A stretch of DNA of 64,000 bases, from positions 17,831-81,830 of the forward strand of contig QHQA01000154.1 in NCBI GenBank assembly GCA_003219695.1, given 5' to 3'. Origin of the DNA: Verrucomicrobiota bacterium (GTDB lineage: Bacteria > Verrucomicrobiota > Verrucomicrobiia > Chthoniobacterales > UBA10450). This document shows, in pieces, positions 1 to 64,000 of the stretch. Numbering within the stretch: position 1 is the stretch's first letter; the number at the start of each line of letters is the position of its first letter. The position numbers were made by a program, and so were the translations under genes. The notes under the pieces are model-generated. The model was not told the DNA's origin and did no database searches. It saw nothing but the letters and a program-made list of their open reading frames with translations.

Positions 1-360
1 AGTCTTCACTTGTTTGAAGACGCGCTTTCGCTCAAGCATCGCGGCAAGCACGTAGCAGGCGTTTGCAGGCGGATTTTTCGACGCCATCAAACGGCGGAAG
101 AGTTGCTCCGCATTTTCTTTGGGCACAGGTTCGGCCGGCTTTGCTGCCAACGGCTCGTAACGCGATTTCCAAAACGAAAACGGCCGGATGTTTTCATTCC
201 GGTTCTGCCAGGCCTCTTCGCTCAAATCCTCGCGCCGATAGCCATCGGTGTCGTGATAGAGCAACGTGTAAAAGTATTCGCCAGGAACAAAGGGCCGCTG
301 GGTCACGGCGCAGACGTCTGCCCGATGCGTGATCGCCCATTCGTTGGGGAGGGGATTCAT
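1..360 (-). CDS. conserved hypothetical protein, 3' end outside window
   Basis: This gene is absent from the ORF track because it runs off the window edge. The minus strand is open for 120 codons from an ATG that overlaps the stop of the upstream permease gene as ATGA, which implies translational coupling. The protein begins MNPLPNEWAITHRADVC and is hydrophilic, with an aromatic-rich stretch (GEYFYTLLYHDTDGYRRED) near residue 30. It shows no signal peptide or membrane segment. I do not recognise a domain; proteins of this kind are, to my recollection, conserved hypotheticals of Verrucomicrobia and Planctomycetes. The plus-strand ORFs over this stretch are shadows. Confidence 0.7.
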   Translation of the reverse strand, partial: MNPLPNEWAITHRADVCAVTQRPFVPGEYFYTLLYHDTDGYRREDLSEEAWQNRNENIRPFSFWKSRYEPLAAKPAEPVPKENAEQLFRRLMASKNPPANACYVLAAMLERKRVFKQVKT

Positions 361-1496
361 CGCGTTACCATACGACGCGATATGAAAAAACGAAAACTGG
401 GCGCCTCGCGGTTGGATGCCCGGAGATAGAGCAGGTAAAGGCCGATTGCCGCGAAGAGCAGGTTTGGAGTCCATGCCGCGAGCAGCGGAGAGACGCGGTC
501 GCCTTCGCCAAGCGCGAGAAACAGGTGAACCAGAAAGTTCATGGAGAAAACGAGAATAACGGCTGCGGCAACACTCGATAACACGCCCCGGCGCGAGTAA
601 CCGATCCCGAGCGGAGCTGCAATGCAGACAACAACCAGACAGGTCCAGGGCAGGGCGAGCCGATACTGTAAATGCGTGCGAAACGGCGCAAGCAATGTAG
701 CGGGAAAATCCGCGTTGAAGTGCAAATACTCCCGGAGTTCTGGCAGGCTTAGGAATTCTGCGCGCTCATTTGCGCTGCCCAGCCGGAACGGGGTTTCACT
801 CCAGTGCTCGATCTTGAGCGAAGGATAAATCTGCTCGTCGATAATATTTCCGGCGTGATCGTAGTGGACGACTTTGACGTTCTGCAGATGCCAGGTTTTC
901 GTTTCCGAACGGTAGTCGGCGCGGCTTGCGATATAAGTGGTAACGATATTGTCGTTGGCGTCCTGTTGCAGCACCTGAACGTTGTTAAACGTTTTGCTGC
1001 GGGGACGGAAATTCTGAATGAACCAGGTACGCAAGTCGGTTCGATTGCGAAAGATTTGTCCTTGAACGTAACGCCCGGGACGCGACTGCGCTTCGGAGAG
1101 GAATGTTTTGCGCGCCAGTTCTGCATGCGGCGCCAGCGAATAGTTAAGCGCCATGCTTGCGGCGACTGTGAGCAGCCTCATGCCGATCAACGGCAGTAAA
1201 ACGCGCGGAAGACTCACGCCCGCAGTGAGCATGGAGACGATTTCGTTCGCGCGCGACATTCGACCCAGCGTAAAAAGGAGCGATAGCAAGAGCGACACCG
1301 GCAACAGAATGATGAACACCTGCGGGATCTGCGTAGCGTAATAGCGAATGACCAGCCAAAGACCGATGTGTTGGTCAATGAAGGTGGAAATATTGTCGCT
1401 GACGTCGAAAATCAGCCAGATCGAGATAAAGCCGGCGATACAATAAAGATAGACCTGCAAGAAATTGCGAAGGACGTAGCGATCCAGAAGTTTCAT
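357..1496 (-). CDS. LptF/LptG family lipopolysaccharide export permease
   Basis: A 379-residue inner membrane protein of the YjgP/YjgQ family, which with LptB and LptC extracts LPS from the inner membrane and passes it to the periplasmic bridge. The N-terminus MKLLDRYVLRNFLQVYLY is typical of the family. Membrane segments lie near residues 12-35 and 55-80 and in a C-terminal group, with a large periplasmic beta-jellyroll region between (about residues 125-260). The longer ORF-track start is rejected because its first 40 residues are encoded by an intergenic repeat and MKLLDRY is the family start. Whether it is LptF or LptG cannot be decided without the partner gene. The next gene overlaps its stop by ATGA. 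Confidence 0.88.
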   Translation of the reverse strand: MKLLDRYVLRNFLQVYLYCIAGFISIWLIFDVSDNISTFIDQHIGLWLVIRYYATQIPQVFIILLPVSLLLSLLFTLGRMSRANEIVSMLTAGVSLPRVLLPLIGMRLLTVAASMALNYSLAPHAELARKTFLSEAQSRPGRYVQGQIFRNRTDLRTWFIQNFRPRSKTFNNVQVLQQDANDNIVTTYIASRADYRSETKTWHLQNVKVVHYDHAGNIIDEQIYPSLKIEHWSETPFRLGSANERAEFLSLPELREYLHFNADFPATLLAPFRTHLQYRLALPWTCLVVVCIAAPLGIGYSRRGVLSSVAAAVILVFSMNFLVHLFLALGEGDRVSPLLAAWTPNLLFAAIGLYLLYLRASNREAPSFRFFISRRMVTR

Positions 1497-1566
1497 TGCG
1501 ATTTGGGATGGTTCCGTCGTAATTAGCGTACTCAAATCGGTGGCTTCCGCCAAATCACAAGAGAAA

Positions 1567-1704
1567 AGAATGACGAAATCCGAATGACGAAGCTCGAAGG
1601 AATCACGAATGGTCAAATGCCAAAAGAGTGTGACACGGCTTCTTCGTCATTCGGGTTTTGTGCTTCTTTCGTCATTCGACATTCGTGCTTCGACATTCGT
1701 CGTT
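1567..1704. repeat. family D palindromic repeat (TTCGTCATTCG type), copy 1
   Basis: The left half carries GAATGACGAA-type words and the right half TTCGTCATTCG and CATTCGTGCTTCG words, so the stretch can fold on itself. It fills the divergent gap between the lptG-like gene and the helicase. Related copies lie near 17312 and 60870, and a remnant lies at the 3' end of murF. The promoters of both flanking genes must lie in or beside it. Confidence 0.7.
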
Positions 1705-1717
1705 GGCATCGGCCATC

Positions 1718-3700
1718 ATGATTGCGCTGAAACACAATATGGGCAGTGAATTTGTGGAGCGAGTCCATGCGTTCTTTTCTGAAAATGGTCCCCTGTCGAA
1801 GGCAAAGAATTTCGAGTTTCGGCCACCACAGCAGGAAATGGCGACCCGGGTCGCGCAAGCGCTGGAAGAAGACCGGCATCTGGTAGTGGAAGCGGGAACC
1901 GGCGTGGGCAAATCGCTAGCCTATCTCACTCCAGCGATCCTGTTCGCGCTGGAGCAGCACAAAAAAGCGATCGTTTCCACGCACACGATCAATCTTCAGG
2001 AACAACTGTTGCACAAAGACATTCCGATTTTGAAAAAAGTGCTGCCGGTCGAGTTTGAAGCAGCGCTAATGAAAGGCCGGCAAAATTATCTTTATCCGCG
2101 CCGGCTCGAGCGCGCGTTCCAAAACGCGAAGGAACTTTTCACTGGGCCGGAGGAGAGCGAATTACAGCGGCTGGCCGACTGGGCGCGCACCACTCGCGAT
2201 GGAACCCTGAGCGATTTATCCATTGAGCCCGATCCAAAGGTTTGGGCGCAAGTTTGCAGCGAAGCGCACATTTGCACACAGAAAACGTGCGGCCAGGATT
2301 CGCGCTGTTTTTATCAGCAAGCGCGCAAACGTTTGCTGGCCGCCGACGTCCTCGTGATCAACCACACGCTTCTGTTCATTCTTCTCATCAGCCCGGAGGT
2401 CCAGGAAGAACGCGAAAGCGGTTTCATTTTTCCGAATGATTTTCTCATTTTAGATGAGGCGCACACAGTCGAGCAGGTGGCCTCGCGACAGATCGGCATT
2501 GGCATTTCGCAATATGGCCTCAGATCGACAATTCAGCGGTTGTACAATGCGCGGACGAAAAAGGGGCTGTTCACGGTCATGCGCGATGCCGATGGGGTGA
2601 GGCTCGCGGCCGAAATAGTCGAAGACGCGGAGAAGTTTTTCACCGCTGTCGAATCCAAATGCAATTTCAAGAAAGGCCGCGAATTTCGTGTGCGCGATGT
2701 TGATCTTGTTCCCGACACAATCACCGGCCGTTTGACCAGGCTGCAGGCGCGAATCGCCGAGGTTGTGAAACGCGCCGATGACGAGTTCCTCAAAACCGAA
2801 TTGCAGGAATACGCGCGGCGGATTTGCGATGCCCGCGAAGGGATCGCAGCGTTCTTGGAGCAAAGCGCTCGCGAACACGTGTACTGGGTCGAGCGCACAG
2901 GCAAGGCGGCGCAATTTCTCACTCTGAATGCTGCGCCCATCGACATCGCGCCCGTGCTGCGACGAATGCTGTTCCGCGACAATTGCTCGTGCGTGCTGAC
3001 CAGCGCCACGCTCTCGGTGGGTCGCTCGAACCTCGCTTATTTTCGTCGACGCATCGGCGCAGATGAAGCCGAGCCGTCGATGCTGGGCAGCCCCTTCAAT
3101 TTCCAGAAACAAATGAAAGTGTTCATCGTGAAACAAATGCCCGACCCGCGCGACGCCGCTTATCAAAAAGAGCTGGAGCGATGGATCGCGCATTTCGTGA
3201 AACAAACCGATGGGCGCGCGTTTGTTCTTTTCACGAGTTACCGCGACATGCAGCAGGTCGGCGGGGCGATGCAGAAATTTTTCATGGAAAAGAACATGAA
3301 CCTTCTCATGCAGGGAGGGGGCGCGCCGCGCAGCAAGCTGCTTGAACAATTTAAATCAACGCCGCGTAGTGTCCTGTTTGGCACGGACAGCTTTTGGGGA
3401 GGCGTCGATGTTCCCGGCGAAGCGCTTTCGAATGTAATCATCACGCGCCTGCCATTTGCCGTGCCTGATCATCCGCTTATCGAAGCGAAACTGGAACTCA
3501 TCGAGGCGCGCGGTGGCGATCCCTTCACGGAATATTCGCTGCCGGAAGCGATCCTGAAACTACGTCAGGGCGTAGGCCGCCTGATTCGAACCAAGAGCGA
3601 CCGCGGCATCATCGTCATCCTGGACAACCGCATCGTCGCCAAGCCTTACGGCCGCGCCTTTATGCAAGCGCTGCCGAAATGCGCGGTGGAAATTGTATGA
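1718..3700 (+). CDS. dinG: DinG-family ATP-dependent Fe-S DNA helicase
   Basis: A 660-residue superfamily 2 (XPD/DinG-like) 5'-3' helicase that would unwind D-loops, R-loops or damaged replication intermediates. A Q-motif-like RPPQQEM precedes Walker A (AGTGVGKS, about residue 65). Four cysteines spaced C-x5-C-x4-C-x5-C around CSEAHICTQKTC match the Fe-S cluster region. The DEAH box is in LILDEAHTVEQ, and the C-terminal half has LFTSYRDM and the motif VI-like GVGRLIRTKSDRG. No exonuclease domain is present. Neither ATG at 1718 nor ATG at 1739 has a clear ribosome-binding site; 1718 is used because the ORF-track start lies inside a repeat. The neighbouring SOS operon fits a repair role, but no LexA box precedes this gene. 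Confidence 0.9.
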   Translation: MIALKHNMGSEFVERVHAFFSENGPLSKAKNFEFRPPQQEMATRVAQALEEDRHLVVEAGTGVGKSLAYLTPAILFALEQHKKAIVSTHTINLQEQLLHKDIPILKKVLPVEFEAALMKGRQNYLYPRRLERAFQNAKELFTGPEESELQRLADWARTTRDGTLSDLSIEPDPKVWAQVCSEAHICTQKTCGQDSRCFYQQARKRLLAADVLVINHTLLFILLISPEVQEERESGFIFPNDFLILDEAHTVEQVASRQIGIGISQYGLRSTIQRLYNARTKKGLFTVMRDADGVRLAAEIVEDAEKFFTAVESKCNFKKGREFRVRDVDLVPDTITGRLTRLQARIAEVVKRADDEFLKTELQEYARRICDAREGIAAFLEQSAREHVYWVERTGKAAQFLTLNAAPIDIAPVLRRMLFRDNCSCVLTSATLSVGRSNLAYFRRRIGADEAEPSMLGSPFNFQKQMKVFIVKQMPDPRDAAYQKELERWIAHFVKQTDGRAFVLFTSYRDMQQVGGAMQKFFMEKNMNLLMQGGGAPRSKLLEQFKSTPRSVLFGTDSFWGGVDVPGEALSNVIITRLPFAVPDHPLIEAKLELIEARGGDPFTEYSLPEAILKLRQGVGRLIRTKSDRGIIVILDNRIVAKPYGRAFMQALPKCAVEIV

Positions 3701-3719
3701 AGGTTTTCCGGTTACCGAG

Positions 3720-3884
3720 CTGTCATTCCGAGCGAAGCCGAAGGCGAAGTCGAGAATGCAGCGGCTGGGGAAGCCGCGATATAGACGTGAAGGCCAGAGG
3801 CTGAACGAACGGGAGTGAGCGAATCAAATCTCTCGAGGTTGGCAGTTTCAAACAGAGATGTCTCGACTCCGCTCGACATGACAG
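3720..3884. repeat. family C palindromic repeat (GAGCGAAGTCGAG type), copy 1
   Basis: The element begins TGTCATTCCGAGCGAAG and ends CGACTCCGCTCGACATGACA, which are near reverse complements, with an unusually long interior. It sits immediately upstream of the SOS promoter. Four more copies lie near 9951, 28541, 43881 and 49842. Confidence 0.8.
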
Positions 3885-3895
3885 AGCCTGGAAAA

Positions 3896-3909
3896 TGTTC
3901 GCTTGAACA
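3896..3909. promoter_or_regulatory. LexA (SOS) box, perfect TGTTC-N4-GAACA
   Basis: The sequence TGTTCGCTTGAACA is an exact match to the 14-bp palindrome TGTTC-N4-GAACA, which I recall as the LexA-binding motif defined for Verrucomicrobia (Verrucomicrobium spinosum recA promoter). It overlaps the -35 hexamer of the promoter for the imuB-dnaE2 operon, a position where bound LexA would block RNA polymerase. I saw no other exact copy in this window. Confidence 0.88.
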
Positions 3910-3931
3910 TATATCACAATCCCGCTATAAA
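3903..3931 (+). promoter_or_regulatory. sigma70-type promoter of the imuB'-dnaE2 operon
   Basis: TTGAAC (3903-3908) and TATAAA (3926-3931) are separated by exactly 17 bp, close to the housekeeping consensus. The -35 lies inside the LexA box. Transcription would start near 3938, only about 14 nt before the ATG at 3952. The leader contains a perfect inverted repeat, GCCTGT-ATAG-ACAGGC (3934-3949), which covers the only weak Shine-Dalgarno-like AGG and could lower translation or be a second operator. Confidence 0.72.
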
Positions 3932-3951
3932 TTGCCTGTATAGACAGGCAC

Positions 3952-4986
3952 ATGAAGATGCAGGAAATCTTCGCCATTCTGCACAAGTGGGGGATTCATA
4001 CGCTTGGTCAGCTCGCGGCGCTGGATAAAGAGCAACTTGCGGCGCGGCTCGGTCCGGAAGCTGTCCGGATGTGGGAGCGCGCGAATGGACAATCTCATCG
4101 CGTGCTGAAACTGGTTCGCCCGCCGGAGTCGTTCGAGGAGAACTTCGAATTCGAACACGAAATCGAAACCGCCGAGCCGCTGCTTTTCATGCTCCGCCGT
4201 TTTTTGGAGCAACTCGCGCTGCGATTGAACAGCATTTATCTGGTCGCAAAAGAGCTGACCCTGCGAATCACGTTCGCGAATCCGCCACAGGACGGATCCG
4301 CCGGGGCGGACAAGCAAGTTTACGAACGCGTTTTCAAAATTCCGCACCCAACTAATGATGTTGATCTTCTTTTTCGCATGCTCCAGACGCATCTGGAGAA
4401 TTTTCGATCCGAACATCCGATCCTTGCGGTCACGTTGAGTGCCCAGCCGATCAAACCTGCCAGCGAACAATTCGGATTATTCGAAACTACTTTACGCAAT
4501 CCGCATCAGCTTTCGGAAACACTCGCGCGTTTGATCGCTCTGCTTGGTGCCGATCGAGTCGGCACGCCGGTTTTGGAAGAGACCCACCGACCAGACGCAT
4601 TTCGTCTCGAATCTTTTTCCTGGGCTGTAGAGTCCGACACGTCCGCCGGAGCCTCGGCGAAGGAGGATGTCCTCAGTGGACAAAACCATCAGTCCGGCTC
4701 GGATCCCCATGCGCTGAGGACAGAGCACGCTACAGTAGTCCTACGCCGATTTAGGCCGGCCGCGCCTGCATCCGTCTTCTTGGATGAAGACAAGCCTGTG
4801 CACATTCGCAGCGCCGATGTTAACGGCAAAGTCGTTAGGCAAGCTGGCGCGTATTTCCTTTCCGGAAATTGGTGGGACGAAAAATCTTGGGCGTGCGCCG
4901 AGTGGGACCTGCAACTGAAGAATGGAGAAGTGGTTCGGTGTCACGAATCGGAGGGAACTTGGAAGATTGATGGGATTTATGACTGA
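3952..4986 (+). CDS. imuB: ImuB-like Y-family polymerase homologue lacking its N-terminal palm
   Basis: ImuB is the catalytically inactive Y-family protein that links DnaE2 and ImuA to the sliding clamp in SOS mutagenesis. This 344-residue copy starts at the helix-hairpin-helix region (WGIHTLGQLAALDKEQLAARLG), so the roughly 170-residue palm/fingers part of a normal ImuB of about 500 residues is missing; an in-frame TAA lies 24 nt upstream. The little-finger region, a clamp-binding-type motif QFGLF (residues 173-177) and the ImuB C-terminal domain (SGNWWDEKSWACAEWDLQL) remain. No imuA is present. It follows a LexA-controlled promoter directly and precedes dnaE2. It may be a decayed gene or a minimal clamp-binding scaffold. 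Confidence 0.82.
   Translation: MKMQEIFAILHKWGIHTLGQLAALDKEQLAARLGPEAVRMWERANGQSHRVLKLVRPPESFEENFEFEHEIETAEPLLFMLRRFLEQLALRLNSIYLVAKELTLRITFANPPQDGSAGADKQVYERVFKIPHPTNDVDLLFRMLQTHLENFRSEHPILAVTLSAQPIKPASEQFGLFETTLRNPHQLSETLARLIALLGADRVGTPVLEETHRPDAFRLESFSWAVESDTSAGASAKEDVLSGQNHQSGSDPHALRTEHATVVLRRFRPAAPASVFLDEDKPVHIRSADVNGKVVRQAGAYFLSGNWWDEKSWACAEWDLQLKNGEVVRCHESEGTWKIDGIYD
4626..4734. repeat. candidate family B element inside imuB (TGTAG...CTACA)
   Basis: A TGTAG...CTACA-bounded stretch with an inner hairpin TGTCC-TCAGT-GGACA and matching GTCCTCA/TGAGGAC words. It encodes a low-complexity Ser/Ala/Asp-rich segment between the clamp-motif region and the C-terminal domain, where ImuB proteins vary in length. 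It is less regular than the other copies, so the assignment is tentative. Confidence 0.45.
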
Positions 4987-5446
4987 CGGGAATCCTCATT
5001 CGAGATTCGAGATTCGAGAATCGTGAATCGGGCAGCCGATGTAACGATGTAACCAATTAACGATTCACGGATGCAATGAGCTACATCGAATTACATGCCT
5101 GCAGCGCGTTCAGCTTTTTGCGAGGCGGTTCGTTCCCCGAGCAATTAGCTGAAGTCGCTGCGGAACTGGAAATGCCGGCGATGGCTTTGCTCGATCGCAA
5201 CGGCGTTTATGGCGCGCAACGATTTTCCGTTGCTGCGCGCGAGCACGGCGTGCGACCCATCATCGGCTGCGAATTATCCATGTAAGACAGCAGTGTTCTG
5301 CCGGTCTTGGTTGAGAACTGCACGGGTTACAAAAATTTGTGTGAGTTGCTGACCCAGGCGCATCTGCGCAGCGAAAAAGGACAATGCGCAGTGCGTTGGG
5401 ATGAGCTGCCGCAATTCGCGGAAGGTTTGGTGGCGCTCTTTGGGAC

Positions 5447-5574
5447 GGGGAGCACAGGCTGCCAGCCTGTAGTTTGTGGCAGCTTGCCGCAAACATCTTT
5501 CCATCCCACGCGTGTAAAAACCGAGAGCGTCCGGCAAGCTGCCGGACGCGACAGGCTGGCAGTCTGTGCTCCCC
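5447..5574 (-). repeat. family A three-stem palindromic element inside dnaE2, copy 1
   Basis: The outer arms are 24 nt beginning GGGGAGCACAGGCTGCCAGC and matched in reverse complement at the far end with one mismatch. They enclose two hairpins, GTTTGTGGCA/TGCCGCAAAC and GCGTCCGGCA/TGCCGGACGC. The element is read in frame as GSTGCQPVVCGSLP...LAVCAPQKAE and falls in a PHP-domain loop. Its inner hairpins are in the reverse order of copy 2, so the two copies are in opposite orientation. Confidence 0.92.
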
Positions 5575-7804
5575 AGAAGGCAGAAAACCGCGCGCGATTT
5601 CTGATCGATGCCTTTAGTCGCGAAGATGTTTTTGTTGAGCTCCAGAGGCATTTCATTCGCGGCGAGGAACGGATCAATCGCGAATTGATCGATCTTGCGC
5701 GCGCGTATCGGTTACCGCTTCTCGCCACCAACGGCGTGCAATATGCCAAGCCTTACGGACGCGAAGTGTTGGATGTTTTCACCTGCATTCGCGAGCACAC
5801 GCATCTGGATGCCGCAGGCAAATTGCTCACCCAAAATGCCGAGCGCCATTTGAAGAGCGATCGGCAAATGCGAGAAATTTTCGCGGATTTGCCGGAAGCG
5901 ATCGAAAACACATCACGCCTGGGCGAGCAGCTCACGTTTTCGCTGGAGAATCTCGGTTACGAATTTCCATCGTATCCGGTGCCGGCCGGTCACTCGATGG
6001 ATTCGTTTTTGCGCACCATTGTCTGGTTCGGCGCGCAACAGCGTTACGCGGCGATCAGCGCGAAGGTGAAACGCCAGATCGAGGAAGAACTCGCGCTGAT
6101 AATCAAGCTCGGTTTCCCGGGATATTTCCTGATCGTGTGGGACATCGTCAATTTCTGTCGCGAACACAACGTCATGGTCCAGGGCCGTGGCAGCGCCGCC
6201 AATAGCGCGGTTTGTTATTGCCTGGGGATCACGCCGGTGGATCCGGTGGAAAATCATCTGGTTTTCGAACGTTTCCTCAACGAGAGCCGCAAAGGCTGGC
6301 CCGATATCGATCTCGATCTTCCCAGCGGCGACCGTCGCGAAGCGGTGATCCAGGAAATTTATCGCCGGTACGGAAAACACGGCGCGGCCATGACCGCAAA
6401 CGTGATCACCTATCGCGGGCGCAGCGCGGCGCGCGAGATGGGTAAAGCGCTCAATTTTTCGCCGAGCATCATCGATCAGTTCTCGCATCTGTTTGCCAGC
6501 GGCGATTTCCCGCACACGCTCGAGCTCGAATCGCAGATTGAGCAGGCAGGTTTGCCGAAAGCGCATCCGCGGATGCCGGCCTTCATCAGGCTGTATCACG
6601 CTATTTACGGCTTGCCGCGGCACCTTGGCCAACATTCCGGCGGCATGATCATCTGCCAGAACAAACTGAGCTCCTTTGTTCCGCTGGAAAACGCCTCCAT
6701 GCCAGGTCGCGTAGTCGCGCAATGGGACAAGGACGATTGCGAAGATCTCGGCATCGTGAAAGTGGACTTGTTAGGCCTCGGCATGATGTCCGTAATGCAG
6801 GACGCACTGGAGCTTTGCCACGAGCGCGGCCGGCCTCTCGATCTCGCGCACATTCCAAAGAACGACGAGAAAACTTTCGAGATCATGCAACACGCCGACA
6901 CCATTGGCGTGTTTCAAATCGAAAGCCGCGCACAAATGGCGACGTTACCGCGAATGAAACCGAAATGTTTTTATGACGTGGTGATCGAGGTGGCGATCAT
7001 CCGGCCGGGACCGATTCAGGGCGACATGGTGCATCCCTATCTTGCGCGGCGGGCAAAACGCGAACCGGTGACATATTTCGACGATCGCTTAAAGCCGGTG
7101 CTCGAACGCACGCTCGGAGTGCCGTTGTTCCAGGAACAAATGCTCAAGATCGCCATGGTGATGGCGGATTTTTCCGGTGATCAAGCCGAGGAATTGCGAC
7201 GCGCGTTGAGTTTTCATCGTTCGGAAGAGCGGATGAACAAAGTCTGCGCGAAAATGCGTGCGGCGATGGAACGCAAAGGTGTCGCGCCCGACAAGATCGA
7301 AAAAATCATTCAATCGATCTCGTCCTTTGCGCTTTACGGCTTTCCCGAATCGCACGCGATCAGTTTCGCCATTCTCGCCTACGGGAGCGCATATTTAAAA
7401 GTGCATCGCGCGCAGGAGTTTTACGTCAGCCTACTGAACAATCAGCCGATGGGTTTTTACACGCCGGCGACGATTGTGAAGGATGCGCAGCGGCACGGAG
7501 TGAAGATCAAGCCGGTTTGCGTCGCGCAATCCCAGTGGCGCTGCACAGTGGTCGATGACAACACAATCCGCCTCGGCTTTTGCGTCGTGAACGGATTACG
7601 CCAAGAGCATGCCGAAGAACTCGTCAGGCAACGACAAGAGCGACCATTCGAGTCGCTCGACGATTTCAAGCGGCGCGTCCCGCTCTCGAAAGATGAATTG
7701 CGTAGTTTGGCGGAACTCGGCGCGCTCAATTGTTTTGCTGAACATCGCCGCGCGGCCATGTGGGACGTGGAAGAAACGCTCCACGATGATTTGCTGGATC
7801 GTCT

Positions 7805-7935
7805 GGGGAGCACAGGCTGCCAGCCTGTAGCGTCCGGCAGCTTGCCGGACGCATTGGAAGATGTTCCCATGCGTGGAATGGAAAGAGGTTTGCGGCAGGC
7901 TGCCGCAAACAACAGGCTGGCAGCCTGTGCTCCCC
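7805..7935 (+). repeat. family A three-stem palindromic element inside dnaE2, copy 2
   Basis: The 24-nt outer arms are perfect reverse complements. The inner hairpins are GCGTCCGGCAGCTTGCCGGA-type followed by GTTTGCGGCA/TGCCGCAAAC. It is translated in frame as GSTGCQPVASGSLPDALE...LAACAPQKAE, between the helical region and the conserved LPPMTLPERVKADYE segment, a place where DnaE2 proteins vary in length. Confidence 0.92.
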
Positions 7936-8377
7936 AGAAAGCGGAATCCCCCCTCCCACCAATGACCTTACCCGAGCGCGTGAAAGCAGATTACGAAACA
8001 ATGAACCTGACCACCGGACCGCATCCGATGAAATTGTTGCGCGCAAATTTGCCGACTATTTGGCGTGCGATCGATCTCGTTCACGCGCGCCACGGTTCGA
8101 CCATTCAAATCGCCGGCAACGTGATTTGCCGCCAGCGTCCGGGCACAGCGAAAGGATTTGTCTTTGTCAGCCTCGAAGACGAGACCGGCGTCTCAAACGC
8201 AATTGTCGAGCCTGATTTGTTTGAACGCTTCCGCCTCGTGATCACAGAAGAAGATTTTCTTTTGATCGAAGGCGAAGTTCAAAATTCCGACAACGTCGTT
8301 TTGATCAAAGCCCGCCAGATCAAACCCCTCGCGCATGAGCAACTCATCGGGAGTGAGTCGCACGATTTTCGCTGATC

Positions 8378-8431
8378 TATAGCCGCTTCGCTGCGCGAAG
8401 CGTGCGCGCCGCCCACAGGGCGGCAGCTACA
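8378..8431. repeat. family B-like element between convergent dnaE2 and gnd
   Basis: TATAGC...GCTACA ends enclose the hairpins CGCTTCGC-TGC-GCGAAGCG and GCCGCC-CACA-GGGCGGC. It fills the gap between convergent genes and could act as a bidirectional transcription stop, although no T-tract follows either hairpin. Confidence 0.7.
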
Positions 8432-8432
8432 G

Positions 8433-9917
8433 TTACTCACCCACGTGATGCGGTTCGGGCGTTTTGGCCTCGGTTGATTTTTCGGCTGGTTTTTCCTCAG
8501 AGTCGAGCCAGTCGGTGTGGAAAACGCCGGGCTTATCGACGCGCTCATAGGTGTGCGCGCCGAAGAAATCGCGTTGCGCTTGCAGGAGGTTTGCCGGAAG
8601 CCGAGCGGAGCGATAACTGTCGAAGTAAGCGAGCGAGGCGGAAAACGCGGGGACAGCGACACCGTGTTTGATGGCTGTTGAAACCGCAAGGCGCCAGTTA
8701 CGCTGGGCTTTCCTGATGATCCTGGTGAAATAACGATCGAGCAGAAGATTGTGCAGCGCGGCGTCGCGCTGGTACGCTTCGACGATTCGGTTCAAGAATT
8801 TCGCGCGAATGATGCAGCCGCCGCGCCAGATGGTGGCGATGTCGCTCAGATTCAGGTTCCAATTATAGCCCGTGCTCGCAGCACGAAGCAGCTCCATTCC
8901 CTGGGCGTAAGACACAATTTTCGACGCGTAAAGCGCGTCGCGCACCGCAGTCACAAGACGCGGTCGATTTCCTCTGAATTGTCGAGCTCTCGGTTGCGGC
9001 AAAATTTTCGACGCAGCTACGCGCTCCTCCTTCCGTGAGGAGACAACGCGCGCTTCAACCGCAGCATTGATTGTCGAAATGACGACGAACTGTCTAATGG
9101 CTGATTGAAGCGTCCAAATGCCGGTGCCTTTCTGTCCGGCTTTGTCGAGGATCATGTCCACCAGCGGCTTGCCGGTGTCAGGATCGATCTTTCGAAAAAT
9201 CTGGGATGTGATTTCGATCAGGTAGCTCTCGAGTTCGCCCTTGTTCCATTCTGCGAAAATCTCTGCGAGTTGCGCTGCATCCATCTCGAGGACGTTGTTG
9301 AGAATGGCGTAGGATTCGCAGATCAATTGAATGTCCCCGTACTCGATCCCGTTGTGCACCATCTTGACGTAATGACCGGCGCCATCGGGTCCCATGTACC
9401 GGCAACACGGTTCGCCATCCACTTGCGCGGCGATCTTGCGGAAAATGGGCGCGATAATTTCCCACGACTCGCGCGAACCGCCTGGCATGAGCGATGGGCC
9501 TTTGAGCGCGCCTTCCTCGCCGCCGGAGACGCCCATGCCGACGAAGTGAATTCCTTTGCCTTCCAATTCCTGGCCCCGCCGCTCGGTATCGGTGAACAAA
9601 GAATTTCCTCCGTCAATCAACACGTCGCCTCTTTCGAGAAGCGGAGCGACCTGACCAATCACGGCGTCCACTGGCGCGCCAGCTTTCACCATCATCATCG
9701 CGACCCGCGGTTTTTTCAGCGCGGCGACAAATTCTTCCAGCGTGCGGGTGGGCTGAATGTTTTTTCCCTGCGCGCGTCCGGCAGCGAATTTATCGGTCAC
9801 TTCAGTGGTGCGATTAAACACGGCGACGGAAAAGCCTTTCGATTCCAAATTGAGGGCGAGGTTTTCGCCCATCACACCGAGGCCGATGAGGCCAAGGTCA
9901 CATTGATTTGCGTTCAT
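8433..9917 (-). CDS. gnd: 6-phosphogluconate dehydrogenase, decarboxylating
   Basis: A 494-residue enzyme that oxidatively decarboxylates 6-phosphogluconate to ribulose 5-phosphate with reduction of NADP, in the cytosolic pentose phosphate pathway. The N-terminal Rossmann motif is GLIGLGVMGENLALN, substrate/catalytic residues are in KMVHNGIEYGDIQLICE, and YASKIVSYAQG and the C-terminal FHTDW are typical of the long dimeric form. The start at 9917 is chosen because GGAAAGGAG precedes ATG by a normal distance; the ORF-track start is seven codons upstream. The C-terminal tail after FHTDW is Lys/Glu/Pro-rich and probably disordered. It is monocistronic and converges on dnaE2. RpiB, another pentose phosphate enzyme, is encoded near 61 kb. 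Confidence 0.96.
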   Translation of the reverse strand: MNANQCDLGLIGLGVMGENLALNLESKGFSVAVFNRTTEVTDKFAAGRAQGKNIQPTRTLEEFVAALKKPRVAMMMVKAGAPVDAVIGQVAPLLERGDVLIDGGNSLFTDTERRGQELEGKGIHFVGMGVSGGEEGALKGPSLMPGGSRESWEIIAPIFRKIAAQVDGEPCCRYMGPDGAGHYVKMVHNGIEYGDIQLICESYAILNNVLEMDAAQLAEIFAEWNKGELESYLIEITSQIFRKIDPDTGKPLVDMILDKAGQKGTGIWTLQSAIRQFVVISTINAAVEARVVSSRKEERVAASKILPQPRARQFRGNRPRLVTAVRDALYASKIVSYAQGMELLRAASTGYNWNLNLSDIATIWRGGCIIRAKFLNRIVEAYQRDAALHNLLLDRYFTRIIRKAQRNWRLAVSTAIKHGVAVPAFSASLAYFDSYRSARLPANLLQAQRDFFGAHTYERVDKPGVFHTDWLDSEEKPAEKSTEAKTPEPHHVGE

Positions 9918-9950
9918 TTTAGTATCTCCTTTCCACAAATCGTTGATAAT

Positions 9951-10044
9951 GTCATTCTGAGCGAAGCGAAGAATCTCTGATTATTTCTGCATCGAATCGC
10001 TCCCGAAAACAAACGGAGATGTTTCGCTTCGATCAACATGACAG
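9951..10044. repeat. family C palindromic repeat, copy 2
   Basis: GTCATTCTGAGCGAAGCGAAG at the left and TTCGCTTCGATCAACATGAC at the right are near reverse complements. The element occupies the divergent gap between gnd and moaE, so promoters for both genes must overlap or abut it. Confidence 0.8.
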
Positions 10045-10075
10045 CGCTATTTAATGGAAGGAAGATTTCGAGGCC

Positions 10076-10534
10076 GTGATAAGTCTGGTTTGCAAAGTTT
10101 TAGTAACCGAAGCGCCGCTTGAGGCGCCGCCGATTGAAGTCGAGCCTGCCATCGGCGCGGCGGTTGATTTTTTTGGGATCGTTCGCGGCTCGGAGGATGG
10201 GCGCGAGATCGAGGGAATCGATTACGAAGCGCACCGGGAAATGGCAGAACATCAATTGAGAAAAATCGTTGAGCAGGCTACGGAGAATTTCGGGCTCAGG
10301 CAGGTCTTCATTTATCATCGGATCGGATTCATCGCTGTTGGTGAACCGTCGCTATTTATGCGGGTGTGCAGTCCCCATCGGAACGAAGCGTTTCGGGCTG
10401 GTCAATGGATCGTAGATGAATTGAAGAAGAAAGTGCCGATTTGGAAAAGGCCAAACTTCAAAGCAAACGTTGTAGCCGGCGTCGGTGACGCCGGATCGGA
10501 GCCGGGATCAACGATCCCGGCTACAGCGAAATGA
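10076..10534 (+). CDS. moaE: molybdopterin synthase catalytic subunit MoaE
   Basis: The large subunit of molybdopterin synthase, which uses MoaD thiocarboxylate to convert cPMP to molybdopterin in the cytosol. Family features are AAVDFFGIVRG near the N-terminus, YEAHREMAEHQL in the middle, HRIGFIAVGEPS, and the catalytic lysine region DELKKKVPIWKR. It has 152 residues with a GTG start; GGAAGGAAG lies about 14 nt upstream. After the normal end near PNFKANV, the tail VVAGVGDAGSEPGSTIPATAK is encoded by a palindromic family B element. The stop overlaps the ATG of pgsA (ATGA). No moaD or other Mo-cofactor gene is adjacent. Confidence 0.92.
   Translation: MISLVCKVLVTEAPLEAPPIEVEPAIGAAVDFFGIVRGSEDGREIEGIDYEAHREMAEHQLRKIVEQATENFGLRQVFIYHRIGFIAVGEPSLFMRVCSPHRNEAFRAGQWIVDELKKKVPIWKRPNFKANVVAGVGDAGSEPGSTIPATAK
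10471..10525. repeat. family B element forming the 3' end of moaE
   Basis: TGTAGCC...GGCTACA arms enclose two hairpins, CCGGCGTCGGTGACGCCGG and GCCGGGATCAACGATCCCGG. The 55-nt element encodes the last residues of MoaE and ends seven nucleotides before the moaE stop/pgsA start overlap. Confidence 0.92.
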
Positions 10535-11109
10535 ACTGGGCGAATCGAATCACGCTGAGCCGGCTGCTGCTCACGGTGCTCTTCGTTATTGCCCTCAATT
10601 CATCTTGGAACTATGCGCGCACCACGGCGCTCCTGATTTTTCTGGTCGCCGGGCTGACTGATTTTATCGACGGTGAAATCGCGCGGCGTTACGGGATCAT
10701 CACGAATTTTGGCAAATTGATGGACCCGCTTGTGGACAAGATAATGGTGGCGGCGGCGTTCATTTCCCTTGTTCCTCTCAAAGCGGTTCCTGCTTGGGCA
10801 GCGACGACAGTGGTTGCGCGAGACTTTCTGATTACGGGTCTGCGGCTGATGGCCAGCGCAAAAGGGCACGTTCTTCCAGCAGAGTCGCTTGGAAAACAAA
10901 AAACATCATGGCAAATCGTCACCATTGTTTTCTTCCTCGTGCTTCTATCGATTGTGGAACTCCACTACGCGGACGCAACCTCAACCTGGTGGTTGCGAGC
11001 ATGGCACGAAGCTGGTCCGGTGCTCGTGTGGATTACAGTAACGCTAACGATTTACTCCGGTCTGGGCTACGCCTGGCGACATCGGGAAGTAATCGCGCCG
11101 GATCAATAG
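10531..11109 (+). CDS. pgsA: CDP-diacylglycerol-glycerol-3-phosphate 3-phosphatidyltransferase
   Basis: A 192-residue inner membrane enzyme that makes phosphatidylglycerol phosphate from CDP-diacylglycerol and glycerol 3-phosphate. The CDP-alcohol phosphotransferase signature DG-x2-AR-x8-G-x3-D-x3-D is complete in DGEIARRYGIITNFGKLMDP followed by LVDK. About five hydrophobic segments are visible, beginning with ITLSRLLLTVLFVIAL. Its ATG overlaps the moaE stop, so it is probably translated by coupling. Confidence 0.94.
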   Translation: MNWANRITLSRLLLTVLFVIALNSSWNYARTTALLIFLVAGLTDFIDGEIARRYGIITNFGKLMDPLVDKIMVAAAFISLVPLKAVPAWAATTVVARDFLITGLRLMASAKGHVLPAESLGKQKTSWQIVTIVFFLVLLSIVELHYADATSTWWLRAWHEAGPVLVWITVTLTIYSGLGYAWRHREVIAPDQ

Positions 11110-11150
11110 AGGGCAACGGGAAGGCGGCGTTGGCAACGTGAACCGTCGGT

Positions 11151-13088
11151 TTAACGCGCAGCGCGCGCGCGAGCGGCGGCGAGGTTGGCGCGGATGCTTT
11201 CGCTGTCGGGCGCGAGGCGTTGCGCGATCTCTAATTCGCGAACCGCATCGGCGTAGCGGCCGAGGTTGAACAGCGAGATGCCGAGATTTTCGTGTGCGGG
11301 AACAAGCGCGGGCGCGAGCCGCAGCGCGGCTTCGTAGTGCGGCAGAGCGTCGGCAAAACGGCCGATGCGGGCGAGGGCGTTGGCCCAGTTGTATTGCGCA
11401 TCAGGAAGATTCGGGTCCGCGCGCACCGCGGCCGCGTAATGCGCTAGCGCCTCGTCGGTGCGGCCGAACATAGTGAGGATGTTGGCAGCGTTGTTATGGG
11501 CGAGGGCGAAATCGGGACGGAGGCGGATCGCATCTTGGTAGCACGCGAGCGCCTCGGCATTGCGGCCTTGCTCATGGCGTACGTCGCCGAGCCCATAATG
11601 CGCGTCGGCGAGTGTGGGGAGTTGTGCAAGCGCGAGCTCGAATTGCGCAGCGGCTTCGTCGAGCCGACCCGCAGCGGCGAGCGCGACGGCGTAATTGTGG
11701 CGCACCTTGGGGTAGTTCGGCAGGAAACGCACCGCAGTCTCGTAGGCAGCGAGCGCTTCGGGGACGCGCCCGGCGTCAGACAACGCGCTGGCCAGTTCGC
11801 CGTACGGGCGCGGGCTATCGGGCCGCTTTGCGATGTTGTCCTGCCAAATCGAAATGGCCGAGCCGTAGTCGATGTTGCGCCGCGCGGTCAGCGCTCCGAA
11901 GGCAATCGCGATTGCAACAAATACGACCACGCTGCGACGGCCGAGGACATGCCACACGCCAATGACGATGGCGGCGATAATCGCTGCCAGCGGCAAATAC
12001 ATGCGGTGTTCCGCGATGGTTTGTGTGGCAAGTGGCAATACGCTCGAAGTCGGCGCAAGCAGCAGAAAAAACCACGCGCCGATAAAACCCCACGGCGGGC
12101 ACCGGGCGAGCGCGATAAGCGTGGCACTGAATAGCGCGAGCAGCAGGGCGGCTTGCGGCCAGACCTCAGCGAGGGACCTGGTTGTCGCTATGCCGTAATC
12201 GAGCACCAGCGGCGAGGGCCAGAGTGCGAGTCGCACGTAGTGTATGAGCGCATCGCATTGGGTGAGCAGATAGTGCCACGGCGTGATGCCGAGGCCGAAA
12301 CCGGCCGTCGCACCTCGATTGCCCGCTTGCATCACGAGCCAACCAAGTAACAGCCATGTCGCCGCGAGTCCGGCGTAGAACCATGGCCGCTGGCGCAGCG
12401 CGTCGCGAAACGTCCCGGCGAAAAAAGTGCGGTCGTGCAGCAGCACGAGCAACGGTGCGGCATACATCACTTCTTTTGTTGCCATGCCGAGCAGGCACGT
12501 AACAATGGCGAGCGCGTGCCAGCGCGTGGGCGCAGGCGACTCCACACCTCGAATCGACGCGTATAGTGTTAATAACAGGCACAACCCGGCAAGCGACTCA
12601 GCGCGTTGTGCAATGTAAGTTACGGACTCGGTCTGGAGGGGGTGTAACATCCAAAGCGCGGCAAGCGCGAACGCGAGCGGCGTCGCGTCGGCCGCGAATT
12701 TCGCAGCGAGCGGCCGGGACCGCAGCGTCCGGCGCACGACGCCGAACAACGCCAATGCTGCCAGCGCGTGGATTGCGAGGTTGAGCATATGGTAGCCGCG
12801 GACGTCAGCGCCCCCGACGGCCCAATTGAGCGCGAAGGAAAAATTGACGAGCGGCCGACCGCCCGCAGGCTGACCGGTGTGGGGCGGCGCGAGCGCAACA
12901 GGGAGCGCAAGCGTGCGGATCGTCGCGTTTTGTACGATGGCGGGAAGATCATCGAAAATGAATGGCCCGCGAAAACTATTGGCCCATGCCGCTAGCGCAG
13001 CGGCAGTAAGTAGCCCAGCGGCGAGGAAGATTCCGGCGCGGCTAGAGTTCGGAGCCGGACGCAAGATTTTGCCCTTGGCACGCACCAT
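11151..13088 (-). CDS. multi-pass membrane protein with C-terminal TPR repeats (TMTC/PMT-like)
   Basis: A 645-residue protein. Residues about 20-400 form many hydrophobic segments, with an N-terminal region (NSFRGPFIFDDLPAIVQN, then HPLQTESVTYIAQRAE) that resembles TMTC/protein O-mannosyltransferase-like proteins. Residues about 420-640 are tandem tetratricopeptide repeats of 34 residues, such as PDFALAHNNAANILTMFGRT. GGAGGT stands at an ideal distance before the ATG. A glycosyltransferase activity on exported proteins or envelope glycans is plausible but not shown by any motif I can verify. Its GC-rich, GCG/GCC-heavy codon use differs from its neighbours, which could mean transfer from an Opitutus-like relative. 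Confidence 0.75.
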   Translation of the reverse strand: MVRAKGKILRPAPNSSRAGIFLAAGLLTAAALAAWANSFRGPFIFDDLPAIVQNATIRTLALPVALAPPHTGQPAGGRPLVNFSFALNWAVGGADVRGYHMLNLAIHALAALALFGVVRRTLRSRPLAAKFAADATPLAFALAALWMLHPLQTESVTYIAQRAESLAGLCLLLTLYASIRGVESPAPTRWHALAIVTCLLGMATKEVMYAAPLLVLLHDRTFFAGTFRDALRQRPWFYAGLAATWLLLGWLVMQAGNRGATAGFGLGITPWHYLLTQCDALIHYVRLALWPSPLVLDYGIATTRSLAEVWPQAALLLALFSATLIALARCPPWGFIGAWFFLLLAPTSSVLPLATQTIAEHRMYLPLAAIIAAIVIGVWHVLGRRSVVVFVAIAIAFGALTARRNIDYGSAISIWQDNIAKRPDSPRPYGELASALSDAGRVPEALAAYETAVRFLPNYPKVRHNYAVALAAAGRLDEAAAQFELALAQLPTLADAHYGLGDVRHEQGRNAEALACYQDAIRLRPDFALAHNNAANILTMFGRTDEALAHYAAAVRADPNLPDAQYNWANALARIGRFADALPHYEAALRLAPALVPAHENLGISLFNLGRYADAVRELEIAQRLAPDSESIRANLAAARARAAR

Positions 13089-13208
13089 GAGTGACCTCCG
13101 TTACGACCTCTCCTACGAACTGAACAGCGAACACTGGCGATGACCGACTTTCCGTTCTGACAATTGCCGCCTGCTCGGCGTCTTTTGCCCCGTGTTCATA
13201 GGTGAATG

Positions 13209-13279
13209 AGCGGGCAACGGGAATCGAACCCGCATGGCCAGCTTGGAAGGCTGGAACTTTACCATTAAGCTATGCCCGC
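13209..13279 (-). tRNA. tRNA-Gly(UCC)
   Basis: The minus strand reads GCGGGCATAGCTTAATGGTA and onwards, and folds as a tRNA. The 7-bp acceptor stem is GCGGGCA/TGCCCGC, the anticodon stem is CCAGC/GCTGG with loop CTTCCAA (anticodon TCC), and the T arm contains GGTTCGATTCC. The discriminator base is U, as usual for bacterial tRNA-Gly. CCA is not encoded. It decodes GGA (and GGG) codons and stands alone between the TPR gene and fabF. Confidence 0.96.
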
Positions 13280-13367
13280 GTTTTCTAAGATGTGAAAAGT
13301 GACTTGTGACTGGTGATTAGTCAAAGCCATTGGCGAGGACGCCGAACGTGGGTCGCCGCTGCGATCG

Positions 13368-14618
13368 CTAGCCTTCGAATGCAGTGGCAACGAGAGTGGC
13401 GTTGTGGCCGCCAAAGCCGAAAGAATTGTTGAGCGCGACACGCACTCTCTTTTCGCGTGCGACATTGGGCGTGTAATCAAGGTCACATTCTTCGCCGGGA
13501 TTTTCCAGATTGATTGTGGGCGGAATTACAGAATCGCGAATCGCCAGCGCGCAGGCGGCCATTTCGACTCCACCGGCGCCGCCTAACAAGTGGCCGGTCA
13601 TCGATTTGGTGGAACTGATCGCAAGCTTGTATGCGTGCTCGCCGAACACTTGTTTGATTGCGCGCGTCTCGCAGATGTCTCCGATATCGGTCGAAGTCGC
13701 GTGCGCGTTAATGTAATCGACCTGCTCCGGTGATATGCGCGCATGCTCGAGGGCGAGTTGCATGGCACGCGCGGCACCTTCGCCGTCTGGCGGGGGCGCG
13801 GTCATGTGATACGCATCGGCGGAAACGCCGTACCCCGTGATCTCGCAATAAATCTTCGCGCCGCGCGCCCTGGCATGTTCCAATTCCTCGACCACGACAA
13901 TTCCTGCGCCTTCGCTCATCACAAAACCGTCGCGGTCGCGATCGAATGGGCGGGACGCGCGCTCGGGTTCGTCGTTGCGAGTGCTCAGCGCTTTCATGGC
14001 TGAAAATCCCGCGACGCCGATTTCCACTATGGACGCCTCGGAGCCGCCTGCTAGGAAGACGTCGGCGTCGCCAAACTTGATGATCCGCCAGGATTCACCG
14101 ATGGCATTGTTAGACGTCGCGCACGCAGTCACGATGCACAGATTAGGGCCGCGGAGGTCGAACTCCATGGAGATAACGCCGCCAGCCATGTTGCTGATCA
14201 ACATTGGAATAGTGAACGGCGAGTTTCGCCCGGGTCCTTTCGTCAACAAAATCTGCAACTGGTCCTGCAGGGTTTTTAATCCGCCGATTCCGGTGCTAAT
14301 GATCACACCGAAACGATCACGCCGCTTGAGATTCGCTACATCAATCCCGCTGTCCGCGACCGCTATTTTCGCTGCCGCCATTGCAAGCTGCGTAAATCGG
14401 TCGGTCCGGCGGATGTCCTTTGGATTTTTGAAGAACGGCTTGGGATCAAAGCCGTGGACTTGTCCCCCGATCCGGCAATCGTATCCAGTTGTATCGAATG
14501 CATCGATTGTGTGAATCCCGCTGACGCCGTTCTTTAGATTCGACCAAAACGTCTCGAGGTCGTTGCCAATCGGCGTGACAACACCCATACCAGTGATGAC
14601 TACGCGGCGATCGGCCAT
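13368..14618 (-). CDS. fabF: 3-oxoacyl-[acyl-carrier-protein] synthase II
   Basis: A 416-residue condensing enzyme (KAS II) that elongates acyl-ACP with malonyl-ACP in cytosolic fatty acid synthesis. The catalytic cysteine lies in VTACATSNNAIGE, and the two histidines in INAHATSTDIGD and TKSMTGHLLGGAGG. The N-terminus RRVVITGMGVVTPIGN is canonical. The active-site context CATSNNAIG differs slightly from the common CATGTHAIG but keeps the Cys. It follows guaB3 on the same strand with a 36-nt gap containing GCGTT-type tandem repeats, and no acpP or other fab gene is adjacent. Confidence 0.96.
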   Translation of the reverse strand: MADRRVVITGMGVVTPIGNDLETFWSNLKNGVSGIHTIDAFDTTGYDCRIGGQVHGFDPKPFFKNPKDIRRTDRFTQLAMAAAKIAVADSGIDVANLKRRDRFGVIISTGIGGLKTLQDQLQILLTKGPGRNSPFTIPMLISNMAGGVISMEFDLRGPNLCIVTACATSNNAIGESWRIIKFGDADVFLAGGSEASIVEIGVAGFSAMKALSTRNDEPERASRPFDRDRDGFVMSEGAGIVVVEELEHARARGAKIYCEITGYGVSADAYHMTAPPPDGEGAARAMQLALEHARISPEQVDYINAHATSTDIGDICETRAIKQVFGEHAYKLAISSTKSMTGHLLGGAGGVEMAACALAIRDSVIPPTINLENPGEECDLDYTPNVAREKRVRVALNNSFGFGGHNATLVATAFEG

Positions 14619-14656
14619 GGCGTTATAGCGTTAAAGCGTTGAAGCGTTGAACCGTC
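14617..14656. repeat. short imperfect tandem repeat between guaB3 and fabF
   Basis: Successive words GCGTTATA, GCGTTAAA, GCGTTGAA and GCGTTGAA stand 8 to 9 bp apart in the 36-nt gap. They resemble half of the family F arm (AACGCTCAACGC). It overlaps the place of the fabF ribosome-binding site on the minus strand. Confidence 0.6.
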
Positions 14657-15833
14657 AACTGGTTCCCATTCCGACGCTTTGCACGGTCTGGAAGAGTTTG
14701 CCCTCGGTTCTGATGGAAGGCGCGATGATGATCTCCGTTTGCTGAAACTCGGCAATGTTGCGCGCGCCCACGTTGCCCATGCAAGTAGTGATTGCGCCCA
14801 CCAGATTTTGGCTGCCATCGTCAACTTCGGCCGGACCGAAGAGAATTTGTTTCAACGAACCGGTGGCACCCACTTTGATGCGGGTCCCTCGCGGAAGATT
14901 TGCGTGCGGAGTGGCCATGCCCCAATGGTAGCCGCGGCCGGGAGCTTCAAGCGCCTTGGCAAACGCGCTGCCTACCATCACGGCGTCTGCGCCGCAAGCC
15001 AGCGCCTTGCAGACGTCGCCGCCGCGGCTCATCCCGCCATCGGTGATGATCGGCACGTAGCGCGACGTTTTCTTGAAGTAAGCGTCGCGCGCCGCCGCGC
15101 AATCTACCGTGGCTGTCACCTGCGGCACTCCGAGTCCCAACACACCCCGTGAAGTGCACGCCGCGCCCGGCCCGACACCGACCAAAACCGCAGCTGGTCC
15201 GCACTCCATGATCTCCAGAGTCACATCGTAGCCGACTGTGTTCCCGACGATCACCGGAATGCGCATTTCGCAGCAAAATTTTTCCAGATCAAGCGACTTA
15301 TATTCAGACGAAATATGCCGGACCGTGGACACGGTGCTCTGCACCACGAAGACATCCGCGCCAGATTCTTGTGCAATCCTGCCAAACTCGGCGGCGCGCT
15401 GAGGAATCGAACTGACTGCCGCGACCACGCCGGCATCTTTGATCTGGCGTACGCGCGCCGCGATGAGGTCCTCCTGGACGGGTTCTTGGTAAATTCGTTG
15501 CAGCAGCGCTGTAACCTCGGATTTGTTGGCTTCGACGATTTTTTGCAGAACTTCCTGCGGGTTCTTGTAACGGGTCTGCACTCCTTCAAGGTTCAGAACG
15601 GCCAAGCCGCCCAGTTTGTTCATCGCGACGGCGAAACCCACATCGACCACTCCATCCATCGCGCTGGCGAGGATGGGAATTTTCAGTTCCAGCGGCTCAG
15701 CGTTTTTGCGCGGCAATCGGAACGTGATATCGACTTCATTCGGGTTAATCGTCACGCGCCCGGGTACGAGGGCGATCTCGTCGAAGCCGTAGGTCACCCG
15801 CGCTTTGCGGTTTCGGCCTATCCACATTCCCAT
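14655..15833 (-). CDS. guaB3: GuaB3-family IMP dehydrogenase-related protein
   Basis: A 392-residue TIM-barrel protein of the IMPDH/GMP reductase superfamily. The start MGMWIGRNRKARVTYGFDEI matches the GuaB3 family start, so the ORF-track start is too long. The active-site loop with cysteine is GPGAACTSRGVLGLG, the phosphate-binding glycines are in IITDGGMSRGGDVCKALACG, and the GSAFAK motif follows. CBS domains are absent, as in all GuaB3 proteins. The family was long annotated as IMPDH; its reaction in this organism is not certain, but purine nucleotide metabolism is likely. The gene begins 2 nt after the upstream zinc-ribbon gene. Confidence 0.9.
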   Translation of the reverse strand: MGMWIGRNRKARVTYGFDEIALVPGRVTINPNEVDITFRLPRKNAEPLELKIPILASAMDGVVDVGFAVAMNKLGGLAVLNLEGVQTRYKNPQEVLQKIVEANKSEVTALLQRIYQEPVQEDLIAARVRQIKDAGVVAAVSSIPQRAAEFGRIAQESGADVFVVQSTVSTVRHISSEYKSLDLEKFCCEMRIPVIVGNTVGYDVTLEIMECGPAAVLVGVGPGAACTSRGVLGLGVPQVTATVDCAAARDAYFKKTSRYVPIITDGGMSRGGDVCKALACGADAVMVGSAFAKALEAPGRGYHWGMATPHANLPRGTRIKVGATGSLKQILFGPAEVDDGSQNLVGAITTCMGNVGARNIAEFQQTEIIIAPSIRTEGKLFQTVQSVGMGTS

Positions 15834-15835
15834 GT

Positions 15836-16075
15836 CTAAATGTTCTCCATCCTGAATCGTTCGTTTAAACTTCCGCAGTGCGGGCACCGGGGAAGCAGCG
15901 CGTCCGTTCGATCTTCAAATTCAAACGCGCAAATCACACAACGCAACCGGTGCTGCAGGGCCCGTCGCTCTCGCCGCCGGCGGTTCCATTCTCCAACTAT
16001 CCAGAATAGAAACACCCCCGCAAGAAAAAGCAGCAGATAAATGGTGACAAGAGCGGCAAGACTGACGCGGATCAC
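15836..16075 (-). CDS. small membrane protein with C-terminal zinc ribbon
   Basis: Translation probably starts at GTG 16075, which overlaps the stop of the TonB-like gene (GTGA), giving 79 residues; the longer ORF-track start would run deep into the upstream gene. One transmembrane helix (LAALVTIYLLLFLAGVFLFW, residues about 6-25) is followed by a basic stretch. A four-cysteine ribbon follows (CVIC...CPHC), probably cytoplasmic and binding zinc. Its function is unknown. Its place between tonB-like and guaB3 genes suggests only co-expression. Confidence 0.72.
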   Translation of the reverse strand: MIRVSLAALVTIYLLLFLAGVFLFWIVGEWNRRRRERRALQHRLRCVICAFEFEDRTDALLPRCPHCGSLNERFRMENI

Positions 16076-16869
16076 GGCGTAACGCTGGCTGCCGACGCTT
16101 TCTGCGGGCGCGCGATATCGTTGCCCCATTGGAGCGCCGCGGTTCCCCAAACGAGGAATGAGTCGGCGTTGCCGGCGCTTGCAGCGGTTCGCGGAAAACG
16201 GCAACGCACAACGTACAGGCGGGCTTGTTCGTCCAACGCCGGATCACCCGACGAGTTTATCGGCAAACAATAGCGAACTTCGCCCAGCGCGTTTACGGCG
16301 ACCCGAAAGCGAATCGTTTGAGGCATTTCTTCGTTGGACGCGACGAAACTCGGCTCCGGCAAAGCCGGCGCGCCGAGAGCACTGAGTTCCTTTGAAAATG
16401 AAATCGACGTTTTGGCAACGCTGACGGGGGCGGTGGTTTTCTGACGGGCAAGCCGAACCGCGCCTGGCGGCTGGTAGCTTGGGATTCGCAGATCGCGCTC
16501 CAGCGGCGGAATGTCCTTCAAAGCCGGCTCGACTGCGGCGTAGGATGGCACATGCTCAGTCTTTGGCAGTGCGCGCAGCATTGTTTCTGGCGGACGATGA
16601 GTTGTGAAAGCAAGCGCGGGATCTTCCGCATCAATCCAGCGAAGCAGCGTCCGGCCTTCTTCAGAATCGGACGTGACGAATTCGACGCGGGCTGGCGGCG
16701 GCAGAAGCGCAACCGTTGGCGGATAAACAATTTGAAAAATGTAGAAACCGAGAGCGTGCGCCATGAATGAAAGCACCAAAAAGAGTGCGATCGCCAGTTT
16801 TTGCCGCCGAGGTGGGTCCCAGGTAAAGAGAAGCGGTTCGGCTGCGCTTTCGATGCCGAGGCTGTTCAT
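16072..16869 (-). CDS. TonB-like energy transducer protein
   Basis: A 265-residue protein with a short cytoplasmic N-terminus, one membrane anchor (LAIALFLVLSFMAHALGFYI, residues about 25-45), and a Pro-rich periplasmic linker. The C-terminal region (IRFRVAVNALGEVRYCLPIN ... LDEQARLYVVRCRF) resembles the TonB C-terminal fold, in which a variant strand carries the result to an outer membrane receptor. It overlaps exbD upstream by ATGA and the zinc-ribbon gene downstream. Together with ExbB and ExbD it should form a proton-driven complex, either TonB-type uptake or Tol-like. TonB family identity is inferred from context plus weak similarity. Confidence 0.75.
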   Translation of the reverse strand: MNSLGIESAAEPLLFTWDPPRRQKLAIALFLVLSFMAHALGFYIFQIVYPPTVALLPPPARVEFVTSDSEEGRTLLRWIDAEDPALAFTTHRPPETMLRALPKTEHVPSYAAVEPALKDIPPLERDLRIPSYQPPGAVRLARQKTTAPVSVAKTSISFSKELSALGAPALPEPSFVASNEEMPQTIRFRVAVNALGEVRYCLPINSSGDPALDEQARLYVVRCRFPRTAASAGNADSFLVWGTAALQWGNDIARPQKASAASVTP

Positions 16870-17270
16870 CGTGGCGGAGTCGCAGCCAGCGCAACCGAAG
16901 TGATCCCGTGTTCAAGCGCGGCATTGGTTACTGCGGCGACGGTTTCGTAGGAAGTGGAGCGATCGGCCTTGATAATGATCGATTGCTCCTTGCGCTTGGC
17001 TTCATCCAGTAATGGGCCCAGTTGCTCGATGGCGACTCGCTGGTCCTGGAAATAAATCGCCGGAACTGCGCCGCCGGTGATGCTGATGATTTGCTGATTG
17101 GTCTGCGGGCCGAGCGTAAACCGTGAGAACGGCATCGCAATGGAGATGCCGTGTTGCAGGATGAAATTCGAGCTCAGCAACAGGAAGAAAACGAGCAGGA
17201 AAGCCACGTCCACCAGCGCAATGAGGACTACCCACGCAAAATTGTACGTTGTTGTTCGGGTGAGTTTCAC
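16866..17270 (-). CDS. exbD: ExbD/TolR-family biopolymer transport protein
   Basis: A 134-residue inner membrane protein with one N-terminal helix carrying the conserved aspartate for proton use (ALVDVAFLLVFFLLLSSNF) and a periplasmic domain (ISIAMPFSRF ... SIIIKADRSTSYETVAAVTNA) typical of ExbD/TolR. The start is GTG, with no strong ribosome-binding site. It couples the proton gradient through ExbB to the TonB-like protein encoded next, with which it overlaps by 4 nt. Confidence 0.9.
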   Translation of the reverse strand: MKLTRTTTYNFAWVVLIALVDVAFLLVFFLLLSSNFILQHGISIAMPFSRFTLGPQTNQQIISITGGAVPAIYFQDQRVAIEQLGPLLDEAKRKEQSIIIKADRSTSYETVAAVTNAALEHGITSVALAATPPR

Positions 17271-17311
17271 GTGGGCGCTAATGAGTTGCTAACCACGAAC
17301 GACTATCAATG

Positions 17312-17431
17312 CCGAAATCCGAATGACAAATGACGAAGCTCGAATGACGAAAAAGGGATGAAAGCCTTCATCTCTGTTCGGGTTTCGTCATTAGGATTTC
17401 CTTCGTCATTCGACATTCGTGCTTCGTCATT
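17312..17431. repeat. family D palindromic repeat, copy 2
   Basis: GAATGACAAATGACGAAGCT at the left and TTCGTCATTCGACATTCGTG at the right are complementary words around a central hairpin (GATGAAAGCCTTCATC). It separates exbB from exbD inside an otherwise tight operon. Confidence 0.75.
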
Positions 17432-17432
17432 G

Positions 17433-18149
17433 TTATAGATCCTGGCGTGCTTCGATCTCGCGTGCCGTTTCGTCCGGTTGTTGAAAGCTGATGATGCCAC
17501 TGATGGGGCGGCTTTCAGTTAGCATGTGGACCACCTCAATCCCGGCGCGTTCCATGTCGTGCAGCATCGTGTTCACGCGCGAAGAGAGATAACTGTAAGC
17601 GACAAAAGTGACCGTGGCCACCACGAGGCCTGCCGCAGTGGTCAGCAAACTCTTATAAACACCGCTGGAAAGCTCTGTCACGGTCGCATAACCGCCGCTT
17701 GAAGCGATGGTCCCGAAGGCGTCGATCATTCCCGCAACAGTCCCAAGTAATCCAAGCAACGGCGTCAGAAAAGCGATGGTCGCCAGCACGGGAAGAAAGC
17801 GCTCCAGTTTCGGCACTTCGAGCTGCGCGGCTTCCTGCACAATGTCGCGCAATTCCGCGCGCGGCGCGTCGTGCCGGATAATCGCCGCATGAATCACCCG
17901 CGCGACCGGGCCCGGCGTGCCGGCGGATTCATGCAGCGCTTCGGCGAAATTGCGCCGGCGAATCAGATTCGACAGACCCTTCAAAAATTCGCCCACATGA
18001 ATCGTTGCGCGATGAAAATAAAAGAGGCGCTCGGCAAAAACAGCTATCGCGATGATGCTGCAGCCCAGAATCGGCCACATCAACAATCCGCCCTTTTGGA
18101 TGTAATCAATCACGCCGGTTTTTCTAACGCTCTTTCTCGGCTGTGGCAA
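17433..18149 (-). CDS. exbB: ExbB/TolQ/MotA-family proton channel protein
   Basis: A 238-residue protein with three membrane segments: LLMWPILGCSIIAIAVFAERL near the N-terminus, and two after a cytoplasmic loop (FLPVLATIAFLTPLLGLLGTV and LLTTAAGLVVATVTFVAYSYL). The TPLLGLLGTVAGMIDAF motif is the ExbB/TolQ signature. GTG 18113 (VIDYIQKGG) is an alternative start that many homologues would support; ATG 18149 is kept here. It forms the channel with ExbD to energise the TonB-like protein. The family D repeat lies between it and exbD. Confidence 0.92.
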   Translation of the reverse strand: MPQPRKSVRKTGVIDYIQKGGLLMWPILGCSIIAIAVFAERLFYFHRATIHVGEFLKGLSNLIRRRNFAEALHESAGTPGPVARVIHAAIIRHDAPRAELRDIVQEAAQLEVPKLERFLPVLATIAFLTPLLGLLGTVAGMIDAFGTIASSGGYATVTELSSGVYKSLLTTAAGLVVATVTFVAYSYLSSRVNTMLHDMERAGIEVVHMLTESRPISGIISFQQPDETAREIEARQDL

Positions 18150-18175
18150 GCCAGGATCGAGCGCGTCGCTTGCAC

Positions 18176-18691
18176 CTATCGCGGTCGTTTCTCGCGGGGT
18201 TTTGGCGAAGGGGATGGGCGGGTGGCAGCGGCACTCGTGCGGCCGACTAATTTGCCGGATGCGTCGAAGACGGAATAACCGGTCTGTTTTCCGGATGAAT
18301 CGTAGCTGTAAACGATCTTGTGCTGGAGCGCGCCGTCTGCTCCGCTTTGGGTTTCTTCCAGGATGCGGCCTGCGTCATCATACTTGTAGCGAGTCCTAAG
18401 CCGGATGCGGCCGTCGGATCCGGAAATTTCTGCGCTGAAAAAACGCCCGGCGTCATCGAGTTCATAACGAATCGTCTGGCGAAGTTTTCCGTCTGGATCG
18501 GTGGTGGTCGCCACTGCCTTGTGCTGTGCGTTATCGAAATTGTAAACCGTACGTGAACCATCGGGGTGCATCGAGACGGTGACTCGCACAGCGTCACTCG
18601 GAGCTTGCTCCGGAGACTGGCCGAATCCGATTGCGGCGTCGCAAATGAGAAGAGCACACGGGATCGCGAGACTGAGCCGGGAAAATTTCAT
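18176..18691 (-). CDS. secreted hypothetical protein with YD-like repeats
   Basis: A 171-residue protein with an N-terminal signal peptide (LSLAIPCALLICDAAIGFGQ). Three or four repeats of about 22 residues follow, such as YKYDDAGRILEETQSGADG and YSYDSSGKQTGYSVFDASG. These resemble the YD repeats of RHS proteins but are too few to form a shell. The C-terminus is Pro/Lys/Arg-rich. It is the first gene of the exbB-exbD-tonB-like operon and is divergent from mraZ. No function can be assigned; a periplasmic partner of the energy-transducing complex is one possibility. Confidence 0.7.
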   Translation of the reverse strand: MKFSRLSLAIPCALLICDAAIGFGQSPEQAPSDAVRVTVSMHPDGSRTVYNFDNAQHKAVATTTDPDGKLRQTIRYELDDAGRFFSAEISGSDGRIRLRTRYKYDDAGRILEETQSGADGALQHKIVYSYDSSGKQTGYSVFDASGKLVGRTSAAATRPSPSPKPREKRPR

Positions 18692-18746
18692 GATTTGAGG
18701 AGCTTACGGTTGAGGTGGTCGGGCGCAAATGAAGCAAAAATTTTTA

Positions 18747-18799
18747 TTGACCAGCTGCCTTGGAGGTGGTTAAAGGTGGGGTCAAGTGGAGCAAAATGG
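18747..18799 (+). promoter_or_regulatory. dcw cluster promoter with MraZ operator repeats
   Basis: TTGACC (18747-18752) and TTAAAG (18770-18775) are 17 bp apart and form a plausible promoter. Overlapping it, TGG-containing words GGTGG, GGTGG, AGTGG and AATGG begin at 18765, 18775, 18785 and 18795, exactly 10 bp apart. MraZ is known to bind such evenly spaced TGG-type direct repeats just before its own gene, so this should be an autoregulatory operator. The last repeat contains the start codon. Confidence 0.78.
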
Positions 18800-19275
18800 A
18801 CTACCGCTCCACGCGACGAATGGACGCTGATCCCCAACCCGAACGCTTCTATGCCGGAGACTTCCGGCATTCCATCGACGACAAGAATCGAATCACGATT
18901 CCCTCGCGCTGGCGACGCGATCGCCCCGAGGACTTCATTCTTTTGCCCGAGGCAACGCATCAATTTCTGCTGGTCATGTCGCCAAAGGAGTTTGCGAGAA
19001 TGAGTTCGACCGCGGAGAACAACCAGAGCGTTTCGGCGCGTGATCGCCGGATTTTTCTGCGCCACCTGCATTCCCGCGCCCAGCACGCTTCCGCGGACCG
19101 GCAAGGCCGCCTGGTTTTGCCCGAAGAACTTTGCCGAAAGGTTGGATTGAAAGATGAAGTTGCGCTCGTGGGCAACCGCGGCCGCTTTGAGATTTGGAAT
19201 TTGCAACGTTGGAAGCGGGCGCACGAAGAGGAAACGGCCACTTACCAGCACGTGGCCAGCGTAATCGGATTATAA
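18796..19275 (+). CDS. mraZ: transcriptional regulator MraZ
   Basis: A 159-residue SpoVT/AbrB-like DNA-binding protein that controls the dcw cluster. Two MraZ half-domains are visible: FYAGDFRHSIDDKNRITIPS with a DxxxRxxxP-type signature, and ASADRQGRLVLPEELCRKVG. ATG 18796 is preferred over the ORF-track start because GGAG lies just upstream and the upstream stretch is the MraZ operator. An ATG at 18820 is also possible. The first gene of the cluster, followed by rsmH. Confidence 0.93.
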   Translation: MDYRSTRRMDADPQPERFYAGDFRHSIDDKNRITIPSRWRRDRPEDFILLPEATHQFLLVMSPKEFARMSSTAENNQSVSARDRRIFLRHLHSRAQHASADRQGRLVLPEELCRKVGLKDEVALVGNRGRFEIWNLQRWKRAHEEETATYQHVASVIGL

Positions 19276-19279
19276 GCGG

Positions 19280-20281
19280 ATGTTATCCCAAAACGACACC
19301 AACACACTGCGATGCGAGCGCGTTGATCCGCCGAGTGGCGAAGAGGAGGCGCATGCGGTGGAGGACTTTGCATACCACCGTCCGGTTCTGCAAAGAGAAG
19401 TGCTGGAGCTGCTCCAGCCAAAACCGGGTTCGCTCATTGTGGATGGAACATGCGGAGGCGGCGGCCATACCGAGGCGCTCCTGGAAAGCGGCGCGGATGT
19501 TCTGGGCCTGGATCAGGATCCTGATGCAGTGCAGCACGTGAGTGAGCGACTGGCGCATTTCGGGCGGCGCCTCATTGTGCGGCAGGGGAATTTCCGGCAT
19601 GCAGCTTCCGTTCTCGACGAGCTTGGCATTCGCCGCATTGGCGGCGCGCTTCTGGACCTGGGTGTCTCTTCCCGGCAACTCGAAAAGGCAGAGCGCGGGT
19701 TCAGCTTTGTGCGAAACGGTCCTCTCGACATGCGCATGGATCCGCGAACCACGCTGACTGCTGCCAAGATTGTAAACGAGTACGACGAAGAGGAATTGAC
19801 CCGCCTGTTTCGCGAATTGGGTGAAGAGCCCGCGGCGCGCCGGATCGCGAGCCTGATCGTAAAAATGCGCAAGACGGCGCCGATTCGCGAAACACTGCCG
19901 CTGGCACGCGCGATCGAAAAGCTGGTCGGCCGCCACGGCCGCCAGCATCCGGCCACGCAGGTTTTTCAAGCGCTGCGGATGGAAGTGAACGATGAGCTGG
20001 GCGCACTTGAAGAAGGACTCCGCGTTTTAACTGCGCGGCTGGCGCCCGGCGGGCGCATCGCGGTGATCACTTTTCACTCATTGGAGGACCGGATCGTGAA
20101 GAATTTTTTCCGCGATCACAGCCGGGAATGGCTGGACAAACCCGAGTGGCCAGCGCCGCAGCGCAACCCCGATTACGACCTTACACTGGTGACGCCGAAA
20201 CCGGCAGAGCCGAGCGAGGAGGAACAACGCGCCAACCCGCGCTCCCGGAGCGCAAAGTTGCGCGTAGCCGAGAAGATTTAA
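19280..20281 (+). CDS. rsmH: 16S rRNA (cytosine1402-N4)-methyltransferase
   Basis: A 333-residue SAM-dependent enzyme (MraW) that methylates C1402 of 16S rRNA in the decoding centre. The SAM-binding loop is VDGTCGGGGHTEALLE, and LDLGVSSRQLEKAERGFSF, DMRMDP and ITFHSLEDRIVK are family signatures. It has about 30 extra residues before the conserved YHRPVLQREVLELL. The gene begins 4 nt after mraZ and its stop directly touches the ftsL-like ATG (TAAATG). Confidence 0.97.
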   Translation: MLSQNDTNTLRCERVDPPSGEEEAHAVEDFAYHRPVLQREVLELLQPKPGSLIVDGTCGGGGHTEALLESGADVLGLDQDPDAVQHVSERLAHFGRRLIVRQGNFRHAASVLDELGIRRIGGALLDLGVSSRQLEKAERGFSFVRNGPLDMRMDPRTTLTAAKIVNEYDEEELTRLFRELGEEPAARRIASLIVKMRKTAPIRETLPLARAIEKLVGRHGRQHPATQVFQALRMEVNDELGALEEGLRVLTARLAPGGRIAVITFHSLEDRIVKNFFRDHSREWLDKPEWPAPQRNPDYDLTLVTPKPAEPSEEEQRANPRSRSAKLRVAEKI

Positions 20282-20659
20282 ATGCACCGTTCGCGTCAAA
20301 GAAAATGTAATGCGGTAAACGCGGCCTCGCTGGCGCGCTGGATTGTGATGACGGCGTTTCTGGCGCTGGCCGGATTGAGCTACGTTTATCTGACGCTGCA
20401 ACTCTATTACATGGGCGAGCGCAGAAAGGCGGTCGAGAACGAGCTGGCCGCGCTGCGGACGCAAAATGACATCGCCAGCGCGCAAATCGCTGCCTTGACG
20501 TCGCGCTCGGCGTTGCAACGCCGATTAAAGGAGGGCTACCTGAAAATGGTCCCGATTTCAGAAGCACGCATCGTGCGCCTGACGATTCCCGCGCGATCAG
20601 CAGACGAAGACGTCATCCAACCCGTAGCCAATCCTCTGGCGCAACATGAATCTAAATAG
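20282..20659 (+). CDS. FtsL-like bitopic division protein
   Basis: A 125-residue protein with a short basic cytoplasmic N-terminus, one membrane helix (WIVMTAFLALAGLSYVYLTL, residues about 20-40) and a heptad-rich coiled-coil stretch (RRKAVENELAALRTQNDIAS). FtsL sequences are poorly conserved, so the call rests on this topology and the position between rsmH and ftsI, where ftsL lies in most bacteria. It would recruit and activate FtsW/FtsI in the divisome. Its 3' end overlaps ftsI by 14 nt. Confidence 0.75.
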   Translation: MHRSRQRKCNAVNAASLARWIVMTAFLALAGLSYVYLTLQLYYMGERRKAVENELAALRTQNDIASAQIAALTSRSALQRRLKEGYLKMVPISEARIVRLTIPARSADEDVIQPVANPLAQHESK

Positions 20660-22463
20660 CCCAAGCCGTTGTGCGCTGGTCTGTGCCGCTTTCATCGGGC
20701 TCTTCAGCATCTTTTCATTTCGTTTGATTTACCTCCAAGCGATCAAGCACGACGAATACGCCGGGCTGGCCGCGGAAAAACACGTTTACAAACAAATTAT
20801 TCATGCCGAGCGCGGCACGATTCTGGATACGAACAACGAGGTTCTGGCGCACAATGTTCCTGTGGAAACGGTGGTGGCCGATGCCATGCACATTAACAAT
20901 CGGCAAGCGACCGTTGAGCTCGTGAGCAAAGAGTTGGACATCCCGCCGGAGCAACTCGCGGAAAAATTAAACAGCGATCGCCGCTACATCGTAGTCAAGC
21001 GGGAAGTGCCCGCCGCCGGGGCAAACGCGCTGCGCGAAAAACTTCGCGCCGCCAATTTGCGGGGAATCTATTTCGAGCACGACGCCACGCGCCTCTACCC
21101 AAATGGCTCGATGCTTTGCCACGTGATCGGGTTTACCGATTTCGATCACCACGGTATCCAAGGCGTGGAAGCCTCGATGGAGGAATATCTGCATGGGCAG
21201 GACGGTTACCGTTTCATCGAGCATAATCGGGCCGGCCAGGAGATCGTGCCTTATCGCGGGCAGGAGCGCGCACCGCGTGACGGTTACCAGGTGCATCTGA
21301 CCGTCGATCTCGGTTTGCAGAGCATAGTCGAGGACGAAATCGACGCGGCGGTGAAGGAGTATTCTCCGCAAAAAGCCACCATTATTCTCATGCGTCCGCA
21401 GACGGGCGAAATCCTGGCGATGGCCAACCGGCCAGAGTTTGATTTAAATCTCCGCTCCGACGCAAAGCCCGAACAAATGAAAAACCGGGCCATCATCGAC
21501 ATGATGGAACCAGGCTCGACTTTCAAGATTGTAGCCGCCGCTGCCGCTCTGAACGAGCGCAAAGTGCAACCAGAGTCGGAGCTCTTTTGTGAGAACGGCC
21601 TCTGGAATTTCGGCGGCGCCCCTCTGCACGATCACCGCGCTTTTTCGTATCTGAGCGTGCGCGACATTCTGATCAAGTCGAGCAATATCGGAGCAGCCAA
21701 ACTTGCGCTCAGTGTGGGCGAAGAAAAGTTTTACGAATACATTCGGCGTTTTGGATTTGGCGAGCGCACGGGAATCGAGCTGCCAGGCGAAATCAATGGA
21801 CTGATTCGGCCTCCGCGATCGTGGAGCAAAATCTCAATCACACGTATCCCGATGGGACATGAGGTTGGGGTCACGCCACTGCAGATGACTGCGGCCATGG
21901 CAACGATTGCTAACGACGGGAAGTTGATCATGCCGCGTGTCGTGAAATCGATCACCACATCGGACGGCAAAGTCATCAGCTCACTTTCGCCGGTGGTTTT
22001 GCGCCAGGTCATTTCTCGCGAAACCGCCAGAGAAATCGCGGACGCGCTGCGCGGCGTGGTGAGCGATCAGGGGACTGCCGCCGCGGCAGCAGTGCCCGGC
22101 TTTACCATTGCCGGAAAAACCGGAACCGCGCAGAAAGTTGATCCGCGAGGCGGATATGAGCATGGAAAGTACGTCGTTTCTTTCGTTGGCTATCTGCCCG
22201 CCGAGCATCCTGAGTTTGTCGGATTGGTGACGCTGGACGATGCGCACACGAAGGACCCGCACTTGAATTACGGCGGGCTGGTCGCCGGACCGATTTTTTC
22301 CCGCGTGGCAGAGAAAGCTGCCCGCTACCTTGATCTTGAGCCGCATGAGGAGATTCGCAAAGCGATTCCCGTACAGCGAGTCGAAAAACCGGCGCCGGCA
22401 AAGCGAGTCCGCAAGAATGCGCCGGCCGAACGAATCGCCTTAACCAATGCCGCACGCCATTGA
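20646..22463 (+). CDS. ftsI: peptidoglycan D,D-transpeptidase FtsI (PBP3)
   Basis: A 605-residue septal class B penicillin-binding protein with an N-terminal membrane anchor (LVCAAFIGLFSIFSFRLIYL) and a dimerisation domain with RGTILDTNNEVLA. The transpeptidase domain carries the active serine in EPGSTFKIVAA (SxxK), KSSNIGAAKL (SxN) and AGKTGTAQK (KTG). The C-terminal tail (RVEKPAPAKRVRKNAPAERI) is short and basic and has no PASTA domain. It cross-links septal murein with FtsW, encoded about 6 kb downstream. Confidence 0.96.
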   Translation: MNLNSPSRCALVCAAFIGLFSIFSFRLIYLQAIKHDEYAGLAAEKHVYKQIIHAERGTILDTNNEVLAHNVPVETVVADAMHINNRQATVELVSKELDIPPEQLAEKLNSDRRYIVVKREVPAAGANALREKLRAANLRGIYFEHDATRLYPNGSMLCHVIGFTDFDHHGIQGVEASMEEYLHGQDGYRFIEHNRAGQEIVPYRGQERAPRDGYQVHLTVDLGLQSIVEDEIDAAVKEYSPQKATIILMRPQTGEILAMANRPEFDLNLRSDAKPEQMKNRAIIDMMEPGSTFKIVAAAAALNERKVQPESELFCENGLWNFGGAPLHDHRAFSYLSVRDILIKSSNIGAAKLALSVGEEKFYEYIRRFGFGERTGIELPGEINGLIRPPRSWSKISITRIPMGHEVGVTPLQMTAAMATIANDGKLIMPRVVKSITTSDGKVISSLSPVVLRQVISRETAREIADALRGVVSDQGTAAAAAVPGFTIAGKTGTAQKVDPRGGYEHGKYVVSFVGYLPAEHPEFVGLVTLDDAHTKDPHLNYGGLVAGPIFSRVAEKAARYLDLEPHEEIRKAIPVQRVEKPAPAKRVRKNAPAERIALTNAARH

Positions 22464-22521
22464 AGACCTCGCTCCTGTCCGCCGCAGCGAATCCGTCTCG
22501 GGGCGGAGATGTTAACGCCTC

Positions 22522-24000
<1,479 letters not shown>

Positions 24001-24002
24001 CC

Positions 24003-25427
24003 ATGAATCCGCTTATGCTTTCTCAAGTCGCGCAGTTTGCTGGAGCTTCCCTCTCATCGGGCGAGGGGACTGTGGTGATTGAGAAGGTAAGCACAGATTC
24101 GCGTACGATTAAGCGCGGGGAATTATTTGTCGCGTTGCGCGGTGAAAATTTTGACGGCCACAATTTCGTTGAGTCGGCCGCGAAATCCGGCGCGGCTGGG
24201 GCAATCGTCGAGTCAAACTGGAAAGGGAATGTGCCGAAGAATTTCGCGCTTATCCGGGCGAAAGACACTTTACAAGCATATCAGCAGCTCGCCGCCAATT
24301 ACCGGCGATCGCTTACGCTAAAGGTGCTCGCCATTACAGGAAGCAACGGCAAGACGAGCACGAAAGATTTCGTTGCATCGGTTCTCTCGCGAAAATTTCG
24401 CGTCACTAAGACCGAAGGCAATTTCAATAATCATGTTGGCCTGCCGCGCACGATTTTGGAAGCGACTTCGAAGGATGAAGTGGCCGTTTGGGAAATCGGG
24501 ATGAACCATCCTGGCGAGATCGCTGCGCTCTCGCAGATCGCCGCGCCCGATGCGGCGATCATCACCAATATCGGCATCGCGCACATCGAATTCATGGGCT
24601 CGCGCGAAGCCATCGCGAAAGAAAAAGGCGCGCTGACGGAAGCGGTGGGCCCTGAAGGAACAGTGATTCTGAATGCCGACGATCCGTTCAGCGAAGAAAT
24701 TGCCGCACACGCGCGCGCGAAAGTGATGTTTGCCGGAACGATTGGCGGAACCGTGCGGGCGATCGAAATTCGCCAGAGCGCCGATGGATCCGAGTTTACG
24801 ATTCTGGAAAGCGCGCATCGTTGCCGTGCGCAGCTTCCAGTTCCCGGTTTGCACATGGTGCAGAACGCGTTGCTCGCTGTCGCTGCTGGCCGGGCATTTG
24901 GGTTATCGATCGAAGAATGCGCCGCCGGTCTCGCGACTGCGCCGCTGACTAAAGCGCGTTTGCAGATTAAGGAAATCGCCGGCGTGCAATTTCTGGATGA
25001 CAGCTACAACGCGAATCCAGATTCGATGAAAGCAGCATTGCGAACCTTGGTCGAGCTCGACGCCGATGGAAAACGGATCGCTGTGCTCGGGGAAATGCGC
25101 GAATTGGGCGATGAATCGGAGCGCGGCCACCGCGAAGTAGGCGAAACCGCCGCGACGCTCGGCGTGGATCATCTGATCACGATCGGCGACACAGCAAAAG
25201 TGATTGCGCAGGGCGCCCGCGCCGCCGGCATGGAAAAAGTTTCCGCTGTCCAATCGACCGGCGAAGCTGCGGAGTTGTTAGGCGAAATCGCGGCGCCAGG
25301 CGACCTCGTACTCATCAAGGGCAGTCGCCTCGCCCGGACGGAGGATGTGATCGAGCAGTTCGGCATTCGGCATTCGCCTGCCACGCCGAATCCCGGCGTT
25401 GGCGGGTCATTCGTCATTTCCCCATGA
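24003..25427 (+). CDS. murF: UDP-MurNAc-pentapeptide synthetase MurF
   Basis: A 474-residue ligase that adds D-Ala-D-Ala to the tripeptide precursor. Motifs are STDSRTIKRGELFVALRGEN (N-terminal domain), ITGSNGKTSTKDF (ATP loop), TEGNFNNHVGLP, WEIGMNHPGEI and DDSYNANPDSM. The last 25 residues (FGIRHSPATPNPGVGGSFVI) are encoded by a remnant of a family D repeat (CATTCGGCATTCG, TCATTCGTCATT) and are probably not part of the ancestral enzyme. The stop overlaps the mraY ATG. Confidence 0.96.
   Translation: MNPLMLSQVAQFAGASLSSGEGTVVIEKVSTDSRTIKRGELFVALRGENFDGHNFVESAAKSGAAGAIVESNWKGNVPKNFALIRAKDTLQAYQQLAANYRRSLTLKVLAITGSNGKTSTKDFVASVLSRKFRVTKTEGNFNNHVGLPRTILEATSKDEVAVWEIGMNHPGEIAALSQIAAPDAAIITNIGIAHIEFMGSREAIAKEKGALTEAVGPEGTVILNADDPFSEEIAAHARAKVMFAGTIGGTVRAIEIRQSADGSEFTILESAHRCRAQLPVPGLHMVQNALLAVAAGRAFGLSIEECAAGLATAPLTKARLQIKEIAGVQFLDDSYNANPDSMKAALRTLVELDADGKRIAVLGEMRELGDESERGHREVGETAATLGVDHLITIGDTAKVIAQGARAAGMEKVSAVQSTGEAAELLGEIAAPGDLVLIKGSRLARTEDVIEQFGIRHSPATPNPGVGGSFVISP
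25362..25424. repeat. family D remnant forming the 3' end of murF
   Basis: GTTCGGCATTCGGCATTCG and GGGTCATTCGTCATTTCC are typical family D words. They encode the C-terminal tail of MurF and end exactly at the ATGA overlap with mraY. Confidence 0.55.
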
Positions 25428-26524
25428 TGTACTACCTTCATCACCTCAGTAGGCACTTCATCGGGTTCAACGTTTTCCTTTATGTCACCTTCCGAGCCAT
25501 TGCCGCAGCGATCACCGCGTTCCTTGGCACGCTCATTTTTGGGAACTTTATCATTCGAAAACTGATCGCGCTGAAACTCGGGCAACCGATCCGTGGTGCG
25601 GCAGAAGTTCACCGTCTTGCCGAGCTTCATGGCGGCAAACAGGGCACGCCCACCATGGGCGGCGCCTTGGTTATCGGGGCCGTTTTTGTGTCGAGTCTTC
25701 TCTGGGCGCGTCCGGACAACCGTTTCGTCTGGCTCGCCTTGTTCAGCATGCTCTATCTGGGTGCGCTGGGGTTCGCCGATGATTACCTTAAAGTGACCAA
25801 GAAGAAATCCGACGGGATCAGCGGCCGGATCAAATTGCTTTTTCAGATCGCGCTTGCTGCGGTTGTCACAGCCTTTTTTCTCACCAGTCCGTTGCTGGAA
25901 GTGCAGGCACGCGCTCTCTACGTGCCTTTCGTCAAAGCGCCCGTCATCGCCAACATGAGCTGGTTTACATTCGTATTTTTTGCGCTCGTGATCGTCGGTA
26001 CGTCGAATGCCGTTAATCTTACTGACGGCTTGGACGGCCTTGCCGCTGGTTGCACAATCACGGTGGCGTTTGATTACGCATTGTTGGCTTACGCGGCCGG
26101 CAATTTCCGTATCGCGGAATATTTGCAGGTCCCATTTTATTCATTTGCCGGGGAGCTCACGGTGGTTTGCGCCGCGCTGGTTGGAGCGGGACTGGGTTTT
26201 CTTTGGTTCAACTGTTACCCGGCCAGAGTTTTCATGGGAGACACCGGATCGCTGGCGATCGGCGGGATGATGGGCGTAGTCGCCATCTGTTGTAAGCAGG
26301 AGCTGCTTTTGGTTGTGGTCGGTGGCGTTTTCGTGATCGAGGCCGTCTCAGTGATTTTGCAGGTGCTGAGCTTCAAACTGACGGGCAAACGCATTTTCGT
26401 CATGTCGCCGCTTCATCATCATTTCGAATTAAGCGGCTGGAACGAGAGCACGGTGATCGTTCGCTTCTGGATTCTCTCGATCATCTTCGCCTTGCTTGGC
26501 CTGGCGACACTAAAACTGAGATGA
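25424..26524 (+). CDS. mraY: phospho-MurNAc-pentapeptide transferase MraY
   Basis: A 366-residue polytopic inner membrane enzyme that transfers phospho-MurNAc-pentapeptide to undecaprenyl phosphate, giving lipid I. About ten membrane segments are visible. Catalytic and Mg-binding motifs are GFADDYLK, VNLTDGLDGLA and FMGDTGSLAIGG, with the late HHHFELSGWNE. Its start overlaps the murF stop and its stop overlaps the murD start, both as ATGA. Confidence 0.97.
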   Translation: MMYYLHHLSRHFIGFNVFLYVTFRAIAAAITAFLGTLIFGNFIIRKLIALKLGQPIRGAAEVHRLAELHGGKQGTPTMGGALVIGAVFVSSLLWARPDNRFVWLALFSMLYLGALGFADDYLKVTKKKSDGISGRIKLLFQIALAAVVTAFFLTSPLLEVQARALYVPFVKAPVIANMSWFTFVFFALVIVGTSNAVNLTDGLDGLAAGCTITVAFDYALLAYAAGNFRIAEYLQVPFYSFAGELTVVCAALVGAGLGFLWFNCYPARVFMGDTGSLAIGGMMGVVAICCKQELLLVVVGGVFVIEAVSVILQVLSFKLTGKRIFVMSPLHHHFELSGWNESTVIVRFWILSIIFALLGLATLKLR

Positions 26525-27903
26525 ATAACGGGCGCTACAAGAATCAAAACGTCGCCGTGCTTGGCGCGGGCCTGAGCGGGAGTGCCGCGGCGTTACTGCT
26601 CAGTTCCGAAGGCGCACAGGTCACGGTGCTCGACAGCGCCGAGGAGAAGGATTTGCTCAAATCAACCCTGGACAATCTGCAGGCGCACGGTGTCCGCGTA
26701 GTTTGCGGACCTGCCGCCGATCAAGATTCATCTGCGTATCAGTTGGCTGTATTGAGTCCGGGCATTGATCCGGTGTCTCCATTGGCGCGCAATTTTTCCT
26801 CGCGCGGAATCGAAATGATCGGTGAACTCGAGTTGGGCTGGCGCTCCTGTGAAATCCCGGTGATCGCCGTCACCGGCACCAACGGAAAAACCACAACGAC
26901 CGAAATGCTGGCGCAGATGTTGAATGCCTGCGGCCAGCGAACGATCGCCTGCGGGAACATCGGCAAACCGCTTTCCGAGGTCGCGCGCGAAAAGCAGCGA
27001 TTCGATGTGCTCACGGTGGAAGTGAGCTCGTTCCAACTGGAAGCGACCGGCACTTTTCACCCGTCCATCAGCGTCTGGCTCAATTTCGCTCCGGACCATC
27101 TCGATCGTTACCGATCCGTGGCTGAGTATCGCGCGGCGAAGCTGCGCATTTTCGAAAATCAAACCGAATCGGATATAGCAGTAGTAAACGCCATCGAAAA
27201 ATTTCCCGCGATTCGCCCGCGCAAGATCACCTTTAGCGCTTACACGAATCGAGCCGATTTCCGCGTCTCGGAAGGCGCAATCGTTTATCACAACGAACCC
27301 GTCTTGCGGCTGGCGGATAGTGAGCTCCGCGGACTGCATAACATCGAGAATTTAATGGCGACGCTTGCCGCCGGCATGGCGCGCGGTTTGTCGTTTCAGG
27401 ACATGACGCCGCCGTTGTGCGCGTATGAGCCGCGTCCGCACCGGTGCGAATTTGTGCGCGAGGTAGATGGCGTCGAATACGTCAACGACTCCAAAGCGAC
27501 GAACCTCGACGCAATGGACAAAGCGCTGCGCGCGCAAAGCAAACCAGTCATCCTGATCGCCGGCGGCAAGGATAAAGGATTCAATTTCGATCCACTGCGA
27601 TCCATTGTGAAGGAAAAGGTCAGATCGGCGATTTTGATCGGCGAAATGGCCGAGAGCATCCGGCGTTCGTGGGACGGCGCGGTCCAATGCGAAATCGCAA
27701 ACTCACTCGCGAATGCGGTCGAACGCTCGCACGCCAATGCAAGGCCAGGCGACGTGGTCCTGTTCTCTCCCGGCACGTCGTCCTTTGACATGTTCAAAAG
27801 CTATGCCGACCGCGGTGACCAATTTCGCGCGCTCGTGCAGGCCCTGCCCGCAGCGTCTTCGCGCCGCGATGCGGGCGCGGCCCTGCCCAAAACAAACCGA
27901 TGA
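26521..27903 (+). CDS. murD: UDP-MurNAc-L-alanine:D-glutamate ligase MurD
   Basis: A 460-residue cytosolic Mur ligase. The N-terminal Rossmann motif is VAVLGAGLSGSAAALLL, the ATP loop is AVTGTNGKTTTTEML, and the later motifs are NFAPDHLDRY, VNDSKATNLDAM and ILIAGGKDKGFNF. It overlaps mraY and the LysM gene by 4 nt on each side. The C-terminal tail after FRALVQALP is a poorly conserved Ala/Arg-rich extension. Confidence 0.97.
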   Translation: MNNGRYKNQNVAVLGAGLSGSAAALLLSSEGAQVTVLDSAEEKDLLKSTLDNLQAHGVRVVCGPAADQDSSAYQLAVLSPGIDPVSPLARNFSSRGIEMIGELELGWRSCEIPVIAVTGTNGKTTTTEMLAQMLNACGQRTIACGNIGKPLSEVAREKQRFDVLTVEVSSFQLEATGTFHPSISVWLNFAPDHLDRYRSVAEYRAAKLRIFENQTESDIAVVNAIEKFPAIRPRKITFSAYTNRADFRVSEGAIVYHNEPVLRLADSELRGLHNIENLMATLAAGMARGLSFQDMTPPLCAYEPRPHRCEFVREVDGVEYVNDSKATNLDAMDKALRAQSKPVILIAGGKDKGFNFDPLRSIVKEKVRSAILIGEMAESIRRSWDGAVQCEIANSLANAVERSHANARPGDVVLFSPGTSSFDMFKSYADRGDQFRALVQALPAASSRRDAGAALPKTNR

Positions 27904-28481
27904 AAATCCCGCGACTCTTTAAACCGAAGAAACTCCTGGCAGCGACTGCGCGTCGCGCGTCGGCTGCATCTGCGGGGATGGAGTTTGAAAGGATCCCGGA
28001 ACCAAACATGAAGTTGTCGCGGGCACTGCTAATCGTTTTGCTTTTACACGTCGTTGCCGTGTCGGGGATCATCGCGTTCAACGCGATCAAGACGCGGGAG
28101 AGTTCCTTTGCGCCGGCAACACCAGCGGCAGATACGGAACAACACAAGCCAGCTGACACAGCGGGAACGGCAAGTCATCCTGACGTTGCAAAGCCGCGGA
28201 GCGCAGCATCACAAAAGGAGAATGCGTCGCGCAGTGAAGTGAAACCTGCACATTCTCCTTCGAGGAATGAACATGCGAAAACGCTTCTCTCTTCTTCCGG
28301 CAAAACCTACGTCGTGAAAAAGGGCGATAATCCTGTCACGATCGCAAAGAAGCTGAAAGTCTCTTACGACGATTTGATTGCGCTGAATCATATTGAAGAC
28401 CCGCGCAAATTGCAGATCGGGGAAAAGCTTTTAATTCCCGCGAAAGCCGCAACACCAAATGACAAGAAAAAGAAAAGATAA
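27900..28481 (+). CDS. LysM-domain membrane-anchored protein in the dcw cluster
   Basis: A 193-residue protein with a basic cytoplasmic N-terminus, one membrane segment (ALLIVLLLHVVAVSGIIAF, residues about 41-60), a Pro/Ala/Ser/Lys linker and one C-terminal LysM domain (KTYVVKKGDNPVTIAKKLKV ... LQIGEKLLIPAK). LysM binds the glycan backbone of peptidoglycan. Its ATGA overlap with murD and place before ftsW make a wall-synthesis or division role likely. I know no named homologue, and it has no catalytic domain. Confidence 0.85.
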   Translation: MKIPRLFKPKKLLAATARRASAASAGMEFERIPEPNMKLSRALLIVLLLHVVAVSGIIAFNAIKTRESSFAPATPAADTEQHKPADTAGTASHPDVAKPRSAASQKENASRSEVKPAHSPSRNEHAKTLLSSSGKTYVVKKGDNPVTIAKKLKVSYDDLIALNHIEDPRKLQIGEKLLIPAKAATPNDKKKKR

Positions 28482-28540
28482 ATTCCAATCTCGAATGCTC
28501 GCGCGCGGACCGGCCGGCAGCCATCGCGTCGATGGATCCG

Positions 28541-28623
28541 GTCATGTCGAGCGAAGTCGAGACATCCCGCGGCGGTACCTGAGAGCTGTGCCGCGGGATT
28601 CCTCGACTCCGCTCGGAATGACG
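28541..28623. repeat. family C palindromic repeat, copy 3
   Basis: GTCATGTCGAGCGAAGTCGA and TCGACTCCGCTCGGAATGAC are near reverse complements, and an inner hairpin (CCCGCGGC...GCCGCGGG) lies between them. It interrupts the otherwise continuous dcw operon between the LysM gene and ftsW. Confidence 0.85.
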
Positions 28624-28648
28624 CTACCAACATATCTTCCATCCGACC

Positions 28649-29791
28649 ATGCATCGTAAGAGCGCCTACATCCTTTTTCTCGCAGTGCTGGGACTGCTTG
28701 TGATCGGCATCGTAATGCTTTTCAGCACCAGCGCGTACGCGCGCGACAGTCATGGCGACGTTTATTTTTTCATCAAACGCCAAGCAACGTGGGTAGGGAT
28801 TGGACTTGTGCTCTGCATTTTCGCCGCGCTGATGGATTACCATTTTTGGCAGCGGACGTGGTGGCTTTGGTTCGCGCTGGCGCTGGGTGCTTTGGTGCTT
28901 TGCTACGTTCCGCACATCGGCCTGCGCATCAACGGATCGCGCCGGTGGATCGGTCTGGGCCCGCTTACCTTTCAGCCATCGGAACTGGGAAAGCTGGCCG
29001 CAATCTTTTTTCTCGCGGCCTGGTTTGCGCGGCGCGAAAAACCGAATGGCAACATTTTTTCTGGGTTCATTCTTCCGCTATCGATCATCAGTCTGCCGGC
29101 TGCGCTTGTGCTGGGCGAAGTCGATCTGGGAACCACGGCTTTGATCGGAGCAACGGCGTTTGTGGTGATGTTCGTCGCCGGCACGAATTTGATATGGCTC
29201 GGGGGCGTAGCGTTGGCGGGGCTGAGCGCTCTTCTGATCATCGCCACTCAAATCTCCGAGCGCATGGGGCGGCTTTCTGCTTTTCTTCACCCGCAAAATT
29301 ACAAGGAGGATGCCGGCTTGCAGCAGATGCAGGCTTTGATTGCCTGGGGCAGCGGCGGAATGGACGGGCTTGGCCTGGGCAATGGCCGGCAGAAGATGCT
29401 TTATCTGCCGTATGCGCACACCGATTTTATTTTTCCCATCATCGGTGAAGAGCTTGGTCTGCGATTTAGTCTGCTGGTGGTTTTTTTATTCGTGGTGATA
29501 ATTGTTTGCGGGATCATGATTGCGCTGCACGCCAGGGACCGTTTTGGGCTGCTGCTGGGTTGCGGCGTTGTTTCGCTCCTGGCCTTGCAGGCTGCGGTCA
29601 ACATCGGCGTGACCACCTCGCTTTTGCCTAACAAAGGGCTGCCACTGCCTTTTATCAGCTATGGAGGGTCGAACTTGGTAGCGTGCATGTTCGGGATCGG
29701 TTTGCTGCTCAACATTTATCGGCAGGGCATTATTGAGCCGCCGCAGGTAAAACACGCTACCATGCACGCCAGAGTAACACGTCGAATTTAG
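28649..29791 (+). CDS. ftsW: SEDS peptidoglycan glycosyltransferase FtsW
   Basis: A 380-residue polytopic SEDS protein that polymerises lipid II at the septum with FtsI. It begins with a hydrophobic helix followed by FSTSAYARDSHGDVYFF. RINGSRRWIGLGPLTFQPSE and the late LPLPFISYGGSNLVACM are the classical signatures, and LGEVDLGTTA contains the conserved acidic loop. It starts 25 nt after a family C repeat, and its stop codon shares one base with an upstream GTG of murG. Confidence 0.96.
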   Translation: MHRKSAYILFLAVLGLLVIGIVMLFSTSAYARDSHGDVYFFIKRQATWVGIGLVLCIFAALMDYHFWQRTWWLWFALALGALVLCYVPHIGLRINGSRRWIGLGPLTFQPSELGKLAAIFFLAAWFARREKPNGNIFSGFILPLSIISLPAALVLGEVDLGTTALIGATAFVVMFVAGTNLIWLGGVALAGLSALLIIATQISERMGRLSAFLHPQNYKEDAGLQQMQALIAWGSGGMDGLGLGNGRQKMLYLPYAHTDFIFPIIGEELGLRFSLLVVFLFVVIIVCGIMIALHARDRFGLLLGCGVVSLLALQAAVNIGVTTSLLPNKGLPLPFISYGGSNLVACMFGIGLLLNIYRQGIIEPPQVKHATMHARVTRRI

Positions 29792-29808
29792 TGGAGCAGA
29801 AGTCGAAC

Positions 29809-30906
29809 ATGAATGCCGTGATCGCATGCGGAGGGACCGGCGGACATCTTTTCCCCGGGATCGCCGTAGCGGAAGTGCTGCGCGATCGCGGGCACGAGGT
29901 GATGCTCTTAGTGTCTGAAAAGGAGATTGACGCGCTGGCGCTTTCCGGGCGCACAAATTTCCAAATCGAAAGATTGCCGACCGTCGGGCTGCCTTCGCCG
30001 TTTTCTCCGGCGTTCTTTGGTTTTACGCGCCGCTTTTTGGAAAGCTTGTCACTTTGCCGATCGCTCTATCGCAAGTTCAAGCCTCACGTTGTCCTCGGCA
30101 TGGGCGGATTCACTTCCACCGCGCCGGTGTTGGCCGGACGGATACGGGGCATTGCCACGTTCATTCACGAATCAAACGCTGTGCCGGGCAAAGCGAACCG
30201 GCTGACGGCGCGCATGGTGAACGCGGTTATGCTCGGATTCAAGGAATGCGCGCGCTTTTTTCCAAAAGTGGATACTGAAGTTACCGGCACACCGGTGCGG
30301 ACAGAACTAGTGCATTTGAATCGGGCGGTCGCGCGTCAAAAACTCGGACTGCGAGAGGACGTTCCCACGTTGCTGGTGATGGGCGGCAGTCAGGGCGCGA
30401 GCGGAATTAATCAGGCGCTGATCAGATCGCTGCCATTTTTGCAAGGCGTGCAGCTCCAGGTGATTCATCTTTCCGGCCCGCGAGACGAACGCCTGGTTGC
30501 CGATAACTATCGCCGTGAAAATGTCCCCGCTTACATCGCCGCTTTTTATCATCGAATGGAAGAAGTTTATAGCGCTGCCGATCTGGTTGTCGCGCGAGCA
30601 GGCGCGGCCAGTCTGGCGGAGTTTGCCGCATTTTCATTGCCCGGCATTTTGATCCCATTTCCGTACGCCACTGACGATCATCAAACGCGCAACGCAGAAA
30701 TCTATGCTGGCGCCGAGGCTGCAGTTCTTCTCAAGGAATCAGAGATTTCCGGCGAATTGCTCGCGCGCAAAATTCGCGAGCTGATCGAAAACCCGCAGCT
30801 GATGCAACAAATGGCTACGAATTGTTCGCGCCTGGCGCCGAAAGACGCAGCCGGCCGGGTGGTGAACACGATGGAAAAATACACGACTCATGAACCTCGC
30901 GTCTGA
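29809..30906 (+). CDS. murG: UDP-GlcNAc:lipid I GlcNAc transferase MurG
   Basis: A 365-residue GT-B enzyme on the inner face of the membrane that converts lipid I to lipid II. The N-terminal motif GGTGGHLFPGIAVAE, HESNAVPGKANR and the C-terminal GGSQGASGINQAL and ARAGAASLAEFA are diagnostic. ATG 29809 is chosen because MurG proteins begin just before the glycine loop; GTG 29791 would add six residues. The gene overlaps murC/B by 17 nt. Confidence 0.96.
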   Translation: MNAVIACGGTGGHLFPGIAVAEVLRDRGHEVMLLVSEKEIDALALSGRTNFQIERLPTVGLPSPFSPAFFGFTRRFLESLSLCRSLYRKFKPHVVLGMGGFTSTAPVLAGRIRGIATFIHESNAVPGKANRLTARMVNAVMLGFKECARFFPKVDTEVTGTPVRTELVHLNRAVARQKLGLREDVPTLLVMGGSQGASGINQALIRSLPFLQGVQLQVIHLSGPRDERLVADNYRRENVPAYIAAFYHRMEEVYSAADLVVARAGAASLAEFAAFSLPGILIPFPYATDDHQTRNAEIYAGAEAAVLLKESEISGELLARKIRELIENPQLMQQMATNCSRLAPKDAAGRVVNTMEKYTTHEPRV

Positions 30907-33244
30907 AGAAACCGCCGCGCCCGCGGAGGTTGATCGCGAAGAATTTGGGAGCTGCACTGTGTCGCTTGATCTGCCGCGGTTCCTGACTCGTGAGCAGCAT
31001 CGGATCCATCTCGTTGGTGTGGCGGGAAGCGGCATGAGTGGTCTCGCCGCGCTGTTAATCGAGCTCGGACATGCAGTGAGCGGCTCAGACAAGGTCAGTA
31101 CGACCGAGACGGAGCGATTGCAGCGGCTCGGCCTGCGGTTCCATGGGCAGCATCGCCCGCAGCATGCTGACGCCGCGGAGCTGGTTGTTTTTTCCTCCGC
31201 AATCAAAAGCGATAATCCAATTCTCGTGAGCGCGCGTGATTTGGGAAAACCGCTCGTCCGCCGGGCGGAAGCGCTGGCGGCAATCATGCGCGAGAAGCGC
31301 GGCATTGTCATCGCGGGAATGCACGGCAAAACAACCAGCTCAGCAATGACCGCCCACGTCTTGCGCGAAGGCGGACTGCATCCCTCGCATTATGTCGGCG
31401 CCGAAATTCCGATTCTCGGAACCAACGCGCACTGGGACGCGCGCGGCGAATATTTCGTGGCCGAAGGCGACGAAAGCGACGGCACGCTACGTTGTTTTCA
31501 TCCCGAGCACTCCCTCATTCTGAACATCGAGGAAGAGCATCTCGATTTTTATCCCGATCTTGCGGCGATCGAAAAAGTCTTTGCACAACTGATCGACCAA
31601 ACGCGTGGAACCGTCCTCTATAACGTTGATGATTCCAACACCGCGCGATTATGTGCGAAGCGCAACCGCGCCGTTTCCTACGGATTTTCCGAACAGGCCG
31701 ATTACCGCGGCGGCGAAATCGAGTTGCGGGATTTTGCTTCGTCTTTTTGCGTGTATCGGCGCGGCGGAAAACTCGGACAAACGAGTCTCAACGTTCCCGG
31801 AGAACACAATGTGCACAACGCTCTTGGGGTGATTGCGCTTGCTTCAGAGCTGGGAATTCCGTTCGAAAAAGTCGCGGTTTGCCTTCGCAGATTTGAACAC
31901 GCGCGTCGCCGGTTTGAGATCAAATATGCAAGTGATCGGTTTTTGCTTGTCGATGATTACGCCCATCACCCGACGGAAATCCGCGCCACGCTCAAGACGG
32001 CGAAAGCGATTCAGCGCCGGCGCCTGGTGACGATGTTTCAGCCCCACCGCTTTTCACGAACCAAAGCGATGTGCCGCGAATTTGGCAGCGCGTTCGACGA
32101 CGCCGACCGGGTCGTGATCGCGGATGTGTATCCTGCCAGCGAAACGCCGATTCCTGGAATCAGCGGCCAGACGATTGTCGACGAGGTCGCGGGACACGGG
32201 CATCACAGCGTCAGTTATCAGCCGCGTCTGGAATGGGTGCATCGCGACGTGGGGAACATGCTGGAGTCCGGGGATCTCGTTTTGAGCTTGGGCGCCGGCA
32301 ATATCCACGAGCAATTGGAGATTCTCGCTGCTGATCTGGTGATCGCAGAGAAATTAAGGGTAATCGTGGGCGAGGCGGGTGAAGTCCGGCTTTACGAGCC
32401 GCTCTCGAAGCATACCACGCTCCGCGTAGGCGGCCCGGCGCAATTTTGGGTCGAGCCACGCACCGAGAAGGCCTTCGCGGAACTCATTCGCTTTTGCCGG
32501 AGTGAAAACCTGTCGCTTTTCGCAATGGGTCGCGGGTCGAATCTTTTTGTTCGGGATGGCGGCATCCGCGGCGTGGTGGTTCATCCGTGGGGCGGCGATT
32601 TCGGCAAAATCGAAATCAACGGCTGCGAGATTACCGCGGGCGCAGGCGTGAAGTTGCGGGAAATCGCTTATGCGGCGCGCGCGGCAAATCTCGGCGGTCT
32701 CGAATGGATGGAGGGAATCCCGGGCGCAGTCGGCGGCGGGTTGCGCATGAACGCCGGTGCGATGGGCGCGCAGACGTTCGAGAGTGTGACGCGCATTCGT
32801 TATCTCGATGCGGAAGGAAATCCGCATGTCAAAAATCGAGATGAGCTTGAGGTTTTTTATCGCCGATTTCCGTTGCTTGAGAAAAATTTTGCGATCTCGG
32901 CGACATTCCGCGCACAGCCGGCCGAGCGCACGGAAATCGATCGCCGGTTGCGCGAATCACAGGAGAAACGCCGCACTACACAGCCAATCGCCAAGAGCGC
33001 AGGCTGCATTTTCAAAAATCCGGTAAGCATTCCGGCCGGAAAACTGGTGGATGAATTGGGACTGAAAAACTCAAGCGTCGGAAAGGCGCGCGTGTCGGAA
33101 GTCCACGGCAATTTCATTGTAAACGATGGCGGCGCGACCGCGGCAGAGATGCTCGAGCTGATCGAAATGATCAAGGCAACGGCGCGGAAAAAGCGCGGAA
33201 TCGAATTGGAGACCGAAGTGGAAATCGTGGGAGAACCGGAATGA
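30890..33244 (+). CDS. murC/murB: MurC-MurB fusion: UDP-MurNAc:L-alanine ligase and UDP-MurNAc dehydrogenase
   Basis: A 784-residue bifunctional protein. Residues about 35-480 are MurC: HLVGVAGSGMSGLAALL, the ATP loop AGMHGKTTSSAM, and DDYAHHPTEI. Residues about 490-784 are a type I-like MurB: TLRVGGPAQFWVE, the FAD-binding AMGRGSNLFVRDGG, GIPGAVGGGLRMNAGAMG, the acid/base serine region KSAGCIFKNP, and HGNFIVNDGGATA. No stop or internal start separates the halves. Fused, it would make UDP-MurNAc and add L-Ala in sequence. It overlaps murG upstream and is followed by ddl. Confidence 0.95.
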   Translation: MNLASEETAAPAEVDREEFGSCTVSLDLPRFLTREQHRIHLVGVAGSGMSGLAALLIELGHAVSGSDKVSTTETERLQRLGLRFHGQHRPQHADAAELVVFSSAIKSDNPILVSARDLGKPLVRRAEALAAIMREKRGIVIAGMHGKTTSSAMTAHVLREGGLHPSHYVGAEIPILGTNAHWDARGEYFVAEGDESDGTLRCFHPEHSLILNIEEEHLDFYPDLAAIEKVFAQLIDQTRGTVLYNVDDSNTARLCAKRNRAVSYGFSEQADYRGGEIELRDFASSFCVYRRGGKLGQTSLNVPGEHNVHNALGVIALASELGIPFEKVAVCLRRFEHARRRFEIKYASDRFLLVDDYAHHPTEIRATLKTAKAIQRRRLVTMFQPHRFSRTKAMCREFGSAFDDADRVVIADVYPASETPIPGISGQTIVDEVAGHGHHSVSYQPRLEWVHRDVGNMLESGDLVLSLGAGNIHEQLEILAADLVIAEKLRVIVGEAGEVRLYEPLSKHTTLRVGGPAQFWVEPRTEKAFAELIRFCRSENLSLFAMGRGSNLFVRDGGIRGVVVHPWGGDFGKIEINGCEITAGAGVKLREIAYAARAANLGGLEWMEGIPGAVGGGLRMNAGAMGAQTFESVTRIRYLDAEGNPHVKNRDELEVFYRRFPLLEKNFAISATFRAQPAERTEIDRRLRESQEKRRTTQPIAKSAGCIFKNPVSIPAGKLVDELGLKNSSVGKARVSEVHGNFIVNDGGATAAEMLELIEMIKATARKKRGIELETEVEIVGEPE

Positions 33245-33272
33245 AAAACACTCGCCGTCACGGAATCGAGGC

Positions 33273-34202
33273 ATGACAAATTTGCCAAAGAAAATCGCGG
33301 TCTTGATGGGAGGCCCCGGCTCCGAGCGCGAGGTTTCGCTCGCAACGGGGCGCGGAGTGTCGAAGGCGCTCGGCTCGTTAGGCGCGGCGGTGGTGGAAGT
33401 CGATGTGCGAGATGAGGACTTCCAATTACCCAACGATGTCGAGCTCGCGTTCATTACCATTCACGGCACGTTCGGCGAGGACGGCCGACTCCAGCGAATT
33501 TTGGAACGCCGCGGCATCGCTTACACCGGTGAAGGCGTGATTGGAAGCGAGACCGCTTTCGATAAAATTCGGTCGAAACAAAAATTTCAGGAACACGGCG
33601 TATCGACTCCGCCGTGGGAAGTGATTCATCCCGGGCAGCAACCAACGCTTCCGTTACCGATCGTCGTGAAGCCGCCACGCGAAGGATCAACGGTCGGCGT
33701 CGTGATCGTGAAGAGTGAAAACGAAATCGAATCTGCGATTGCCGAAGCCGCAAAGTACGGCCGCGAATTGTTAATAGAAAAATTCGTGCTTGGCCGGGAA
33801 TTGACGATAGGTATCCTCGGTGACAACGCCTTGGCCATTCTCGAAATAATTCCCAAGGGCGGCTTTTACGATTTCCACAACAAGTATCCCTTTCTCAATC
33901 CGCAGGCGGGCGGCGGAGCAGAGCATGTCTGTCCGGCAAAAATCGATGCCGCGAGAACAAAGGAGATTCAGGACCTGGCGCTGCGCGCATTTCAGGCAGC
34001 CGGTCTTCAGGTGTACGGGCGCGTGGACGCGATTTTGTCCGAGGACGGGCAGCCGTTCATTCTGGAGATTAACACTATTCCTGGAATGACCGAGGCAAGC
34101 CTGCTGCCCGAGGCTGCTGCGGCAGCCGGCATTGGCTACCCTGATCTTTGCGCCCGGATCATCGCGCTTTCCCGCGCCAGAACAGAAGGAAGCCGGCGAT
34201 GA
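33273..34202 (+). CDS. ddl: D-alanine-D-alanine ligase
   Basis: A 309-residue ATP-grasp enzyme that makes D-Ala-D-Ala for MurF. Motifs are VLMGGPGSEREVSLATGRGV, the ATP-binding PPREGSTVGVVIVK, GRELTIGILGD, the metal-binding LEINTIPGMTEASLLPEAAA, and a C-terminal tyrosine-containing YPDLCARII. It is of the short DdlB type. Its stop overlaps the ftsQ ATG. Confidence 0.97.
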   Translation: MTNLPKKIAVLMGGPGSEREVSLATGRGVSKALGSLGAAVVEVDVRDEDFQLPNDVELAFITIHGTFGEDGRLQRILERRGIAYTGEGVIGSETAFDKIRSKQKFQEHGVSTPPWEVIHPGQQPTLPLPIVVKPPREGSTVGVVIVKSENEIESAIAEAAKYGRELLIEKFVLGRELTIGILGDNALAILEIIPKGGFYDFHNKYPFLNPQAGGGAEHVCPAKIDAARTKEIQDLALRAFQAAGLQVYGRVDAILSEDGQPFILEINTIPGMTEASLLPEAAAAAGIGYPDLCARIIALSRARTEGSRR

Positions 34203-35266
34203 GTTTTGGCCAAAGAACTTCCCGTGCGCGCAATCGGCGAGCCTCCAATGTGCATCGCCGGCGTCAGCAGCATCTGCTGGACGTGAAGGTCCGCTCGCGC
34301 AGGGCGACGCAGCATCGCATCCGAAGGGTGATGGGTGTTCTCTCCAGAATGGTTCTGCCCGCGGCGTTGTTGGCCGCCGTTTACACGGGCGGGCGCGAGG
34401 CTGCGCGGCGCCTCTTCTTCGAGAATCCAGATTATCAACTGAAGACAATCGAATTGCAGACCGACGGCACGCTGCAACGTGACCAGGTGTTAAAAGCGGC
34501 CAATCTTCACGAGGGCGACAACATTTTCAGTGTGAACCTCGCGCGTGTGCACGATCACATCCAACAGCTGCCTCAGACCGACGAAGTTCAAGTGGTGCGC
34601 AAGTTGCCGGGCGAAATCGATATTCGCATTGTGGAACGAAAGCCGGTCGCCTGGATCACCAGCGAAAAAGAAATTTCCGATCCATTTGCGTCGGACGCTG
34701 CGTTTTTAGTTGGCCCGCGGGGTGTTTTGATGCAAGAAAAGAAGTTGTTGCCCGAATACCTGGGACTGCCGCTGATTGTGGGATGCCGGAGCGAATCGCT
34801 CGAGGCGGGAAAAGTCGTCGAATCGCTTGAAGCAAAAACAGCGCTGGAATTGCTGCGTCTATGCGCGCGCAGCCTTTTGCAAACGCGCTTTCAGATTCGC
34901 GAGATCGACGTGTCGAACGGTTATTGCCTGCTGGTGACGGACAAAAATCACGCGCGCGTAACGTTTGGATTTAACGATCTGCCAACACAATTGCGGCGCC
35001 TGGAACAATTTCTTAGTTATTGCGATGATACAAAACAGGAGCTCGGCACAGTAAACCTGCTGGTGCAACGAAACATTCCAGTGACTTTCGCCCAGCCCCC
35101 GGCGGCGATCATTAACGATACCATCGAGCCGGCTGTGGAGCCGCGGATCATGAAGGCAATCCCAGTGCATGCGCCTGATCAAGGCGCGCCGCCTGCCCGC
35201 AAATCACGCGCCGGTTCCACGCCGTTTCCCAAGGCAATTCCCAGCAAACAAAAGAAAACGGGTTAG
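34199..35266 (+). CDS. ftsQ: cell division protein FtsQ
   Basis: A 355-residue bitopic protein with an unusually long basic cytoplasmic N-terminus, one membrane segment (VLSRMVLPAALLAAVY), a POTRA domain (YQLKTIELQTDGTLQRDQVL to DIRIVERKPVAWI) and a less conserved beta domain. The C-terminal tail is Pro/Lys-rich. The start at 34199 gives an ATGA overlap with ddl; the ORF-track start lies 51 nt inside ddl. FtsQ links early (FtsA, FtsZ) and late (FtsL, FtsW, FtsI) divisome proteins. Confidence 0.9.
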   Translation: MSFGQRTSRARNRRASNVHRRRQQHLLDVKVRSRRATQHRIRRVMGVLSRMVLPAALLAAVYTGGREAARRLFFENPDYQLKTIELQTDGTLQRDQVLKAANLHEGDNIFSVNLARVHDHIQQLPQTDEVQVVRKLPGEIDIRIVERKPVAWITSEKEISDPFASDAAFLVGPRGVLMQEKKLLPEYLGLPLIVGCRSESLEAGKVVESLEAKTALELLRLCARSLLQTRFQIREIDVSNGYCLLVTDKNHARVTFGFNDLPTQLRRLEQFLSYCDDTKQELGTVNLLVQRNIPVTFAQPPAAIINDTIEPAVEPRIMKAIPVHAPDQGAPPARKSRAGSTPFPKAIPSKQKKTG

Positions 35267-35271
35267 CAACG

Positions 35272-36480
35272 ATGGCGAACAACAACTTGATGGTTGGTCT
35301 TGAGATTGGCACCTCGAAAATCTGCGTGGTTGTCGGCGAAGGCCGCACCGATGGCACGCTCAAAATCCTCGGGGTCGGCCAGGCGCCATCGCGCGGCGTC
35401 CGCAAAGGGGAGATCGTCGATTTTGAAACTGCCATGAAATGCGTGCACGAAGCGGTGGTCGATGCAGAACAGAAAAGCGATGTCATGATCCGGAGCGTTT
35501 ACGTTGCCGTCGCCGGATCGCATCTGCAAAGTTTTAACAATCGCGGATGCGTCATTCTTCCCGAGGACCGCGATGAAATTGATGAGCAGGATGTCGAAGA
35601 CGTAAAAATCAATGCGCGCGAGGTGAGCATTCCAGCGCAGAACGCATTCCTTCATTCTCTCATTCAACATTATCACGTCGATGGGCAAGAGGGCGTGCTG
35701 AGTCCGGCGGGCATGTTCGGCCAAAAACTGGAAGCCGATTTTCACATCATTCACGGTGTGCGCACGCGCATTCAAAACACGATTCGATGTGTGAAGGAAC
35801 TGCCGCTGGACGTGGAAGATGTTGTTTTCAGCGGGCTGGCCTCTGCGCAGGTGGTGCTCACGCAGCATCAAAAGGATCTCGGCGCGCTGGTAATCGATAT
35901 GGGCGGCGGCACCACCGATTATGTCTTGTACGCAGACGGCGCGGTGAGACAAAGCGGTTGCCTCGCCGTGGGCGGAGACCACATCACCAACGATATCTCC
36001 ATGGGTCTGCGCATCCCGATGGCGCGCGCGGAGAAACTAAAGATCGAAGAGGGCAGCTGCATCCTCGGCAATTGTCTCCCGGGCGAAATGATTTTGCTCA
36101 AGGACGATTCCGGTTTTGCCGGTAAAGAGATCGAGCGTGAGACGCTGAACACGATCATTTACCTGCGACTGCGCGAAGCGCTCGAGCTGCTCAAACGCAG
36201 GCTGGACGAGGAAACGTATCTCAACTATGTCGGCGCTGGCATTTTCATCACTGGCGGATGCAGTCTTCTCAATGGCATCGATCATCTCGCCTCGGAGATT
36301 TTCGAACTGCCTGCATACCTGGCGCACGCGCAGAGCACGTCGGGCATCACCTCTGCGGTGGAAAACCCTCAGTTCGCCACAGTGATCGGCTTGGTCAAGT
36401 TCGCGCAGGTGATGCACTCGGATCGGCCGCCACGCGGCTTGGGCCGCATCTTTGGAAAGCTTTTAGGCGGAATGCGATGA
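35272..36480 (+). CDS. ftsA: cell division protein FtsA
   Basis: A 402-residue actin-like ATPase that tethers FtsZ to the membrane. The phosphate-binding loops are VGLEIGTSKICVVVGEG and ALVIDMGGGTTDYVLY, with AVGGDHITNDISMGLRI and GIFITGGCSLLNG typical of the family. The C-terminus PRGLGRIFGKLLGGMR is an amphipathic membrane-targeting helix. It directly follows ftsQ. It is separated from ftsZ by 377 nt of repeat and gene debris, although ftsA and ftsZ are usually adjacent. Confidence 0.97.
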   Translation: MANNNLMVGLEIGTSKICVVVGEGRTDGTLKILGVGQAPSRGVRKGEIVDFETAMKCVHEAVVDAEQKSDVMIRSVYVAVAGSHLQSFNNRGCVILPEDRDEIDEQDVEDVKINAREVSIPAQNAFLHSLIQHYHVDGQEGVLSPAGMFGQKLEADFHIIHGVRTRIQNTIRCVKELPLDVEDVVFSGLASAQVVLTQHQKDLGALVIDMGGGTTDYVLYADGAVRQSGCLAVGGDHITNDISMGLRIPMARAEKLKIEEGSCILGNCLPGEMILLKDDSGFAGKEIERETLNTIIYLRLREALELLKRRLDEETYLNYVGAGIFITGGCSLLNGIDHLASEIFELPAYLAHAQSTSGITSAVENPQFATVIGLVKFAQVMHSDRPPRGLGRIFGKLLGGMR

Positions 36481-36845
36481 AGGCGAAGCGCCAAGCCCCA
36501 ACATCCAAGCTCCAGAGAAATTCCAAGCATCAACATCCGAAAAGCGCAAAATCACGCCGCGTGGGCTTTGAGTATTCGGACGCTGCTGACAAAACATGGG
36601 TTTTAAAAGAAGAGAGTCCAGACAGAGAACAAGCACCTAAACATCCATTCGATTTAGAAGAGCGCACGGCGCGGTTTGGCGAAACAATGGTGCGCTTTTC
36701 GAGAAGCTCCAACGTCCAGAATAATATCAGGAGATCAAGACGTGGTGGGCCAATGATTTGGAAATTTGGGCTTCGCGATTCTCTGGATGTTGGAGATTGG
36801 AGCTTGGTGGTTAGTAATCGCAGTAGCAGTAACACAGCGCGCTAA
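36477..36845 (+). pseudogene. remnant of a four-helix-bundle (S23/IVS-like) protein gene
   Basis: An ATG overlapping the ftsA stop opens a 122-residue frame. The middle part, HPFDLEERTARFGETMVRFS, resembles the N-terminus of the four-helix-bundle proteins related to 23S rRNA intervening-sequence ORFs, which normally have about 120 residues. The rest of the bundle is missing, and both ends of the frame are repeat sequence. It is probably debris carried by the family E element rather than a working gene, although the frame remains open and could be translated by coupling to ftsA. Confidence 0.55.
36490..36811. repeat. family E inverted-repeat element with gene remnant, between ftsA and ftsZ
   Basis: The left end has CAACATCCAAGCTCCAGAGA and the right end CTCTGGATGTTGGAGATTGG followed by AGCTTGG, which are complementary words of one family. 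The interior encodes a fragment of a four-helix-bundle protein. A shorter copy without an interior gene lies at 52501-52617. This is the only stretch over 300 bases without an intact gene in the dcw cluster. Confidence 0.8.
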
Positions 36846-36857
36846 AGAAGTAAGAAC

Positions 36858-38258
36858 ATGATTCAGCTTAATAAAAATTACACTCTCCCTGATCGTTTGG
36901 CAGACTTTATTCCGATAAAAATTGTAAGCGTCGGCGGCGCCGGGTTGAATGCGCTCGACCGCATCGTGCTCGATGGCCTCGAGAGAGCGGACGTGGTTGC
37001 AATCAATACTGACGTGCAATCCCTCACCAGTGCCGTAGCACCCCATAAAGTACAGCTCGGGCGAAGTGTCACCCGCGGTTTGGGCGCAGGAGGCGATCCG
37101 GAACTTGGTTATGAGGCAGCCGTGGAATCGGCTGAAGAAATTCGCCAGGCGCTCGCCGATGCGCGGGCGATTTTCGTTTGTGCCGGACTCGGTGGCGGCA
37201 CCGGCTCGGGTGCGACGCCCTACGTAGCGCAACTGGCCCGCGAAGCCGGCGCGCTGGTGATTGCTTTTGTCACTCTTCCATTCGCATTTGAGGGAAGACG
37301 CCGCAACGCGCAGGCGCGAGAGGCGCTGGCACGGCTCAACGAAGTTGTCCACGCGGTGATCTGTTTCGAGAACGATCGAATGGGCGAACTGACCCCGCCA
37401 CACGCCGGAATTCATCAAGCCTTTGCCATGGCCGATATCACGATCAGCCAGAGCGTCCGCTCGATCGTGAGCCTGATTCAGCGGCCGGGATTCATTCGCA
37501 TCGGTTTCGACGATTTACTTTCGGCGCTGCGCTCCCGCAACGGCCGCTGCTTGTTTGGCTATGGCGAATCCGATTCGGACAATCGCGCGCATGAGGCTCT
37601 GACGCAGGCGCTCAAAAATCCCCTAATGGATCGCGGCCGGATACTCTCGGATGCGACAAACGTGCTGGTGCAGGTGGCAGGCGGGCCTGGCATGACGCTC
37701 TCTGAGGTCGAAATCCTCATGCGGGAACTGTGCCGTCACGTGAGCGATCAAACGCAGATTCTCTTCGGCGCCGCCGTGGACGGACGACTGGGAGACCGAT
37801 TGAGCGTGACCATCATCAGTTCGCTCGCCGCGGAAGAGGAGTCAGTTTCAAGGCCTCGGGAGCCTGGCATATCAAGCAGCGCGTCAGCAGCACCGGCAGT
37901 TATGGAGCAGCACGAGCCTATTCAAGCAAAGATTGAGATCCAACCCGAAGAGATTGTCATCGAACCCGCGCCGCCCGAGGAAGACACTCCATTTGAAGAG
38001 CCGGCTATGGCCGAAGCGCCACCGGCCGCAATACCCCCGCAGGGCATACCGAAGCACGTCATGAGCAGGGCACCGGAGAAATCGTTTGCGGGAAACGAGG
38101 AAAAAGCACCGGCTGAGAAATCTGTTCAGGCGAAACAGGAAATCTTGCAGTTCGAACCGGTGACGCGCGGCCGCTTTGAAAAAAGCGAGCCGACCATCGT
38201 CGAAGGTGAAGACCTCGATGTGCCGACGTTTCTGCGAAAAAACATCAAGGTGAAGTAA
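36858..38258 (+). CDS. ftsZ: cell division protein FtsZ, divergent
   Basis: A 466-residue tubulin homologue forming the Z ring. The GTP-binding signature LGGGTGSGATP, AGGDPELGYEAA and FENDRMGEL regions are clear, and a roughly 110-residue acidic/proline linker leads to the conserved C-terminal peptide DLDVPTFLRKNIKVK. Two catalytic regions deviate. The T1 loop is GGAGLNAL instead of the usual GGGGGNA. The T7 (synergy) loop is RIGFDD where NxDFAD is usual, so the first aspartate that helps GTP hydrolysis is glycine. It may therefore have slow or unusual GTPase turnover. Confidence 0.95.
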   Translation: MIQLNKNYTLPDRLADFIPIKIVSVGGAGLNALDRIVLDGLERADVVAINTDVQSLTSAVAPHKVQLGRSVTRGLGAGGDPELGYEAAVESAEEIRQALADARAIFVCAGLGGGTGSGATPYVAQLAREAGALVIAFVTLPFAFEGRRRNAQAREALARLNEVVHAVICFENDRMGELTPPHAGIHQAFAMADITISQSVRSIVSLIQRPGFIRIGFDDLLSALRSRNGRCLFGYGESDSDNRAHEALTQALKNPLMDRGRILSDATNVLVQVAGGPGMTLSEVEILMRELCRHVSDQTQILFGAAVDGRLGDRLSVTIISSLAAEEESVSRPREPGISSSASAAPAVMEQHEPIQAKIEIQPEEIVIEPAPPEEDTPFEEPAMAEAPPAAIPPQGIPKHVMSRAPEKSFAGNEEKAPAEKSVQAKQEILQFEPVTRGRFEKSEPTIVEGEDLDVPTFLRKNIKVK

Positions 38259-38315
38259 CTCAGGCATCTTGTCCGCCAGTCGGACGGACTCGTCCGTAGG
38301 CGAGCCTGACACGTC

Positions 38316-38387
38316 GAGCAGGCTTCCAGCCTGCGTCTCCTGCGGGCAGGATGCCCGCTTGACAGGACAGGCTGGAAGCCTGTGTTA
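38316..38387. repeat. family A-related palindromic element downstream of ftsZ
   Basis: GAGCAGGCTTCCAGCCTG and CAGGCTGGAAGCCTGTGTT are complementary arms around GCGGGCAGGATGCCCGC. They match the family A arms (CAGGCTGCCAGCCTGT) apart from the central bases. It separates ftsZ from the convergent M20 pseudogene and may terminate both transcripts. The upstream GTCCGCC...GGCGAGCC stretch (38270-38308) is also partly palindromic. Confidence 0.75.
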
Positions 38388-39164
38388 CTTCATCAACACG
38401 AGCACCGCGCTGGTCATGCCGATCATGCCGACGCGAATAGTCGGCTCTAGAACGGTCGCGAACTTGCTCGAGTGCAGGCTGGGCAATTGTTTGCCTTCTT
38501 TTTTGTATTCGGCGATTTTTGCCGGGTCCACTGCGCCAATCCAGAAATCAACCGCTGGAATGGAGTGATCCGGCAGGCTATATTCGGAAAAATCCTCACC
38601 ACCCATCGTGGGATCGACCATCTCGACGTTCTCGTTGCCTAACGACTTTTTCCAAACAGCGACAAGCCGCTTCGTGAGTTCGGGATTGTTGTAAGTCGCA
38701 GGCGCAACTAGATCTTTGGACACGCTTACAATCGGAGCCAGGTCGGGCGGTATTCCAGCGGCTGCCGCGCAGCCTTTTGCAATCTGATCGATGTCTGCCA
38801 GCACGCGCTCGCGGACGTTAGGCTTGTACGTGCGCACCGTAACCTGCATCTTCACTTCATCGGGAAATAATGTTGTGTTTGGTTCCTCCGTGGATTGATC
38901 CCAGTGTAATAACAATCGGATCGAGCGGATTATTTTCCCGGCTTACAATGGTCTGCCACGCGTTGATGATTTCCGCTGCGAGGACGATCGGGTCCTGCGG
39001 TTCGCTCTTCATATCCGGATAATTCCGGATGACTGTGAATGTCCTTTGTAAATCGTGAGCAAAGACGGCAGCTCCGTGTCAGCCAGCGATTGTGGCGTTT
39101 GCTGCGCCGCAAGTTTCGATGTCGCGCCGATGAGTAGCAACGAGATTAGAAGGCGCGTGTGCAT
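38385..39164 (-). pseudogene. M20-family amidohydrolase pseudogene
   Basis: The minus strand encodes a signal peptide (MHTRLLISLLLIGATSKLAA) and the start of an M20D amidohydrolase. An extra base after TACAAA shifts the frame before DIHSHPELSGYEER. About 200 residues containing the metal-binding core are then missing. A third frame gives EPQDPIVLAAEIINAWQTIV and TLGSIHGGTKHNI, and another extra T shifts again into the intact C-terminal part PDEVKMQVTVRTYKPN. At least two frameshifts plus a large deletion mean it cannot work. The ORF-track call 38385-38915 is only the last fragment. Confidence 0.88.
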
Positions 39165-39242
39165 GCACGCTTATAGCGGATGGCGCCACTGAGTGCACGA
39201 GACGCTTGATTGTGCGCCGATTTACGTCTAACAACAGCAACC

Positions 39243-42125
<2,883 letters not shown>

Positions 42126-42129
<4 letters not shown>

Positions 42130-43874
42130 ATCCCCTGCTTTTGCCGGTCTCCCCTCCATTAACGGATAGTCGGCTGGCCGCGCTTTGCGCCGAGGAAATT
42201 TGCACTGCGTTTCGCCGATACGAGCACGGTTTCGACGCGATCACGCGACGCGCGCGCGAGCGCTTTTTAGCACGCGATTGGCGCGGCAGTTTCGATGACG
42301 CCGCGGAGCGGCTGCGTGTTTACTCGCAGACGCTCGACGAAATCGTCCCCCGCATTGTCGATCTTATGCAAGATCGATTGTATGAGCGGCAAATCTGGAG
42401 CGCCATCAAAGCGGTGTATTCATCGCTCGTCTGCCGGCTTGTGCGATGGGAAATCGCGGAGAGTTTTTTTAATTCATTAACGCGCCGGGTGTTTGCGACC
42501 GAAGGTATCGATCAGGCGATCGAATTTGTGGACAGCGATTTCGATACTCCGCCGCAAAACGGGATCCAAGATATTCGTCGCAGTTATTCCGGCCGCGATT
42601 TGCGCGAGTTGATCTGCCAACTGCTCACCAACGACGACGCTGGATTTGCGCGTTGGCGCTGGAATGACTTGGAACGCGCCGCCGGAATCGCTGCCGAACG
42701 GATCCAAAAGATGTTGCCTCCATCAGAGGAATACAGGATCGAGACTGTTGCCACCGTTTTCTATCGCGCACGCGGCGCGTACATCGTCGGCGCCGTGCAA
42801 TCGAATAAGTCAACAATTTCAATCGCATTTTGTCTACGGCATCCGGACGAGCGCGGAATCATGCTCGATGCGCTCCTGCACGGCGAAGCCGATCTGGCAA
42901 TTCTGTTTTCCTATACGCGCGCATATTTTCGCGTGGAAGCGCCGTCGTCATTCGAGCTAGTTCGGCGTTTGCGCGACTTGATGCCGAATAAACGGCTGGC
43001 GGATCTTTACAACGCGACCGGATTCAATCGACATGCCAAGACTGAATTCTACCGCGATTTTGTTCGGCATCTTCAGAATTCGACTGATCAGTTCGTTCCG
43101 ACCGAAGGCGCACGCGGCATGGTGATGCTCGTCTTCACGCTGCCGAGCTACGATGCGGTTTTCAAAGTGATCCGCGACCATTCCGAGCCGCCGAAGGAGA
43201 ACGATCGCGCCGATGTGATGCGGCGTTACCGGATCGTTTTCGAGCACGATCGCGCCGGACGGCTGGTGGAAGCACACGAATTCGAGCATCTGCGAATCAG
43301 ACGCGAGCGATTCGATCCGACGCTGCTGAGACAACTGCTCAGCGAAGCGCGCGAGACTGTCAGGGTCGACAATCAGGGTGTGATCATCAACCACGCATAC
43401 GTTGAACGACGCGTCCGGCCATTGAATATTTTTCTGGCCGAGGCGCAGGATGATTCCGCGATCTCGGCGACATGCGACTACGCGCAAGCCATCAAGGATC
43501 TTGCCGCTTCGAACATTTTCCCCGGCGATCTGCTCACCAAAAATTTCGGGCTCACGCGCCGCCGTCGCGTGGTGTTCTATGATTACGATGAACTCTGTTT
43601 TTTGACGGAGTGCAATTTTCGCGATCTGCCGCAGCCGAAAACCTACGACGAAGAACTCGCCGCTGAGCCATGGTTTACTGTGCATGACAACGACATTTTC
43701 CCCGAGGAATTCCTGAACTTTCTCGCCTTCCCGCAAGCTGCTCGCAAAGTCTTGCTGGATCAACATGGCGAACTGTTTCGTCCTGATTTTTGGCGCGCAA
43801 TCCAACAGAAGCTGCGCGCGGGCGAGCTGCCGGAGATTTTTCCTTACACGCAGGAACGCCGGCTGGCGGTTTGA
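42126..43874 (+). CDS. aceK: isocitrate dehydrogenase kinase/phosphatase
   Basis: A 582-residue bifunctional regulator that phosphorylates isocitrate dehydrogenase to divert isocitrate into the glyoxylate shunt and dephosphorylates it to reverse this. The start is GTG 42126, overlapping the aceA stop (GTGA); the ORF-track start 330 nt upstream lies out of frame inside aceA. Recognisable parts are the N-terminal regulatory domain, the nucleotide-binding [18 protein letters not shown], and the C-terminal kinase-like [18 protein letters not shown]. The family is best known from proteobacteria, so the whole aceBAK operon may have been acquired by transfer. Confidence 0.96.
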
Positions 43875-43880
43875 AAATTT

Positions 43881-43953
43881 GTCATTCTGATCTGAGTTGA
43901 GGAATCTCGATTTTGGTTCAGTAGGAGATGTCTCAACTTCGCTCGATGCGACG
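43881..43953. repeat. family C palindromic repeat, copy 4
   Basis: GTCATTCTGATCTGAGTTGAG and CTCAACTTCGCTCGATGCGAC are imperfect complements around GGAATCTC/GGAGATG. It fills the aceK-polB gap, and an ATG at 43928 inside it is in frame with polB. Confidence 0.75.
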
Positions 43954-43966
43954 GAATGTTGTAACC

Positions 43967-46234
43967 ATGGAATTTGAAAAGAACACGATGCTCTTTGGCG
44001 TTGATCCCACGCCGAGGATCGTCGCGATCGAGCTGGGCGAAACGGGCACCGTGCGCGTGCATCGCCGGGAAACAGACGGATCCACGATGACCGATGTTGA
44101 ACTCTTCCATCCATTTGTTTGGTGCGACGCGGACGTTGTCGATCTCGGCATTGACGCAGAAAAGCTGGCGGGTGATCTCAAATACGGCTGGCTAGTGACG
44201 GTCGATAGCTGGAAAGAACTGATCGCGCTGCGCAACGGATTGAAAAATGCCGGGCGCGATTTCTTCGCGTTTACCGATCCGGTGCAGCATTATCTAACCG
44301 CCACGGGTCGCACATTGTTCAAAGATCTGGCGTTCGAGGAATTAAAGCGAATGCAAGTCGAGGCCCTTGTAGTCGCGACAAGTCGGGATGACCCCGGCCG
44401 GGACGATCACATCATGAGCATCGCGCTCTCGGATAACACCGGGTGGGAAGAGCTGCTTGTCGTCGATCCAGACAATATCGAGGAATCCGAGCGCGCCTCG
44501 CTCAAGCGCCTGACGAGCTTGATCAGCGAGCGCGATCCGGACGTCATCGAAGGCCACAATTTATTTCGTGTGCACCTGCCGCTGATCGTTGCACGCGCGA
44601 AGAAACTGAAGACCAAACTCGATTGGGGACGCAGCGGGGGTTTTCTTCGCTCCCGTCCTTCGCGGCTCCAGATCGCTGAGAAGACTATCGATTACCCTAA
44701 GTTCTCCATCGATGGCCGGCACTTTGTCGATACGTTCTTGCTCGCGCAATTCTATGATGTCGGGATGCGTTCCCTGGCGGGATTCGAACGGATCGATGTC
44801 GCCCGGCATTTCGATCTGTGCGAGGACGAAGAAATCTCCATGCTCAGTGGCAAAGAACTGCAGCGGGCGTATCTGGAAAATTCGCAAACATTCCGCCGCC
44901 GCGCTCTATGCGGTGTGCGGGAGACACGAGCGCTATCGGATCTGCTCAGTCCGAGTTACTTCATTCAGGCGCAAATTTTTCCTTACAATTATCAGGACGT
45001 GATCGTCCGCGGGAACGCCACGCGCATCAATGCGGTGTTCCTGCGCGAATATTTCCGGCAACGCCATTCCATTACCGAAGTGCCGATGCCACAGGCGTTC
45101 GAAGGCGGTTACACCGACATCTTTTTCACGGGCGTGGCGCGCAACGTGTGGCATTGCGACATCGCCTCGCTTTATCCGTCCATCATGCTGCAGTTCGAAT
45201 GCTTTCCCGCGACCGATCAATTGCAAATCTTTCGGCATTTGCTCACTGATCTGCGCGCATTTCGATTAGAAGCGAAGGCAAAAATGCGGGCCGAACAGGA
45301 TCCGGCCAGGCAACATCATCTCCAGGCACTGCAAAACACGTTTAAAATTCTGCTCAACAGTTTCTACGGATATCTTGGCTTCGCGCAGGGACATTTCGCC
45401 GATTTCGATGCTGCCGCGCGCGTGACGCAAATCGGGCGCGATTTGCTCAAAAAGATGATCGACTGGCTCAACGCGCAGGGCGCGCAGGTCATCGAGGTCG
45501 ATACCGACGGGATTTATTTCGTGCCGCCAGCTGTAGCCGGCGGCGGTGACGCCGGCAACCGAGGAGGACGTGGCCGCGCAAAAGACCAGCCGGGGTCAAC
45601 GCCCCCGGCTACAACGATCGAGCGTTTGCAGCAAGGGCTCGCCGAAGAACTGCCAGCGGGCATCGATGTCGAAATCGACGAGCAATTCGATGCTATGTTC
45701 AGTTACAAAGCTAAGAACTACGCGTTGCTCACCAAAGATGGCGAGGTCGTCATCAAGGGTGGGGCGCTTAAGTCGCGGGGGTTGGAAAAATTCCAGCGCG
45801 TTTTCCTCGAGGAAATGATCAAGCTCATTATGGAAGCAAGACCGGAGGCGATTGCTGATCTTCGGAACGAGTTCGAACGAAAGATCCGGAACCGCGAGTG
45901 GAAGATCGACATGCTAATGAAAACCGACACGCTCCAAGATTCGCTCGACAAATATCGGGCGAAGATCGCTGGCTCCGCGCGCAACCGCGCCGCCGCATAC
46001 GAGCTTGCCTTGGCGAGCGGCCGCAATTACAAACCCGGCGATCAGATCAGTTACTACATCAAAGCTACGCCAAAAAAAGTTCCCGCCTACGAAGCCGCCA
46101 AACCCGCCAACGAATTCGACCCCGAGAACCGCGACGAAAACGTCGATTATTACGTTGCTAAGCTTGATGAATTGGTAAAGAAGTTCGGGAACATGAAGCA
46201 ATCTGCTGCGAAACAGGAAACCCTCGCCTTGTAA
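43967..46234 (+). CDS. polB: family B DNA polymerase with degenerate exonuclease motifs
   Basis: A 755-residue PolB (Pol II-like). Polymerase motifs A (DIASLYPSIM), B (NTFKILLNSFYGYLG) and C (EVDTDGIYF) and the KxY motif (SYKAKNYALL) are intact. The proofreading motifs are not. Where relatives have LDIE (ExoI) this protein has VEAL, ExoII FDL is VHL, and ExoIII YALDD is RALCG, so every carboxylate expected to bind metal is lost. A palindromic family B element is read in frame at 45532-45613, between motif C and KxY. ATG 43967 is chosen because the earlier ATG lies inside a repeat. Likely a translesion or error-prone enzyme. Confidence 0.92.
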   Translation: MEFEKNTMLFGVDPTPRIVAIELGETGTVRVHRRETDGSTMTDVELFHPFVWCDADVVDLGIDAEKLAGDLKYGWLVTVDSWKELIALRNGLKNAGRDFFAFTDPVQHYLTATGRTLFKDLAFEELKRMQVEALVVATSRDDPGRDDHIMSIALSDNTGWEELLVVDPDNIEESERASLKRLTSLISERDPDVIEGHNLFRVHLPLIVARAKKLKTKLDWGRSGGFLRSRPSRLQIAEKTIDYPKFSIDGRHFVDTFLLAQFYDVGMRSLAGFERIDVARHFDLCEDEEISMLSGKELQRAYLENSQTFRRRALCGVRETRALSDLLSPSYFIQAQIFPYNYQDVIVRGNATRINAVFLREYFRQRHSITEVPMPQAFEGGYTDIFFTGVARNVWHCDIASLYPSIMLQFECFPATDQLQIFRHLLTDLRAFRLEAKAKMRAEQDPARQHHLQALQNTFKILLNSFYGYLGFAQGHFADFDAAARVTQIGRDLLKKMIDWLNAQGAQVIEVDTDGIYFVPPAVAGGGDAGNRGGRGRAKDQPGSTPPATTIERLQQGLAEELPAGIDVEIDEQFDAMFSYKAKNYALLTKDGEVVIKGGALKSRGLEKFQRVFLEEMIKLIMEARPEAIADLRNEFERKIRNREWKIDMLMKTDTLQDSLDKYRAKIAGSARNRAAAYELALASGRNYKPGDQISYYIKATPKKVPAYEAAKPANEFDPENRDENVDYYVAKLDELVKKFGNMKQSAAKQETLAL
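45532..45613. repeat. family B element inside polB
   Basis: TGTAGCCGGC...GGCTACA arms enclose CCGGCGGCGGTGACGCCGG and GCCGGGGTCAACGCCCCCGG hairpins. It is translated as AVAGGGDAGNRGGRGRAKDQ followed by PGSTPPATT in the thumb-side loop after motif C, and the frame stays open. Confidence 0.92.
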
Positions 46235-46832
46235 TGACCGCGGATAAAAAATCAGCAGCCGTCGTCCGGCAGGATGAAGGCCGCGTGCTACGCGCGTTCA
46301 GCGACGAAATTGTGATTCATCTCGATGGCGAACGCACCGCACCGCCGGAACGCTCACAATGTGGACAGGAACGATGCCGCCGGGCGGCGGACCGCCGCTG
46401 CATTATCACTTGAACGAAGATGAAATATTTCATGTGCTCGAAGGCCGGGTTGCTTTCTTTCTGGACGGTGAATGGCGTGAGGTCGGTCCCGGCGGTTCTG
46501 CGTTCATGCCGCGTGGAGTTGCGCACACATTTAAAAATGTTGGAGATGCACCCTCGCGTGTGTTGATCATGACCATCCCGTCTGGTTTCGAAAAGTTTTT
46601 CGCGCGCTGCGCTGAGGAATTTGCCAGGCCCGATGGGCCAGACATGCCGCAGATCGTCAAGATCGGCGTCGAGCACGGCATTCATTTCGTGCAGGAGCAG
46701 TGGCGTATGAGTTGGCAATGCGAGTTTGGCGAAATCACGATCCGTCTGTGGTGGCAGTCGTGTCGGCTGGCGCGGGATTTCGTCTTTGCACGCGACACGC
46801 CGGCAGTTAGACCAATTTTGCGTCCAGATTGA
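46234..46832 (+). pseudogene. cupin-domain protein, frameshifted by a 5-bp duplication
   Basis: The reading frame from ATG 46234 (TAATG overlap with polB) encodes MTADKKSAAVVRQDEGRVLR and reaches VIHLDGERTA, then goes out of frame. The tandem ACCGC-ACCGC just after it explains the shift; with one copy the frame continues as AGTLTMWTGTMPPGGGPPLH. The rest is a normal cupin barrel with metal ligands in LHYHLNEDEIFHVLEG and GVAHTFKN. The ORF-track product 46359-46832 lacks only the first strand or so. It could be a decayed gene, a slippage-variable gene or a sequence error. It overlaps convergent osmC by 26 nt. Confidence 0.82.
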
Positions 46833-47232
46833 TCTGCGTGCCGGCGAGGGCCACTGAAACCGGGCAATTCTTTTTCGCCAGTTCCGCTTGCTCGCGGAAT
46901 TTTGCCTCGTCGATTCCTGGAACGTCGGCTTCGGTTTTCAAATCAATGGAAGTGATTTTGAATCCACCATCCGCCGACTCCAATTTCACTGTCGCGGTGG
47001 TGCTGACACGTTTGGCGGGATGCCCTGCTTTTTCGAGGTTGAACGAGAGCGCCATCGAGAAGCAGCCGGCCTCGGCGGCGCCGATCAGCTCTTCCGGGTT
47101 AGAGCCCTTTCCTTCTTCGAAGCGCGATGAAAATGAGTAAGGCCCCTCAAACGCGCCGCTACCGAGTTTCATAATTCCTTTGCCTTCCTTCAGCGTGCCT
47201 TCCCAGACTGCAGATCCAGTTCGTGTTGCCAT
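46807..47232 (-). CDS. osmC: OsmC-family peroxiredoxin
   Basis: A 141-residue cytosolic thiol peroxidase that reduces organic hydroperoxides. The two reactive cysteines are in EAGCFSMALSF and KKNCPVSVALAG, the standard OsmC pair. ATG 47232 has GGAGAC upstream; the ORF-track start is 21 codons longer with no support. It stands alone and converges on the broken cupin gene. Confidence 0.95.
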   Translation of the reverse strand: MATRTGSAVWEGTLKEGKGIMKLGSGAFEGPYSFSSRFEEGKGSNPEELIGAAEAGCFSMALSFNLEKAGHPAKRVSTTATVKLESADGGFKITSIDLKTEADVPGIDEAKFREQAELAKKNCPVSVALAGTQINLDAKLV

Positions 47233-47316
47233 TGTGTTCGTCTCCTTTCGTTTGTTCCAATTACGATTCGCGTTGGCGGATGCAGGTGCGCGCAATCAGT
47301 TTTGGCCATTACCAAC

Positions 47317-48645
47317 TCACGCAGCTTCTGGCTCGGCTATATCGCCAACCGATGCGGCTTCATCCCGCTTCGTCTGGGCATTCGCTAACATGCGTTGTTT
47401 ACGCCCAAGCCAAACACCAAGTGCGCACCAACAGGCGACTACCGGTACGGCAATGTAACTGATGGTGCTCAAGCTGAGACCGAGCGCTTGCATCCCGCCA
47501 TAAGACCAGGCGCCGAATTGATCGCCACAGCGATAACCAAAGGTATCGATGAAACTCTTTGCTTTGTATTTGTCTTCCCGACGCAAGACGGTAAACAGCA
47601 CTTCGCGCGCGGGCCGCATGAAAGCAAATGTGCTCGCGCGGCGCGCGACTTGAAATACTGCGAGCACAGTTAGCACGGGCATCAGCCCCATCGCGGTGAA
47701 ACCAAAGAGACTCAGCACCGGCATGAACAATAGCGTCACGGTAACGCCGAGAAATTTCATCAGCCTGCCCGTGACAAAAACCTGCAACAGCAGCGTGAGT
47801 GTGTTGACTGAAAGGTCGAGCTTCGCGAAAAACGCCGTCCGCGAGGCCTTATCAGCAATTCCGGCTTTTGTTAGCTCCGATTGCTGAAAATACGCCCACG
47901 TCGATGTGAGCGTATAGAGCAGAATGAACAGGAATAGGCCGAAAAGATAAGGCGATTTGCAAATGTGCGTCACACCATCCCAAAATTTGCCACCGATCGG
48001 CTTCTCCGCGGTAGCCGCGTCTTCACCCAATCTTGGATTGTGCCGTCGAAATTCAGCGGGAAAGAAGCGGACGCTTTGCGCAGCAATCTCGAGCATGCCT
48101 GCGCAGATCAACAGCAACACGCCTGTGCTAACATGGCGCACGAGCGACGTCGTGATGATTGGTCCTAATATGCCACCTAACGAACCGCCCACCGCGATAA
48201 AACCGAAAAGCCGTTTGCCCTGCTCAGTCGTGAACAGGTCGGTCATGAATCCCCAAAACACCGCGGTCGCGAAAAGATTGAACACGCTGACCCAAACAAA
48301 GAAACATCCATCGACCCAGGGTCGGTTTCCCGGAGGCGCGTACTGCATTAGTGCGAAAAAAATAACCAGGTTTAGGATGAAAAACCGGTAGGCAATCGGA
48401 ATAAATCGACGCCGCGACATCCGCGAGACGATGGCGGAGAAGATCGCGTTCGCGAAGATCATCGAGACGAGAACAACGGTGAACATCCACCACAGGTTTT
48501 CGAAAAAGGTGGCGCCGATGTTATCGCGAATTGGCCGGATCACATAATACCCCGCCAGGACGACAAAAAAGAAAATGAACCCCAGCCACAGGGCACGAAC
48601 TTCGTTCGGCTTTACGTCAACGATTTTGGTGAAAAGTTTTTTCAT
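47317..48645 (-). CDS. MFS-type carrier of the ATP/ADP translocase-like (Tlc/Npt-like) group
   Basis: A 442-residue polytopic protein with about twelve membrane segments. The N-terminus DVKPNEVRALWLGFIFFFVVLAGYYVIRP and the TTEQGKRLFGFIAVGGSLGGILGP loop are typical of bacterial proteins annotated as NTP/NDP exchange transporter-like or MFS. Free-living members need not exchange ATP, and the substrate is unknown. No ribosome-binding site is visible because a family B element begins 3 nt upstream of the ATG. The C-terminus is cytoplasmic and Glu-rich. Confidence 0.8.
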   Translation of the reverse strand: MKKLFTKIVDVKPNEVRALWLGFIFFFVVLAGYYVIRPIRDNIGATFFENLWWMFTVVLVSMIFANAIFSAIVSRMSRRRFIPIAYRFFILNLVIFFALMQYAPPGNRPWVDGCFFVWVSVFNLFATAVFWGFMTDLFTTEQGKRLFGFIAVGGSLGGILGPIITTSLVRHVSTGVLLLICAGMLEIAAQSVRFFPAEFRRHNPRLGEDAATAEKPIGGKFWDGVTHICKSPYLFGLFLFILLYTLTSTWAYFQQSELTKAGIADKASRTAFFAKLDLSVNTLTLLLQVFVTGRLMKFLGVTVTLLFMPVLSLFGFTAMGLMPVLTVLAVFQVARRASTFAFMRPAREVLFTVLRREDKYKAKSFIDTFGYRCGDQFGAWSYGGMQALGLSLSTISYIAVPVVACWCALGVWLGRKQRMLANAQTKRDEAASVGDIAEPEAA

Positions 48646-48647
48646 CG

Positions 48648-48701
48648 TGTAGCCGCGGCCCTGTGGGCCGGGCGCACGCGTCGCACAGCGACGCGGCTAC
48701 A
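48648..48701. repeat. family B-like element between carrier and epimerase genes
   Basis: TGTAGCCGC...GCGGCTACA arms enclose GGCCCTGTGGGCC and GCGTCGCACAGCGACGC hairpins. On the minus strand its outer arm supplies the TAG stop of the epimerase gene and lies where the ribosome-binding site of the carrier gene should be. Confidence 0.88.
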
Positions 48702-49821
48702 TCGTTTTCTTCCAAGCGGCAAGCACTTCCGCTTCGCGCTCTGGCGAGAGCCCGGCTTTCAAATGCGATTGTCCTTCTTGCGGCAGCGACTTAAACCAGG
48801 CGAGTGTGTCGCGCGCCGTGAAGCCGAGCGGCCGAAACGTCAAGCCTTTGCCCAATGCGCGACTGATGTTTGTGCGCGCAACCGCATCATCTTTCCCCGT
48901 CCACACGGGCATGTCCGACCAGGGCTGCACTTTTTGTTCGGCCAAAAATTCTTCGCTCACCCACGTAAACTTCGCCTCCGAATTTAGCGCGGCCTTGATT
49001 CCGTCGAGCATTCCACCGATGCCGAGCGGTTTGGCGGGACCCGTCGCATTATAAATTCCGGTCTCGCGATTTTCGACCATGCGGATCGTCCATTCGGCCA
49101 GGTCGCGCGCGTCGATGAATTGCACCGGGTCGTTAGGCGTGCCCGGCGCGAGTACTTCGCCGCCGCGATCGATGCGCGCCGGCCAGTACGTGAAGCGGTC
49201 GGTTTCATCGCGCGGGCCGACGATGAGTCCCGGGCGAATGATCAGCGTTTTTCCCGGAAACCATTTCTCCGCTTCCTTCTCCGACAGCGCCTTGAGTGGC
49301 CCGTAGGTTTTGAATCCGGACGCGCGCACCGCTTCCATCCTCTCCTTGTACGGATCTGGCCCCTCGTATTTTTCCGTCGGCGCGTTTTCATCCGGCCCTT
49401 GCTTCGACTCGGCATAAACGGAGACCGTGGAGATAAACACGTAGCGATCCACATTTCCTTTCAGCACTTGCGCCGCGTCGCGCACCCACGCGGGAAGCGT
49501 TGTCGGATTGTCGATGGCGACATCCCATCGCCGATTTTTCAGTGCGTCGAGCTTGCCGGTACGATCGCCGATGAGTTGCTCGACCTCGTGCGGCAATTCG
49601 CCGGGGTGCGTCTTGCCGCGGTTGAAGGTTGTGACCTTATGTCCGCGGCTGAGCGCGTATCGAACTTGATATGGCCCGATGAATCCGGTGCCGCCGAGAA
49701 TGAGAATGCGAAGAGGTTTCACGGATTTCTCTGCGAACAGGGTTGTCGATGTGGTTCCCAAAGCAAGTGCGCCGCCAGCGGCAGCGGAGAGTTCGATAAA
49801 TTGGCGGCGCGTCCTTTTCAT
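48697..49821 (-). CDS. Tat-exported NAD-dependent epimerase/dehydratase-like protein
   Basis: A 374-residue protein. The N-terminus KRTRRQFIELSAAAGGALAL is a twin-arginine signal, so it is probably exported folded with its cofactor. The mature part is an extended short-chain dehydrogenase with ILGGTGFIGPYQVRYAL near the start, FISTVSVYAESK in the active-site region, and RPGLIVGPRDETDR. The usual YxxxK is not obvious, so catalysis is uncertain. The TAG stop comes from the arm of a family B element, so the last residue or two may have been altered by its insertion. The next gene, on the opposite strand, also encodes a Tat substrate. Confidence 0.85.
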   Translation of the reverse strand: MKRTRRQFIELSAAAGGALALGTTSTTLFAEKSVKPLRILILGGTGFIGPYQVRYALSRGHKVTTFNRGKTHPGELPHEVEQLIGDRTGKLDALKNRRWDVAIDNPTTLPAWVRDAAQVLKGNVDRYVFISTVSVYAESKQGPDENAPTEKYEGPDPYKERMEAVRASGFKTYGPLKALSEKEAEKWFPGKTLIIRPGLIVGPRDETDRFTYWPARIDRGGEVLAPGTPNDPVQFIDARDLAEWTIRMVENRETGIYNATGPAKPLGIGGMLDGIKAALNSEAKFTWVSEEFLAEQKVQPWSDMPVWTGKDDAVARTNISRALGKGLTFRPLGFTARDTLAWFKSLPQEGQSHLKAGLSPEREAEVLAAWKKTM

Positions 49822-49841
49822 ATAGCCGGCTAACCTTTCTT

Positions 49842-49924
49842 ATCATTCCGAGCGAAGTCGAGGAATCTCTTGCTCCTATCGCATTTAACGGCGAGAGATG
49901 TCTCGACTCCGCTCCGACATGACC
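49842..49924. repeat. family C palindromic repeat, copy 5
   Basis: ATCATTCCGAGCGAAGTCGAG and CTCGACTCCGCTCCGACATGA are near reverse complements, with GGAATCTC/GAGATGTC inside. It occupies the divergent gap between the epimerase and aldo/keto reductase genes, and its last bases contain the ATG used by the latter. Confidence 0.85.
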
Positions 49925-50878
49925 AGATGGAACGACGATGCTTGCGGGGAACTTACCCGCCGCGAAGCTGCGCGTTTGATTGGCGCCGGTGCAGCCGGCT
50001 TGCTATTGCCGATTCCCAGATTGAGCGCGCAAGAGGCAGCTCAATCATCACATATGTTGACACGAGCAATTCCTTCTTCGGGCGAGAAACTTCCGGTCAT
50101 TGGGCTCGGAACCTGGAGCGTGTTCGATGTCAATCTTACGCCAGAGAACAGAACGCGACTCGCAGAAGTGCTGTCGCTTTTTGTAAAGCACGGCGGCAAG
50201 GTCATTGACTCCTCGCCAATGTACGGGCGCGCCGAAGGCGTGATCGGTGAACTCGCCGCCCAATTGCGTTTGCGGGATTCGCTCTTCATCGCCACCAAGG
50301 TTTGGACGGTGGGTAAGGAGGCCGGGATCGCGATGATGGAGCGCTCGATGGATCGCTTTCGAACCAAGCGCATTGAGCTGATGCAGGTCCATAACCTGGT
50401 CGATGTCGAAAATCAGATGTCTTCACTTCGTGAGTGGAAAACGAAGGGCCGCATCCGTTACACAGGCATCACACATTCACAATCGCATGGCTTTTACGAA
50501 GTAGAAAGAAACATGCGCAGTCAGAAACCGGATTTTGTCCAGATCAATTACTCGATCATGGAGCCCGAAGCGGCACAACGAATTCTGCCGCTGGCTCAAG
50601 AGCTTCGCATGGCTGTCATCATTAATCGTCCATTTGGGGGCGGCGGTTTGTTTGGGCGGGTTGCCGCAAAGTCGCTGCCGCCCTGGGCTGCCGAAATCGA
50701 TTGCCGATCATGGGGTCAGTTCTTTCTGAAGTGGATTGTGGCCCACCCGGCGGTCACTTGCGTGATACCTGCTACAAACAATCCGCAGCACATGGAAGAT
50801 AACATGGCCGCGGGGCTAGGCCGACTTCCCGACGCAAAAATGCGTCAGCGAATGATCGCATTCGTCTCCTCGCTATAG
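49919..50878 (+). CDS. Tat-exported aldo/keto reductase
   Basis: A 319-residue TIM-barrel oxidoreductase with a twin-arginine signal (TRREAARLIGAGAAGLLLPI). The AKR tetrad is visible: Asp and Tyr in KVIDSSPMYGRAE, Lys in LFIATKVW and His in MQVHNLVD. NADPH-linked reduction of an unknown carbonyl compound in the periplasm is likely. ATG 49919 is the last in-frame start before the signal and lies inside the end of a family C repeat. An upstream ATG at 49898 is deeper in the repeat and less likely. Confidence 0.87.
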   Translation: MTRWNDDACGELTRREAARLIGAGAAGLLLPIPRLSAQEAAQSSHMLTRAIPSSGEKLPVIGLGTWSVFDVNLTPENRTRLAEVLSLFVKHGGKVIDSSPMYGRAEGVIGELAAQLRLRDSLFIATKVWTVGKEAGIAMMERSMDRFRTKRIELMQVHNLVDVENQMSSLREWKTKGRIRYTGITHSQSHGFYEVERNMRSQKPDFVQINYSIMEPEAAQRILPLAQELRMAVIINRPFGGGGLFGRVAAKSLPPWAAEIDCRSWGQFFLKWIVAHPAVTCVIPATNNPQHMEDNMAAGLGRLPDAKMRQRMIAFVSSL

Positions 50879-51013
50879 CCACCTGGCGCTTTCGCAATTG
50901 CGCTCCTTGCGGAGCTGTTTGCCCCTTCGGCAGATGTCAAATGAAAAATTTTACGTTTTCCAAAAAAAATCAGTTGCGGGCCGAGCCAAGTTGATGGATA
51001 GGACGCGCGCTTT

Positions 51014-51568
51014 ATGCCAAAAATCGGCACTATCATCGTTGTCACTCTCTGGTGCGCGGCATTTTGCCCGCGCCCGGCTGCGGCGTTGGGTTTCTCCCCG
51101 CCGAAACCCAAGTTTAGTTACACCGATGCGTCCGGGAAAAAACAATCCGCCGAAGTCGTCGATAAATTTTATCCAAAGAAGATCGTGCAGCCGTTTGCCA
51201 AGGTCGATCCCAAGATCGATCCGAAACTGCGCCGGGCGGCTACGATAGCCGAGGAACGCGCCCACGCACACTCGCTTTCCAAGTGCTGGCACTTTGTGAA
51301 GGAAGCGCTCGTTGCTGCCGGTGTGGTGAAGTCCCGGCCGCAGACGACACTGGCGAAACAAGCCGGCCAGGAGTTGGTGAACAATTACGGATTCAAAAAA
51401 CTCCCGGTATCAGATCCCTACCAAGCACCAGTCGGGTCTGTGTTGGTGTATGACGCCAAGCGCGAGGCGGGACACGTCGAGATCCGAACCGAGAACGGTT
51501 TCGTAAGCGATTTTCGCTCGAAGACACCATCGCGGCGGCCGCTGATTGGCGTTTTCGCGAAGACCTAA
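51014..51568 (+). CDS. secreted protein with NlpC/P60- or CHAP-like Cys/His residues
   Basis: A 184-residue protein with a signal peptide (IGTIIVVTLWCAAFCPRPAA). The mature part holds SLSKCWHFVKEALVAAG, where a cysteine starts a helix, and VGSVLVYDAKREAGHVEIRT, where a histidine follows a beta strand. This Cys/His arrangement is like papain-fold wall peptidases of the NlpC/P60 or CHAP type. Murein hydrolysis is therefore possible, but the match is weak and the protein may be non-catalytic. It is followed by a factor-independent terminator and is probably monocistronic. Confidence 0.68.
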   Translation: MPKIGTIIVVTLWCAAFCPRPAAALGFSPPKPKFSYTDASGKKQSAEVVDKFYPKKIVQPFAKVDPKIDPKLRRAATIAEERAHAHSLSKCWHFVKEALVAAGVVKSRPQTTLAKQAGQELVNNYGFKKLPVSDPYQAPVGSVLVYDAKREAGHVEIRTENGFVSDFRSKTPSRRPLIGVFAKT

Positions 51569-51597
51569 TTCGCGTAGTAGCCGGAACCCAAAGCGGC

Positions 51598-51619
51598 GCG
51601 GCGGTGCTCCGCCGCTTTT
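51598..51619 (+). terminator. factor-independent terminator
   Basis: A perfect 7-bp GC stem, GCGGCGG-TGCT-CCGCCGC, followed by TTTT, about 30 nt after the stop of the secreted Cys/His protein. It should end that transcript before the sulfotransferase gene. Confidence 0.75.
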
Positions 51620-51729
51620 GCATGGCCGAGTTGCTTCAGCTTAGCGCGGTATGATTGGGTCTTTCGCTCACGTTCGAGCTCGGATTTTCAGTTTCAAAGT
51701 AACCTCCGCGCCGGTTAGAATCTTTTCTT

Positions 51730-52467
51730 ATGTCGCACACCGAGGTCATTCGCATCGCGATGTGGTCTGGGCCGCGAAATATCTCCACTGCAATGATGCG
51801 TGCATGGGGCAATCGAGCCGATACCTCGGTGATCGATGAGCCATTTTACGCGTATTATCTAAAGGCGACGGGCAAAAACCATCCCGGCGCGGATGAAGTG
51901 ATCGCTACAGGCGAAACCGATTGGCGCAAAGTTGTTGCGCACCTGACCGGGCCGATCCCGAACGGCAAGCAGATTTTTTTTCAGAAGCAGATGGCGCACC
52001 ACCTCTTGCCGGAGATAGATCGAGCATGGCTCGGCGCAGTGACGAACTGTTTTCTTATTCGCGATCCACGTAAAGTAATTGCCTCCTATGTGAGAAAACG
52101 AGAGGACCCTGGGCTGGAAGATCTCGGCTTCGTGCAACAGGCCGAGATTTTCGATTTTGTTTGCGCTCAGACGAATGCGATCCCGCCGGTTCTCGATGCG
52201 AAAGATGTGCTCGAAAATCCTGCGCGAATGCTGCGACTCCTGTGCGACGAAGTCGGCGTGGAGTTCAGCAAGTCGATGCTGTCCTGGCCGCCGGGATTAC
52301 GCGAGACCGACGGCATCTGGGCGAAGCATTGGTACGGCGAGGTGGCAAAGACTACTTCGTTTCAACCGTATCGTCCCAGCCATGATGAAGTGCCGCAGCG
52401 TTTCCGCGAAATTTATGAGCACTGTTACGCGTGTTACGAGCGGCTTTATGAACATCGCCTTCGGTAG
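51730..52467 (+). CDS. sulfotransferase-family protein
   Basis: A 245-residue cytosolic protein with the P-loop-like phosphosulfate-binding motif WSGPRNISTAMMRAWGN near the N-terminus and the 3'-phosphate-binding-type CFLIRDPRKVIASYVRK. Both are characteristic of the PAPS-dependent sulfotransferase superfamily. The acceptor is unknown, and some members of this small bacterial group are annotated only as sulfotransferase-like. It precedes a family E repeat and the class IV aminotransferase-like gene. Confidence 0.8.
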   Translation: MSHTEVIRIAMWSGPRNISTAMMRAWGNRADTSVIDEPFYAYYLKATGKNHPGADEVIATGETDWRKVVAHLTGPIPNGKQIFFQKQMAHHLLPEIDRAWLGAVTNCFLIRDPRKVIASYVRKREDPGLEDLGFVQQAEIFDFVCAQTNAIPPVLDAKDVLENPARMLRLLCDEVGVEFSKSMLSWPPGLRETDGIWAKHWYGEVAKTTSFQPYRPSHDEVPQRFREIYEHCYACYERLYEHRLR

Positions 52468-52500
52468 AGACGGCTGAAGGACGAGCATCAAACGCGCTCG

Positions 52501-52617
52501 AAGCTCCAAGACCCAAGCTCCAACATCCAGAGAAATTTCAAAAACCAATGTTCAATCGCCCGTTTGGAGCTTGATATTGGAATTTCTCTGGAGCTTGGAT
52601 GTTGGAAGTTGGAATTT
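52501..52617. repeat. family E inverted repeat without interior gene
   Basis: AAGCTCCAACATCCAGAGAA at the left and TTTCTCTGGAGCTTGGATGT at the right are complementary. Compared with the copy at 36490-36811 it has no protein-coding remnant. It fills the gap between the sulfotransferase and aminotransferase-like genes. Confidence 0.82.
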
Positions 52618-52624
52618 AAAAGCG

Positions 52625-53545
52625 ATGCTGCAGAAATTCGACGAACGAAATCGCGAGTTGATCGTGAACATCAACGGTCATCTGATCCATCGCGATAAAG
52701 CCGGGATCAGCCCCTTTGATTCGGCAGTGCAGGGTGGTGATGCGGTCTGGGAAGGATTGCGCCTCTACAACGGACGAATTTTCAAGCTCCACGAACATCT
52801 CGATCGGCTGGAGCATTCAGCCCGCGCCCTGTCGTTCACCGAAATTCCGCCGCGGGAAAAAATCATCGACGAAATCAAACGCACGCTCACTGCGAACAAG
52901 ATGCGCGACGGCGTGCATGTTCGGCTGACGCTCACGCGCGGCGTGAAAATCACGTCGGGCATGGACCCGCGACTGAACCAAAGCGGGCCGACCTTGATCG
53001 TGCTCGCAGAACATAAGGCGCCCGTTTACGCCAAGACCGGGCTGGCCCTGATTACGAGCAAAATTCGACGCCCGCCGCCGGAGGTCCTCGATGCGCGAAT
53101 TCATCATGCCAACCTGCTGAATTCAATTCTCGCCAAGATAGAAGCAAACAACGTCGGCGCGGACGACGCGCTCATGCTGGACACGCGCGGCTTTGTCGCG
53201 GAAACGAACGCGACGCATGTGTTCATCGTGCGCAACTCCGATAAATCGCGAGCAAGCGGCGACCTGGCCACCAGTCGCGTGGTGGCTTGCCCCGAGGGGA
53301 TTACTCGCGCGACGGTGATCGAAATTTGTGCTGCCGAAAAGATTCGCTGCATCGAGACCGACTTGTCGGTCGTCGATATTTACGGTGCTCAGGAAATGTT
53401 TTGCACCGGCACAATGGGCGAACTGGCTGGCGTGATCAGGATCGACAATCGCCAGATCGGCGACGGCAAAGTCGGCCCGATGACAAAGCGGCTGAGCGAT
53501 CTCTACGTCCAACGCACGGCGACCGAAGGCGTGGAGGTGGTCTAG
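52625..53545 (+). CDS. class IV aminotransferase-like protein lacking the usual catalytic Lys
   Basis: A 306-residue protein of the branched-chain/D-amino acid aminotransferase fold. FDSAVQGGDAVWEGLRLYNG and the phosphate-binding TGTMGELAGVIRIDNRQIGDG match the family. In relatives the PLP-binding lysine is in K(S/A)xNYLNN; here that stretch reads IHHANLLNSILAKIEANN, so histidine occupies the lysine place. DALMLDTRGFVAETNATHVF follows as usual. It may be a non-PLP-lysine subfamily, a lyase or an inactive protein. ATG 52625 is chosen because the ORF-track start lies inside a family E repeat. Confidence 0.85.
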   Translation: MLQKFDERNRELIVNINGHLIHRDKAGISPFDSAVQGGDAVWEGLRLYNGRIFKLHEHLDRLEHSARALSFTEIPPREKIIDEIKRTLTANKMRDGVHVRLTLTRGVKITSGMDPRLNQSGPTLIVLAEHKAPVYAKTGLALITSKIRRPPPEVLDARIHHANLLNSILAKIEANNVGADDALMLDTRGFVAETNATHVFIVRNSDKSRASGDLATSRVVACPEGITRATVIEICAAEKIRCIETDLSVVDIYGAQEMFCTGTMGELAGVIRIDNRQIGDGKVGPMTKRLSDLYVQRTATEGVEVV

Positions 53546-53575
53546 TTTGGGACTCCTTGGAGGAAAACGCTCAAC

Positions 53576-53652
53576 GCCCAACTCCCAACACCGAATGCTC
53601 AACTATCTGAATTGGACGTTGGGGTGTTGGACGTTGAGCGTTGGGCGTTGAG
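53576..53652. repeat. family F inverted repeat (AACGTTGGGCGTT type), copy 1
   Basis: AACGCTCAACGCCCAACTCC on the left and GGACGTTGAGCGTTGGGCGT on the right are complementary, with CAACACC/GGTGTTG closer to the middle. It lies between convergent aminotransferase-like and msrA genes. A half copy precedes pepF at 63651-63685. Confidence 0.88.
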
Positions 53653-53656
53653 AATT

Positions 53657-54253
53657 CTATTGTCCCCAAGTCTTTCTTTGAAAGGAAACCCGGCCAGATC
53701 CCTTCTCGAATGCTTCAAAGTGCTCCGGGTTCTGCTGGTAAAATTTTTGGTGATACGCCTCGGCGGGATAAAATTTCGTCGCGGGCAAAATTTCAGTGAC
53801 GACCGGTTTTTTAAATTTCGCCGAGCGCGCCAGCTTTTCTTTTGATGCCTCGGCGATTTTTTTCTCCTCGGCGTTGCCGTAAAAAATCTCGGCGCGATAG
53901 CTCGGGCCGATATCGGTGAACTGGCCATCGGCCTGGGTGGGGTCGATCTGGCGCCAGTAGATGTCAAGCAATTGCTCATAGGAAATTTTCGCCGGGTCGT
54001 AGGTGATCTCGATCGACTCGCGATAATTGGTTTTTTCCGAGGAGACGAGCTCGTAAGTCGGATTTCGCTCGGTTCCGCCGCAATAACCTACTACTGTTTT
54101 GATGACCCCCGGCGCTTTGTCGAACGCTGGCTGAATGCACCAGAAACAGCCACCTGCGAAGATCGCGCTCCGCGTTTGATTCGGCGAGGAAGTTTGCGCA
54201 GAAACCAGGTTGGAAATTGAGAATAGTAGAACGCCCAGCAGGAGAGATTTCAT
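53657..54253 (-). CDS. msrA: peptide methionine sulfoxide reductase MsrA, exported
   Basis: A 198-residue enzyme that reduces the S-epimer of methionine sulfoxide. The active site is AGGCFWCIQPAFDK, and GYCGGTERNPTYE and YHQKFYQQNPEHFEAF are family motifs. The N-terminus MKSLLLGVLLFSISNLVSAQ is a signal peptide, so it should repair periplasmic proteins. The ORF-track product is over 130 residues too long at the N-terminus because the frame happens to stay open. It converges on the aminotransferase-like gene with a family F repeat between. Confidence 0.95.
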   Translation of the reverse strand: MKSLLLGVLLFSISNLVSAQTSSPNQTRSAIFAGGCFWCIQPAFDKAPGVIKTVVGYCGGTERNPTYELVSSEKTNYRESIEITYDPAKISYEQLLDIYWRQIDPTQADGQFTDIGPSYRAEIFYGNAEEKKIAEASKEKLARSAKFKKPVVTEILPATKFYPAEAYHQKFYQQNPEHFEAFEKGSGRVSFQRKTWGQ

Positions 54254-54369
54254 CGGGCGTACCTTAGACAGCACAAAACGCCCTGTCGTTGCGAATTTGC
54301 CGAGGAGCACTTTTTTCAGATGACCGCATACAAGTTGAATTGCCCGCGACGTGACGACAATTTTCCTCC

Positions 54370-54951
54370 GTGATCGAACTGGTCCCAGAGTTGTCCACTG
54401 AGCGCCTTGATGTCGGGGAGCTTTTCGGGCGCGATGCGCCGCTGCATGTGGATCTGGGCTGTGGCGATGGCTCTTTTCTTTGCGAGTTGGCTCAGCAGTT
54501 CCCAGAGAAAAATTTCCTCGGAATCGAGAGGTTGAATAAACGAGTAGAGAAAACGCGCCGCAAAACTGACAAGATCGAACACGTGCGGGTGCTGCGCGCG
54601 GACACTTTTCATGCCGTGCGCTATCTACTGCCGGAGAATTCAGTGGAAACATTTTACCTCTTGTTTCCCGATCCGTGGCCGAAACGGCGGCATCAGCGCC
54701 GCCGGATTTTTACCCGCGACTTTTTAGATTCCGTTGCTGCTGCATTGGAACACAACGGTTTGTTGCGCGTGGCGACCGATCAGCTCGATTATTCTCAGCA
54801 AATGGAGCGGCTCAGCCACGCACATCCGCAATTTGAAATTGTCGATCTCGCTGACGTGGCCCTTCCGTCCACAAAGTTCGAACGAAAATTCCAAGAACAA
54901 GGGGCATCCATTCATCGGCTCGCGCTGCGAAAAGTTTCACCGGTCAAATAA
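54370..54951 (+). CDS. trmB: tRNA (guanine46-N7)-methyltransferase
   Basis: A 193-residue SAM-dependent enzyme that makes m7G46 in the variable loop of tRNAs. The SAM motif is HVDLGCGDGSFLCEL. FPDPWPKRRHQRRR is the family signature for RNA binding and catalysis, and TKFERKFQEQG is the conserved C-terminal motif. The start is GTG. It is divergent from msrA, and its last 40 nt overlap the convergent comEC gene. Confidence 0.96.
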   Translation: MIELVPELSTERLDVGELFGRDAPLHVDLGCGDGSFLCELAQQFPEKNFLGIERLNKRVEKTRRKTDKIEHVRVLRADTFHAVRYLLPENSVETFYLLFPDPWPKRRHQRRRIFTRDFLDSVAAALEHNGLLRVATDQLDYSQQMERLSHAHPQFEIVDLADVALPSTKFERKFQEQGASIHRLALRKVSPVK

Positions 54952-57209
54952 GCGCGGGCGCTCCATTCGTTGCCGGAGAACTTCAATTCCACCGCGCCGG
55001 TCTCGTCCTGGCGAAAGAGTTTAATTCCGCGGGCCCGAACCTGCTGAGCCCACTCATCGCTGATCCGTTCGTGTGCCGGGAAGTCCTGTGAAGTGGCGAC
55101 GATCAGTTGTGGCCGCACCGCGTCGAGAAACGGGCTGGAGCCCGAAAATCCGGAGTGATGTTGACCTTTGATGAGAATGTCGCTGTGCAGGTCGAAGTCA
55201 TTCTTCAACAGTGCCCGCTCCGTGTCTGTGCCACTGTCGGACATGAACAAAGCGAAGTTCGCCGGCGCGACGAATAAGCGTATAGCTGCTGCCTGATCAT
55301 CTGTAGTCGCTGCTGCAAAACCGCGGGGCGGAAAAAGAACACGTGCGGTCACTTTGTGCGACAAACGGAAATCGTCTCCGGCAGCCAATCCGTCCACCTT
55401 GCGCCCGCGTTGCTTCAGCAAGCGTTGCAGCTCCCGATGAACAAAAGAGCGGTCGGGCGCGAGATTGTCGATGAGATGCGCGCGGGGAAAATCGCGGAGC
55501 AATTCTCCTGCGCCACCGATGTGAAGCGAGTCGCCATGGGTCAGGAACAACCCGCTGAGCCGGTTCACCCCGGCCCACTGCAAATATTCGCGGACGACAC
55601 GGTCATAGCTGCGCTCACTCCCGCAATCAAACAACCAGTCCCGGCCATTTGTTCGCACATGAACCGCCGCGCCTGCGCCCACGTCCAGCACCGTGATTTT
55701 GGCCGAACTTTTGCCCAAGTGCAGCGGCCCGACATAAAAATGGCCGCCAGGAATTTGCGCGAACAGATGGACGATGCCGACGACCAGTGTGGCCAGCGCC
55801 CAGTTTGCATTGTTGAAAATAACAGCGAGCCACGGGAGAAGCGGCGTAGCGATCAGCGAAAGCAGCGCAACGGCCAGAACGAAAAACGCGATAGGAACTA
55901 CTACGAGGTTCGCGAGCAAGGAAATCGGCGTAACCAGGTGGAAATACCAGAGGATGAGTGGCAAGGAGCCAAGCCACGCTGCAAGCGAGACCGATGCTCC
56001 GCCACAGAGCCATTCATATCCGGAATGCATCCATCTGCGCGGACCACGCAGAAGATTTGGCGGCAGGAAAGGATCGACCGCGCCCCAACGTTGCAAAAAT
56101 CTAAAGAACGGATCTGCAAACAACACAATTGCGCCGACCACTGCGAAGGACAGCTGAAAACCAGTGGAAAACAGTTCGGTCGTGTTCCAGCAGAGAATGA
56201 AAAACGCCGCTGCTGCCAGGCTGTTTGCCAGGAAAACCTTGCGTTCGAAAAATAAACCGCCGATCAGGACCGACGCCATCGTGGCGGCTCTCACACTTGA
56301 TATGTGCAGGCCGGTCACTGCCGCGTAAAAGAAAAGCAGCGGAATGATCACTGCGGCCGCTGTTTTACGTGAAAGCCGCGCGACTGTTGCCAGCATCCAA
56401 AGAAGAGTCGCAACAATTCCTACGTGCAGCCCGGCGACAGCGAACAGGTGAAGTGTGCCTGTTTGTTGAAATGGTTCTTCGATGTCCTCCGGCGTTTGGT
56501 GCCTGAGCCCAAGCACAATTCCGCTGAGAAAACTTTGCACCTCCGGCGCGTTTCCCAGATCGCGAAAGAGCGCATTTTGCATCCAGATACGCGACTTTTG
56601 CGCCAGGCGTAGAATCGCGTTCCCGCCGCCGTGCCGAATCAGCGTGCCGTCCTCTGCGTAGCGAACAAATAACAAACGGCGAACGTCCCGGCGCTCCAGG
56701 TACGAACGCATATCGAACTCGCCGGGATTGCGCGGCGGCGCGATCGGCTCGGCAGTTCCAGAAAGCTTTAGCTCGTCGCCGAATTCAGGAGCGCCTCGCC
56801 AGCGAACCTGCCAGACGGCGTCCGTTCGCTCGTTTCTTCCTTCCAAATCAATCGATTCTAGCTTGAATAGGAACGTCGCAAATCCGTTAGGCGCGATTTT
56901 TGGCTCGGTAATCACTGCGCCAGTTGCTGTGACGACTCGTGGCCGGTTGCCTAGCTCAGCGACGAGCTGCTGGCCTTCCATGTCCCGGGTGGTGAAATTG
57001 TGCAGCAGGAAAAATCCAGCTCCGACGATCAGGTAGGTCGCAATCAGTCTGGGCCACCAGATTACTGCGATTGCACAAACCAACGTAAATATCGTGAGCG
57101 CGGTCAGGACGAAACCGGAGGGCGAGAAGAACTCCGCGAAAATAATTCCCACGGCGGCCATTGCCGCCAAGCCAACAAATGGTTGGCGTGGCATGGTCGC
57201 CAGTTTCAT
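54912..57209 (-). CDS. comEC: ComEC/Rec2-family DNA uptake channel
   Basis: A 765-residue inner membrane protein with an N-terminal OB-like domain (TATGAVITEPKIAPNGF), a ComEC channel region of about ten helices (including LHLFAVAGLHVGIVATLLWM), and a C-terminal metallo-beta-lactamase-like domain. In the last, ITVLDVGAGAAVHVRTNGR and LTHGDSLHIGGAGEL hold the HxDxxH-type metal ligands. It would carry single-stranded DNA into the cytoplasm, so natural competence is possible. No comEA or other pilus gene is nearby. Its 3' end overlaps trmB by 40 nt in convergent orientation. Confidence 0.93.
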   Translation of the reverse strand: MKLATMPRQPFVGLAAMAAVGIIFAEFFSPSGFVLTALTIFTLVCAIAVIWWPRLIATYLIVGAGFFLLHNFTTRDMEGQQLVAELGNRPRVVTATGAVITEPKIAPNGFATFLFKLESIDLEGRNERTDAVWQVRWRGAPEFGDELKLSGTAEPIAPPRNPGEFDMRSYLERRDVRRLLFVRYAEDGTLIRHGGGNAILRLAQKSRIWMQNALFRDLGNAPEVQSFLSGIVLGLRHQTPEDIEEPFQQTGTLHLFAVAGLHVGIVATLLWMLATVARLSRKTAAAVIIPLLFFYAAVTGLHISSVRAATMASVLIGGLFFERKVFLANSLAAAAFFILCWNTTELFSTGFQLSFAVVGAIVLFADPFFRFLQRWGAVDPFLPPNLLRGPRRWMHSGYEWLCGGASVSLAAWLGSLPLILWYFHLVTPISLLANLVVVPIAFFVLAVALLSLIATPLLPWLAVIFNNANWALATLVVGIVHLFAQIPGGHFYVGPLHLGKSSAKITVLDVGAGAAVHVRTNGRDWLFDCGSERSYDRVVREYLQWAGVNRLSGLFLTHGDSLHIGGAGELLRDFPRAHLIDNLAPDRSFVHRELQRLLKQRGRKVDGLAAGDDFRLSHKVTARVLFPPRGFAAATTDDQAAAIRLFVAPANFALFMSDSGTDTERALLKNDFDLHSDILIKGQHHSGFSGSSPFLDAVRPQLIVATSQDFPAHERISDEWAQQVRARGIKLFRQDETGAVELKFSGNEWSARAYLTGETFRSASR

Positions 57210-57288
57210 GCACCGGTTTTTCGCTCATCCAGCGCGAGCAAGGCAAGCTTCAATCGCAATTGTGAGCTTCTTTCAATCGAAAAGGTGC

Positions 57289-57783
57289 TCAAGACTTTGG
57301 GCTTGGCACGAGCAGCACGGGGCGAGTCGCGTGTTTGAGAACGCCTTTGGTCGCGCTGCCCACAAGCAAATGATACATGGCGCCGTGCCCATGCGTTCCC
57401 ATCACGATGAGGTCGGCATTAATTGCGTCTGCTTGATTTAAGATTTCTTCTGCCACCGACCCGGTCGGCTGGTGCAACGTCACCTTGGTGCCCGCTTGCG
57501 CGATTTCTTTTTCCCATTGCGCAAGCTGCGACTTTTGGTTTTCGCTCTCTGGAATTGTCTGGGGCATGGAGTTAAATCCGGGGACAGGCACGCCTGAGAC
57601 AGGTGCAAGCTCAGGCATCCCAGCCAGGCCGTAGCTGAGAGCGCCGGGAGCAGTAGCGGCGGTGAGTTCTCTCACGTGCGCCAGATGAATTTCTGCATCG
57701 AGAGCTTTTGCGAGTTGTCGCGCTACCTCGATCACAGCCGGCGTTGCATCTGAAAAATCCACTGCGACCAAAATGCGTTTCAT
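57289..57783 (-). CDS. universal stress protein, UspA family
   Basis: A 164-residue cytosolic protein with the ATP-binding consensus G-2x-G-9x-G(S/T) in GTHGHGAMYHLLVGSATKG and the N-terminal RILVAVDFSDATPAVIEVA. Compared with the core family it has a roughly 20-residue insertion (ALSYGLAGMPELAPVSGVPV) after the third strand. It lies downstream of comEC on the same strand but without overlap, and probably has its own promoter. Confidence 0.93.
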   Translation of the reverse strand: MKRILVAVDFSDATPAVIEVARQLAKALDAEIHLAHVRELTAATAPGALSYGLAGMPELAPVSGVPVPGFNSMPQTIPESENQKSQLAQWEKEIAQAGTKVTLHQPTGSVAEEILNQADAINADLIVMGTHGHGAMYHLLVGSATKGVLKHATRPVLLVPSPKS

Positions 57784-57825
57784 GCGCGCATGCCAGCTTA
57801 CGTGGCGCGCTGCTTTATCTCAACA

Positions 57826-57884
57826 TCAAGGAGCGGCGGTCTCCTTGTCCGCCGCTGGGCGATCTGGAGATCGCTCCTCCTTGA
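57826..57884. repeat. family G three-stem palindromic element
   Basis: TCAAGGAGCG and CGCTCCTCCTTGA form the outer stem, enclosing GCGGCGG-TCTCCTTGT-CCGCCGC and GCGATCTGGAGATCGC. The architecture (outer stem plus two hairpins) is like families A and B although the sequence differs. It lies in the divergent gap between usp and rarA. Confidence 0.8.
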
Positions 57885-57933
57885 GAGATGGATCACGATT
57901 GCCTGCATCGGGCGCACACCGTAATTTTCCTTC

Positions 57934-59148
57934 GTGCAGGATCTTTTTGGCGAGAGAGAAGAACTCGACATCCAAAGCGCGGACCGCGCCGCGCCACTCG
58001 CTACGCGCATGCGTCCGCGCTCGCTCGAAGAATTTGTTGGCCAGGAACATATTTTGGCGCCCGGCAAACTTTTGCGGCGCGCGATTGAAGCGGATCGTTT
58101 GCCGTCAGTGATCTTTTCCGGGCCACCGGGAAGCGGCAAGACCACGCTGGCGCGGATCATTGCGGAGATGACGCACGCGAAATTTATTCGGATCAGCGGC
58201 GTGGAAAGCAACGTCGCCGAGATGCGGCGCGTCATCGCGTCGGCCACGAATCGTCTCCGCACATCGGGACAAAGGACGATCCTGTTCATCGATGAGATCC
58301 ATCATTTCAACAAGGCGCAACAGGACATTCTCTTACCCGATGTTGAGAGCGGAAACCTGCGACTCATCGGGGCGACCACTTACAATCCGTTCTTTTACGT
58401 AAATAGCGCGCTGGTCTCGCGCTCGCAGGTCTTTCGACTCGAACCACTCAGCGTCGAACAACTCGAACAATTGATCGATCGCGCGATGGCCGACAAAGAG
58501 CGCGGCCTCGGAAACTACAACGTCGAAATGGACAAGAATGCGCGCCGTCATCTCGCCAAGCTCAGCGACGGCGACGCCCGCAAATGCCTAAACGCTCTCG
58601 AGATCGGAGTGTTGACGACACCGCCTTCTGTAGCCGGGGGCGGTGACCCCGGCACCGCGATCAACGATCGCGGCCCCAACGTAATTCACTTCACTCTCAC
58701 GGTCGCCGAGGAAAGCATCCAGCAAAAGGCGATCGTTTACGATCGCGTCGGCGACGCGCACTACGACACTATCAGCGCGTTTATCAAAAGCATGCGCGCA
58801 TCCGACGAAAAAGGCGCGATGTATTGGCTGGCAAAAATGCTGCATGCCGGCGAAGATTTCCGATTCATTGCGCGACGCATCGTTATTTTCGCCAGCGAAG
58901 ACATCGGCCTCGCCGACCCTGACGCGTTGCGATTAGCGATCGCGACGCAGCAAGCCGTCGAATTTGTAGGGATGCCCGAGGCGCGCATCCCTCTCGCGCA
59001 CGCTACCGCTTACATGTGTCGCGCGCCCAAAAGCCGCGAAGCTTATGATGCGCTCAACGCCGCAACCGAGAAAATCGAGATGGAACAAACCAAACGCGTC
59101 CCCGAGTATCTGAAGAACAAGCATTTCCCGGTAAACCCAGAAGAGTGA
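57934..59148 (+). CDS. rarA: replication-associated recombination protein RarA (MgsA)
   Basis: A 404-residue clamp-loader-like AAA+ ATPase acting at stalled forks. PRSLEEFVGQEHILAPGK, Walker A GPPGSGKTTLAR, Walker B ILFIDEIHHFNKAQQD, sensor 1 LIGATTYNPFF, and the C-terminal YDRVGDAHYDTISAFIKSMR and EDIGLADP are diagnostic. The start is GTG. A family B element is translated in frame (SVAGGGDPGTAINDRG) between the AAA+ lid and the tetramerisation domain. The protein stops at YLKNKHFPVNPEE, about 40 to 50 residues before the usual end (no LP-x-ELKGRxYYxP-type tail), so the C-terminus is shortened. Confidence 0.94.
   Translation: MQDLFGEREELDIQSADRAAPLATRMRPRSLEEFVGQEHILAPGKLLRRAIEADRLPSVIFSGPPGSGKTTLARIIAEMTHAKFIRISGVESNVAEMRRVIASATNRLRTSGQRTILFIDEIHHFNKAQQDILLPDVESGNLRLIGATTYNPFFYVNSALVSRSQVFRLEPLSVEQLEQLIDRAMADKERGLGNYNVEMDKNARRHLAKLSDGDARKCLNALEIGVLTTPPSVAGGGDPGTAINDRGPNVIHFTLTVAEESIQQKAIVYDRVGDAHYDTISAFIKSMRASDEKGAMYWLAKMLHAGEDFRFIARRIVIFASEDIGLADPDALRLAIATQQAVEFVGMPEARIPLAHATAYMCRAPKSREAYDALNAATEKIEMEQTKRVPEYLKNKHFPVNPEE
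58629..58680. repeat. family B element inside rarA
   Basis: TGTAGCCGGGGGCGGTGACC with the matching CCCCGG half forms the first hairpin, and ACCGCGATCAACGATCGCGG the second. The right outer arm (GGCTACA in other copies) has decayed to CCAACGTA. The frame of rarA stays open across it. Confidence 0.8.
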
Positions 59149-59157
59149 GAGGCGACT

Positions 59158-59775
59158 GTGCGATCGGTGCCCGATTTCAATCGAATCACTTCGAACATCG
59201 CGATCTGGCATGGCTATGATTCTGCCGTAAAAGCGGAGTTGTACTCGAGTTGCCTCGGGACTTCCGGTGGAACCTATCTGATTGATCCAATTCATTTGCG
59301 ACGTGACGCGCTCGACGAACTTGTCGGTTCTAGTCCAGTTGTGGGAATCATTGTGACGAATTCCAATCATCATCGCGCTTCGATTCAGCTGGCCGCGCAA
59401 TTCTCGGCTCCGATTTTCGCGCGGCACGAGACATTTCTCGATGAACAGCCATCTCAATTGAGGCAAATTGGCGATGGCGACGAGATTTGCGCGGGGCTGC
59501 GCCTGATCTGGATCGAGGGAGCTGCATCGGGAGAAATTGTCCTGCACTTCGCACCTGACGGCGGAACGCTTATTGTCGGCGATGCGCTGATTAATTTTGA
59601 GCCGTACGGGTTCACATTTCTGCCGGCGAAATATTGTTCGAACCAAAAAGAAATGCGGCGGTCGCTGCGCAGACTTTTGGATTACAAAGCCGAGCGAATT
59701 CTTTTCGCGCACGGCACACCGATTTTATCGGGGGCGAGTGAAAGGCTGAGCAGTTTGCTGGCTGGCGATCTCTAA
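59158..59775 (+). CDS. metallo-beta-lactamase-fold-like protein with degenerate metal site
   Basis: A 205-residue protein from a GTG start 9 nt after rarA. The strand order and the elements GTYLIDP, VVGIIVTNSNHHRAS, LIVGDALINFEPYGFT and ILFAHGTPILSG follow the MBL fold. However, the HxHxDH motif is replaced by TNSNHHRAS, so the usual dinuclear zinc site would be incomplete; Asp in GDALI and His in FAHGTP remain. It could be a mononuclear enzyme or a non-catalytic relative. The short spacing suggests it is co-transcribed with rarA. Confidence 0.7.
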   Translation: MRSVPDFNRITSNIAIWHGYDSAVKAELYSSCLGTSGGTYLIDPIHLRRDALDELVGSSPVVGIIVTNSNHHRASIQLAAQFSAPIFARHETFLDEQPSQLRQIGDGDEICAGLRLIWIEGAASGEIVLHFAPDGGTLIVGDALINFEPYGFTFLPAKYCSNQKEMRRSLRRLLDYKAERILFAHGTPILSGASERLSSLLAGDL

Positions 59776-59914
59776 ATGGGCACCAAACTACTAGCAGAAG
59801 AAATTGCCCACAAATACACGAAGGACGCGAAGTAAGAGACAGACTGTCCAGCATCGAGCCTCTTTGTTCGTTTGTTTATTTCGTGTGTTTCGTGGGCTAG
59901 AACTAAACAAAGAT

Positions 59915-59964
59915 GTTGCCGGCAGGGCTGCCGGCAACTACAGGCTGGCAGCCCTGTGCTCCCC
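59915..59964. repeat. partial family A element upstream of the prenyltransferase gene
   Basis: One hairpin, GTTGCCGGCA-GGGC-TGCCGGCAAC, followed by TACAGGCTGGCAGCCCTGTG and CTCCCC, the right arm of family A. The left arm and the other hairpin are absent. The rest of the 59776-59990 gap shows no gene. Confidence 0.8.
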
Positions 59965-59990
59965 AGAACTAAAAGCTCTCTGCAAAATCT

Positions 59991-60842
59991 ATGAGACAGC
60001 TTGGAGACGGATCAGTCGCTCGTTTCTTGCGGCTAATCCGTTTCTCGCATACGATTTTTGCGTTGCCGTTTGCTCTTGGCGCGCTGGTGGTGGCTGCGAA
60101 CGGACTGCCGTCGTTGCGCATTTTTTTGCTGGTTGCCTTTTGCATGGTGTTCGCGCGCACGGCGGCGATGCTTTTCAATCGGCTGGTTGATTGGTCGCTC
60201 GATCAGCGCAATCCCCGGACTGCGTCTCGCCACCTGCTGATCTCCAAATCTGCGGCGTCGGTTCTATTGGTTCTGAGTTCGACCGGATTTGTCGTGGTCG
60301 CAGCTGCAATCAATCGATTGACCTTCATCCTGGCGCCTGTGGCTCTCGCGATAGTTTTTTTTTACTCAGTCACTAAGCGATTCACCAGCGCGACGCACTT
60401 TTTTCTCGGACTTGCGCTGGCGGTCGCTCCGGTGGGCGCCTGGATCGCGCAAACCGGACGGATTGATCTTGCGCCGGTTGTGCTTGCAGCAGGCATAATT
60501 TGCTGGGTCGCTGGTTTCGATCTGATCTATGCGACACAGGATTACGATTTTGACCGGCGCGAAGGCATTCGATCGCTGGTCGTGAGATTGGGGATCGCGC
60601 GCAGCCTGCGTGTCGCACAGCTGCTGCACCTTCTAACTTTTGCCGCGCTGATCGGTTTTGGTTTCATGGCGAAGCTTGGTTTACCCTATTACTGGTCGAT
60701 GCCTCTGGTTGCAGCGGCGCTGGTTTACGAACACAAAATCGAGAAGCGCGATTTGGCAGGAATCAATCGCGCGTTTTTTCAGAGCAACGCGTTTGTCAGC
60801 GCAGTCTTTCTCGTTGCAGTTTGTTTAGATCGGTTGCACTAG
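59991..60842 (+). CDS. UbiA-family prenyltransferase, probably menaquinone (MqnP-like)
   Basis: A 283-residue polytopic membrane enzyme with about eight helices. The two Asp-rich, Mg-binding motifs are NRLVDWSLDQRNPRTASR near residue 65 and DYDFDRREGIRSL near residue 185, which bind the prenyl diphosphate. It fits the group that prenylates aromatic acids in ubiquinone or futalosine-type menaquinone synthesis; MqnP is the likelier reading for this phylum, but no other quinone gene is present to prove it. Confidence 0.88.
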   Translation: MRQLGDGSVARFLRLIRFSHTIFALPFALGALVVAANGLPSLRIFLLVAFCMVFARTAAMLFNRLVDWSLDQRNPRTASRHLLISKSAASVLLVLSSTGFVVVAAAINRLTFILAPVALAIVFFYSVTKRFTSATHFFLGLALAVAPVGAWIAQTGRIDLAPVVLAAGIICWVAGFDLIYATQDYDFDRREGIRSLVVRLGIARSLRVAQLLHLLTFAALIGFGFMAKLGLPYYWSMPLVAAALVYEHKIEKRDLAGINRAFFQSNAFVSAVFLVAVCLDRLH

Positions 60843-60869
60843 CGCCAGAGCAATTCAGCCCTGGAAGAT

Positions 60870-61006
60870 AATGACGAAGCACGAATGCCGAATGACGAAT
60901 GACGAATGAAGCACGAAGCCCGAATGATGAAGAAGCGAGGTTACCACCGTTCGTCATTTGATCATTCGTCATTCCTTCGAGCTTCGTCATTCGGATTTCG
61001 TCATTC
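60870..61006. repeat. family D palindromic repeat, copy 3
   Basis: GAATGCCGAATGACGAATGA at the left and TTCGTCATTCGGATTTCGTC at the right are complementary, with further GAATGAT/ATCATTC and GTTACCACC in the centre. It fills the gap between convergent prenyltransferase and rpiB genes. Confidence 0.82.
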
Positions 61007-61010
61007 TTTC

Positions 61011-61442
61011 TTACATCGCGTTTAGCATCGCCACGCGCCGCTCGTGACGCCCGCCATCGAAACCGGTTTCGAGCCAGATGCGCACGACGTTCAGCGCGAG
61101 ATCCTCGGGGATCAGACGCTCGCCCATTGAGAGCACGTTCGCGTCATTGTGTTGCCGCGACAGCCGGGCCGATTCTTCGTTCCAACAAAGCGCGCAACGC
61201 ACGCCATGGACTTTGTTTGCCACCATCGCTTCGCCGTTCCCCGAGCCGCCGAACACGATGCCACGCTCGCATTCGCCGCGCGCGACTGCTTCCGCCGCGG
61301 GGCGGATGAAAAGCGGATAATCCACCGGGTCTTCGCTGAATGTGCCGAAGTCTTTCACTTCGTGTCCAAGCGAGCTCAGCAGTTCTTTCACCTTCTCCTT
61401 GTACCGAAAACCGGCATGATCTGAACCAAGAGAAATTTCCAT
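61011..61442 (-). CDS. rpiB: ribose 5-phosphate isomerase B
   Basis: A 143-residue RpiB/LacAB-type isomerase interconverting ribose 5-phosphate and ribulose 5-phosphate. SLGSDHAGFRYKEKVKELL, DPVDYPLFIRPAAEAV, FGGSGNGEAMVANK and the active-site RCALCWNEESARLSRQHNDANVLS are family motifs. The usual GTGIG loop is GGSGNG, with Ser-Gly in place of the nucleophile-bearing GTG/C variants. ATG 61442 is chosen because the family starts at this point; the upstream ORF part is not conserved. Confidence 0.95.
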   Translation of the reverse strand: MEISLGSDHAGFRYKEKVKELLSSLGHEVKDFGTFSEDPVDYPLFIRPAAEAVARGECERGIVFGGSGNGEAMVANKVHGVRCALCWNEESARLSRQHNDANVLSMGERLIPEDLALNVVRIWLETGFDGGRHERRVAMLNAM

Positions 61443-61474
61443 GAGGACACGAATTACACGAATTTCAACGAAAT

Positions 61475-61547
61475 GGTAGGGCGCGTCACTCCTGTGCGCG
61501 CCGAATCGTGTCACACCAACGGCGTGCAGAGGACTGCCCGCCCTACC
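61475..61547. repeat. family H palindromic element (GGTAGGGCG...CGCCCTACC)
   Basis: GGTAGGGCGCG and CGCCCGCCCTACC bound a stretch with GCGCG and CGGCGTGC words. It fills the space between rpiB and the cbpA gene on the same strand. Only one copy is seen in this window. Confidence 0.6.
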
Positions 61548-61558
61548 GCATAACGAAA

Positions 61559-62518
61559 CTACCCATCGTGCAGTTTCGCCAGCTCGCTCCAGATTTCGCG
61601 TTCGCGTTCTGTGAGCTTTTTCGGCACGTTGATCTGAACAACAACATAGAGGTCGCCGCGTTTCCCGGAGACTCCAGGCAGACCCCGCTCTCGCAGGCGA
61701 AACCGCTGTCCGCCCTGTGTGCCTGACGGAATTTTTAGGCGCACGTTGCCCTCAAGAGTGGGCACGACCAATTCGCTGCCTAACACTGCGCGCCACGGCT
61801 CGATTTTCACCTCGTGAATCATGTCGCTGCCTTCCACTGAGAAATCTGGATGCCTGGCCAGGCGCACACGCAGAAAAAGATCGCCGCTTTTTCCGCCGCG
61901 CACGCCCGCTTCGCCCTGACCGCGCAAACGGATTCGCTGTCCTTCGTGAACGCCTCGTGGAATCTTTACCTGGTAATTTTCCACTTTGTTCGAGCCGGCT
62001 CGACGCAGCGAGACTGTTCGCGTCGATCCATGCAACGCTTCTTCCAGCGTAACCATGATGTCGGCTTCGACGTCGGCCCCGCGCTCCGCCGTGGCCTGAC
62101 GTCCGCCGAATCCGCCGAAAGCAGAACGGCCGCGGCCGCCGCCGAAGAACGCTTCGAAGAAATCGCTGAAGCCGGTTCCGCCGAATTCGAATTGAACCCC
62201 GCCGCCATCGCCGCCCCATTGATAAAATCCGCCGCCCGGCTGTTGCCCTTCCCACTGCCATTCACGCGGCGGCTGGAATCCGCCGGGCCGATTCCAATCA
62301 GCGCCGAGCTGATCGTATTTCTTACGTTTCTCCGGATCGCTAAGGACCTCGTACGCTTCGTTGATCTCTTTAAATTTTTCTTCAGCGGCCTTTTTGTCCT
62401 TAGCTACGTCGGGATGATGTTTGCGCGCCAGCTTGCGAAAGGCGCTGCGGATCTCCTCAGCGGTGGCCGTTTTCGGAACACCGAGCGTTTCGTAATAGTC
62501 TCGAAACTGGACGGGCAT
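61559..62518 (-). CDS. cbpA: DnaJ-family co-chaperone CbpA type
   Basis: A 319-residue type II J-protein that stimulates DnaK. The J domain (residues about 6-75) has the HPD motif in ARKHHPDVAKDKK. A Gly/Phe-rich region (GGDGGGVQFEFGGTGFSDFF) follows, and two C-terminal beta-barrel domains bind substrate (VKIPRGVHEGQRIRLRGQGE). The DnaJ zinc-finger region is absent, which separates CbpA from DnaJ. It probably shares a transcript with rpiB. Confidence 0.94.
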   Translation of the reverse strand: MPVQFRDYYETLGVPKTATAEEIRSAFRKLARKHHPDVAKDKKAAEEKFKEINEAYEVLSDPEKRKKYDQLGADWNRPGGFQPPREWQWEGQQPGGGFYQWGGDGGGVQFEFGGTGFSDFFEAFFGGGRGRSAFGGFGGRQATAERGADVEADIMVTLEEALHGSTRTVSLRRAGSNKVENYQVKIPRGVHEGQRIRLRGQGEAGVRGGKSGDLFLRVRLARHPDFSVEGSDMIHEVKIEPWRAVLGSELVVPTLEGNVRLKIPSGTQGGQRFRLRERGLPGVSGKRGDLYVVVQINVPKKLTEREREIWSELAKLHDG

Positions 62519-62563
62519 TTGCTCTCAAGCTTGTGCCTTCGCTCGATCCGCGCAACTTTTTGA

Positions 62564-62788
62564 ATGATGCGGGAGTTGGGCAGATTCGTCGTGATCCTCG
62601 GTGTGATCACGACGCTGGTGGGACTGGTGATGTGGACTGGTTTTGCGCCAAAATGGCTGGGACGATTGCCCGGCGACATCCGGATCGAGCGCGAGCATTC
62701 CGCATTTTATTTTCCCATCGTCACGTGCATCATTCTCAGCATTGTGTTGAGTTTGCTTCTTTCGATCTTCTCGATCTTCCGACGCTAG
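62564..62788 (+). CDS. DUF2905-family small membrane protein
   Basis: A 74-residue protein with two membrane helices (FVVILGVITTLVGLVMW and FPIVTCIILSIVLSLLLSIF) joined by WLGRLPGDIRIEREHSAFYF, the highly conserved loop of the DUF2905 family. Function is unknown. ATG-ATG at its start gives two possible first codons. It is divergent from cbpA. Confidence 0.9.
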   Translation: MMRELGRFVVILGVITTLVGLVMWTGFAPKWLGRLPGDIRIEREHSAFYFPIVTCIILSIVLSLLLSIFSIFRR

Positions 62789-62913
62789 GTGGATCGGCTG
62801 CCTACTCCGCCGAAGCAATCTCCGCAAACGGGCGGACACTTTCGCGCGACATGGACACAAAGACGTGACCATTCCCCGATCACCAGCTGCGAAGGCTGGA
62901 TCTCCCAAAGACG

Positions 62914-63621
62914 ATGGCGAAACAATCGCCGAAGGCGCAGTATCCAGACGTAATGGCCAGACCAACTCGGCATGCATTGCTGAATCAGCACGTGGCGGAG
63001 TTGCTCAAATGCCGGCGTTGCCCGCGCATGAAATCAACGCCCGTGTCTGGCGGCGCAATCGTGAGCGATGTAATGATCATCGGTCAGGCGCCCGGCCCAC
63101 GTGAACCCGTTTTGCAAAGGCCGTTTGCGCACACTGCTGGCAAGACGCTCTTCCGCTGGTTCGAAGAATTTTGCGGGATGAATGAAGGCGTTGTGCGATC
63201 GAAAATCTATTTCGCAGCGGTCTGCCGCTGTTTTCCCGGAAAAAATTCCAGCGGTGGCGACCGCGTTCCAGCGCCGGACGAGGTTCGCAACTGCTCGTCG
63301 TGGATGGATGATGAGATCCGAATTTTGCAGCCGCGTCTCATCATTCCTGTTGGCCGGCTCGCTATCATGCAATTCATCGACTGCGCGGACGTTGCAGGGG
63401 ACGCTGACAGCTTCCCCTACAGATTAGATAGAATAATTGGCCACAGATTTCGGGTGACACGCGCCGAGCATCGCTTCGACGTAATCCCGCTGCCGCATCC
63501 CTCCGGCGCGTCGCCATGGCACAAGATTCCGCCTGGCAAAGCACTCACTGAGCGCGCACTCAAATTGATCGCGTGCCATCCTGCTGTAGCGGCGCTCTGT
63601 GGGTGCCGACGGCGGTCATAG
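62914..63621 (+). CDS. uracil-DNA glycosylase superfamily protein with Fe-S-type cysteines
   Basis: A 235-residue protein of the uracil-DNA glycosylase fold. The two N-terminal cysteines in LLKCRRCPRM and further ones in VCRCFPGK fit the Fe-S-containing family 4/5 enzymes. The catalytic-site region is VMIIGQAPGPREPVLQRPF, and the C-terminal HPSGASPWHK matches the HPS-type leucine loop. It would start base excision repair of deaminated cytosine. ATG 62953 is an alternative start. The last residues (AVAALCGCRRRS) come from a palindromic element whose sequence also gives the stop. Confidence 0.85.
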   Translation: MAKQSPKAQYPDVMARPTRHALLNQHVAELLKCRRCPRMKSTPVSGGAIVSDVMIIGQAPGPREPVLQRPFAHTAGKTLFRWFEEFCGMNEGVVRSKIYFAAVCRCFPGKNSSGGDRVPAPDEVRNCSSWMDDEIRILQPRLIIPVGRLAIMQFIDCADVAGDADSFPYRLDRIIGHRFRVTRAEHRFDVIPLPHPSGASPWHKIPPGKALTERALKLIACHPAVAALCGCRRRS

Positions 63622-63633
63622 ACCGCCGCTACA
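63585..63633. repeat. family B-like element forming the 3' end of the glycosylase gene
   Basis: TGTAGCGGCG...CGCCGCTACA arms enclose GGCGGTCATAGACCGCC. The TAG in the inner hairpin is the stop codon of the glycosylase gene. Confidence 0.82.
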
Positions 63634-63650
63634 ATAACGTCGTCCGAATT

Positions 63651-63685
63651 CGGCGTTGGACGTTGGGCGTTGAACGTTGGACGTT
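63651..63685. repeat. family F half element before pepF
   Basis: CGGCGTTGGACGTTGGGCGT with GAACGTTGGACGTT is the right arm of the family F repeat without its left partner. It ends 6 nt before the pepF start codon and so replaces the usual place of a ribosome-binding site. Confidence 0.72.
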
Positions 63686-63691
63686 TTCCGA

Positions 63692-64000
63692 ATGTCTTCT
63701 GCAGTTCCCAGTCGCTCCGACATTCCCGATTCCGATAAGTGGGACCTGACTCATTTGTTCGCTGACGTGAGCAAATGGCAGGAAGATTTTGCGTGGGTGC
63801 GGCGGGAATACCCGAAACTTGAGCGGTGGAAGGGAAGGGTGGGGGAATCGGCGCAAACGCTGGCCGCAATGCTTGAGTTTGAGAAATCCGTCGAGCTAAA
63901 AATGGAGCGCGTCTATCACTATGCATCGCTGCAACTCGCGGAGGACAGCACGAATAGCGAATACCTTGCGCGGATCGGACAGGTTCAGAATCTGCTTACA
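63692..64000 (+). CDS. pepF: M3-family oligoendopeptidase F, 3' end outside window
   Basis: The frame is open for 103 codons to the window edge and is absent from the ORF track. It begins MSSAVPSRSDIPDSDKWDLT and continues HLFADVSKWQEDFAWVRREY, the N-terminal helical lobe typical of oligoendopeptidase F. The HExxH zinc motif would lie beyond the window. A cytosolic peptidase for short peptides is expected. No ribosome-binding site is visible because a family F repeat ends just upstream. Confidence 0.85.
   Translation, partial: MSSAVPSRSDIPDSDKWDLTHLFADVSKWQEDFAWVRREYPKLERWKGRVGESAQTLAAMLEFEKSVELKMERVYHYASLQLAEDSTNSEYLARIGQVQNLLT

Follow-up and report, generated by a model that had tools for sequence, protein, structure and literature searches.

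The palindromic element at positions 57826-57884 of the window, as we call the 64-kb stretch of DNA analysed here, raises the question why it is built on the same plan as two other repeat families, A and B, which differ from it in sequence. An earlier note had regarded the three families (A, B and G) as unrelated sequences that converged on one three-way-junction design, whose fold would be recognised by a mobilising enzyme or a cellular RNA-binding factor. The architecture, the copy number, stem covariation, matching transposase ends, lineage pairing and the differing occupancy of orthologous sites were all observed directly and lead to a different answer. Very probably, the element is a non-autonomous REPIN moved by a RAYT transposase of the matching lineage, and families A, B and G resemble each other since the transposases that they serve are branches of one superfamily.

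The G element was found at exactly the coordinates given before. It has the order TCAAGGAG / CGGCGGTCTCCTTGTCCGCCG / CTG / GGCGATCTGGAGATCGCTC / CTCCTTGA, in which an outer inverted repeat (TCAAGGAG/CTCCTTGA, matching at 8 of 8 positions) encloses two hairpins. The element, its parts and its neighbours are:

57826-57884, no strand: family G REPIN (REP doublet), end design identical to that of the autonomous element L098
57826-57833, + strand: left outer repeat TCAAGGAG, with the guide tetranucleotide GGAG
57834-57854, + strand: left hairpin CGGCGGTCTCCTTGTCCGCCG, comparable to CGGCGGTCTCTAGTCCGCCG in L098
57859-57874, - strand: right hairpin, GCGATCTCCAGATCGC in the - strand reading
57877-57884, - strand: right outer repeat, equal to TCAAGGAG on the - strand
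57289-57783, - strand: universal stress protein (usp) gene, left neighbour
57934-59148, + strand: RarA-like AAA ATPase gene, right neighbour

The folding energy of the G element was well below that of shuffled sequences (z = -6.4 for the + strand and -5.0 for the - strand; none of 200 shuffles folded as well). With DNA energies the predicted minimum was a three-way junction of -19.9 kcal/mol, with RNA energies a single long hairpin of -39.3. The predicted three-way junction is one of two competing folds of this element. An Rfam scan of the 64-kb window matched nothing other than tRNA. Within the adjacent RarA-like open frame a family A1 half (TGTAGCCGGGGGCGGTGACCCCGG) was noticed at 58629-58652.

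The families might simply be terminators, or hairpins that stabilise the 3' ends of mRNAs, and resemble each other by chance. Strong intergenic inverted repeats would fit this explanation, and REPs are able to act on RNA (PMC3733652). However, the usp and rarA-like genes diverge from the intergenic G element, no intrinsic terminator-like site was detected at 57750-58000 and the element carries no T-run. A plain terminator, which had been named as a possible refutation, is therefore excluded for the copy at 57826-57884. Moreover, the B copies lie within an open frame and the same ends bound transposase genes. We consider this explanation extremely unlikely.

The copies of families A and B were present in the window as described previously:

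10471-10525: family A REPIN (TGTAGC..GCTACA), subfamily A1; the same ends bound RAYT L066 in the source genome
45532-45613: family A REPIN, A1, with a long spacer
48648-48701: family A REPIN with A3-type hairpins; A3 ends bound RAYTs L151 and L165
63585-63633: family A REPIN with A2-type hairpins; A2 ends lie on both sides of RAYT L149
5447-5574: family B REPIN, in frame within dnaE2
7802-7938: second family B REPIN, likewise in frame within dnaE2
5307-8375, + strand: dnaE2 (error-prone DNA polymerase) open frame, host of both B elements (PRK05672.1, 1117 bits)

The window dnaE2 has an in-frame TAA at about 5283-5285, a position occupied by a sense codon in relatives; the gene may therefore be broken here, or the assembly may contain an error. 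All three families share a REP-doublet plan of two inverted units, each consisting of a guide and a hairpin, and differ in sequence. Directly 5' of the hairpin family A has an unpaired GTAG, and families B and G have GGAG at this position. The published REP guide is GT(A/G)G (PMC3686654), from which the GGAG of B and G is a real departure. Further repeats were noticed in the window. Degenerate arrays of words such as GAATGACGAA / TTCGTCATTCG form long imperfect inverted repeats of a type unlike REPINs (1565-1697, 17304-17435 and 60869-61037), repeats of scrambled words (CCAAGCTCCAACATCC; TTGGACGTTGAGCGTTGGGCG) whose arms are inverted occur at 36484-36533, 52498-52613, 53566-53652 and 63649-63687, and inverted pairs GTCATGTCGAGCGAAGTCGAGACATC / TGTCATTCTGAGCGAAGCGAAGAATC at 3857-3882, 9950-10043, 28541-28622, 43927-43952 and 49843-49917.

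A lack of further copies would also have spoken against mobile elements according to the earlier note, and copies were plentiful. The source genome assembly (3.14 Mb, 224 contigs, 93% complete) is fragmented like most of the sister assemblies, and contig breaks and contamination are possible. It contained the pattern TGTAGC-N28-58-GCTACA at 35 places (backwards control: 19) and AAGGAG-N30-60-CTCCTT at 14 places (backwards control: 8), 11 of the latter with hairpins by eye, which gives about 11 G doublets in this genome. Because of this high background of the pattern searches, we relied on the hairpins within the matches and on the flanks of RAYT genes. A hairpin with at least 6 of 8 pairs was formed by 65 of the 70 family A halves; from base-pair odds we estimate that about 7% of random 28-mers would reach this value. 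BLAST detected additional G copies in the source genome with E-values down to 1e-10, and about 20 near-full-length G copies (81-92% identity) were located at unrelated positions in sister genomes.

Covariation was tabulated for 37 and 22 distinct halves of family A, in two registers, and for 29 halves of family G, a few of them chance matches. In the first register of family A, pair 11-19 occurred as GC 20, AT 10 and CG 4 times and was paired in 36 of 37 halves (20.6 expected); pair 7-23 was found as CG 23, GC 10 and G-T type 4 times (37/37 paired, 20.8 expected). Pair 13-19 of the other register showed CG 11, TA 6 and GC 5 times, with 22/22 paired versus 11.3 expected. Compensatory change exceeded independence at most stem positions in the A and G tables. 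The loop of the A halves kept the form C-NNT-G; the TGTAGC foot is invariant in this alignment because the search pattern demanded it. Since the stems covary and the guide and loop are fixed, the recognised unit is the half-hairpin and not the three-way junction. The same follows from the occurrence of solo halves and of doublets with unlike stems.

Consequently, the proposal that the fold and not the sequence is recognised had to be given up: guide and loop are conserved as sequence, and only the stem is free to covary. One might still suppose that a cellular nucleic-acid binding factor recognises the whole three-way junction, as RNA or as cruciform DNA. The DNA-energy minimum of the window copy and the plan common to three families speak for such a factor. 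Yet a single long hairpin was preferred by 13 of 28 A and 8 of 11 G doublets with RNA energies and by 11 of 28 and 6 of 11, respectively, with DNA energies. Solo halves exist, stems often differ between the halves of a doublet, and specificity follows guide and loop along the RAYT lineage. Nothing points to a cellular RNA-binding factor, and recognition of the whole junction is very improbable in our opinion.

As stated before, no transposase is located nearby. No Y1 transposase match was obtained within the 64-kb window; 14 Y1_Tnp matches were found elsewhere in the source genome, several of which are RAYTs by profile. The HxH, Y and NP columns of the RAYT catalytic core were invariant. L066, L069 and the G RAYT scored above the cut-off of NCBIfam NF047646, L065 and L070 slightly below, and the nearest solved structure was TnpA-REP 4er8 (E 4e-15). 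RAYT genes with the same ends as the window elements were indeed found outside the window, in agreement with the suggestion that the latter are non-autonomous. For family A, L066 of the source genome is flanked on both sides by TGTAGCCGGGATCGGTGATCCCGG, which is the A1 end, and A1 ends also bound RAYTs L120, L122, L123, L124, L141 and L143. For family B, the source genome encodes RAYT L065, in frame in recG and bounded by TCTGGGGAGCACAGGCTGCCAGCCTGT and its inverse; B ends were likewise observed at RAYTs L073 and L074.

For family G, several related species possess RAYTs with ends of the type TCAAGGAGCGGCGGTCTC.AGTCCGCCG on either side (L098/L341, L342 and L349). The L098 RAYT is bounded on both sides by the G end TCAAGGAGCGGCGGTCTCTAGTCCGCCG and is identical to that of QHNQ01000110.1, a Verrucomicrobia MAG. 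The 8 nt TCAAGGAG of the window element are also present at both ends of the RAYT loci L341 and L342. Close variants of the G ends bound L342, L349, L345 and L348, and G-type ends occurred on both sides in more distant Verrucomicrobiota (L212, L213 and L219) as well as in the more distant relative L348. The 93%-complete source assembly yielded no RAYT with G ends, so that family G may be orphaned in this genome or moved in trans. Both GGAG and GTAG are found in a single RAYT clade, and even in one element: L090 has GGAG at one end and GTAG at the other.

In order to relate end families to transposase lineages, a tree of 126 distinct RAYTs, obtained from the genus and from a search for the G type, was labelled by end family. 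Both these labels and the half-REP scan follow sequence rules that we defined. The 14 end-family states required 14 changes on the tree, compared with a mean of 57 and a minimum of 53 in 200 label shuffles. Restricted to the 45 of 126 RAYTs with the same named family at both ends, 13 changes were needed versus at least 29 after shuffling. A regular-expression label (A3 for L139) should probably read A1 and was retained as the conservative choice. Half-REPs of any kind were present on both sides of 64/126 RAYT loci and of 41/5000 random window intervals. Thus, end family tracks RAYT lineage almost perfectly, and at least 14 end families co-exist in the genus. Each of the families A, B and G represents the substrates of a single RAYT branch or, in the case of A, of several branches, one per hairpin subfamily. 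Because of this pairing A, B and G are not convergent in the way that had been proposed, but all carry the ends of one superfamily, each mapping to its own RAYT clade.

Six IS200-type genes (L001-L006) were also considered as movers and rejected. Most of them are flanked by other hairpins (AGCCCAGCG..CGCTGGGC; CCTGGGGC..GCCCCAGG), and the profiles that they matched, where tested, were those of IS200/IS605 and not of RAYTs. A TGTAGC-like hairpin is present in L001 only, on its 3' side. Among the IS200-like genes L002 and L005 on the one hand and L003, L004 and L006 on the other, the ends consist of AGCCCAGCGTTT.AACGCTGGGC or of CCTGGGGC..GCCCCAGG together with GCGCTGAAAGCGC hairpins, which are two more end types in this genome.

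The usp-rarA intergenic region was then compared among congeners. The element was absent from most of them; L244 contains an A4 element at this place, L246 and L267 contain a GGTAGGG half, and the closest relative, L241, contains a G element at a different offset. Base-exact target borders could not be fixed at usp-rarA since the flanks are too diverged. These observations bear on the idea that REP halves are domesticated chromosomal sites, used for instance by gyrase or in chromosome folding and kept by the host, with RAYTs merely nearby. Binding of gyrase to E. coli REPs (PMC3733652) and the maintenance of many RAYTs as single genes agree with it. However, congeners differ in their sites, unlike families share one intergenic region, and complete autonomous copies with matching ends exist. 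Domestication of this kind therefore appears most unlikely.

How a RAYT would move the G element can be judged from proteins studied in E. coli, Stenotrophomonas and Marinomonas (PMC8266576, PMC3116915), on which our ideas of single-strand binding, cleavage and movement are based. Most likely, a RAYT (REP-associated tyrosine transposase, HUH/Y1) of the matching lineage would bind each half during replication, when it is single-stranded and folded, read guide and loop and then cut beside the hairpins. The doublet would be moved as a unit and without target-site duplication.

Systems of this kind are known; the present one has GGAG guides, and no fewer than 14 families co-exist in the genus. The REPINs of Pseudomonas fluorescens and further RAYT hosts (Bertels and Rainey 2011, PMC3116915) are similar inverted doublets with a short spacer and a possible long hairpin, dispersed between genes and each paired with specific RAYTs. 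In contrast to them, B and G carry GGAG, the stems vary much more, guide and loop being the only fixed parts, a single genus contains at least 14 end families and the B elements lie inside genes. The GTAG-tagged palindromic repeats, including those of Opitutus terrae (Di Nocera 2013, PMC3733652), share the tetranucleotide foot with hairpin, head-to-head dimers, REPtrons and intragenic copies in DNA repair genes, and are known in Verrucomicrobia. TnpA-REP/RAYT proteins of E. coli, S. maltophilia and Marinomonas (Corneloup 2021, PMC8266576) belong to the same NF047646 / PDB 4er8 family, and guide, hairpin and loop would by analogy be the recognition features here as well. Our system differs by the GGAG guide and by the G-lineage RAYT of about 200 aa with an extra insert. 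The in-frame B copies in dnaE2 resemble the in-frame palindromic inserts of Rickettsia palindromic elements (RPE) in design. To our knowledge no transposase is known for RPE, whereas the ends of family B recur unchanged on an autonomous copy that includes a RAYT.

In dnaE2 two exact codon positions hold in-frame inserts in nearly every species (L270-L299), and the families of the inserts differ. All measured gaps at these sites were multiples of 3, and both B copies of the window are in frame. A few sites were nearly empty, with short remnants such as SACATQPE. REP inserts in genes of up to 82 codons have been reported, O. terrae included (Di Nocera 2013, PMC3733652). While that study described only REP inserts, whole RAYTs devoid of stop codons were found here within RecG, CarB and MetH. 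In the literature searched, which covered few subscription papers, housekeeping genes with an entire RAYT in their frame were not described.

The autonomous B element in recG (L065) is 618 nt long, a multiple of 3, and only one of its six frames, that of RecG, is free of stops. The RecG-RAYT chimera still scored above the recG profile cut-off. Complete stop-less RAYTs were found at the same recG loop in L065 (716-3436), L073, L074, L075, L080, L085, L086 and L088, and additionally in L090, L091, L108, L110 and L111. In congeners the loop was empty (39-75 nt, variable) or held a single B end (L318) or a doublet that lacks the transposase (L326); elsewhere in the genus its occupants were a B RAYT or an H RAYT. 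All inserts were in frame and stop-free except in the poorly aligned L325. Most genomes have a single recG; G006 and G012 have an intact and an interrupted copy. A second recG profile match per genome was rejected as Mfd-like (model positions about 195-608, frames of about 1100 aa).

A further RAYT lineage occupies one site in carB, the gene of the large subunit of carbamoyl phosphate synthase, in frame and in several genera (L071 of the source genome, L094, L095, L096 and L129, and also L350, L360, L363, L364 and L365). In many species the insert separates WFLRN.QQIVEEA from the conserved TYRLVDTCAAEF segment. In-frame RAYTs were also observed in metH (L070 and L078, with L076/L077 probably at a second metH site), probably in alaS (L079) and in a rarA-like gene (L100). 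In L069/L136/L138/L142 the RAYT precedes a cytochrome c-like gene and shares its frame. In a family-wide search for B-type RAYTs by far most full-length matches lay in open frames of more than 500 aa and about eight in frames of less than 300 aa; none had internal stops. The RAYT part showed a dN/dS of about 0.07-0.14, like free-standing RAYTs, with synonymous sites near saturation and many pairs unscorable. The in-frame RAYT part is under purifying selection, as measured for recG and carB. On balance, B-type and carB-lineage RAYTs of this Verrucomicrobiota family appear to be in-frame passengers of essential proteins, contributing an additional translated domain to RecG, CarB, MetH or AlaS, at the same site in many species and replaced, shortened or absent in others. 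Such an arrangement would avoid inactivation of the host gene and tie transposase expression to that of a housekeeping gene.

Transposases that are apparently domains of essential proteins bear on how such genes escape purging and how RecG or CarB tolerates them. For the REPINs, the resemblance of families A, B and G turns into a testable recognition code, with at least 14 pairings of transposase and hairpin in one genus in which the stems are free to vary. The genus is a natural data set on how RAYTs choose guide, loop and stem, and it extends the range of guides to GGAG.
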